This document shows, piece by piece, positions 1-31,933 of a stretch of 31,933 nt of DNA. Every line of letters starts with the position of its first letter. The first letter of the stretch is position 1. The stretch is from a virus. The notes beneath the pieces were generated by a model. The model worked only from the letters and a program-made list of their open reading frames with translations, was not told the DNA's origin and did no database searches. A program made the translations under genes and the position numbers. Where the stretch lies: IMG/VR virus record IMGVR_UViG_3300042691_007379, positions 1 to 31,933 of that record. One strand, 5' to 3'.

Positions 1-2
1 AA

Positions 3-287
3 ATGCACGAGTTGGTAAAATATAAGTTTCTTAAATTAAAACGCTTTATATCCATTGTAAATGGCAAATCAGTTATCTTAGCATTGGAGGATGGAATCTA
101 TGTTGATGTATCTACCGGCGAAATTCACGACATTAAAAAAGTTGAGCCTTATGATAAGATTGGATCAACAACAAGTCTAACCAAATCAGAGTTTATTGAT
201 TTTATTGATAACCTTATTGCTTGGGCAAAAGACTTTCTTGGAATTACTTTGCCATCACCAGAAGAACAACAAACAATTAATTATTAA
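3..287 (+). CDS. Hypothetical protein, possibly 5'-truncated by the window edge
   Basis: I do not recognise this 94-residue protein. It starts with a basic stretch (residues 1-15, several Lys), has a hydrophobic strand-like segment around residues 18-30, and ends in an acidic/amide-rich tail with a proline pair (LPSPEEQQ). The first ATG is 2 bases from the window edge, so the true start could lie upstream. The stop is 2 bases before the ATG of the next gene, which implies co-transcription. Its position ahead of the helicase and methylase genes suggests a small phage early protein, but the sequence shows no function. Confidence 0.6.
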   Translation: MHELVKYKFLKLKRFISIVNGKSVILALEDGIYVDVSTGEIHDIKKVEPYDKIGSTTSLTKSEFIDFIDNLIAWAKDFLGITLPSPEEQQTINY

Positions 288-289
288 TT

Positions 290-568
290 ATGGAAACCTA
301 CCCACAAAAATTTATTGACTATCACGCCAAATATCCCAAAGTTTACGAGTATTACAAAGGAGTAATTGCTCAGCTAATCAATCGAGGATTCAAAAAATAT
401 TCATCAGATGGAGTTCTGCACATTGTAAGATTTACTAAGCACGATGAAATTAAGAAGGATGGATTTAAAGTAAACAATAATTACACTCCTTATTATGCGA
501 GGTTGTACGAGGCTGAACATCCTGAGTTGAAGGGATTTTTTGCAAAAAGAAAAGTTAAACAAATTTGA
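290..568 (+). CDS. Small hypothetical protein, early region
   Basis: A 92-residue Tyr/Lys-rich protein with no motif I can name. It begins at an ATG 2 bases after the previous stop, so the two genes are probably one transcript. The pattern of short helices followed by a strand-rich middle (residues 35-60) and a basic C-terminus (KRKVK) would fit a small nucleic-acid-associated protein, but that is a guess. Its last bases contain the TTTG taken as the -33 element of the next promoter (564-593), so a new transcription unit appears to start here. Confidence 0.6.
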   Translation: METYPQKFIDYHAKYPKVYEYYKGVIAQLINRGFKKYSSDGVLHIVRFTKHDEIKKDGFKVNNNYTPYYARLYEAEHPELKGFFAKRKVKQI

Positions 569-593
569 TAATTAAATAAATTTAATACATTTG
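564..593 (+). promoter_or_regulatory. Bacteroidota-type promoter for the leader/helicase/methylase unit
   Basis: TTTG at 564-567, an 18-base spacer, then TACATTTG at 586-593, matching the -33 TTTG and -7 TAnnTTTG elements known for Bacteroidota sigma-70 promoters. Transcription would start near 600, just before the folded leader at 604-687. The -33 element lies inside the end of the upstream gene. Confidence 0.6.
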
Positions 594-603
594 CCAACGA
601 AAT

Positions 604-687
604 AACCGCCAAGATGAAAAGAAACTTAAAAAATAACCCTCTATTGATGTTGCTTAACTTGGCGGTTGACAGCATTGATAGGGGGTT
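604..687 (+). promoter_or_regulatory. Interleaved stem (pseudoknot or switch-like) RNA leader upstream of the helicase
   Basis: Two helices with an A-B-A'-B' order. AACCGCCAAG (604-613) pairs perfectly with CTTGGCGGTT (658-667), 10 bp. The segment 635-652 pairs without interruption with 670-687, 18 bp including four G-U wobbles. The A' arm lies in the loop of B-B', so the stems form a pseudoknot or are alternatives. The 2-base link between A' and B' makes a relaxed H-type pseudoknot doubtful, which favours alternative states. The structure overlaps a 28-codon ORF (614-700) and ends 16 bases before the helicase ATG. A role in attenuation or translational control is inferred. Confidence 0.55.
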
Positions 688-700
688 TAACTATTTATAA
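614..700 (+). CDS. 28-residue leader peptide ORF
   Basis: The ATG at 614 opens a 28-codon frame that ends at TAA 698-700, 3 bases before the helicase ATG. The product begins MKRNLKNNPLL, is basic at the N-terminus and Leu-rich in the middle, and ends DRGFNYL. It lies about 14 bases after the predicted transcription start and runs through both arms of the B-B' stem at 635-687. Its translation would melt that stem and could couple to helicase translation. It may be a regulatory leader peptide, a real micro-protein or chance; tight spacing to promoter and helicase favours one of the first two. Confidence 0.45.
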   Translation: MKRNLKNNPLLMLLNLAVDSIDRGFNYL

Positions 701-703
701 ACT

Positions 704-2068
704 ATGCAAAACTATTTAGAGTTTTTAGAAAAAAAGAAGCACTCAATAGGGGACTTTGGATTTGAAGCAAATTATGTTCCTAAAATTGCTTTTGACTTTC
801 AAAAATTTATTATTGAGAAAGCAGTAAAAAAAGGTCGGATGGCAATTTTTGCCGACACTGGATTAGGTAAAACCTTAATTCAATTATCAATTGCTAAAAA
901 TATTATTGAACACACAAATAAAAAAGTGTTAATTTTAACTCCTTTAGCGGTTGCATTTCAATTTATTTTAGAAGCTGAGAAACTTGGAATTGATGACATT
1001 GAATATTCTAAGGATGGTAAGCACACTAAAAAGATTGTTATTTGCAACTATGAAAGATTGCACTACTTTGATTCATCTGATTTTGTAGGAGTTATTTTAG
1101 ATGAAAGTTCAATACTTAAAAACTTTGATGGTAAAACAAAATGGTCAGTTACTGATTTTATGAAAAAAATACCTTATAGGATTTTATCAACAGCAACCCC
1201 AGCCCCTAATGATTATATTGAATTTGGTACAAGTAGTGAAGCATTAGGATATTTTCCTTACATGGATATGCTTACAAAGTTTTTTGCAAACAATGAAAAC
1301 AATGTAAGACCTCAAGATATTGGAACAAAGTGGTATTTAAAACCACACGCAAAACAAGAGTTTTTTAGTTGGTTAAATCAATGGAGTTTGTCAATAAAAA
1401 AGCCAAGTGATTTAGGATTTTCAGATGAAAAATACGTTTTGCCTAATCTTATTGAAAATAAAATATTTGTAAAAAATGAAAAAAATTGGATTATTAATGG
1501 TCAAGTAATGATGTTTAATGGAATTGCTAAAACAATGAGTGAGGTAAGAGAAGAACAAAAAGGAACATTTAAAGAAAGATGTGAAAAGGCGGTCGAATTG
1601 GCAATGGATAAAACTTCTGTATATTGGTGTAATTTTAATGATGAGGGAGATTTGCTTGATGAGTTAGACAAAGATGCAGTTCAATTAAAAGGAGGCATGA
1701 CAATTGAAAAAAAAGAAGATATTTTATTGAATTTTGCCAACGGAAACATTAAGAGAATTATAACAAAACCAAAAATAACTTCTTTTGGATTAAATTGGCA
1801 ACATTGCAATCATACAGTTTATTTTCCTACATGGAGTTATGAGCAATATTATCAATCAATAAGAAGATTTTGGAGGTTCGGACAAACAAAAGATGTAACA
1901 GTTGATTTAGTATTATCGGATGGTCAAAAAAGAGTAATTGATACCTTGCTTTATAAAACTAATAAAGCTATTGAATTTAACAAATTAATTCAAAGTAACA
2001 TTAATGGATTAGTTGATTTATCAAAAAAAGAATTTACAAAAGAAATAATCAAACCTAAATTTTTATAA
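704..2068 (+). CDS. Phage SF2 helicase, SNF2/DEAD-box-like
   Basis: A 454-residue ATP-dependent helicase or translocase. Motif I (Walker A) is DTGLGKT at residues 51-57. Motif Ia is LILTPLAV around 76-83. Motif II is DESS at 133-136, preceded by GVIL. Motif III is STATPAPND near 162-170. The C-terminal domain has the motif VI pattern QSIRRFWRFGQ near 385-395, the Q-x2-R-x2-R-x2-Q form typical of SNF2-like proteins. In phages such proteins sit with replication or recombination genes, as here beside a DNA methyltransferase and a primase-helicase. The start follows the leader ORF by 3 bases. The exact role (replication, recombination or branch migration) cannot be read from sequence. Confidence 0.88.
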   Translation: MQNYLEFLEKKKHSIGDFGFEANYVPKIAFDFQKFIIEKAVKKGRMAIFADTGLGKTLIQLSIAKNIIEHTNKKVLILTPLAVAFQFILEAEKLGIDDIEYSKDGKHTKKIVICNYERLHYFDSSDFVGVILDESSILKNFDGKTKWSVTDFMKKIPYRILSTATPAPNDYIEFGTSSEALGYFPYMDMLTKFFANNENNVRPQDIGTKWYLKPHAKQEFFSWLNQWSLSIKKPSDLGFSDEKYVLPNLIENKIFVKNEKNWIINGQVMMFNGIAKTMSEVREEQKGTFKERCEKAVELAMDKTSVYWCNFNDEGDLLDELDKDAVQLKGGMTIEKKEDILLNFANGNIKRIITKPKITSFGLNWQHCNHTVYFPTWSYEQYYQSIRRFWRFGQTKDVTVDLVLSDGQKRVIDTLLYKTNKAIEFNKLIQSNINGLVDLSKKEFTKEIIKPKFL

Positions 2069-2072
2069 AAAA

Positions 2073-3080
2073 ATGGAAACAAAAGTAAAAGACCAATTAA
2101 CCAAAGAAAACTATGCAATTTACAATGGTGATTGCATGGATGTATTAACAACAATAGATGACAATTCAATTGATTTATCTATCTACTCTCCACCATTTGC
2201 AGGATTGTATAACTATTCAAGTTCTGAAAAGGATTTTAGTAATTGCAACAGCAAAGAAGAGTTTATGGCTCAATATGAATTCTTAGTTGCACAAATGGCT
2301 AGAGTAACAAAGCCGGGCAGAATTAATGCAGTACATTGTCAGGATATTTTAACAGATACAACTGCTCATATTTTGTATGATTTTCCACACGAAATTATTA
2401 AGTTGCATAAAAAATATGGCTTTAATTTACATAACCGTATTACAATTTGGAAAGAGCCATTAGAAGTAAGAATGAGAACAATGGTAAGGTCATTAATGCA
2501 CAAAAATATTGCTGAGGATTCAACAATGTGTTTTACCGCTATACCTGATTATGTTTTGATATTTAAAAAAATTGGCGAAAATAAAGTAAAAGTAACAAAT
2601 CCAAAAGGCTTTAAAATTTATCATGGTGAAACTCCATTATTGCCAGCAATGGAAAAAAAATATGGTAAATGGGAACATATTTTAGAAAAGTATAAAAATG
2701 CTGACAATGATGGCGATAATCATTTAAAAAACAAATTAAGTCAAATTATTTGGCAAAGGTATGCTTCAAGTGTTTGGGATGACATTAGAAACGATAATAT
2801 TTTACCTTTTAGAGATTCAAGAGAAGAAGATGACGAAAAACACGTACACCCATTGCAATTAGATGTAATTGATAGATTGGTAGAATTGTATTCAAATCCT
2901 AATGAAGTTGTTTTAACGCCTTTTATGGGAGTTGGGAGTGAGGTTTATTCTCCAGTATCGTTAGGCAGAAAAGCAATAGGAATTGAGTTAAAAGATTCAT
3001 ATTATAAACAAGCTGTATTAAATTTAAAAGAAGCTGAACATCGTTTTAAATCTTTAGAAAAACAAATTTCTGCATTCTAA
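2073..3080 (+). CDS. DNA methyltransferase, SPPF-type (beta class, N4-C or N6-A)
   Basis: A 335-residue SAM-dependent DNA methyltransferase. The catalytic motif IV is SPPF at residues 39-42, near the N-terminus. The SAM-binding motif I lies near residue 285 as FMGVGSEVY, followed by RKAIGIEL. Motif IV before motif I is the beta-class order. SPP(F/Y) is more usual for N4-cytosine enzymes than for N6-adenine, though the base is not decided by this. The middle (about 90-240) would be target recognition. It begins 4 bases after the helicase stop. No restriction endonuclease is beside it, so it is probably an orphan phage enzyme that protects or marks phage DNA. Confidence 0.88.
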   Translation: METKVKDQLTKENYAIYNGDCMDVLTTIDDNSIDLSIYSPPFAGLYNYSSSEKDFSNCNSKEEFMAQYEFLVAQMARVTKPGRINAVHCQDILTDTTAHILYDFPHEIIKLHKKYGFNLHNRITIWKEPLEVRMRTMVRSLMHKNIAEDSTMCFTAIPDYVLIFKKIGENKVKVTNPKGFKIYHGETPLLPAMEKKYGKWEHILEKYKNADNDGDNHLKNKLSQIIWQRYASSVWDDIRNDNILPFRDSREEDDEKHVHPLQLDVIDRLVELYSNPNEVVLTPFMGVGSEVYSPVSLGRKAIGIELKDSYYKQAVLNLKEAEHRFKSLEKQISAF

Positions 3081-3084
3081 TTCA

Positions 3085-3116
3085 TTTGCAGATTAAAAAA
3101 ATAATCCGTAACATTG
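3085..3116 (+). promoter_or_regulatory. Possible promoter (imperfect -7 box)
   Basis: TTTG at 3085-3088, a 20-base spacer, then TAACATTG at 3109-3116, one base off TAnnTTTG. It would start a transcript near 3123 that reaches the hairpin at 3200-3240 and then the gene at 3258. Only the spacing and near match support it. Confidence 0.3.
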
Positions 3117-3199
3117 CAAAACCGTTCTTAAAATTTACAATTAATAGTTGTCGGCATACAACGAATAGAAATAAGCAATAGCAATATTGCATATACATC

Positions 3200-3240
3200 A
3201 AACCCTCATATTTTCAATGCCGTGAAAATATCGAGGGTTT
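3200..3240 (+). terminator. Rho-independent-type terminator/attenuator
   Basis: The arms 3200-3216 (AAACCCTCATATTTTCA) and 3223-3240 pair with a single bulged G and enclose the 6-base loop ATGCCG. A short T run (3238-3241) follows. It probably ends the helicase-methylase transcript, or attenuates reading into the gene at 3258. A GTG at 3222 would fall inside the stem, which argues against an upstream start for that gene. Confidence 0.65.
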
Positions 3241-3257
3241 TGACGTTAATAAACATT

Positions 3258-3452
3258 ATGGAAGATATTACTTGGAACATTGATAACAATGACAATTTCA
3301 AACTATCAATTAAATTAGGCTCAGGAAAAGAGATAACCATTGAGGATTCTACACCTTCAGCAATTGTTAAAGATTTAAGTTTGGACGAACTTGAAGAAAC
3401 AAACAAAAAACTATCACAAACAATTGCATTATTAAGAACAGTTTTTAAATAA
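3258..3452 (+). CDS. Small hypothetical protein ahead of replication genes
   Basis: I chose the ATG at 3258 (MEDITWNID), giving 64 residues, because an in-frame GTG at 3222 sits within the terminator stem. The protein has a strand-rich N-terminal half (NFKLSIKLGSGKEITIE) and a helical C-terminal half with a Leu/Glu pattern (LSLDELEETNKKLSQTIALL) that could form a short coiled coil. It ends 3 bases before the next ATG, so it is the first gene of the replication operon. No family recognised. Confidence 0.6.
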   Translation: MEDITWNIDNNDNFKLSIKLGSGKEITIEDSTPSAIVKDLSLDELEETNKKLSQTIALLRTVFK

Positions 3453-3455
3453 ATT

Positions 3456-4085
3456 ATGAATTACATATCTCAAATTAATGGATTTTGGAAAATTGCTGAG
3501 GATAAACAATTTTCATCAAGTGAAATAGCTACATATTTTGCTCTATTAAATTACTGCAATAATCTTAACTGGTTAAATCCTTTTGTGTGCCATTTTGAAT
3601 ATGTTTGTCAAACTGCAAGTATTTCAAAAAATACTTTTTACGCTTGTATGGAAACACTCCACAATGAAAAGTTAATTGAATATACTAAGGGGATAAAAAA
3701 CTCAAAAAAACCTAAAGTTTTTATTCTTAATTTAGAGAATAAAACTAAGAATAAAACAGGAATAAAACTAAGAACAGAAGAGGAACAGAATGAAGAACAG
3801 AAAGGGAACTTAAATAAACTATTAAACAATGAAACTAATAAACCTATAAACAATAGAGAAATTTATAAATTTTTCTCCCACCTATCTATTTCAATTGAAG
3901 AAGTAGAAAAAATAAAAGAACTTGGATTTACAAAGTTTCAAATCGATGAAGTATTGGAATCAATAGAAAACTACAAAGGCAATACAAAATATAAAAGTTT
4001 GTATTTGACTGCAAAGAAATGGCTGAACAAAGAAAGAATTGAAAATCCACCTCCAACAGAAGTTAAACGCCCAATGGTATATTAA
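3456..4085 (+). CDS. Winged-helix, DnaD-like replication protein (putative)
   Basis: A 209-residue protein. Residues 1-80 look like a helix-turn-helix/winged-helix domain of the type in phage replication initiators: an early aromatic block (NGFWKIAEDKQFSSSEIATY), then a recognition-type region with ASISKNTFYACMETLHNEKL, and LIEYTKG as wing. A Lys/Glu/Asn-rich linker (about 95-130) leads to a helical C-terminal domain (130-195) with YLTAKKWLNKE, which resembles the C-terminal part of DnaD-like proteins. The next gene is the primase-helicase, 2 bases downstream, so origin recognition or helicase loading is a reasonable inference, not proof. Confidence 0.6.
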   Translation: MNYISQINGFWKIAEDKQFSSSEIATYFALLNYCNNLNWLNPFVCHFEYVCQTASISKNTFYACMETLHNEKLIEYTKGIKNSKKPKVFILNLENKTKNKTGIKLRTEEEQNEEQKGNLNKLLNNETNKPINNREIYKFFSHLSISIEEVEKIKELGFTKFQIDEVLESIENYKGNTKYKSLYLTAKKWLNKERIENPPPTEVKRPMVY

Positions 4086-4087
4086 TT

Positions 4088-5923
4088 ATGACAATAGCAG
4101 TAATAGAAAAGGAATCAAAACGTGAATATCTAATTGATATTTCCAAAGGTGGCGAAAACAAACAGACTTGCCCAGCTTGTTCTCACGAACGTAAAAAGTC
4201 AAAAGATAAATGTTTTAGCTACAATGCAACAAAGGAAGTAGGCAGTTGCTCACATTGTGGCAAAGCATTTTACAAGAAGTTAGAGAAATTAGAAAACAAC
4301 TACCAAAGGATTGAATATAAACGACCGATTTGGAAAAACGAAACAACACTATCTGAAAAGTTGGTTAAGTGGTTTGAGGGCAGAAAGATTAGTCAAAAAA
4401 CACTTTTAAAGGCAAAGATTACAGAGGGGTTAGAATGGATGCCACAAACAAATGGAAACATCAACACCGTACAATTTAACTACTTTAGAGATGGTGAATT
4501 GATAAACGTAAAATATCGCACTGGTAACAAACAATTTAAGTTAGCAAAAGATGCTGAGTTGATTTTTTATAATTTGGATGCAATAAAAGACCAAAAAGAA
4601 ATAATAATTGTTGAGGGTGAAATTGATTGCTTAACTTTAATTGAGTGCGGAATTGAAAATGTTATTAGCGTTCCAAATGGTGCTACAATAGGCAGAAACA
4701 ATCTTACTTACTTAGATAATTGCATAGACCTATTTGATGAAGATACAAGGTTTATATTGGCATTAGATAATGACCAAGCAGGGAATAGTTTAAGAGATGA
4801 ATTTGCACGAAGATTAGGAGTTGAAAACTGCTCAAAGGTAGCGTTCAAAGATTGCAAGGATGCAAATGAATGCTTGGTTAAGTATGGAATGGATGGAGTA
4901 TTGGAAAGCATAAACAACAAAATAGAGTATCCATTGGTAGGCATATTTACCTCCACAGACTTAAACGAAGAGATAGATAATTATTACAACAACGGATTGC
5001 CACAAGGAGAAACAATAGGCTTAGAAACATTTGATGAAAACCTTAAATTTCATTTAGGATACATCACAACGATTACAGGCATCCCAAATCACGGAAAGTC
5101 GGAGGTATTAGATTTTATTTGTGCATCGTTAAACATTCGTGCCGGGTGGAAGTTTGGTTTATTCAGCCCTGAAAACTATCCTTTAGAACTTCACTTTAGC
5201 AAGTTTGCTGAGAAATTAATAGGCAAAGCATTTGATGGAAATTACAAAATGAATAAGATGGAGTTAGACTTAGCCAAAGATTACTTTTCAAAAAACTTCT
5301 TTTTCATAAAACCCGAAAATGATTTTAAACTTGAGGATATTTTGCGGATGGTAAAAAGTTTAATTAGAAAATACGGAGTAAATGCCTTTGTAATTGATGC
5401 TTGGAATAAACTTGAACATAATGAAGATTCAACACATTATGTTTCAAAACAATTGGATATATTGGCAACATTTTGTGAAAGAAACATGGTGCATTGTTTT
5501 CTTGTAGCACACCCAACAAAGATTATGAAAGATAAAAAAACGGGATTATTTGAAGTGCCAAACCTTTACAACATAAATGGATCTGCAAACTTCTTCAATA
5601 AAACTCACAACGGATTAACCGTATATCGCAACTATGATTCCAAGAAAACAGAAATTTACATACAAAAAGTAAAATTCAAACACTGGGGGCAGTCAGGCAC
5701 AATGTGTTCATTGGGATGGCATTTTATCAATGGCAGATATTATACATTTATTCCCGACAATACCAATTGGATATTAGGCGAAAAGAAACAAGTAGAAGCA
5801 TTTGAACTACCACCAACCCAAATAAAGCCCAACGGAGCATTCGACACACCAATAAACAAAAAAGATAATTGGGACTTTATCACAAAGAATGAATTTTCAG
5901 ATATTGGCAACGATGCATTTTAA
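4088..5923 (+). CDS. Primase-helicase, T7 gp4/Twinkle-like
   Basis: A 611-residue bifunctional replication enzyme that should make primers and unwind DNA 5'-3' as a ring. The N-terminal zinc-binding motif uses Cys28, Cys31, Cys54 and Cys57 (CPAC...CSHC). A TOPRIM fold follows, with VEGEID (Glu176 region) and LALDNDQAG (Asp227 and Asp229). The C-terminal RecA-like helicase has Walker A GIPNHGKS at 331-338 and Walker B FVIDAWN with Asp437. Length and domain order fit the family. It closes the replication operon. The last 50 residues are a hydrophilic tail, perhaps for contact with other replication proteins. No DNA polymerase is present in the window, so the phage likely uses the host enzyme. 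Confidence 0.9.
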   Translation: MTIAVIEKESKREYLIDISKGGENKQTCPACSHERKKSKDKCFSYNATKEVGSCSHCGKAFYKKLEKLENNYQRIEYKRPIWKNETTLSEKLVKWFEGRKISQKTLLKAKITEGLEWMPQTNGNINTVQFNYFRDGELINVKYRTGNKQFKLAKDAELIFYNLDAIKDQKEIIIVEGEIDCLTLIECGIENVISVPNGATIGRNNLTYLDNCIDLFDEDTRFILALDNDQAGNSLRDEFARRLGVENCSKVAFKDCKDANECLVKYGMDGVLESINNKIEYPLVGIFTSTDLNEEIDNYYNNGLPQGETIGLETFDENLKFHLGYITTITGIPNHGKSEVLDFICASLNIRAGWKFGLFSPENYPLELHFSKFAEKLIGKAFDGNYKMNKMELDLAKDYFSKNFFFIKPENDFKLEDILRMVKSLIRKYGVNAFVIDAWNKLEHNEDSTHYVSKQLDILATFCERNMVHCFLVAHPTKIMKDKKTGLFEVPNLYNINGSANFFNKTHNGLTVYRNYDSKKTEIYIQKVKFKHWGQSGTMCSLGWHFINGRYYTFIPDNTNWILGEKKQVEAFELPPTQIKPNGAFDTPINKKDNWDFITKNEFSDIGNDAF

Positions 5924-5982
5924 CAAACTGACAAACAAATAAAAAAAGTAAGGCTATAAACTGACAAAAAAAACTTTTAAAA

Positions 5983-6010
5983 TTTGACAATTAAATAATT
6001 TGTATATTTG
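5983..6010 (+). promoter_or_regulatory. Bacteroidota-type promoter for the packaging/late operon
   Basis: TTTG at 5983-5986, a 16-base spacer, and TATATTTG at 6003-6010, a full match to TAnnTTTG. It sits in the 119-base gap after the primase-helicase, 32 bases before the ATG at 6043. The gap holds no hairpin that I can see. It would start the terminase-head transcript. Confidence 0.65.
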
Positions 6011-6042
6011 CACAATGGCAAAGTGTGTTAAAATGCGATAAA

Positions 6043-6315
6043 ATGGCAATAGGCAAAAAATCAGGCGGAGGAAGTCGTAAAGGAAAACCAAACAAACTGA
6101 CTAAATCAGTTAAGGAGGCTTTTGAGATTGCTTTTAATGAATTGCAATCCGACAAAAAAGCAAACTTGGCAACGTGGGCAAAAGAAAACACAACAGACTT
6201 TTATAGATTGGCGGCAAAGCTAATCCCAACATCACTGAATGCCGACCTTACATCTAAAGGCGAAGAAATAAAACAATGGACTGTTGTAATAACAGATGGA
6301 GATAAAAGTAAATAA
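6043..6315 (+). CDS. Terminase small subunit-like protein
   Basis: I use the ATG at 6043 (MAIGKKSGGGS), giving 90 residues; an in-frame GTG at 6025 would add 6 residues but lies closer to the promoter. The Gly/Lys-rich start (GGGSRKGKPNK) followed by helices is common at the N-terminus of phage small terminases in Bacteroidota. Residues 20-75 look helical, and the end is a strand (QWTVVITDG). It overlaps the large terminase ATG by 20 bases, the strongest clue to its role: recognising phage DNA and feeding it to the motor. It is shorter than many small terminases, so the call depends on position. Confidence 0.65.
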   Translation: MAIGKKSGGGSRKGKPNKLTKSVKEAFEIAFNELQSDKKANLATWAKENTTDFYRLAAKLIPTSLNADLTSKGEEIKQWTVVITDGDKSK

Positions 6316-7663
6316 AGTTTATTCTCAAGCATTAACAAGCCAAAAGAGATATTTAGTTTTGAAAGGCGGAGCAGGAAGTGGAAAATCTATTTTTGCAGTC
6401 CAAAAGTTAATTTTAAGAGTTACCTCAGAAAAAAAACATAGGATTTTATGTGTTAGAAAAGTTGCCACCACATTAAGAAACTCAATCTATCAATTGGTGA
6501 TTGATAAACTTATTGAATACGAAATCTATTCAGAGTTCACCATCAACAAATCGGAAATGAGATTTACTCACAACCCAACAGGAAACGAATTAATCCTGCA
6601 CGGTATGGATGACCAAGAGAAAATCAAATCTATTGCCGGGATTACATCAGTTTGGTGTGAAGAAGCCACCGAGTTAGACGAATTAGACTTTAATCAGTTA
6701 GAGTTAAGGGTAAGAGGTGAAACAAGCACCTACAAACAATTTATTATTACATTCAATCCAATATCAGAACAGCATTGGTTGAAAAAAAGGTTTTTTGATA
6801 ATCAAGACAGCGAAACTTACATACTTAACACCACCTACAAAGACAATTCATTCTTAGACGAGGATTACATTCACCATCTGCAAGAAAGAGTTAAGGCGAA
6901 CCCAAATCTATACAAAGTTTATGTTTTAGGTGAATGGGGCAAGGTAGATTTTGGAGGTGAGTTTCTTAAAAGTTGGAGTACAATAAAACACACTTCAATA
7001 GTTTCTTATGATCCATCACTTGCTATTTGGTTATCATTCGATGAAAACGTAAACCCTTATTTTCCATGTGGCATTTTTCAAGTTAGCGATGAGAATGAAA
7101 TAAGAATGATTGATTGCATAGCACTGAAAAACCCCGACAACACAACAAAAGCAATGGGCAGGGCAATATTAGCCAAATTAAGACAATGGAGACATTCAGG
7201 CTTTGTTTATGTGTGTGGTGATAGTACATCGCAAAAAGACGATGTTAAGCAAGAAAAAGGATTTGATTTGTTTAGGCTATTGATAAATGAATTAGACGAA
7301 GTTAAACCTATCCGCAGAGTTGCCAAGTCAAATCCAAATGTACGACCATCTGCTGACTTCTTTAATGCTATTTTAGACTATCAAGAACAAGGGATTAGTT
7401 TTGTTGCCGATGAAAGTTGCAGAGTTGCGATTTTAGACTTTGAAAACACAAAGGAGGATAAAAATGGTAAGGTAGATAAAAAGACAGTTACAGACCCAGT
7501 TACCAAAGTAAGCTATCAGCCATACGGACACATAGTAGATTTAACACGCTACCTAATTACAACCGTATTCAGCAGTCAATATTCTAAATTCCAAACAGGA
7601 TTAATCAAACCTTTTACAATTGTGGGCCGAGATGCAGAATACAAATCCACATCAAGATTTTAG
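6296..7663 (+). CDS. Terminase large subunit
   Basis: A 455-residue DNA-packaging motor. Walker A is GGAGSGKS at residues 24-31. Walker B is ITSVWCEEATELDE, with the acidic pair Glu122-Glu123. The segment FNPISEQHWLKKRFF near 150-165 is the usual coupling region of PBSX/terminase_3-like ATPases. The C-terminal nuclease domain shows YVCGDSTSQKDD with an Asp on a strand, and a late Asp in GHIVDLTRYL, fitting an RNase H-like fold. Length is normal. The start overlaps the small subunit gene. It cuts concatemers and pumps DNA through the portal encoded downstream at 8383. Confidence 0.92.
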   Translation: MEIKVNKVYSQALTSQKRYLVLKGGAGSGKSIFAVQKLILRVTSEKKHRILCVRKVATTLRNSIYQLVIDKLIEYEIYSEFTINKSEMRFTHNPTGNELILHGMDDQEKIKSIAGITSVWCEEATELDELDFNQLELRVRGETSTYKQFIITFNPISEQHWLKKRFFDNQDSETYILNTTYKDNSFLDEDYIHHLQERVKANPNLYKVYVLGEWGKVDFGGEFLKSWSTIKHTSIVSYDPSLAIWLSFDENVNPYFPCGIFQVSDENEIRMIDCIALKNPDNTTKAMGRAILAKLRQWRHSGFVYVCGDSTSQKDDVKQEKGFDLFRLLINELDEVKPIRRVAKSNPNVRPSADFFNAILDYQEQGISFVADESCRVAILDFENTKEDKNGKVDKKTVTDPVTKVSYQPYGHIVDLTRYLITTVFSSQYSKFQTGLIKPFTIVGRDAEYKSTSRF

Positions 7664-7671
7664 TTACATAA

Positions 7672-7704
7672 TTTGATTAAATAAAAAATTTTGTTACAAT
7701 TTTG
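7672..7704 (+). promoter_or_regulatory. Possible promoter with a GTTACAA operator-like site
   Basis: TTTG at 7672-7675, then CAATTTTG at 7697-7704 (one base off TAnnTTTG) after 21 bases. TTGTTACAA at 7691-7699 overlaps the -7 region and is identical to the sequence at 14490-14498 in the operator region of the minus-strand regulator. It lies in the 45-base gap before the ATG at 7709. A shared repressor is possible but rests on a 9-base match in AT-rich DNA. Confidence 0.35.
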
Positions 7705-7708
7705 CATT

Positions 7709-8383
7709 ATGGCAAGATTTTTAAAGACCTCCGATTATTCTTCAATTATCCAAACGGTTGACCTCAATCAAATTACCGAGAATGTAGTTCAGAATTTGTA
7801 CGATAGTGAAGTTAAGGCAATCAGTAGAATGAGGACAAAATTAGTCCAAAGGTACATGGTTGACATTGAACTTGGAACGATGGATGCCTATTCATCAGCA
7901 AAACATTACAGGACAAGAGATAGAGTAATTGCAGGCGAAACGATAACCCACGTTAATGACTTTAATAGATGGGTAAAAACAACTAATTATGTTATAGGAA
8001 ACATCGTTACTGATGACAATGGTTATGTGTACACAGCGATTGCCAATAGCACTAACCAACCTTTGACATTAACAGCGTATTGGACACCAATGACCAACAT
8101 TGCAACCTCCAACGCTACTTATTGGGAGGTAGGCGATAATCGTTATCCTATGTTTGTTGAGTTGGCAATGGATATGACACTTTACAACCTACACGCAAGA
8201 ATAAACCCACGCAACATCCCAGAGTTAAGAATTGAACGCAACAGAGAAGCCTTAGACCAATTAGACAGATGGGCAAGTGGCACAGATACAGCAGAAGTGC
8301 TTAACATCAACACAACAGATAGTACAGGGTATTCAATCAGATACGGAAATAGTTTAGACAAACAAGATAATTTCTTTAAATAA
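7709..8383 (+). CDS. Head/head-tail connector region protein with a carbohydrate-binding-like module
   Basis: I take the ATG at 7709 (MARFLKTSDYSS), 224 residues; an upstream TTG at 7691 is in the presumed operator. The first 65 residues and last 80 are mostly helical, with features reminiscent of Mu gp36-like (DUF1320) head-tail proteins. Between them (about 90-135) sits a module with the pattern W-x5-Y-x2-G-x2-V...GYVYTA...P-x5-YW, as in family 5/12 carbohydrate-binding domains. The same pattern occurs in the protein at 12772. Gene order (terminase, this gene, portal) suggests a head or connector part; the inserted module may decorate the particle surface. The family call is tentative. Confidence 0.6.
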   Translation: MARFLKTSDYSSIIQTVDLNQITENVVQNLYDSEVKAISRMRTKLVQRYMVDIELGTMDAYSSAKHYRTRDRVIAGETITHVNDFNRWVKTTNYVIGNIVTDDNGYVYTAIANSTNQPLTLTAYWTPMTNIATSNATYWEVGDNRYPMFVELAMDMTLYNLHARINPRNIPELRIERNREALDQLDRWASGTDTAEVLNINTTDSTGYSIRYGNSLDKQDNFFK

Positions 8384-9582
8384 TGGCTTGGTATAACGAC
8401 ATATTTAACTTTAATAAACCGCAGCCACAAAAGGCTAACATCCGCAAAACTATTGACTTTGAGCAGCAACTTCAAAGAGTAAGGCAGGATGCTCAATCAT
8501 TCAATATTGCATTACAGGCGGCAGAAAGTCCAATGTACCCAAATAGATTCTTGTTGATGCAAACGTATCAACAGATTGTATTGGATGGGCAGGTGCAAAG
8601 TGCAATGTTGCAACGTAAGTCAAAAATACTTTGCAAAAAGTTTGTTGTTTGTGGCCCTGATGGTGAAATGGATGAAATTAAAACAGATTACTTTAATAAG
8701 AAATGGTTTTATGACTTTAGCAATTTAGCTTTAGATTCTATATTTTGGGGCTTTAGTTGTGTTCAATTTGGTCAGATAATTAACGACCAATATACCTCAG
8801 TTGAATTAATCCCACGTATTTATGTAGTGCCTGAATTTAGCTTAGTAAGAACAAACACAGCAACGGTTATTGAAGGCAAACACTTTGATGAGCCACCATA
8901 CAATAATTGGTGTATTGGAGTAGGTGAAAAGAAAGATTTAGGTATTATGATGTACCTTGCACCTTATGTGATTTGGAAGAAAAATGCAATGGCAGCTTGG
9001 GCAGAGTTTGCAGAGGTATTTGGCTCACCTATTAGAATAGGCAAAACAGATGTCAGGGATGAATTGACACGCAAGAATATGGAGAATATGCTTCGCAATA
9101 TGGGAGTAGCTTCTTGGGCAGTGTTAGACCTTAATGACAATATTGAATTGATGCAGGCAAGCAGAACAGATGCCTATGCAGTATTTGATAAGATGGTAGA
9201 GAGGTGCAATTCAGAGATTAGCAAAATAATCTTAGGTCAAACAGGCACAACAGACGAAAAAGCATACTCAGGCAGTGCGAATGTTCATGAGAATGTTGCC
9301 GATATGATTGCAAAGCAAGACACTTTAAAAATGCAATTTGTCATCCAAAATCAGTTAGTGCCAATGATGATTAGAAACGGATTTGACCTTGCAGGATGTA
9401 CTTTTAAATATGACGATAGCGAAACAATGCCATTGGCAGAACAAGCTAAGATAGATGCCTCATTTATGCCTTATGTTAAGTTTGAACACGAATACTTGGA
9501 ACATAAATATGGCATTGAACTGATGGATGAAGAAATGGAAGTGGAAACGGTTGCTAATAAACTTAAAAACTTGTATAAGTAG
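8383..9582 (+). CDS. Portal protein, Mu gp29-like (DUF935)
   Basis: A 399-residue portal, which would form the dodecameric ring at the head vertex through which DNA passes. Family features seen: an N-terminal region with YQQIVLDGQVQSAMLQRK, a central block AEVFGSPIRIGKTDVRDELTR around 210-230, VLDLNDNIELMQASR after it, and IILGQTGTTDEKAYSGSANVHEN in two adjacent parts near 285-305, then a C-terminal helical stem. The ATG overlaps the previous stop (TAATG). The product is somewhat shorter than Mu gp29, mainly at the C-terminus. The neighbour downstream is the F-like head protein, the same order as in Mu. Confidence 0.85.
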   Translation: MAWYNDIFNFNKPQPQKANIRKTIDFEQQLQRVRQDAQSFNIALQAAESPMYPNRFLLMQTYQQIVLDGQVQSAMLQRKSKILCKKFVVCGPDGEMDEIKTDYFNKKWFYDFSNLALDSIFWGFSCVQFGQIINDQYTSVELIPRIYVVPEFSLVRTNTATVIEGKHFDEPPYNNWCIGVGEKKDLGIMMYLAPYVIWKKNAMAAWAEFAEVFGSPIRIGKTDVRDELTRKNMENMLRNMGVASWAVLDLNDNIELMQASRTDAYAVFDKMVERCNSEISKIILGQTGTTDEKAYSGSANVHENVADMIAKQDTLKMQFVIQNQLVPMMIRNGFDLAGCTFKYDDSETMPLAEQAKIDASFMPYVKFEHEYLEHKYGIELMDEEMEVETVANKLKNLYK

Positions 9583-10379
9583 TGTGCGGATTTTGCGACA
9601 TACAAAATATTGGTAAGGAAGTTGATCCACCAACACCATTTGATGAAAACGACTTTAATCGTTTCGCAAATGATGTATGGATTGGTGCGATTAATACGGA
9701 TATTTTGCCAACAGGAATTTATTTAAAAACAGCAAGTTATTTAAAGGATGGAGTTGACTTAGCACCAATAGTTGACGAGGTATTGAAAACCGATTTACTA
9801 AATAATATTTATGTTTTTAGCGGTGCGAAGACATATCAACAAACAAAAGCATTAACATCATTGTTGGCAGTTCCTGAGTTTCAATCTAATTTCTATAAAT
9901 TTAAAGAACAAGCAAAAAGCATCTTTAATGTTTACAACGAAGATTATTTACAAGCCGAATATCAGACAGCCAAAGCAAGTGCCAGGATGGGTGCAGAGTG
10001 GAAACGTATTGAGGCAGATGCCGATGTGTTGCCAGTGCTAAAATATCAGACTGTTGGCGATGGAAGAGTAAGACCAACACACGCTGCATTAGATAACATA
10101 GTAAGACCAATAACCGATGCTTTTTGGAAGCAATATTATCCACCAAACGGATGGAGATGTAGATGTACGGTTACACAATTAGCAGCAGATGACGAGCCAT
10201 TAACGGATATGGCAGGATTTAACCCACCTGACGATGTGCCACCATTATTTAGAATGAACACCGGGCAGGATGGGTACATATTTAAGGAGAAAGGAAAGGA
10301 CAAACATCCTTACTTTGACATTGCTAAGGATGACAAAGAGAACGCAAAAAAGAATTGGAATTTACCTATTTTAGTATAA
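9582..10379 (+). CDS. Head morphogenesis protein, Mu gp30/F-like
   Basis: A 265-residue protein starting at a GTG that overlaps the portal stop (TAGTG). The C-terminal half carries the Mu F-like signature: VLKYQTVGDGRVRPTHAALD around 155-175, then FWKQYYPPNGWRCRCTVTQL around 185-205. The Trp-Arg-Cys-Arg-Cys run is the diagnostic part. In Mu this minor head protein associates with the portal and prohead and is needed for assembly. The N-terminal half is helical with no motif. There is no sign of truncation relative to the domain, although it is shorter than full-length Mu F. Confidence 0.85.
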   Translation: MCGFCDIQNIGKEVDPPTPFDENDFNRFANDVWIGAINTDILPTGIYLKTASYLKDGVDLAPIVDEVLKTDLLNNIYVFSGAKTYQQTKALTSLLAVPEFQSNFYKFKEQAKSIFNVYNEDYLQAEYQTAKASARMGAEWKRIEADADVLPVLKYQTVGDGRVRPTHAALDNIVRPITDAFWKQYYPPNGWRCRCTVTQLAADDEPLTDMAGFNPPDDVPPLFRMNTGQDGYIFKEKGKDKHPYFDIAKDDKENAKKNWNLPILV

Positions 10380-10792
10380 TGGCAAAGCAAAATAAATTCA
10401 ATTTTAAGGGGATAGAAAAGAAAGCGAGAACTACTTTAGAGAATGCTATGGTAGAGATTGGAAACTCTGCCAAAAGTTTTTTTGTTGAAAATTTCAGAAA
10501 GCAGGGATTTGACGATAAGAATGTAGAAAAGTGGCAGCCAAGAAAAAAAGCAGATAAGAGGGCAGGTAGAGCAATATTGGTAAAGACAGGAGATTTAAGA
10601 AGGTCAATAATTCGTAATCCTGCAAATAGAGCAGCGTTAAGTATAAAGATTAGCACAGATTTAGTTTATGCAGCAAGGCACAACAATGGATTGAAAGGTA
10701 TGCCCAAAAGACAATTTATGGGTGATTCTTACAACCTCAATGAAAGGATAAAAAAAATAATTGTTAAACGATTAGACAAAACATTTAAGTAA
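10379..10792 (+). CDS. Virion morphogenesis protein, Mu gpG-like
   Basis: A 137-residue basic protein (MAKQNKFNFKG) whose ATG overlaps the previous stop (TAATG). An in-frame TTG at 10355 would place the start within the F-like gene and is not needed. The pattern KSFFVENFRKQGF...W-x2-RKKADKR near 30-60, then ILVKTGDLRRSI around 66-77, and a late YAARHNNGLKGMPKRQFMGDS around 95-115, is the signature of phage virion morphogenesis / tail completion (S/G-type) proteins. It probably helps join head and tail. Order F then G matches Mu. Confidence 0.8.
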   Translation: MAKQNKFNFKGIEKKARTTLENAMVEIGNSAKSFFVENFRKQGFDDKNVEKWQPRKKADKRAGRAILVKTGDLRRSIIRNPANRAALSIKISTDLVYAARHNNGLKGMPKRQFMGDSYNLNERIKKIIVKRLDKTFK

Positions 10793-11367
10793 TGCAATTA
10801 TCAATTTATAACGATTTAAAACAAAGGATTAGCACATTAGCGGCACTTAAATATGTTGCACTATGGAATAATCAATTTGAACGTGAGGATGTAAACGTGC
10901 CATTTGGCTATCCTTGTTGCTTTATTGAGTTTGCAGATACATCTTATGTTGATGACCTTAATTTAAGACAAAGAGGAACATTGCAGATAAATATTCATTT
11001 AGGTTTTGAAAGCTACAAAACTGAGGACACCGATATTCTACAACTAAAACAAGATTTAAACGAGTTAATACATGGATGGAGTACACCTAACAACACCAAG
11101 TTTTTAAGGAGGTCAGAAACGCAAAATTTCGACCATACAAACATCCAAGATTATATTATTAGTTACCAAGTTACAGGATTAGATGTAACATCCGTAAATT
11201 TGCCAACAGCAGATGCAACAGTTAGCACGTTAATATTAAATGTAGACCCTATAATTGATAATAATACGATTAGAACAGGAGTATTAGCAGACGATGTAAT
11301 ATTATCAACTGAGGATGGATTTGAGATAACAACAGAAAGTGGTTATGAATTAGTAATACAACAATAA
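10792..11367 (+). CDS. Probable tail terminator/Mu gp37-like protein
   Basis: A 191-residue protein overlapping the previous stop by one base. The first 120 residues (short helix MQLSIYNDLKQRI, then strands including YPCCFIEFADTSY and QRGTLQINIHLGF) have the alpha/beta look of tail terminator proteins, and the position after G fits Mu gp37. The last 60 residues are a strand-rich acidic tail ending STEDGFEITTESGYELVIQQ, which looks like an added virion-surface or oligomerisation segment. No catalytic motif. Function is inferred from position and fold impression. Confidence 0.5.
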   Translation: MQLSIYNDLKQRISTLAALKYVALWNNQFEREDVNVPFGYPCCFIEFADTSYVDDLNLRQRGTLQINIHLGFESYKTEDTDILQLKQDLNELIHGWSTPNNTKFLRRSETQNFDHTNIQDYIISYQVTGLDVTSVNLPTADATVSTLILNVDPIIDNNTIRTGVLADDVILSTEDGFEITTESGYELVIQQ

Positions 11368-11371
11368 AAAA

Positions 11372-11932
11372 ATGGCAAAGCAAAAAATATCAAACTTACC
11401 ATCAGCCGCAACATTAACAGGTGCGGAGGTAGTAGTAGTCAATCAAGGCGGAGTAACTAAGAGGTCAACAGTTACAAATGTTCAAACAATACCATTAGCA
11501 GCCGCAGCAGCAGCACAAAGCACAGCAGATGGCAAACTATCCACCGTTGCAGTTGATGGCACAACAATTACAGGCAATGGAACGGTTGGCAATCCATTAG
11601 TGGCAGCAGGTGGTAGTAATTATAAAGAGTATAGAGGATTTTTAACTATTTCGGGAGGTGGAGTTACATTTACATCAATGAAAAATGATGTAGGAAATAT
11701 AGTGTGGGCAGTAGTTGGAAATGGTGAATTGCAAGGCACATTATCAAATGCTTTTTTAGCTTCTAAATTTTATGGAATTAGCGGAAGTATGAATGGGAGC
11801 AATGTACCATACATTACAATTACAAGAAGAATATTTGATAGTGTTGTAGGAGTTGATATATTCAAGTTTGATGGCACAAGGTCAGGGACACCATTTGGCT
11901 CATTTTTTATTCACTTAATCATTAATAACTAA
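11372..11932 (+). CDS. Tail-fibre-like virion protein
   Basis: A 186-residue protein with a fibre-type N-terminus: KISNLPSAATLTGAEVVVVN is an arrangement seen often in phage fibre and virion proteins, followed by a short repeat-like Ala/Thr segment (AAAAAAQSTADGK) and GTTITGNGTVGNPL. Residues 90-186 form a Gly/Ser-rich, strand-rich C-terminal domain (RGFLTISGGGVTFTSM...), likely a trimer-forming tip. Most likely a short fibre or spike subunit. It stands between head-completion and baseplate genes, not with the long fibre at 24042. Confidence 0.6.
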   Translation: MAKQKISNLPSAATLTGAEVVVVNQGGVTKRSTVTNVQTIPLAAAAAAQSTADGKLSTVAVDGTTITGNGTVGNPLVAAGGSNYKEYRGFLTISGGGVTFTSMKNDVGNIVWAVVGNGELQGTLSNAFLASKFYGISGSMNGSNVPYITITRRIFDSVVGVDIFKFDGTRSGTPFGSFFIHLIINN

Positions 11933-11935
11933 TCT

Positions 11936-12772
11936 ATGGCGAGGTCAGTATCTCAAATTAAGCAATCAATGTTAGATGCCAAGAATGCCGAAGCTGCATT
12001 GAATGGTCTAACATCTACAAGTCAAACAGCAAAATGGAACTTGTATTTTTTTATTGTTGCCTCCTGTATAGCTATATTTGAGCAGTTGCAAGATTGGGTC
12101 AAATCAGATTTAGAAACTATTGCAGCAACAGTAGCACCAAGCACACCACAATGGACACGCAATAAAGTATTGAAGTATCAAAAAGGCGATGTAGCACAAT
12201 TAAACACATCTACATTTGTGATTGAATACCCGGTTATTAATGAAGCAAATCGAATTTTAACAAGGTGTGCAGTAGTTACCGCACCAAATAGAACGGTATT
12301 GATAAAGGTTGCAAAAAACGAACCACCAGTGCCAGTTTCATCAGGAGAATTAGCAGAACTTAATACATACATAGGAACTTTCAATCCTGCGGGAATAGCT
12401 TACATAATTATAAATGCCAATAGTGATAAGATGGAGGTTGCAGCCGATATTTATTACAACGGACAATATGCCAATGTTATTGAGGCGAATGTTACCACAG
12501 CCTTAGAAACATACATGGCTAATTTACCATTTAACGGAACGATAAGCACACAAGCGGTTGTAGATGCTATGCAAGGGGCAGAGGGAGTTGTAACCGTAAG
12601 TTTAAGCAGAATATTAGTAAGGCTAAACACAGCAGCGTATGGCACAGGCACATTGTTTAATCTATCCACAGGAATTGATGGAGTAAATTATCAAACTTAT
12701 TCAGGTTATGTTGAAGAAGAAACCACCGCAACACATACCTTTGCAGACACACTTAATTACATTGTTGTATAA
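11936..12772 (+). CDS. Probable baseplate J-like protein (Mu gp47-type)
   Basis: A 278-residue protein. The N-terminal third is helical (ARSVSQIKQSMLDAKNAE...). The middle has QWTRNKVLKYQKGDV followed by a strand block with VVTAPNRTVLIKVAKN. The last third has the pattern of a baseplate J C-terminus: strands, then VIEANVTTALETYMANLPFN, then AVVDAMQGAEGVVTVSL. Proteins of this form in Bacteroidota phages are usually baseplate components linking sheath and fibres. It is shorter than Mu gp47 and is placed before the capsid genes, unlike Mu. Moderate certainty. Confidence 0.55.
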   Translation: MARSVSQIKQSMLDAKNAEAALNGLTSTSQTAKWNLYFFIVASCIAIFEQLQDWVKSDLETIAATVAPSTPQWTRNKVLKYQKGDVAQLNTSTFVIEYPVINEANRILTRCAVVTAPNRTVLIKVAKNEPPVPVSSGELAELNTYIGTFNPAGIAYIIINANSDKMEVAADIYYNGQYANVIEANVTTALETYMANLPFNGTISTQAVVDAMQGAEGVVTVSLSRILVRLNTAAYGTGTLFNLSTGIDGVNYQTYSGYVEEETTATHTFADTLNYIVV

Positions 12773-13446
12773 TGATAATAAATACAGATAATTTTGCAAT
12801 AAACTTTTTACCTTCAAAAAAAAGGTTGCCTGTTTATTCTGCTTTTGCGAGAGTTTTATTAAAGCCATTGCAGATATTGTACTCAACAATGTTTGGCACG
12901 TTTAAAAGCGGAAATAATGCAGCTAATTGGAGCAATGCAACAGCGTATGTAGTAGGCAACCAAGTGAAGTATATTGACAAAGCTATTTATCAATGTTGGG
13001 TTGCACACACCAATAAGATACCAACAGATACAGCGTATTGGTTTAAGATACAGGATAAATTTGTAGGTATTGAGCCGAGATTGAAATACAATGCACAACA
13101 TCTATTGTTTGAGTGGGCTTTGAATGAGTGGTTTGGTACTACCTTTGTAAATTCGCCTGGAGATAGTGATATTTACATAGTTGGAAATGCTTTGGCCCAA
13201 TCTGCTTTTTATGTAGGCGGAAACGAAACAAATTCAAGTTTAGCAGTTAAGTTGAATGGTGAGGCGGTTAGCTTTATTCAGGCGGAGAATTTAGCAAATA
13301 GTTCAATAGAGTTCAACATTTATATGCCCGTAGGAGTGTGGACAGCCTTAGATGCAGATGCTACGAATAGAGATAAGATAGTAAGACAGATTGCAGATTT
13401 GTATGTCTATGGCGGGATAAATTATGATATTATTACGTACCCTTAA
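12772..13446 (+). CDS. Baseplate/tail protein with a carbohydrate-binding-like module
   Basis: A 224-residue protein starting at the ATG that overlaps the J-like stop. After an N-terminal helix (KKRLPVYSAFARVLLKPLQ, residues 16-34) comes a module around 55-95 with W-x5-Y-x2-G-x2-V...AIYQCWVAH...P-x3-YW, the same layout as in the protein at 7709 and in family 5/12 carbohydrate-binding domains. The remainder includes RLKYNAQHLLFEWALNEWF and a strand-rich end. Directly after a J-like gene one expects a tail protein I/gp48-like protein, and the helical N-terminus is compatible with that. The module could bind host-surface glycans. Role inferred from position. Confidence 0.5.
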   Translation: MIINTDNFAINFLPSKKRLPVYSAFARVLLKPLQILYSTMFGTFKSGNNAANWSNATAYVVGNQVKYIDKAIYQCWVAHTNKIPTDTAYWFKIQDKFVGIEPRLKYNAQHLLFEWALNEWFGTTFVNSPGDSDIYIVGNALAQSAFYVGGNETNSSLAVKLNGEAVSFIQAENLANSSIEFNIYMPVGVWTALDADATNRDKIVRQIADLYVYGGINYDIITYP

Positions 13447-13459
13447 AAAATAAAAACAG

Positions 13460-14311
13460 ATGAAAAGAATAAAAACAACAGACATTACAACGAGTGCAGC
13501 GATGCCAGTTAAACAAGGCACATTAGACCATTTGCAGAGTGCTTATACGGAGATAGTTGGTGCTTTATATTTAAGTTCAAATAGAGTAAATATATTGCCT
13601 GAAATAGTGTATGGTTGCAAATTAACACAAGTAGGTAGTAATTGGAGTATAACAGCGGGAGCAGTTTTTATTGCTATAACAAATGAAATATATTTATGTG
13701 ATGCAGCAAGTGGCACATTAGGAGGCGGTCAAAGTATTATAGGAACAATTACAACAACAAATGTAACAGCCGCAAATGCAGACCCAGTTGAATTTTCAAA
13801 TGGTTCAAGTTATGATGTTCACCAAATAAATAAAATTGTTTGGTCATCAGGAACAAGTGGAGGAAGTGTAATAACTTATAATACAATAAAAAATTTACGC
13901 AAAGGTTATTTTCAAACATTAACATATTCATCCGCCTATCTAACAGCAAATGTTGGAAATTGGACAGTGCCAAGTAGTTCAGATTTTATTGTTAGCGTTT
14001 CAATTATAGGAGTACAGGCAATAGTAGATATTCAAATAAATAATTACACAAATACAAATAGTGCAGCAGTAACATTATCTTTAGAACTTATAGTGTCAGG
14101 ATTAAATATAATTCGCAACACAATGTCAATAGGTTTTGTAGATGATTTGGGAGGTGCAAAAATAGCTCAATTAGAGGGTGTTGTTGGTACAAGAACAGTA
14201 AATATTACAATTCTTAGTGGAATTGATAATCCTACATTTACAAACTTTAACGCAAATGGTGCGGGTAAATTAAGAGGACAAATTACTTTAGAAATAGATA
14301 GTTTAACCTAA
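13460..14311 (+). CDS. Tail-fibre-like protein
   Basis: A 283-residue Ser/Thr/Ile/Asn-rich, strand-dominated protein with few charged residues, as typical for a fibre or receptor-binding protein. The N-terminus (MKRIKTTDITTSAAMPVKQGT) resembles baseplate-attachment segments in other Bacteroidota fibres. The centre contains GGGQSIIGTITTTNVTAAN, and the C-terminal 120 residues look like a jelly-roll-type domain. No enzyme motif. It is preceded by the two baseplate-like genes and is the last plus-strand gene before the convergent minus-strand regulator, whose stop overlaps this stop by 4 bases (14308-14311). Confidence 0.55.
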   Translation: MKRIKTTDITTSAAMPVKQGTLDHLQSAYTEIVGALYLSSNRVNILPEIVYGCKLTQVGSNWSITAGAVFIAITNEIYLCDAASGTLGGGQSIIGTITTTNVTAANADPVEFSNGSSYDVHQINKIVWSSGTSGGSVITYNTIKNLRKGYFQTLTYSSAYLTANVGNWTVPSSSDFIVSVSIIGVQAIVDIQINNYTNTNSAAVTLSLELIVSGLNIIRNTMSIGFVDDLGGAKIAQLEGVVGTRTVNITILSGIDNPTFTNFNANGAGKLRGQITLEIDSLT

Positions 14312-14478
14312 AACCTATTCGGTTTATCCTCATAATGTTTTGAGATAATATTTCTCACAAGTTCAGATTCTTTGATGCCAGTCTTTAAAACTTCGTCAAA
14401 GAATTTGGCTTTTGCAGTACCTCTCAAATCACAAGTTACTCTTGCCTTTTGTGCTTTTCTTTTTTCTTCTGGTGTCAT
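14308..14478 (-). CDS. Ribbon-helix-helix-type (Arc/CopG-like) regulator
   Basis: The only convincing minus-strand gene in the window, 56 residues, starting at the ATG read from 14478. A basic N-terminal arm (TPEEKRKAQKAR) leads to a short strand (RVTCDLRG), helix A (TAKAKFFDEVLKTG) and helix B (KESELVRNIISKHYE). A strand plus two helices, with the turn between them near Gly34, is the ribbon-helix-helix plan; such proteins bind DNA as dimers. The 59-base gap upstream has a 12-bp inverted repeat covering a -7 box for this gene and one for the protease at 14538, so autoregulation and control of the capsid genes are likely. Not a phage repressor family that I know. Confidence 0.7.
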   Translation of the reverse strand: MTPEEKRKAQKARVTCDLRGTAKAKFFDEVLKTGIKESELVRNIISKHYEDKPNRF

Positions 14479-14491
14479 AATTAAAAAAGTT

Positions 14492-14537
14492 GTTACAAAT
14501 ATAAAATAATTTTTTAGTAACGATTTATTTTTGTAAC
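14492..14537. promoter_or_regulatory. Divergent promoters within an inverted-repeat operator
   Basis: GTTACAAATATA (14492-14503) and TATTTTTGTAAC (14526-14537) are inverted repeats matching at 11 of 12 positions, separated by 22 bases. The left arm read on the minus strand contains TATATTTG, a perfect -7 box for the regulator; the right arm contains TATTTTTG (14526-14533), a perfect -7 box for the protease gene. Neither has a clear TTTG at -33. A repressor bound to the two arms would block both promoters, and the adjacent small regulator is the obvious candidate. Confidence 0.6.
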
Positions 14538-15662
14538 GTGATTAAAGAACTAAGCAAATTATCAAATATTTCTGATGGCGTTGCAACCATCCGAATTTAC
14601 AAACACATTGGAGATGATGCCGACTTAGGTTATGGCGTTAATGGTGCTTGGATTGCTGAGGACATTGCAATGCTTAACGAAAGTTATTCAGACCAAGTAA
14701 AAACAATTAATATCCGTATTAATTCAATTGGTGGAAGTGTTGCGGATGGATTATCAATTGTTTCTGCAATTTTAAATTCAGAAATACCTTGCAACACATA
14801 CATAGATGGAATGGCTTACTCAATGGCGGGAGTTATTGCTATTTGTGGTGCTAAAAAATACATGGCAGATTACGGAACATTTATGATGCACAATGCCAAT
14901 GGAGTTCCAGACGAAGAAGTATTAAACTTAATCACAAATTCACTTGCTAAAATCTTTGAAAGAAACACAAATCTAACAATGGATAAATGCAAGGACTTGA
15001 TGAGTAAAGAAACTTGGATGAGTGCAGATGAATGTATGAACTTAGGTATCATTGATGAAATAGTTGTTACAAAACAAAAGTCAATTGCCATGAATAGCAA
15101 TATCTTTGAACTACAAAATATTTACAACAAAATATTAAACAAAACAGAAAACAAAATGATAAAATTAACTGAATTACTTAAATTAAGCAACGAAGCCTCT
15201 GAGGATGCAATCGTTGAAGCAGTAAATGCTAAATCAGAAACTATTGCCAACTTAGAAGCTAAAATAGGTGAACTAACAAATGAGTTAAACGCACTTAAAG
15301 AAAGCAACGAAGCAGCAGAAAATGCAGCTAAGATTGAACTTGTAGAAAATGCAATCAAAGAAGGTAAAATTGATGCAGCAACAAAAGAAATCTATTTAGT
15401 AAGCAATAAATCAAATGTTGAATTAAAAGAAGTGTTTGCAAAATTAAAGCCTGCCTACACTCCAATATTTGAAAACAAAAAAGCATTAGAAAATTTGCCA
15501 GCAGGAAGAGAAAGTTGGGATTTTGCAAAGTGGAGCAAAGAAGATCCAAAAGCACTTGCCGAAATGCAAAAAAACGATCCAAACACATTCAATTCATTAA
15601 TAGCAAAGTTACCAAGTGAATTGTCAAATAACTATAATCCATTAACAGACAAAAGATTTTAA
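14538..15662 (+). CDS. ClpP-type prohead protease fused to a scaffold-like domain
   Basis: A 374-residue protein from GTG 14538. Residues 1-190 are a ClpP/S14 fold: strand DGVATIRIYK, INSIGGSVADG (60-71), nucleophile Ser95 in YSMAG, and His118 in MMHNANG; an Asp near 153 may complete the triad. Residues 207-270 are Glu/Ala/Leu-rich coiled coil, and the C-terminus (about 330-374) holds a D/P/W-rich helix. This is the protease-scaffold arrangement of Mu gpI: the protease trims scaffold and capsid during head maturation. The GTG is 4 bases after the -7 box, so the mRNA may be leaderless. An internal ATG at 15156 (residue 207) could make a separate scaffold. Confidence 0.85.
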   Translation: MIKELSKLSNISDGVATIRIYKHIGDDADLGYGVNGAWIAEDIAMLNESYSDQVKTINIRINSIGGSVADGLSIVSAILNSEIPCNTYIDGMAYSMAGVIAICGAKKYMADYGTFMMHNANGVPDEEVLNLITNSLAKIFERNTNLTMDKCKDLMSKETWMSADECMNLGIIDEIVVTKQKSIAMNSNIFELQNIYNKILNKTENKMIKLTELLKLSNEASEDAIVEAVNAKSETIANLEAKIGELTNELNALKESNEAAENAAKIELVENAIKEGKIDAATKEIYLVSNKSNVELKEVFAKLKPAYTPIFENKKALENLPAGRESWDFAKWSKEDPKALAEMQKNDPNTFNSLIAKLPSELSNNYNPLTDKRF

Positions 15663-15664
15663 TT

Positions 15665-15862
15665 ATGGAAGCTATTTGGAACGCAAATCCTAACGTAAAT
15701 ATGTTGTTTTGCTTTGAAGATGGCAACTGCTTTGAAAAATTAAGTGATGCAGTAGCTTACAAAAGAACAACTCAAATGGATTATGAAAGAGTTGAAAGAC
15801 CAAAAGAAAAAGAAGAAGTAAACGAAGAAGTAAAAGAAACTAAAACTAAAAATAAAAAATAA
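15665..15862 (+). CDS. Small acidic/basic-tailed head-region protein
   Basis: 65 residues. The first 40 form a compact-looking unit with two Cys (FCFEDGNCFEKLSDAVAY); the last 25 are almost only Lys, Glu, Val and Thr (KEKEEVNEEVKETKTKNKK), surely disordered. It sits 2 bases after the protease/scaffold gene and 3 before the next gene. A small co-expressed protein here might be a head-assembly accessory. No family recognised. Confidence 0.6.
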   Translation: MEAIWNANPNVNMLFCFEDGNCFEKLSDAVAYKRTTQMDYERVERPKEKEEVNEEVKETKTKNKK

Positions 15863-15865
15863 AAA

Positions 15866-16201
15866 ATGGCAACAGTAAACAACCCATTTGGTGCAGCAGG
15901 TATTCTTACCATTGCGGCCACAGGAACGACAGCCGCAACAATAAGCAACCAAGTTACTTATGTTGCCGCAAAACCTACCTTAACAGGTAACGCAACCCTA
16001 AACTTGACATTGTCAAGTGAACTAAAGCCGGGTGCAATGCTTCATTTAGAAGTAGCAACAACAGGCACAGAAACTTTTACTTTTGGAACAGGAATAGATG
16101 GGCCAGTAGTAACAGGAGTAGCAGGTAAAACTTGGTGTCAATCATTTTGGTATGATGGAACTATTTTCTTGCCTTGTGGAGCAAAAATTCAAATTGATTA
16201 A
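15866..16201 (+). CDS. Probable capsid decoration/head protein
   Basis: 111 residues, rich in Thr, Ala and Gly, mostly beta strands (ATLNLTLSSELKPGAMLHLEVATTGTE in consecutive strands; TGTETFTFGTG; WYDGTIFLPCG). Size, strand content and place directly before the major capsid gene fit a decoration or head-stabilising protein such as those bound to the outside of capsids. No sequence motif proves this. The gap to the capsid gene is 24 bases of A-rich DNA (repeated ATAAAAAATA), the same initiation context as used by the capsid gene. Confidence 0.55.
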   Translation: MATVNNPFGAAGILTIAATGTTAATISNQVTYVAAKPTLTGNATLNLTLSSELKPGAMLHLEVATTGTETFTFGTGIDGPVVTGVAGKTWCQSFWYDGTIFLPCGAKIQID

Positions 16202-16225
16202 TAACTAAAAAATAAAAAATAAAAA

Positions 16226-17161
16226 ATGGCACTAATTAAAGAAATATGGGTGGCAGATGTTCAAGAAGCATTAAATAGAAATGCTGATTTCCTGCCTTTT
16301 TCAATTGACGATTCTGCTTATGTAGCATTCGGCACAGTACACATTCCACAATCAGGAAGCAATCCAACGGTTGTAAAAAATCCTGCAACATTCCCATTGC
16401 AAATCAATGAGAGAACAGACACCGACAGAACTTACTCACTTGACCAATTTGCATTAGAACCAACTTTAATTACAAATTTGGATGAGTTGCAAATTAGCTA
16501 TGACAAAAGACAATCAGTTTTAGGTCAGCAAATTTCAACGCTTACACAAAGAATAGGTGATGAAGTTGCTATTAAATGGACTGCAACAGGAGCAACAAAC
16601 TTAATCGGAACAACAGGAGCAGCAGTTGCAACAGCTTTAGCACCAGGAGCAACTGGGACAAGAAAAGCAGTAACACTTGCCGATATTGCTTCTTTAGCTT
16701 CAAAATTAGACAAAGACAATGTTCCAAGAGGAAACAGAAAGTTGTTAATGTCAACAGATATGTTTTGGGAGTTATTCGCAATTAGTGATGTAATCAGAGC
16801 ATCTTACAACGGATTCCAAAATCAAGGCAATGTACTACAAACAGGAACAATTGCACAGTTGTATGGATTCGATATTATGATGAGACCAGTAGTATCAGTA
16901 TTTGCAAATTCTGCAACATCTCCTAAAGCATTTGGAGCAGCAACCGCAACAACTGACAATTTAGCTTGTATTGCATTCCATTCAACAACTGTTAGACGTG
17001 CTTTAGGTTCAATGACACCATTATACAATTCAGGTTCAAACGGAAACGGATTGCCTGAGTATTTAGGTTCTATTTTCAACATGGAAGTAATGTTAGGTGC
17101 TGCCATTGGTAGAGCAGACATGAAAGGTGTAGCTGCTTTGGTTCAGACTTGGGTATCTTAA
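16226..17161 (+). CDS. Major capsid protein (HK97-fold, inferred)
   Basis: A 311-residue protein. Features typical of a major head protein: an N-terminal helix (MALIKEIWVADVQEALNRN), an extended arm (RTDTDRTYSLDQFALEP around 73-89), a helix KRQSVLGQQISTLTQRIGDE (91-110), and a central region with LASKLDKDNVPRGNRKLLMS and a late GSIFNMEVMLGAAIGRADMK. Position after protease and decoration gene and before a terminator and the sheath gene is the expected one, and length suits the fold. It would be the most abundant virion protein; the A-rich start context is strong. Family name not certain, role fairly certain. Confidence 0.8.
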   Translation: MALIKEIWVADVQEALNRNADFLPFSIDDSAYVAFGTVHIPQSGSNPTVVKNPATFPLQINERTDTDRTYSLDQFALEPTLITNLDELQISYDKRQSVLGQQISTLTQRIGDEVAIKWTATGATNLIGTTGAAVATALAPGATGTRKAVTLADIASLASKLDKDNVPRGNRKLLMSTDMFWELFAISDVIRASYNGFQNQGNVLQTGTIAQLYGFDIMMRPVVSVFANSATSPKAFGAATATTDNLACIAFHSTTVRRALGSMTPLYNSGSNGNGLPEYLGSIFNMEVMLGAAIGRADMKGVAALVQTWVS

Positions 17162-17183
17162 TAAATAATTAAACAAATAAAGG

Positions 17184-17217
17184 ATAGCCATATCAGAAAA
17201 GGTATGGCTATTTTTTT
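17184..17217 (+). terminator. Rho-independent terminator after the capsid gene
   Basis: ATAGCCATA (17184-17192) and TATGGCTAT (17203-17211) form a perfect 9-bp stem with a 10-base loop, followed by a run of seven T (17211-17217). It lies between the capsid and sheath genes, so head and tail genes are partly separated at the transcript level, although no clear TAnnTTTG promoter is visible before the sheath gene. Confidence 0.85.
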
Positions 17218-17232
17218 AAAACATAAAAAATA

Positions 17233-18795
17233 ATGGCACTACCAAATATACAATTTAACAGAAGTACATCAGGACTTGGGAGAGCATTACCCGGCACTGA
17301 TTATGTTAGCGGACACTTACATTATTATGCAAGTGGAGCAACATTGCCAACAGGATTTAATTCAAGCGATAGAATAAAGAAAATATTTTCTGTTGCAGAT
17401 GCAGAAGCATTAGGGATATTAGACAAACACTTAGGAGAAACAGCCGCAGTGGCAAAAGTAGTTATTGGTGGCACACCTGCAAGAGGCAACACAATAGAGA
17501 TTACTTATGCAGGGATTGATGGATTGCTTACCGTATTAAGCACTTATACATTAACCACAGGTGATGCAGTAAGTGTTACCACCGCAGGAAATGCAATAAG
17601 AGATGCTATCAATGCAGGTACACAGATACACGGATTTTCAGCAACCGCAGCTGCAGGAACAATACTAATTACTACCACCGCAGGAGAGGGAATATACCCA
17701 AATTCAATAGCACCTGATTTTAGAGTAACATATTCAAGCAATGTTACAGGTGGAGGTATGACAGCAACATGGACACAGCCAACAGGTAGCGGTTCAACAG
17801 TATTAGGAGTTGCAGGATGGATTGATACATTACACTATCACATTAGCGAATATTTTAGGATTCAGCCTAAAGGTGAGTTGTATGTAGGTTTATACGAAGA
17901 AGAAGCTACCTATACATTTGAGGCAATAACCACAATGCAAAATTTTGCAGAGGGTTCAATCAAGCAAATTTCAGTATTTGAGAAAAATGTAGCATTTTCT
18001 GCAAATCAATTATCAGTATTGCAAGGTATTGCCAACGCAAATGAGGCAGTTTACAAGCCATTGCAAATCATTTTAAATGCTGAAATTAGTGCAACCGCAT
18101 CAGTAGCATCATTAGTAGATTTAAGCACATCAACAGCGTTCAATGTAAGTGTTTGTATTGCACAAGATGGAGCAGCGTTAGGAAATCATATTTATAGGGC
18201 CACAGGCAAATCAGTTGGTGCAATTGGTGCTATGCTTGGTGCAATATCTTTGGCTAAAGTAAGTGAGAGTATTGCTTGGGTTGCAAAATTCAATATGGCA
18301 TTATCAACAGAGTTAGATACCATTGCATTTAGCAACGGACAACTTTACTCATCCTTAGCAGATAGTCAATTTGAAAGCCTAAATAACTACTCTTATACAT
18401 TTTTAAGAAAGTTAGTAGGTATTACAGGAAGCTATTTTAGTGATTCTAAAACTTGCATAACACCAGTAAGCGATTACGCAACAATTGAGAACAACAGAGT
18501 TTATCACAAAATTACAAGAGTTGTAAGAACAAATATGTTACCTGCTTTGAGTTCACCTTTAAAAGTGAATGCAGATGGCACATTGACCGCAGCAACAATT
18601 GGATATTTTGAAACATTGGCAAACAATCCATTAGTACAAATGGAAGCAGACGATGAATTATCTGCACACAAAATAATTATTAATCCTGCTCAGGATGTTT
18701 TAGCTACTTCAACATTAGAATTGACATTGCAAAATGTTCCTTTAGGTGTTGCGAGAATAATTAAAATAAACGTGGGCTTTGTAAAATCAGTATAA
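17233..18795 (+). CDS. Contractile tail sheath protein (DUF2586-like)
   Basis: A 520-residue sheath subunit, the protein that contracts to drive the tube through the envelope. The N-terminus GLGRALPGTDYVSG, a strand-rich domain of about 80-190 rich in Thr, Ala and Gly (insertion that would face outward), and the C-terminal core with NNRVYHKITRVVRTNMLPAL and late strands ATSTLELTLQNVPLGVARI fit the sheath families of Bacteroidota myoviruses. Placed directly before the tube gene, as in Mu (L then M). Length is in the normal range. Confidence 0.85.
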   Translation: MALPNIQFNRSTSGLGRALPGTDYVSGHLHYYASGATLPTGFNSSDRIKKIFSVADAEALGILDKHLGETAAVAKVVIGGTPARGNTIEITYAGIDGLLTVLSTYTLTTGDAVSVTTAGNAIRDAINAGTQIHGFSATAAAGTILITTTAGEGIYPNSIAPDFRVTYSSNVTGGGMTATWTQPTGSGSTVLGVAGWIDTLHYHISEYFRIQPKGELYVGLYEEEATYTFEAITTMQNFAEGSIKQISVFEKNVAFSANQLSVLQGIANANEAVYKPLQIILNAEISATASVASLVDLSTSTAFNVSVCIAQDGAALGNHIYRATGKSVGAIGAMLGAISLAKVSESIAWVAKFNMALSTELDTIAFSNGQLYSSLADSQFESLNNYSYTFLRKLVGITGSYFSDSKTCITPVSDYATIENNRVYHKITRVVRTNMLPALSSPLKVNADGTLTAATIGYFETLANNPLVQMEADDELSAHKIIINPAQDVLATSTLELTLQNVPLGVARIIKINVGFVKSV

Positions 18796-18796
18796 A

Positions 18797-19225
18797 ATGG
18801 CAGCAAATTTAATTCCGTTAATTAACGGTAAAACGTATGAATATGCAGATATTACTTGCATAATCTTAGGAGTTCCAATCATAGGTGTTACCGCTATTGA
18901 GTATGGCGAAGAAGCCAACATTGAGAACATTTATGCAACAGGTCGTTATCCAGTGGCGAGAGGTTACGGACAAGTAGAGCCATCTGCTAAGGTTACAATA
19001 TTAATGAATGAGGTTATGAATATCGTATCAATTGCACCACAGGGCAGATTGCACGACATACCTGAGTTTGATGTTATTGTTTCATTTACGGATGCTAACC
19101 TTATCCCAGTGGTTCACAAAATTAAGAATTGCAGATTTAAAAAGAATATGATTACATCTGCAAGTGGCGATACATCAATTCCAATGGAATTAGATTTAGT
19201 TATTTCAAATGTTGAATTTATTTAA
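18797..19225 (+). CDS. Tail tube protein
   Basis: A 142-residue, strand-rich protein starting 1 base after the sheath stop. GKTYEYADITCIILGVPIIG, EYGEEANIENIYATGRYPVA and a final strand ending LVISNVEFI fit the tube fold, where hexameric rings stack inside the sheath. The Gly/Arg/Tyr-Gly motif (ARGYGQVEPSAKVTILM) is common in tube proteins of this group. Sheath, tube, chaperone and tape-measure in this order is diagnostic of contractile tails. Confidence 0.8.
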   Translation: MAANLIPLINGKTYEYADITCIILGVPIIGVTAIEYGEEANIENIYATGRYPVARGYGQVEPSAKVTILMNEVMNIVSIAPQGRLHDIPEFDVIVSFTDANLIPVVHKIKNCRFKKNMITSASGDTSIPMELDLVISNVEFI

Positions 19226-19233
19226 TACTTTTG
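19226..19233 (+). promoter_or_regulatory. Isolated -7-like box before the tail chaperone gene
   Basis: TACTTTTG matches TAnnTTTG and lies 20 bases before the ATG at 19254, in a 28-base gap. No TTTG is found at a suitable upstream distance, so this may be chance. Confidence 0.25.
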
Positions 19234-19253
19234 AGCAATCAAAAAAATAAATT

Positions 19254-19556
19254 ATGACAATCGAAGAAATTAAATCGAAGTACCCAAATTCAGACATTTG
19301 GACATTAAGTGTAAAATCAAAAAGCGGTGATCCAATAACCGTTCATTTGAGGGAGTTGGACAGATTAGCATTCAAGAGTGTTTCTGCATTAATTGCCAAA
19401 GATGAATTATTAGGAGTTGAAAGTTTTTTGAAAACATTGTGGGTTGGCGGTGATGATGTGAAGTTGATAACAGATGACTTTACAGCTTTGCGAAGTGCTG
19501 CAATCACTATCCTCCCAATGTTACAGGCAGAAGCAGGTGAGTTAAAAAAAAATTAA
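19254..19556 (+). CDS. Tail assembly chaperone, short form (Mu gp41/lambda G-like)
   Basis: 100 residues, alpha/beta, ending LQAEAGELKKN at TAA 19554-19556. Position between tube and tape measure is the invariant place of the tail assembly chaperone, which wraps the tape measure during tail building. The end of the frame contains nine consecutive A (19544-19552), read in frame as TTA-AAA-AAA-AAT, and the -1 frame is open from there to the start of the tape measure gene (see the 19254-19726 entry). This short form would be the main product. Confidence 0.75.
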   Translation: MTIEEIKSKYPNSDIWTLSVKSKSGDPITVHLRELDRLAFKSVSALIAKDELLGVESFLKTLWVGGDDVKLITDDFTALRSAAITILPMLQAEAGELKKN

Positions 19557-19726
19557 ATTCTGCAAAGAGTTTATTGGAAACGGATGAGTTCGCACGTCAA
19601 AATGCACTTATCCGTTTTTATTTTAGAATTGAGCCAAACACATTGACAGATGATGAGTGGGCCACAGCGATTGAAGAAATAATGTTTGTTTTAAAGTTTA
19701 ATGGAACAATACAAGAAAAAAAATGA
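19254..19726 (+). CDS. Tail assembly chaperone, -1 frameshift fusion form (G-T type)
   Basis: Slipping back one base at A-AAA-AAA (19544-19550) joins residue 99 to a second open frame that reads 58 residues to TGA 19724-19726, giving about 157 residues. The added part begins KLNSAKSLLETDEFARQ and contains RFYFRIEPNTLTDDEWA and FVLKFNGTIQ. It has no start codon suitably placed of its own, fills the whole gap, and overlaps the tape measure start (ATGA at 19723). This is the pattern of programmed frameshifting conserved in tail chaperones of long-tailed phages. The fusion form is needed in a low ratio and binds the tape measure. Confidence 0.75.
19578..19617 (+). promoter_or_regulatory. Stem-loop downstream of the frameshift site
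   Basis: AAACGGATGAGT (19578-19589) pairs with ACTTATCCGTTT (19606-19617), 12 continuous bp with one G-U pair, enclosing a 16-base loop. It begins 27 bases after the slippery A run, farther than the usual 5-9 bases, so it may act through a different fold or be unrelated to slipping. Confidence 0.45.
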
Positions 19727-21123
19727 ATAATTCAGTAGAATACATATTAAGTTTAAAGGATAGGTTCAGTAGTGGCATTAAATCGGCAACGAATGAAACT
19801 GAGAAACTGAATGGTGCTATGGGTACTACTCAAAAGTTAGCACTTGGTATTGGTGCTGCTATTGGTGCTATTGGAGGCGGATTAATTGTAAGAGAAATTG
19901 TAAATGTTACCGCTGCAATGGAAGGCTTGCAAAATCAATTAAAGTTTGCAAGTGGTTCAGCAGAGCAAGGAGGCCGAGATTTTGAATATTTAAAAAATAT
20001 TACAAAAGAAATGGGATTGGATTTTAAAACATCAGCCGATGCTTTTGCTAAATTTAGCGGTGCAGCAAGAGGCACAATTTTAGAAGGGCAAGGAGTTAGA
20101 GATGTATTTGAAAGTGTAGGTATGGCATCAACGGTTATGCACTTATCAGCAGAGCAGTCAGAGGGTGCATTTAAGGCATTAGAACAAATGTTATCTAAGG
20201 GCAAAGTAAGTGCAGAAGAATTAAGAGGGCAGTTAGGTGAAAGAATACCTGGAGCCTTTCAAATTGCAGCAAGAGCAATGGGAATGACTACAATGGAGTT
20301 GGATAAATTTATGGCAGATGGCAAGTTAATGAGTGAACAATTTTTGCCAAAGTTTGCAGCACAATTAAAGTTAGAGTTTGCAGGAGGAATGGATGATGCA
20401 AGTCAAAGTTTGAGTGCAAATTTAAACAGAATGAATAATGAATTTTTAATGTTAAAATATACATTAGGTGAATTATTTTTACCAGTAATACAAGGTATGG
20501 TATTAGGTATAACAAAATTAACAAGTTTTATAAAAGAACACGCAGTAGCAATAGCATTTTTAGGAGGTACATTAGCAGGTGCAGCAGGTGCATTATTACT
20601 TTACAATACATATTTAGCGGTTACTAAAGCTATAATGGTAGGCAAGTTAGTTTATGCAGTTTGGAGTTTAGCCGCAGCATTGGAGGGTACAACGGTTGCA
20701 CAATGGTTATTAAATTCAGCAACAGCATTTTTTGCAGGATTGACAGGAGTTGGAGTGTTTTTGGTAGCAGCAGGAGCAGCCGCAGCATTAGCAGTTGGTA
20801 TTTATGCAGCTAAATCCGCACAAGATAAATTGAATAAGTCAATGTCTGACCAACCAAGTGCTACAAGTGCAGTATCTCCATTAAATAAACAAATAGCAGG
20901 TAAACCTACTCAAACAAATAGCACAACATCTAAAGCAGGAACAAGTACAACAGCAGTAGAAAGTAGAGGTGTTCAAAATTTTAATATTTCAATCAATAAA
21001 TTAGTAGAGCAAATTACACTAACAGCAACAACAATTAAAGAGGGCAAGAATGAAATTAAGGATGCGGTTGCTGAGGCATTATTGGCGGCAGTAAATGATT
21101 TTCAACTTTTAGCAACAAAATAA
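19723..21123 (+). CDS. Tail tape measure protein
   Basis: 466 residues. Residues 1-60 are a helical start (NNSVEYILSLKDRFSSGIKSATNETEKL) followed by a glycine-rich GIGAAIGAIGGG. Residues 60-215 match the tape-measure N-terminal domain, with TSADAFAKFSGAARGT, LSAEQSEGAFKALEQMLSKG and VSAEELRGQLGERIPGAF. Hydrophobic segments follow (about 270-365), then a Ser/Thr-rich low-complexity stretch (370-420) and a helical end. It sets tail length and lies inside the tube; at the usual 1.5 Angstrom per residue its length implies a tail of about 70 nm. Starts in an ATGA overlap with the frameshifted chaperone. Confidence 0.88.
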   Translation: MNNSVEYILSLKDRFSSGIKSATNETEKLNGAMGTTQKLALGIGAAIGAIGGGLIVREIVNVTAAMEGLQNQLKFASGSAEQGGRDFEYLKNITKEMGLDFKTSADAFAKFSGAARGTILEGQGVRDVFESVGMASTVMHLSAEQSEGAFKALEQMLSKGKVSAEELRGQLGERIPGAFQIAARAMGMTTMELDKFMADGKLMSEQFLPKFAAQLKLEFAGGMDDASQSLSANLNRMNNEFLMLKYTLGELFLPVIQGMVLGITKLTSFIKEHAVAIAFLGGTLAGAAGALLLYNTYLAVTKAIMVGKLVYAVWSLAAALEGTTVAQWLLNSATAFFAGLTGVGVFLVAAGAAAALAVGIYAAKSAQDKLNKSMSDQPSATSAVSPLNKQIAGKPTQTNSTTSKAGTSTTAVESRGVQNFNISINKLVEQITLTATTIKEGKNEIKDAVAEALLAAVNDFQLLATK

Positions 21124-21125
21124 AT

Positions 21126-21797
21126 ATGGCAGAGTTTTTTTTACCACAAGTAATACAAAAAAATAACGAAAAGACTTTAATAAAGGGATTTGGTTTGCCA
21201 TTGGTACAGCGTGCTATAATTGCGGCAAATACTTTATCTATAAAAACAGATAAACCCGATAAAACAAGTTACTTTGGCACACCTATTTATGGTTCGCTAT
21301 TTATTGTAAAGCCTGAGTATAACATCTTTGAATACAATCCTTTTTCAAAAGTATATCAAGAAACACCAATAGTTGTAGCAAGTAATTATTTCGATGGCAA
21401 AAACGATGGATTATTATTGGACAACGTAATAATTGATGTTACACAAAATAGGCAAATTGTAACAACAGACATAAGCGGATTTAATCGAGGAACAGTAAAA
21501 GAGTTTATAAATAACGGAGATTATTCAATTAATATTCGTGGTTTTTTTGCAACTAAAAACCCTGACGAAGCACCATTGGTAGATACAGGTATTCTTGCAA
21601 GTTATTGCTCTGCTCCAGTTACTTTACAAATTACAAATACATTTTTAAATAGAATATTTACGGTCAACAATATTGTTGTTACCAACTTAACAATGTCGCA
21701 ACAAGTAGGACTTAGGAATGTTCAATATTTTGAAATTTCAGCTTTATCAGATAACCCTTTTGACTTGAAACAACAAGATGAACAGGTTAATCAATAA
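21126..21797 (+). CDS. Tail/baseplate protein after the tape measure
   Basis: 223 residues, mixed strands, no catalytic motif. Segments such as YFGTPIYGSLFIVKPEYN, DNVIIDVTQNRQIVTT and KEFINNGDYSINIRGFF are like those in a Bacteroidota-specific tail family (I associate it with DUF6046, not verified). In Mu this position holds the N/gp43 tail protein, and a similar role next to the hub is likely. Its 3' end overlaps the hub gene by 20 bases (21778-21797), implying coupled translation. Confidence 0.55.
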   Translation: MAEFFLPQVIQKNNEKTLIKGFGLPLVQRAIIAANTLSIKTDKPDKTSYFGTPIYGSLFIVKPEYNIFEYNPFSKVYQETPIVVASNYFDGKNDGLLLDNVIIDVTQNRQIVTTDISGFNRGTVKEFINNGDYSINIRGFFATKNPDEAPLVDTGILASYCSAPVTLQITNTFLNRIFTVNNIVVTNLTMSQQVGLRNVQYFEISALSDNPFDLKQQDEQVNQ

Positions 21798-22761
21798 GAT
21801 AAAAATAACTCAATTGGGAGATGGTAGAAATGCTATCTATGAATGGTTTGAAATCAACAACATTAGGATTGAAAAAAGTTGGGATAAGCAAACACAAACA
21901 GCCACAATATTATTGCCGAGAAATTTAAAATATAACGACAAAAATATTTATGAAGGACAAAATCCATTGTTAAGGCGAGGTGATAAAGTAGAAATATTTG
22001 GAGGTTACTATCCTAATTTAACACCTTTATTTAGTGGCTATATTTCTAAAATTGGAAACAATGTGCCGGTGGAGATATTATGTGAGGATGAAATGTTTAT
22101 TTTAAAACAATCAATAGCACCAAATATAAGCTATGAGAGTGTTAATTTAAGAACATTGATAGGAAAGATACTTGAGAACACAAACATCCCTTACGAGGCA
22201 TTAGATGCACAAATTGGAGCAATAAGAACACAAAAGGCAAGTGTTGGATTAGTGTTGCAAAAGTTAAGAACAGACTACGGTTTATTTTCTTATTTTAAAA
22301 ATGGAAAGTTAAGAGTTGGATTAGCTTATTATCAAGCAGAAAGTAACACAGAAACTATTTTGTTTGAAAGACAAATGATAGATACAGGCAACCTCCGTTA
22401 CCTAAAAAAAGACGATGTAAAAGTAAAGTTAGAAGGAGTAATTATTAAAAGTGATAACTCAAGAGAAGAATATAATTATGGTGATCCAACAGGTGAACTT
22501 AGAACAATATTCCAATATGGAGGCACTAAAGCAGAATTAGATTTAAAAGCTAATTTATTTTTAGAACAAATGAATTATACAGGTTACTATGGTTCTTTTT
22601 TGACATTTATTGAGCCAAAGGTTGAGCCAGGTGATTTTGTTCAATTGGATTCTTATATTTATCCTGAAAGAAAAGGAAAATATGTAGTTAAGTCAGTTAC
22701 ATCAGAGATAGGAATGGGAGGCGGAAGGCAAAACATTGAATTAGAAAGGAGGATAGCATAA
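21778..22761 (+). CDS. Baseplate hub protein (Mu gp44/P2 D-like)
   Basis: 327 residues. Strand-rich start (KIKITQLGDGRNAIYEWFEINNIR) with ATILLPRNLKYNDKN, then LLRRGDKVEIFGGY...LFSGYISKIG around 60-95, and a late PGDFVQLDSY..YPERKGKYVVKSVTSEIG. These are hallmarks of gp27/D-type hub proteins, which join the tube to the spike in the centre of the baseplate. It is followed with a TAATG overlap by the spike gene, the canonical pair. Confidence 0.75.
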   Translation: MNRLINKIKITQLGDGRNAIYEWFEINNIRIEKSWDKQTQTATILLPRNLKYNDKNIYEGQNPLLRRGDKVEIFGGYYPNLTPLFSGYISKIGNNVPVEILCEDEMFILKQSIAPNISYESVNLRTLIGKILENTNIPYEALDAQIGAIRTQKASVGLVLQKLRTDYGLFSYFKNGKLRVGLAYYQAESNTETILFERQMIDTGNLRYLKKDDVKVKLEGVIIKSDNSREEYNYGDPTGELRTIFQYGGTKAELDLKANLFLEQMNYTGYYGSFLTFIEPKVEPGDFVQLDSYIYPERKGKYVVKSVTSEIGMGGGRQNIELERRIA

Positions 22762-23276
22762 TGAGCAATCAGGCAACGGACATAAGAGAGGCAATAAGGG
22801 CATTGTCAGGAATGGATGAATTGAGTTATGAAACATCTATCTGTAAAGTATTATCAGTTGATGAGCCTAATTTTACTTGTAAGTGTGAGCCTATTGATGG
22901 GAGTGCAGATTTTTTTGGGGTGTTGTTAAATGCGGATAAAAAAAAGGGATTTGTTTTAATTCCAAAGGTGGGCAGTTTTGTTGTGATTTCTCAGATGAGT
23001 GAAACGACAAGTTGTGTTGTTATGGTTAGCGAGGTATCTCAAGTTTATATTGCAGGTGATGAAAATGGGGGATTAGTAAAAATTGATAATTTAAAAACAC
23101 AATACGATACAATGATTGCAGCTTTTAAAGCAGCTATTGGTGCAGGATTTGGAGCATTAAATGGACTTGATGGCGGTGCTTCTTTAACTGCTTTTAATTC
23201 AGCAGCAGCAAGTGTGCAAAATTTAAACAAAACAACATTAGAAAATACTAAAGTAAAACACGGAAATGGCGGCTAA
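22761..23276 (+). CDS. Baseplate spike/assembly protein (Mu gp45/P2 V-like)
   Basis: 171 residues. An N-terminal OB-fold segment is suggested by KVLSVDEPNFTCKCEPIDG, VLLNADKKKGFVLIPKVGSFV and VVISQMSETTSCVVMVSEVS (roughly residues 27-90), a pattern of gpV/gp45 spikes. It is followed by ENGGLVKIDNLKTQYDTMIAAF and an Ala/Gly/Asn-rich helical C-terminal part. The spike pierces the outer membrane when the sheath contracts. Overlaps the hub gene by one base and the gp25-like gene by 11 bases. Confidence 0.7.
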   Translation: MSNQATDIREAIRALSGMDELSYETSICKVLSVDEPNFTCKCEPIDGSADFFGVLLNADKKKGFVLIPKVGSFVVISQMSETTSCVVMVSEVSQVYIAGDENGGLVKIDNLKTQYDTMIAAFKAAIGAGFGALNGLDGGASLTAFNSAAASVQNLNKTTLENTKVKHGNGG

Positions 23277-23568
23277 AGATTTTTTACAAAACAGCGAATT
23301 TGATTTGCTTATAGTTGATGGTGATTTGTCTATTGGATTATCAGACGAAGACCACATAATTGACATCATTAATTCTAATCAAGGCGATTGGAAGGAGTAC
23401 ATCCTTTGTGGGGTTGGAATAGACAATTATCTTAATAGTTCTGGTCTTGATATTTTTTTAGAAAAAGAAATAGGAGTGCAGTTGGAGAGAGATGGATTCA
23501 GTCAGATAAATATTGATTTTAAAGATAACAATTCTTTTAATTTTTCAGTTGATGCAGTACGAAGTTAA
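23266..23568 (+). CDS. Baseplate wedge protein, gp25/Mu gp46-like
   Basis: 100 residues, the usual size for gp25-like proteins. FDLLIVDGDLSIGLSDEDHIIDIINSNQGDWK is the diagnostic region (about 13-44, quoted as a description): a strand, then a helix with Gln-Gly at the start of the next segment, equivalent to the conserved tail of these baseplate proteins. A C-terminal strand NFSVDAV closes it. Attaches the sheath base to the baseplate. Overlaps the spike gene by 11 bases and the next gene by 17. Confidence 0.72.
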   Translation: MAAKDFLQNSEFDLLIVDGDLSIGLSDEDHIIDIINSNQGDWKEYILCGVGIDNYLNSSGLDIFLEKEIGVQLERDGFSQINIDFKDNNSFNFSVDAVRS

Positions 23569-24031
23569 ATTTGGACAGACTATTTATGATGTTGCGGTTA
23601 TAGTGTATGGTTCGCCACAATATGCGGTTAAATTAAGTGTTGACAATGGCATTGATATAACTGATAGCATTGTAGGATTAAGTTTGTATTTTAATGAAAC
23701 AATAAAGGCAAATGTTGTGGCAAGTGCTATTGTTCAGAGTGAGATAATAAGCACGCCAAACAATAATTATTTTGTTAAGAGTTTGCAGAGTACGTATGAT
23801 TTATGTTTGCAGTTTGGTTTTGGCTTGGATAGGTATGTAGAATTTGTTTCTACTACTGATATGAGTTTTTTAAATATAGATGAAAGTGGAACAACAATAG
23901 TAGTTACACAACAGAATAAAAATTTGCCAAATAATCTTAATTTTGCAACACAAATAGTTTATGACAATATTCCACCAATCACAGAGGGAATAGGAGTTAT
24001 GATAATAGAAAGTACATTCATAGTAGGATAA
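23552..24031 (+). CDS. LysM-like tail protein (tail X type)
   Basis: Start placed at ATG 23552 (MQYEVKFGQTIYD), 159 residues. A further in-frame start at 23513 would be inside the gp25-like gene and would add a hydrophobic stretch without support. Residues 5-50 resemble a LysM/tail X module: V-x-FGQTIYDVAVIVYG-x8-LSVDNGI, with a late GLSL. The remainder is strand-rich, with a Thr/Val/Asn pattern (SGTTIVVTQQNKN). In P2 and Mu-like phages, tail X proteins bind peptidoglycan or help hub assembly. The gene lies between the wedge and long fibre genes. Confidence 0.55.
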   Translation: MQYEVKFGQTIYDVAVIVYGSPQYAVKLSVDNGIDITDSIVGLSLYFNETIKANVVASAIVQSEIISTPNNNYFVKSLQSTYDLCLQFGFGLDRYVEFVSTTDMSFLNIDESGTTIVVTQQNKNLPNNLNFATQIVYDNIPPITEGIGVMIIESTFIVG

Positions 24032-24041
24032 AAATAAAAAT

Positions 24042-25634
24042 ATGGCACAACAAAATAGAAGTACAATAAAAACATTTTTTGAAACAGGTGATATTCCAAC
24101 AGAAGCACAATTTGGAGATTCATTCGATAGTCAAGTATTTTGGCAAGATGATGTAGAAACAACATTGGGCACAACAGATACAAAAGTGCCAACAAGCAAG
24201 GCGGTAAATGATGCAATGGTTTACACCAAAGATGCTAATGATAATATTTTTTACAAAGGAGTTACTCCGACATTGGGAACAAGTTGTAGTAAGAACATAT
24301 TTCATAAAACAGGAGGTGCAATAACATTGGGAAATGGTGCTATTGGAAATATTTTTGAGCCAACTGAAAACACAACTAATTTTGTTTTTGGTGCTAATTT
24401 AAGAAATGTAACAATTAAGGCAGGAAATTATCCAGCACATCCAACAATGGGAACATTAAATTTAACAGCAGGTGGATATGCTTTTCTTTACAACAAAGAT
24501 TATCCTTCTGAAATATTTGTTGGTGCTAATGGTGCAGCGTTACATTCTTATTATGATAGTGCAAATGATAGATATGTAGTTACTAATTTAGTTACATTAG
24601 TAAGCATAAATATTGGAGGTGGAGGAACGGTTACATCAGTAAATGCAGGAACAAACATATCAGTAACAGGCACAGCAGCAGCACCTATTATAAATTCTCT
24701 ATCTGACAGATATAAAACAACATCAACAACAAGCAATACAATTGGCAACGGAAGTAGAACATTCACCGTTGATGCTAACTTATCTTACATTCCTTTACAA
24801 GAAGTATTGATAGTTTATGACCCATCAAACCACATGCATGGAGAGGTTACGAGCTATAACTCTACGACTGGTCAACTTATTGTTGACGTTCAACATCACA
24901 CAGGAGGCGGAACATTTGCAAGTTGGGTTATAAATTTAGATGGAACGCCAGTAGATGCAATAACAGGAGTAGGCACACTTAATAGATTAGCATACTTTAC
25001 CGCAGCACAAGTAATTGACGATGTTGCAGCAATAACCGCAGCAAGGGCATTGAAGTCAGATGCCAACGGATTGCCTATTCATTTTGACACAGCAACAGAG
25101 CCAAGTTTAACAGAATTATCTTATGTTAAAGGGGTTACTTCTGCAATTCAAACGCAATTGAATGCTAAAAGAAAAACACTTCAATCAACAGGTTTAGGAA
25201 CAGCAGTAACAGGAACAATCTCAAATACATTTTGTAAGGCAATGTTAGTACCTGCCAATACATTTGTGGTTGGTGATGTTCCAATGCTTACCACAAGAAT
25301 TATAAAAGGAACAAGTGGCTTAGGAACGATTACAGCAAGGGTTTATGTAAACACAGTAGCAAATATTTCGGGTTCACCTATATTATTAGCAACAACACCC
25401 GCACAAATAGCAAGTACCCGTTCTTTTGCTACAATGAGAAACATCTCTATTGAATCTGCAACAGAAAGCATAGTTACTTCGGCAACAACAGCCAACTCAA
25501 TTGAAGAAGCGGTTACAGCAGCAGCAGAAACAACAATGAATATAGATTGGACAATAGACCAATACATAGTAGTTTCAATTCAATTAGGTTCAGGAAGTGA
25601 CAATGGTAATTGTAGATACATAATGATTAATTAA
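24042..25634 (+). CDS. Long tail fibre/receptor-binding protein
   Basis: 530 residues, Thr/Asn/Gly-rich. The first 30 residues (IKTFFETGDIPTEAQFGDSF) are a baseplate-attachment form common in Bacteroidota phage fibres, followed by KVPTSKAVNDAM. Repeated GTxTLGNG-type turns follow, then GGGGTVTSVNAGTNISVTG around 190-208. A module at about 235-300 with SRTFTVDANLSYIP, HGEVTSYNSTTGQLIVDV and GGTFASWVINLDG is a recurrent fibre unit. The final 130 residues (from about 400) look like a jelly-roll tip, where receptor contact is expected. No peptidase, glycosidase or chaperone motif is visible. Confidence 0.72.
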   Translation: MAQQNRSTIKTFFETGDIPTEAQFGDSFDSQVFWQDDVETTLGTTDTKVPTSKAVNDAMVYTKDANDNIFYKGVTPTLGTSCSKNIFHKTGGAITLGNGAIGNIFEPTENTTNFVFGANLRNVTIKAGNYPAHPTMGTLNLTAGGYAFLYNKDYPSEIFVGANGAALHSYYDSANDRYVVTNLVTLVSINIGGGGTVTSVNAGTNISVTGTAAAPIINSLSDRYKTTSTTSNTIGNGSRTFTVDANLSYIPLQEVLIVYDPSNHMHGEVTSYNSTTGQLIVDVQHHTGGGTFASWVINLDGTPVDAITGVGTLNRLAYFTAAQVIDDVAAITAARALKSDANGLPIHFDTATEPSLTELSYVKGVTSAIQTQLNAKRKTLQSTGLGTAVTGTISNTFCKAMLVPANTFVVGDVPMLTTRIIKGTSGLGTITARVYVNTVANISGSPILLATTPAQIASTRSFATMRNISIESATESIVTSATTANSIEEAVTAAAETTMNIDWTIDQYIVVSIQLGSGSDNGNCRYIMIN

Positions 25635-25641
25635 TTTAGAT

Positions 25642-25809
25642 ATGAAAATAAATAATTTAGAAGTAACAAGTAATTTTTTTGAGCAAGTAGATGAAATATC
25701 TGTGCATTGTGAATTGGGAGGTTGTATAAGGCTTGTACATATTGTAGATACTGATTATGAAACAATCGAAGATTTAAAAAAGCAAATTGAAATTTTGACT
25801 TTCGATTAA
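25642..25809 (+). CDS. Small hypothetical protein after the fibre
   Basis: A 55-residue ORF 7 bases after the fibre stop. Two Cys bracket a turn (HCELGGCIR, residues 22-30), and the end is a helix (DLKKQIEILTF). No family recognised. The A-rich start context (gatATGAAAATAAA) and tight spacing support expression. Its last codons overlap the -33 element of the promoter for the lysis block. Confidence 0.5.
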   Translation: MKINNLEVTSNFFEQVDEISVHCELGGCIRLVHIVDTDYETIEDLKKQIEILTFD

Positions 25810-25822
25810 TTAATTATATTTG
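25794..25822 (+). promoter_or_regulatory. Bacteroidota-type promoter for the lysis genes
   Basis: TTTG at 25794-25797, 17 bases, then TATATTTG at 25815-25822, a full match. The next ATG is at 25835, so the leader is short (about 6 bases if transcription starts 7 bases after the box). One of the best promoters in the window. Confidence 0.7.
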
Positions 25823-25834
25823 TCAAAAAAAACT

Positions 25835-26005
25835 ATGAAAACTTGGAGAACATATCAGTGGGAAATATTAATAGCGATATTGTTAATATTTGCAATCAAC
25901 TTAGTTATAACTAAGGATGCCTTTGGAATTACAGCTTTACTAATAGCATTTGCATTAGTGCTACATTTGTTTGCAATGGTATTATACGCTATAATCAATG
26001 ATTAG
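25835..26005 (+). CDS. Small membrane protein, lysis region
   Basis: 56 residues from the ATG at 25835 (MKTWRTYQWE); a TTG at 25820 would sit in the -7 box of the promoter and is rejected. Two hydrophobic segments, residues 11-25 (LIAILLIFAINLVI) and 32-51 (FGITALLIAFALVLHLFAMV), are likely transmembrane helices. Placed first in the lysis operon, it could be a holin, pinholin or holin antagonist. The stop overlaps the start of the next gene by 8 bases. Confidence 0.55.
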   Translation: MKTWRTYQWEILIAILLIFAINLVITKDAFGITALLIAFALVLHLFAMVLYAIIND

Positions 26006-26387
26006 CCACATTTACATATTAGTAATGTTTTCAGCGATTGCCAAAGCAGCGATGGACAAACTTAACTTTCATTTTTACGAAAGTATATTCGCAAAATTAA
26101 ATCATAGATTTTGGAATAGTGAATATAGTTGGCAAAATAAATGGAGGGATGGAAAGCCTGAACTTGGAGAAGATTATCCATTTAGTTCAACATTGTTTGT
26201 TTTTCTCACCGATGGATGGCACTTGATGCAATTCATATTTTTAAACACTATTTTTTTAGCCTTATTTTTGATTGCCTTGCACGATTTTACAACAAGGGAG
26301 GCAATCGTACATCTGATATTATTAAGAGCCTTATTTGGCGTTACATTTGAATTACATTTTAAATACATTTTTACTCTTAGATTATGA
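25998..26387 (+). CDS. Membrane protein, lysis region
   Basis: 129 residues. Hydrophobic segments at about residues 3-18, 70-92 (MQFIFLNTIFLALFLIAL is near the centre) and 100-118 suggest three membrane passes. The middle is aromatic and charged (FHFYESIFAKLNHRFWNSEY, then WQNKWRDGKPELGEDYPF), with many Trp, His and Phe. No enzyme motif is recognised. Its overlap with genes on both sides (8 bases and 4 bases) and its neighbours (holin-like, endolysin, spanin-like) make a lysis or envelope function plausible but unproved. Confidence 0.5.
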   Translation: MISHIYILVMFSAIAKAAMDKLNFHFYESIFAKLNHRFWNSEYSWQNKWRDGKPELGEDYPFSSTLFVFLTDGWHLMQFIFLNTIFLALFLIALHDFTTREAIVHLILLRALFGVTFELHFKYIFTLRL

Positions 26388-26749
26388 TTACATCTTCAAT
26401 AGCATTTGGTATTGTTGCCTTGATTTTAGGCATTACTTTTGGCTTAGTAAAAATTATTTACGACATCATAATTAGGAGGGTTGAAAAACTTGAACAAAAT
26501 GGATTAATAATTCACGATAAAGTTAAGGAGTTGGAAGCGTTTAACACTTACAAGATTGACCAACTAATCAAAGACTTTGCAGAGTTCAAAGCAGTGGTAA
26601 CACAAAAATTACATAATGACGCAGGGTTTATTAGCGACACAAAAAACGCTATTAAAAGGATGGAGCCTATTATGCAACATTTTGAAAAAATACAGGATGA
26701 ACACGAAGAAATGAAACTAACAATTAAACAATTAACAAAACAACTATGA
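26384..26749 (+). CDS. Holin-like protein with one membrane helix and a coiled coil
   Basis: 121 residues. An N-terminal hydrophobic helix (residues 4-28, IAFGIVALILGITFGLVKII within it) is followed by a basic turn (RRVEKLEQ) and a long charged helix with heptad-like spacing through residues 33-118, ending KLTIKQLTKQL. One membrane helix and a coiled coil are typical of holin-associated or baseplate-type small phage proteins, as well as of membrane-anchored spanin partners. Overlaps its neighbours by 4 bases at each end (ATGA-like junctions). Confidence 0.5.
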   Translation: MITSSIAFGIVALILGITFGLVKIIYDIIIRRVEKLEQNGLIIHDKVKELEAFNTYKIDQLIKDFAEFKAVVTQKLHNDAGFISDTKNAIKRMEPIMQHFEKIQDEHEEMKLTIKQLTKQL

Positions 26750-26976
26750 AAATCGAACCAAGAAATTACACGCAAGGGCCACAGGCAATCTACAAAAACG
26801 GAACTTATAGAGTAATTGCCAACTATCCCGAAAAGAGGGAGGCAAAGCTAATATTAAATGGAGTTACTAAGAATATTTCATACGATGAATTATTTGAAGT
26901 ATTATCTGAGAGTGAGGCAAATTTGAGGATGTTGGAGGAACAGGCAAAACAAATGAACGCAAAAACTAATTTATGA
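26746..26976 (+). CDS. Small hypothetical protein, lysis region
   Basis: 76 residues. The first half looks like strands (YKNGTYRVIANYPEKREAKLI); the second half is helical and acidic (YDELFEVLSESEANLRMLEE). No membrane segment or signal. It joins the coiled-coil gene and the endolysin gene by 4-base overlaps, so the three are translated together. Function unknown; a regulator of lysis timing or a passive linker gene are both possible. Confidence 0.5.
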   Translation: MKIEPRNYTQGPQAIYKNGTYRVIANYPEKREAKLILNGVTKNISYDELFEVLSESEANLRMLEEQAKQMNAKTNL

Positions 26977-27455
26977 AACAATCCCAATTAATCGCACGTT
27001 ACGGAAACCCTTTAGCCTCAGCAGATGAAAGAGGAAAATTTGAAAAGGCATTTATGACTATTTGGAATTATCCTTTACAAATAAGAGAGTTAATACCAAG
27101 TTTGGGAAAATCAATTTACATAAATAGAGATTTTCAACCAACTTATGAAAAGTTTTTAAATGAGTTAATTCGTAAAGGATTGCACAAAGAAATAAATTCA
27201 AATGATGAATGTTTTATGCCTCGATTAATTAGAGGTAGTAAAAAAGATATTTCAATGCACACTTGGGGAATAGCGGTTGATTTAAACCCTACACAAAACC
27301 CATTAGGATTAACAAGAACACAAGCTATACATAGAGGATTGAAACCATTTAGCGAGTTATTTCAGCAAACTGCAAGGGATTGTGGATTGATTGCTGGATA
27401 TGATTTTGGTCGTTGCGATGGAATGCACTTTGAAATGTCTAAATTTCCTGCATAA
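26973..27455 (+). CDS. Endolysin, M15 (VanY/L-Ala-D-Glu type) peptidase
   Basis: 160 residues, a single catalytic domain. The zinc-site motif SxHxxGxAxD is at 94-103 (SMHTWGIAVD; ligands His96 and Asp103), and the third ligand is His152 in CDGMHFEM. It should cut the peptide part of peptidoglycan (carboxypeptidase or L-Ala-D-Glu endopeptidase; the sequence does not say which). No signal peptide, so it needs a holin for release. Adjacent genes encode small membrane proteins and a spanin-like lipoprotein. Confidence 0.85.
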   Translation: MKQSQLIARYGNPLASADERGKFEKAFMTIWNYPLQIRELIPSLGKSIYINRDFQPTYEKFLNELIRKGLHKEINSNDECFMPRLIRGSKKDISMHTWGIAVDLNPTQNPLGLTRTQAIHRGLKPFSELFQQTARDCGLIAGYDFGRCDGMHFEMSKFPA

Positions 27456-27754
27456 TGTGGCGAACATTTATAAAAAATATTTCGTTAAATACTTTAAGAG
27501 ATTTTTACAGAACTTTTAGCAGTGAAAAAAGTTTCCTTAGTAGCAAAAAAATTGAGCGTAGTTTGTTTGTTACTACCATTCTTGCTATGTATTGGACTTA
27601 CTTTATTTTGGTGGTTCTCAAGGCAACTATTACGGATTTTATTTTATTTATTTCGCCATTATTTATTGCAGCAGGATTTAATTTACTTCAATCAGAAAAA
27701 AACAAAAAAAATGAAAAAAATAATCCTGGTCCTACTGATAGCAACAACGATTAG
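27455..27754 (+). CDS. Two-helix membrane protein, putative holin
   Basis: 99 residues. Two hydrophobic segments at about 38-57 (FVTTILAMYWTYFILVV inside) and 59-78 (FILFISPLFIAAGFNLL inside) with a short loop, and a polar, Asn/Lys-rich C-terminus. Size, two-helix hairpin and charged tail are the class II holin plan. It starts immediately after the endolysin stop (TAATG) and its end overlaps the next gene by 44 bases. Of the membrane proteins in this block, this and the 25835 gene are the best holin candidates. Confidence 0.55.
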   Translation: MWRTFIKNISLNTLRDFYRTFSSEKSFLSSKKIERSLFVTTILAMYWTYFILVVLKATITDFILFISPLFIAAGFNLLQSEKNKKNEKNNPGPTDSNND

Positions 27755-28229
27755 TTGCAATGTCATCAAGAATTTGCGAAAAGAAAAAAGCAAAGAGGAA
27801 ACTAAAACGGATCAAGAAACAAAAGTTGATTCAGTTGCTGAGGTCGAAAGGGAAAAGGAAATAGTATCAACTTTCACAACCGATACAAAGACAGAATTTT
27901 TCGATTTAAGCGAGGTTACAATATACGAGGTTATGAATGATAGTGGCAAGGTTATTAATCGCACCACAACGACAAAAACCAATATTAAAGGCAATATAAT
28001 TGCAAAAGAAAAAGAGGATAAAAAAGAAACCTCCACAGAAAGCAAAAAAATAGATTTGTCAAAATCTGACAAGTCAAAAGAAAGCAAGTCAAAAAGCGAG
28101 GAAGTAAAGATTAAGGAAGTCAAGAAATGGTCATTGCCAACTTGGTTGTGGATAACATTTGGGATAACATTCCTCTTGTTTATCCTAATTGCAGTTTGGA
28201 AAATCAAAAAGAAATACTTTCCTTTGTAA
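27711..28229 (+). CDS. Lipoprotein with C-terminal membrane anchor, u-spanin-like
   Basis: I place the start at ATG 27711 (MKKIILVLLIATTISC), giving 172 residues; the frame is open upstream to 27522, but that portion overlaps a gene in another frame. The first 15 residues are a lipoprotein signal with lipobox I-S-C at Cys16. The middle is Lys/Glu/Ser/Thr-rich with likely helical and disordered parts. A C-terminal hydrophobic helix (WLWITFGITFLLFILIAVW, about 148-166) is followed by KIKKKYF. A lipoprotein anchored in the outer membrane plus a C-terminal inner-membrane helix is the u-spanin topology, the single-gene solution for outer-membrane disruption in lysis. It is longer than T1 gp11 and lies next to the endolysin. 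Confidence 0.65.
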   Translation: MKKIILVLLIATTISCNVIKNLRKEKSKEETKTDQETKVDSVAEVEREKEIVSTFTTDTKTEFFDLSEVTIYEVMNDSGKVINRTTTTKTNIKGNIIAKEKEDKKETSTESKKIDLSKSDKSKESKSKSEEVKIKEVKKWSLPTWLWITFGITFLLFILIAVWKIKKKYFPL

Positions 28230-28270
28230 TCACATTTTTCGACAACTTTACAGGGTTATAGAAAAAAAAG

Positions 28271-28297
28271 AAAGCCACTTTAATCGGTGGCTTTTTT
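28271..28297 (+). terminator. Rho-independent terminator after the lysis block
   Basis: AAAGCCAC (28271-28278) pairs with GTGGCTTT (28287-28294) around an 8-base loop, followed by a T run (28292-28297). A run of A precedes the stem, so the stem can extend. It follows the spanin-like gene by 41 bases. Confidence 0.85.
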
Positions 28298-28313
28298 ATT
28301 TAAAAACAATTTG

Positions 28314-28386
28314 TATATTTGTGCAATTAGTTTTCATAGACTGAATAGATTGTTCGGAAATGCCCACTTTAATAGTGGGTTTTTTC
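28314..28386 (+). ncRNA. Candidate small RNA: promoter and terminator with no gene between
   Basis: TATATTTG at 28314-28321 is a full -7 match (its -33 position lacks TTTG), so a transcript could begin near 28328. CCCACT-TTAAT-AGTGGG (28363-28379) with six T after it (28380-28385) is a terminator. Between them lie about 35 bases without a credible ORF; the only ATG (28360) would be read through the terminator. A 55-60 base RNA would result. Alternatively the box and hairpin are unrelated spacer elements. Confidence 0.4.
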
Positions 28387-28413
28387 GTTTATAAACAATT
28401 ATTTTTAAATAAA

Positions 28414-28445
28414 TTTGTTTATATAAATATATTAATATACTTTTG
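28414..28445 (+). promoter_or_regulatory. Bacteroidota-type promoter for the 28462 gene block
   Basis: TTTG at 28414-28417, 20 bases, then TACTTTTG at 28438-28445, a full match. The ATG at 28462 is 16 bases beyond. It would drive the small genes to 29401. Confidence 0.6.
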
Positions 28446-28461
28446 CAAATAAATAAAAAAA

Positions 28462-29010
28462 ATGAAAGAAACAATCAAAATCCAAAAAAGAGCCGAACAA
28501 TTTAATATTAGAAAACGCTACAAAAAAGGCGATGTAGTGGTTATTAAAGGCGAAAAGCCACTGATTGCAACTGTAATTAGAATGGTTGCAAATGGAGTTG
28601 TAGAAACTACTTCACACAGCCAAATAGCAGCACAAGCATTACGACCTGCAACAAGTATTGAAATGAGATACGTTAAAGATAAAAGATGGGCAGAGATTGA
28701 ATTTGTTGAGGATAAACCAAAAGAAGTTAAACCAAAAATCGAAGAAAAACCACAAAGTTATACTAATATGATAGCAGAAAATTTAAAAACAATTGACCAA
28801 AAGGATAAAAAAATCAACGATTTAGAAATAGAATTGGAGGTTTATGTTAATCATTCTAAGTTCTTGGAAAACCAAACAGCCAAACAATCTATTGAGATTA
28901 GGGAATTAGAGGCAGAAATCCGAAATCTAAAAGATAGGATTGATGCAAATAATAAGCATACGTTGCAATTATTAGATACTCAAAAAACAAGCAAAACATT
29001 TTACATTTAA
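28462..29010 (+). CDS. Hypothetical protein with small beta-barrel N-terminus and coiled coil
   Basis: 182 residues. The N-terminal part (about 15-75) has RYKKGDVVVIKGEKPLIAT and further short strands, resembling small KOW/YodC-like barrels. A Lys/Pro/Glu linker (83-100) leads to a coiled coil (about 105-165, Leu/Ile/Glu/Lys with heptad-like spacing: NDLEIELEVYVN, ELEAEIRNLKDRID). No enzyme motif. First gene after its own promoter and likely an early phage gene. Its stop codon lies at the junction of a 23-base tandem duplication. Confidence 0.6.
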   Translation: MKETIKIQKRAEQFNIRKRYKKGDVVVIKGEKPLIATVIRMVANGVVETTSHSQIAAQALRPATSIEMRYVKDKRWAEIEFVEDKPKEVKPKIEEKPQSYTNMIAENLKTIDQKDKKINDLEIELEVYVNHSKFLENQTAKQSIEIRELEAEIRNLKDRIDANNKHTLQLLDTQKTSKTFYI

Positions 29011-29031
29011 CAAGCAAAACATTTTACATTT
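28986..29031 (+). repeat. Perfect 23-bp tandem duplication across a stop codon
   Basis: The unit at 28986-29008 (starting AACAAGCAAAACATTTT) is repeated exactly at 29009-29031. The TAA of the 28462 gene (29008-29010) sits on the junction, and the second copy extends to just before the next gene. This looks like recent slippage or a recombination product. Confidence 0.9.
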
Positions 29032-29037
29032 AATGCT

Positions 29038-29205
29038 ATGAAAAAACTAAATCAATTAACAGACTATCTTAACAACTTACTTTTAAAGTATGAGTGGTGT
29101 ACATCACACCGAGATAGATACCACGTTCAACAGCCAAAAAAAGAAGAAAAAAAGATTAGAATCTGGCAGACTACTCACAACGGAATAACCACAAAATACA
29201 ATTAA
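29038..29205 (+). CDS. Small basic hypothetical protein
   Basis: 55 residues, ATG 29038 to TAA 29203-29205, 1 base before the next ATG. The N-terminus is helical with leucines (LNQLTDYLNNLLLKYEW); the middle has Cys/His (CTSHRDRYHVQQP), followed by a basic stretch (KKEEKKIRIW). No named motif. The ATG just before, at 29033, runs into a stop after two codons. The tight spacing to its neighbour and promoter-driven context support it. Confidence 0.5.
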   Translation: MKKLNQLTDYLNNLLLKYEWCTSHRDRYHVQQPKKEEKKIRIWQTTHNGITTKYN

Positions 29206-29206
29206 T

Positions 29207-29401
29207 ATGTCCAAGAAAAAAATTCAATACATCATTTCACCGATGCAAATGGCATTTGTGAACTCAATTATCTACAAGGCAACAGAGCCGAGTAGTAGCT
29301 TGAAAAAAGGAGAAGCATTTGGAAAGATATTTATCGAGAGCCATCCTGAGTTCAAGTCGTTTAAAAAGAAAAATGCTGACATAGAATTAGATGGAGAGTA
29401 A
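29207..29401 (+). CDS. Small hypothetical protein
   Basis: 64 residues. KKKIQYIISPMQMAFVNSIIYKA is followed by a turn-rich middle and ends KKKNADIELDGE. No motif. It starts 1 base after the preceding stop and is the last gene before the hairpin-separated small-ORF region. The 125 bases after it hold a short inverted repeat (29443-29450 and 29498-29505) and a half attC-like element (29451-29486). Confidence 0.5.
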   Translation: MSKKKIQYIISPMQMAFVNSIIYKATEPSSSLKKGEAFGKIFIESHPEFKSFKKKNADIELDGE

Positions 29402-29450
29402 ATCATTCATTAACTATGAATATAGCCTATAATGTATGATAAATCATTCT

Positions 29451-29486
29451 GATAACGTTTTGCAGATAGGCGAAGAAGCCGAAACG
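29451..29486. repeat. Half attC-like element (left side only), E1
   Basis: GATAAC-GTTTT (29451-29461) followed by GCAGATAGGCGAAGAAGCC copies the left end of the complete elements downstream (core, 5-base spacer, then a stem with CGAAG in the centre), but no matching right half with GTTAT follows. It could be a truncated or ancient site that marks the left edge of the array. An outer 8-bp inverted repeat, ATCATTCT (29443-29450) with AGAATGAT (29498-29505), encloses it, so it may form a different hairpin. Confidence 0.35.
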
Positions 29487-29526
29487 AGAACTTAATTAGA
29501 ATGATAAACTTTAAAATTTAAACAAA

Positions 29527-29790
29527 ATGTCAAATAGAAAAACCAACGGCTTTTTTGCCTATGTGTTGTTAGCGGTAGTGCTTTCTTCTTGTGGTGAAGA
29601 AACTAAATTCCCTAACAGTCAATCAAAATTTATAGTAACAAGGATTGAACCTAACAAAACGAAAGGAACAAGTATTTACTTAGTCGAGCCTATCGGAAAA
29701 ATGGATTTGAATATGAATAATACTTGGTTTGTGGATAGTGTTGGTAAGTTCAATGCTGGTGATACGCTGTGTTTTCAGCATTACCGCTAA
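29527..29790 (+). CDS. Small lipoprotein, cassette 1
   Basis: 87 residues. N-terminal signal (RKTNGFFAYVLLAVVLSSCGEE) with lipobox LSSC at Cys22 and a following Gly-Glu-Glu. The mature part has strand-rich segments (SKFIVTRIEPN, TSIYLVEPIGK) and no motif. The stop TAA (29788-29790) is part of the core GCTAAC at 29786-29791, a common feature of integron cassettes. The predicted destination is the envelope. It has the look of a host-type small lipoprotein rather than a phage virion gene. Confidence 0.6.
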   Translation: MSNRKTNGFFAYVLLAVVLSSCGEETKFPNSQSKFIVTRIEPNKTKGTSIYLVEPIGKMDLNMNNTWFVDSVGKFNAGDTLCFQHYR

Positions 29791-29830
29791 CGGTTCTCAG
29801 ATATATTTAGGTTTTCTTTTTAATATATAC
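29786..29830. repeat. Weak half attC-like element, E5
   Basis: GCTAAC-GGTTC (29786-29796) matches the left core and spacer of the complete elements. The following sequence has only a weak inverted repeat (ATATATT around 29801 with AATATAT at 29822), and no GTTAT end is present. It fits a degenerate site that ended the first cassette. Confidence 0.3.
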
Positions 29831-29849
29831 ACTAAAATAACATACGAAG

Positions 29850-30071
29850 ATGGAAAGTAAGAATAACATACAAAGTTTCAGAGAGTTCAATGAAAACTTG
29901 AATATATCTGATGTTAGAAGTAGTAAAAAAACTATTGGTCAAATATCTGATGAGATAGAGGAGTTAGAGGATATTAAGAATAGGTATGAGAGAAGAGGAG
30001 ATTTAGAAAGAGCTTCTAAAATAGAAGATAAAATAAATATTCTTAAAAAAGAGTTTAAAGATAAAATATAG
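29850..30071 (+). CDS. Coiled-coil UVR-motif-like small protein, cassette 2
   Basis: 73 residues. After a 25-residue lead (SFREFNENLNISDV), residues 30-70 form a helical pair with KKTIGQISDEIEELEDIK and RGDLERASKIEDKINILKK. The pattern I..LE-x3-K-x8-D-x-ERA-x2-I-x2-KI..L resembles the UVR motif that mediates UvrB-UvrC contact. Whether it really binds Uvr proteins is unknown; a generic helical hairpin is the alternative. The stop is 14 bases before the attC-like hairpin E2. Confidence 0.5.
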   Translation: MESKNNIQSFREFNENLNISDVRSSKKTIGQISDEIEELEDIKNRYERRGDLERASKIEDKINILKKEFKDKI

Positions 30072-30084
30072 TTTTTTTATTACT

Positions 30085-30177
30085 TCTAACGTTTTCGGGC
30101 TTGGCGAAGTGCCGCTACTCGAAACTTAAATTTTAGCACTAACTGTCCTGCGGCATTTTGCCAAACCCGTGTTATAT
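30085..30177. repeat. Complete attC-like hairpin, E2
   Basis: Left core TCTAAC (30085-30090), spacer GTTTT, arm CGGGCTTGGCGAAGTGCCGC (30096-30115), a 34-base loop, arm GCGGCATTTTGCCAAACCCG (30150-30169), then T and the right core GTTATAT (30171-30177). The 20-bp stem has two G-T wobbles and one C-A mismatch at the same relative places as in E3. Core TAAC pairs with GTTA; the left spacer is 4 bases longer, leaving a strand-asymmetric bulge. These are the traits of integron attC sites, with the caveat that the right core does not match GTTRRRY exactly. Confidence 0.6.
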
Positions 30178-30247
30178 GAAGTGCCGACTTATTTACGATA
30201 AAGCTCAATTGAAACAATAAACAGAAAAACAAAAAGAAAAAAAAGCG

Positions 30248-30436
30248 ATGGAAAAAATAAAATACGATTACAACTGCAAACATTACTTTGGTATTGTATC
30301 TGCCGAAAGCGAAGAAGAAGCAAAAAAAATATTGCATAAAGACCATACTGGGAATGGGGATAAGCTATGTAATTGGAGTAAAACAACAAAAAACGATTGT
30401 CAAAAAAAATGTCAACTAACTTTAAAAATAAAATAA
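30248..30436 (+). CDS. Small Cys-containing protein, cassette 3 first gene
   Basis: 62 residues. YDYNCKHYFGIVSAESEEEAKKIL is a strand-turn-helix arrangement, followed by HTGNGDKLCNWSK and a basic end with CQKKCQLTLKIK. Four Cys (residues 10, 41, 51 and 55) could bind a metal or form a disulfide, but the spacing does not match a zinc finger that I know. It begins 70 bases after the right core of E2. The next gene begins 1 base after its stop, so the two are one operon within the cassette. Confidence 0.5.
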   Translation: MEKIKYDYNCKHYFGIVSAESEEEAKKILHKDHTGNGDKLCNWSKTTKNDCQKKCQLTLKIK

Positions 30437-30437
30437 T

Positions 30438-30749
30438 ATGAAAACAAGAATCTCAATTGACGTAAACGACCAAATGTCAGTGGTTGAATTAAAAAATGCT
30501 AATGGACACACTTTTACATTTAATCCAAACACACGACAAGGCGAAGAACTGCACGAATTTATAGCTACTTGTAAAAATCACACAATTAGCGAAATTGATG
30601 AGTATTGGAAAAAGAAAATAATTAGCACCTTACAGGACCTTACAAAGATTGCTAAAAGGTACGAAAAAGAACGACAAGGATTATATGAATGGGAATTGCC
30701 ATTATTAAATGATGTCAGAGATATTATTAGCAATTTAGAAAAACCCTAA
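30438..30749 (+). CDS. Hypothetical protein, cassette 3 second gene
   Basis: 103 residues. Strands at the N-terminus (RISIDVNDQMSVVELKN), then a NGHTFTFNP turn, then helices rich in Lys/Glu (ELHEFIATCKNH, ISEIDEYWKKKIISTLQDL, KRYEKERQGLYEW). No motif or signal. Co-transcribed with the gene before it. Could be a cytoplasmic binding protein; its partner in cassette 3 is the best clue, and two linked genes in one cassette are often functional pairs, but nothing shows a toxin-antitoxin relation. Confidence 0.45.
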   Translation: MKTRISIDVNDQMSVVELKNANGHTFTFNPNTRQGEELHEFIATCKNHTISEIDEYWKKKIISTLQDLTKIAKRYEKERQGLYEWELPLLNDVRDIISNLEKP

Positions 30750-30793
30750 TTGCTTTGAAAAAGCAAAAGCGGGCTGGCTATTTTTTATTTTTT
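30750..30793 (+). terminator. Possible terminator after the cassette 3 operon
   Basis: TTGCTTT (30750-30756) and AAAGCAA (30760-30766) form a perfect 7-bp stem with a 3-base loop just after the stop. T runs (30780-30786 and 30788-30793) follow 13 bases later, farther than usual, so termination may be weak. Confidence 0.4.
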
Positions 30794-30835
30794 CAATCAC
30801 GAAACTGTCTTTGGAAAACGAATGCAGCAGCTTGC

Positions 30836-30929
30836 TTATAACGGTTGGGTATATACGAAGTACCCTAACAATAAAGTTTAAATTTAATTACAAACTTTAA
30901 TAGGGTATTTCGTATATACCTTGTTATAA
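30836..30929. repeat. Complete attC-like hairpin, E4
   Basis: Left core TTATAAC (30836-30842), spacer GGTTG, arm GGTATATACGAAGTACCCT (30848-30866), inner AAAGTTT (30873-30879) with AAACTTT (30892-30898), arm AGGGTATTTCGTATATACC (30902-30920), TT, and right core GTTATAA (30923-30929). The 19-bp stem has 18 exact pairs and one G-T wobble. It has the same core, spacer and CGAAG centre as the other elements but unrelated stem bases, as expected of attC sites, which keep structure more than sequence. The best-formed element of the set. Confidence 0.7.
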
Positions 30930-30941
30930 CCAGTGCGAAAT

Positions 30942-31139
30942 ATGGAAACGAAAATTAGTAAAACAGGAGAAGGTGAACTACTGATACATAAGTCTGATGG
31001 TAAAGGTGGTTACATCAACTTAATAATTGATGAAGATGGTGATATTGAAATAATGCACATTCCATTAGACAGAAGTAAAACGTGGAATAAATTTGGTGTA
31101 TCAGTAGATGAAGCAATTAAATTTTGGAACGAGAACTAA
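30942..31139 (+). CDS. Small acidic protein, cassette 4
   Basis: I use the ATG at 30942 (METKISKTGEG), 65 residues; an in-frame GTG at 30933 has less support. The protein is a likely small beta sheet: LLIHKSDGKGGYINLIIDE, then DGDIEIMHIP, then a helix (SVDEAIKFWNEN). No motif. It starts 12 bases after the right core of E4 and its stop is 6 bases before the core of E3, so the cassette is nearly all gene, as is typical for integron cassettes. Confidence 0.5.
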   Translation: METKISKTGEGELLIHKSDGKGGYINLIIDEDGDIEIMHIPLDRSKTWNKFGVSVDEAIKFWNEN

Positions 31140-31145
31140 GCATTG

Positions 31146-31242
31146 GTTATAACGAGTTGCGGCTTGCCGAAGTGCCGAATAGCAGAAACTTCGGATTTGA
31201 GCAGGAACTTTCTTGCGGCATTTTGGCAAACCGCTGTTATGC
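31146..31242. repeat. Complete attC-like hairpin, E3
   Basis: Core GTTATAAC (31146-31153), spacer GAGTT, arm GCGGCTTGCCGAAGTGCCG (31159-31177), a 38-base loop, arm CGGCATTTTGGCAAACCGC (31216-31234), T, right core GTTATGC (31236-31242). Sixteen of 19 stem positions match exactly, with two G-T wobbles and one C-A mismatch at the same places as E2. After the right core, GTGCCGACTTGTTTA (31247-31261) repeats the sequence found after E2 (30181-30195) at 14 of 15 positions, showing that cassette starts as well as sites are related. Confidence 0.65.
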
Positions 31243-31314
31243 GTATGTGCCGACTTGTTTAGCAGAATGTTCATTTGTAAACGGAATAGAAATTTTTAAT
31301 TAAACCATAACGAA

Positions 31315-31911
31315 ATGACAAAAGATTGGACAGGTAACAAAGTGAGTTACATTACAACAAATGGATTTGCAAATAATCGTGATTACGAAAGAGAAACAAA
31401 CGATTATTATGCAACCGAACCTAAAGCAGTAGAAATGCTTTTAGAACTTGAAGATTTTGCAAAGTTGCACGTTTGGGAGTGTGCTTGCGGAGAAGGTCAT
31501 TTATCAAAGGCAATGCAAAATAAAGGCATAACTGTTTATTCTTCTGATTTGATAAATAGGGGATTTGGCAATCAATATGATTTTTTAAGTGCTGATAATA
31601 AAGAATGGAAAGGGCATATCATTACAAACCCACCATACAAATACGCAAAAGAGTTTATTGAAAAGGCACTTGATATAATTCCAGAAGGTTGTTTAGTTGC
31701 TATGTTTTTACCTATTAGATACACAGAAGGGAAAGCACGTAAAAAATTATTTGAAGCACACCCACCAAAAACGGTTTATATTTCAAGCAGTAGGTTAAAG
31801 TGTGCTATAAACGGAACTTTTGACCAAATGAAAGGTAGTGCAACTTCATACGCTTGGTTTGTGTGGCAAAAAGGCTTCAATGGAACGACAGAACTCAAAT
31901 GGTTTAATTAA
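31315..31911 (+). CDS. Phage-type DNA N6-adenine methyltransferase (NPPY)
   Basis: 198 residues. Residues 25-40 include YERETNDYYATEPKAVEML, a family-typical lead with YATE. The SAM-binding motif I is WECACGEGHLSKAMQ (about 55-69), a following strand with an acidic end (VYSSDL), and the catalytic motif IV is TNPPYKYA (about 104-111). NPPY indicates an N6-adenine enzyme. Members of this family are common in tailed phages. It lies 72 bases after the right core of E3. Whether it is a phage gene or the last cassette cannot be decided, because no attC-like element is visible after it in the 22 remaining bases. Confidence 0.82.
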   Translation: MTKDWTGNKVSYITTNGFANNRDYERETNDYYATEPKAVEMLLELEDFAKLHVWECACGEGHLSKAMQNKGITVYSSDLINRGFGNQYDFLSADNKEWKGHIITNPPYKYAKEFIEKALDIIPEGCLVAMFLPIRYTEGKARKKLFEAHPPKTVYISSSRLKCAINGTFDQMKGSATSYAWFVWQKGFNGTTELKWFN

Positions 31912-31933
31912 AAATTTCAAACGAGAATGTCAA

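Follow-up and report, generated by a model that had tools for sequence, protein, structure and literature searches.

By analogy, the nearest functional parallels to the locus described here are the C protein of bacteriophage Mu and SvtR of the archaeal virus SIRV1. According to excerpts of the published account, Mu C binds upstream of the -35 region at the phage late promoters Plys, PI, PP, and Pmom (PMC4461284). SvtR is a small ribbon-helix-helix (RHH) regulator which, in the excerpted text of its source, binds the promoters of its own gene and of a virion structural gene, and AvtR of virus AFV6 is an RHH protein that represses its own gene and is able to activate others (PMC5569661). The Pseudomonas protein AmrZ, as described in excerpts, also represses its own gene and can activate others, from position -282 (PMC3325190). 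In the parts of the open-access literature covered, we recognized no description of late-gene control for the phage group considered here, of its RHH family, or of its promoter box.

The window, an entire IMG/VR virus record of 31,933 bases, contains a locus in which an RHH protein is probably a dedicated late switch of the virion-building genes. The terminase, portal, and MuF-like genes lie upstream of this locus, and the operon that follows it (target operon 1) has the order protease, two small ORFs, major capsid, and DUF2586 sheath. The features of the locus are:

14308–14478, minus strand: gene of the RHH regulator (P0001), 56 aa, with a predicted strand at about residues 10–17 that includes R13 and T15, and helices at 20–33 and 37–51
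14490–14498, plus strand: box 1, TTGTTACAA, with GTTAC (14492–14496) starting at -46 relative to the protease start; shares bases with the -7/start region of the RHH promoter
14496–14503, minus strand: -7 box of the RHH gene, TATATTTG, with its predicted +1 at 14491
14515–14525, plus strand: box 2, TTAGTAACGAT, the middle copy, with GTAAC at 14517–14521; lost in locus L007
14526–14533, plus strand: -7 box of the protease operon, TATTTTTG, in the arrangement TTTG-N4-GTG
14530–14539, minus strand: box 3, with GTAAC (14533–14537) at -46 of the RHH start site on the minus strand; overlaps the protease -7 box
14538–15662, plus strand: head maturation protease, assigned by profile matches, heading target operon 1

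The proposed regulator resembles Mu C in being a phage factor for virion promoters with a site upstream of -35, as the latter is characterized in excerpts (PMC4461284). It differs in that the -7 boxes are of the TAnnTTTG type and the regulator gene adjoins its target divergently. The head genes of the window are Mu-like in order, and gene I of Mu encodes the protease, so that PI precedes a protease gene, as the promoter does in the window. Mu C is not known to be an RHH protein, and P0001 had no Pfam match to the Mor/C family; Mu C is presented as an analogue only. SvtR is likewise a small RHH regulator of a virus, and its structure (2kel) is among the best fold matches of P0001; however, SvtR represses, its site is some 80 nt away from the promoter elements, and it operates in archaeal transcription (excerpts of PMC5569661). 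No sequence relation between SvtR and P0001 was found. AvtR differs in having two fused RHH motifs and AmrZ in activating from -282, compared with -46 for the site proposed here, while the CopG/Arc repressors share the fold and differ in their target promoters and in the phage context of P0001.

A preliminary description of this DNA had recognized P0001 as a 56-residue RHH protein encoded on the minus strand, and both modeling and selection bear this out. The AF2 model (20-member alignment, monomer) had a mean pLDDT of 91.5, with helices at residues 20–33 and 37–51 after an extended stretch in which DSSP found no strand, because the partner subunit is absent from the monomer. Nearly all of the named top Foldseek matches were RHH proteins: CopG (TMt 0.76), SvtR (2kel, TMt 0.78), AtaR, PutA, AmrZ, Arc, and ParD. 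Their E-values were weak (best 0.77, all >0.7), as expected for a protein of just 56 residues. VIA-align gave a best Z of 6.1, with 32 of 61 chains at Z ≥ 5 and a Z of 5.6 for 2kel, and sequence identity to structural matches of the CopG/Arc type was about 14% or less. Purifying selection is evident from dN/dS values of 0.05–0.27 over ten pairs of family members. Judging from the model and these values, P0001 is a genuine, constrained protein of the RHH type.

Sequence searches were less informative. P0001 matched no family in Pfam, PHROG, or NCBIfam at E ≤ 1 and had no relative in 50,697 phage records; searches of the solved structures by sequence, with P0001 or its profile as query, gave no RHH match; and no named phage had a DNA match to the window. 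Searched against the profile libraries, 20 members of the family gave weak matches only, to RepB-RCR_reg in three (best E 0.027) and to an Arc-like repressor PHROG in one (E 0.073). Many relatives have a conserved C-terminal -RF (NRF, ERF, or HRF; window 14308–14320) outside the RHH core, which is possibly a contact surface. L087 and L320 encode a fusion in which an HTH-like domain precedes the RHH domain; L087 has weak Trp-repressor and sigma-4 matches.

Scanning IMG/VR with P0001, the protease, and the capsid yielded loci L002–L154, of which 134 included the protease N-terminus and 77 of those were distinct. In 73 of the 77 distinct loci, this survey of relatives showed the start of a divergent RHH gene immediately before the protease. 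Three of the exceptions (L026, L030, and L048) have contig ends within 100 bases of the protease, and the fourth, L149, has an RHH-like ORF on the protease strand. Later scans found the same arrangement in L266, L312, L316, L320, and others. The small gene had been thought to be a compact insertion, which is ruled out by its synteny with the protease throughout the group, down to about 36–44% protease identity.

The downstream gene is the head protease, as first described, a ClpP-type protein with matches to PF00574 (E 1e-19) and phrog_2976, head maturation protease (E 6e-40). The RHH ORF and the convergent ORF at 13460–14311 do share 4 bases at their stops; the reading of that ORF as a fiber gene has no Pfam or PHROG match behind it, and is consistent with its mosaic conservation across relatives, in which the N-terminal part is kept and the C-terminal part often is not. 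That the RHH gene is the only opposed gene is plausible and not proved, as further minus-strand ORFs of at least 50 aa are present in the window. Two of these were compared with the collected loci: the ORF at 30086–30346 matched the window itself alone, and the ORF at 493–675 had matches that were very near or partial only.

The minus-strand unit is normally the RHH gene alone. L084 has an extra 52-aa minus-strand ORF between the RHH gene and the protease, matching Imm_superinfect (PF14373, E 7e-14), which indicates that the unit can carry cargo; L122 has an additional 94-aa minus-strand ORF at the same place, without a match. The arrangement has boundaries. No RHH gene or box was recognized in L313 and L319, and L318 has an HTH-like plus-strand gene in the slot; these three were excluded from the covariation set described below. 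Among the distant protease relatives L272–L310, no RHH gene was recognized in those sampled (L273–L276, L280, L300, and L306). In a genome scan, 14 of 80 matching loci were examined and only L362 had the box together with an opposite-strand RHH gene; as L362 is a contig in a Bacteroidetes MAG, the host can be inferred as Bacteroidota only.

The inverted repeat reported between the two genes is present, with 11 of 12 pairs matched over the 12 bp claimed, and its arms extend to 14 nt (14492–14505 and 14524–14537, 93% complementary). The -7-type boxes reported on both strands fall inside these arms. While the arms are real, the repeat had been incompletely described, as the third copy, box 2, sits between them. 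These observations support a shared divergent operator that overlaps both -7 boxes, with an RHH-type regulator beside it.

The intergenic DNA of the relatives fell into 12 clusters at 70% identity. GTWAC was the top 5-mer, being present in 11 of the 12 (shuffles: mean 2.15, maximum 7) and in two or more copies in 7 (shuffles: mean 0.17, maximum 2). The copies are often paired 22–25 bp apart, within TTGTNACAA or TTAGTNACTAA palindromes. When the distinct protease promoters were anchored on the -7 box, GTWAC stood at one of two positions in 70 of 71: -46 (59 promoters) or -45 (11 promoters). These came from 73 promoters, of which our script could not anchor L066 and L086 and mis-anchored L151; by hand, L086 and L151 fit, the latter with GGTAC at -46. 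There is no conserved -33 element at the box-bearing protease promoters. Taken as sequence, the supposed operator is a promoter signature, GTWAC-N32/33-TTTG-N4-start. The single half-site is uninformative, as TTGTNACAA with one mismatch is not enriched in the whole window (42 versus 41 expected); it is the spacing to the -7 box that is informative. GTWAC itself is over-represented across the window (79 versus 51.7 expected), mostly within genes, which is unexplained.

In F. psychrophilum, excerpts of the published data place the -7 box at -12 to -5 and the leaderless share of mRNAs at 5.5% (PMC9723704). Based on that position, TTTG-N4-start puts +1 on the start codon, and the late promoters are predicted to give leaderless mRNAs. 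In L133, L143, L266, and L271 the protease seems to begin with ATC at the predicted leaderless +1, where relatives have ATG or GTG.

An RHH fold is common to several antitoxins, and P0001 could in principle be one, or a small protein kept for some other reason, with the repeat being a chance product of AT-rich DNA. We regard this as highly improbable, since no toxin-like partner was seen and the minus-strand unit is normally the RHH gene alone. A chance repeat, furthermore, is ruled out by the enrichment of GTWAC far above shuffles and by its fixed spacing to the -7 box.

The same box occurs at a second virion operon (target operon 2), whose features are:

7661–7670, plus strand: -46 box of the adaptor/portal operon, TTAGTTACAT, with GTTAC at 7663–7667
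7691–7699, plus strand: second copy at the adaptor/portal promoter, TTGTTACAA, found in the window clade and in loci L210 and L223
7697–7704, plus strand: adaptor/portal -7 box, CAATTTTG, followed by N4 and ATG
7709–8383, plus strand: first gene of the operon, 224 aa, not clearly matched to any family in its own right; portal and MuF-like genes come after it

Counterparts of the 224-aa gene in two relatives have a weak match to a head-tail adaptor family. The box is at -46 in 40 of 41 distinct upstream regions, the exception being L165, with GTCAC, and the flanking terminase end varies widely among relatives. At least two virion operons are thus marked. The preliminary description had suggested an effect on capsid, protease, and scaffold, with earlier genes spared, which the box before the adaptor/portal operon does not support; the idea of a single-operon repressor is weakened likewise.

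Within the window GTWAC-N33-TTTG occurs four times: at 7663 (plus), 14492 (plus), 14537 (minus), and 27569 (inside a gene). As shuffles of the window gave a mean of 1.03 and a maximum of 4, the bare count alone is not decisive. The copy at 14537 marks the RHH gene's own promoter in this phage. Among relatives, a -7-type TTTG of the RHH promoter abuts or overlaps a GTWAC box in at least one sequence of 11 of the 12 clusters. In the largest cluster this abutment or overlap occurs in 2 of 47, and the minus-strand composite in 36 of 47.

We also scanned 13 records without restriction to known targets, taking ORFs of at least 40 aa preceded by TTTG-N3-7-start as candidates (n = 169). GTWAC was at spacer 32 in 7 and at spacer 33 in 11 (18 of 169), against a background of about 0.4 per other spacing, except at 55–57, where 7 cases are second copies. 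Thirty-nine candidates had [TC]AnnTTTG, and 16 of these had the box. The box-bearing targets included the protease, the 224-aa adaptor-position gene, and adaptor-position counterparts in four other records, those of G007 (282 aa) and G010 (330 aa) with weak head-tail adaptor matches and those of G013 and G014. In L312 and L316, box-bearing ORFs of 285 and 287 aa lie a long way upstream of the protease, and G010 has the box at two more genes, of which one follows the tail tube and the other has weak matches to baseplate and lysis genes. In the control records (lotta8-1, FPSV-S1, part of fF4, and L149), 0 of 42 candidates had the box at spacer 32 or 33, and one had it at 31. Eight further loci gave 64 candidates, with four at spacer 32 and four at 33; three of these box occurrences are the L087 record again, and those in L265 (at 2733) and L315 (at 10668) are not evident targets. 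There was no TTG peak at -33 over 16 box-bearing promoters. The [TC]AnnTTTG promoters without a box had no clean -33 TTG peak either, the best position having 3 of 23.

Which protein the box belongs to is best judged from lineages in which the RHH protein has changed. The covariation set consisted of 24 lineages hand-picked to span the diversity, with close relatives left out. Where the predicted strand reads [RK]-x-T, GTWAC was at -46/-45 in 19 of 19 lineages, and also in L271, where the contig ends within the RHH gene. L151, with the strand RVS, carries GGTAC at -46, and the same TTGGTACA recurs ahead of its 284-aa ORF, with a spacer of 32. In L314, with RVV, the sequence at both -46 and -68 is GTGGCAC, which repeats the 22-bp pairing. 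In L315 the strand is aberrant and GTTAC is only at -32, and the box is missing from L149, whose RHH-like gene is on the protease strand, with TTTGAC upstream instead. The R-x-T of the P0001 strand falls on what we take to be the same two positions as the base contacts R4 and T6 of CopG. As judged across these lineages, box and protein are conserved together, and box and beta strand change together. This covariation, which rests on the two altered lineages L151 and L314, is the main reason for assigning the box to the RHH protein. Promoters distant from the RHH gene have the box as well, and it could belong to another factor, such as a host protein or a phage sigma-like protein, with the RHH gene a mere neighbor of different or purely local role. 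We consider this improbable, based on the joint change of box and strand in L151 and L314 and on the fact that neither the Winoviridae isolates without the RHH gene nor the L149 record have box promoters. Moreover, the boxes are palindromic and often paired at 22–25 bp, and RHH sites can be both.

We infer both the binding of the box by the RHH protein and the sign of the regulation. Our leaning is toward a protein that recognizes the -46 box, activating the late structural operons and holding down its own promoter. RHH dimers would bind the short palindrome with the core GTWAC, ideally TTGTNACAA or TTAGTNACTAA, and a dimer bound at -46 would, less certainly, activate the promoter in place of the missing -33 element. 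The same dimer would cover the -7/start region of the divergent RHH promoter and limit synthesis of the protein itself; autorepression is predicted in the window because box 1 covers the RHH start region. The targets, read as leaderless mRNAs, would be the virion operons adaptor/portal and protease/capsid/sheath; in the L087 phage they would further include a gene shortly downstream of the tail tube and a gene of baseplate type with weak matches. In the window clade, a high level of the protein could also close the protease promoter, with box 3 covering its -7 box.

The resemblance to activator sites lies in the fixed -46 position at two unrelated promoters combined with the lack of a conserved -33 element, although it is only suggestive that the box stands in for that element. 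The fixed spacing could be partly inherited; however, the second promoter is not homologous to the protease promoter. Two features speak against activation and are suited to repression: the overlap of box 3 with the protease -7 box in the window clade, and, in the largest clade (47 members), a third GTAAC immediately upstream of that -7 box. The protease of the window clade could be repressed through boxes 2 and 3.

A pure repressor, which binds the boxes and silences both its own promoter and the late structural ones early in infection until relieved, is an alternative to be weighed, and one that we regard as possible but doubtful. RHH proteins are mostly repressors, according to excerpts of PMC3325190, and SvtR represses its own gene and, in the excerpted text, probably a virion (tail-fiber) gene as well (PMC5569661). 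The overlap of boxes with -7 elements in the window clade agrees with this alternative, as does the superinfection-immunity gene (PF14373) in the minus-strand unit of L084, which fits early expression. However, occlusion needs no constant -46/-45 position, upstream of the core promoter, at both the protease and adaptor promoters, and the box-bearing promoters have no conserved -33 element. The earlier proposal that the protein represses these genes is hence matched, at least equally well, by activation.

A wider form of the activator reading would make this undescribed RHH family the late activator of a wide group of Bacteroidota-type myophages, self-repressing and co-evolved with the box that defines a promoter class. 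That class would have GTWAC at -46, a -7 TAnnTTTG, and a leaderless start, at virion operons, with the slot held by an unrelated HTH-like regulator in the isolated Winoviridae. On the sequence comparisons above, we judge the chances of this whole reading to be evenly balanced. If activating, the protein would join the short list of known RHH activators as a phage late regulator. A fixed late-promoter signature would allow virion operons to be predicted in many metagenomic contigs and would lend itself to clear tests in Flavobacterium or Bacteroides, and the strand-to-box series is useful for the study of DNA recognition by RHH proteins.

A comparable slot is seen in isolated Winoviridae. In the Flavobacterium phages lotta8-1 and pippi8-1, gp33 is a 60-aa minus-strand gene product in the slot before the protease, and FPSV-S1 has an unannotated 64-aa counterpart resembling it. 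Unlike P0001, gp33 is by eye HTH-like and not RHH, and it has no Pfam match. The repeats also differ: two genomes each have a single pair of TAAAGAC direct repeats, 11 bp apart, immediately ahead of the protease promoter. The position thus seems to be a regulator slot. A small HTH-like slot gene is on the minus strand in the Winoviridae isolates L155, L159, and L156 and on the plus strand in L318. Among the 20 records listed of 28, the window capsid shares 33–37% identity with capsids from Winoviridae and Porphyromonas phages; the window also has a DUF2586 sheath. At 5927–6017 of the window, repeated TGACAA-type motifs, without a GTWAC box, precede a TATATTTG-N4-ATG promoter and the terminase genes; these motifs are possibly sites of another regulator.
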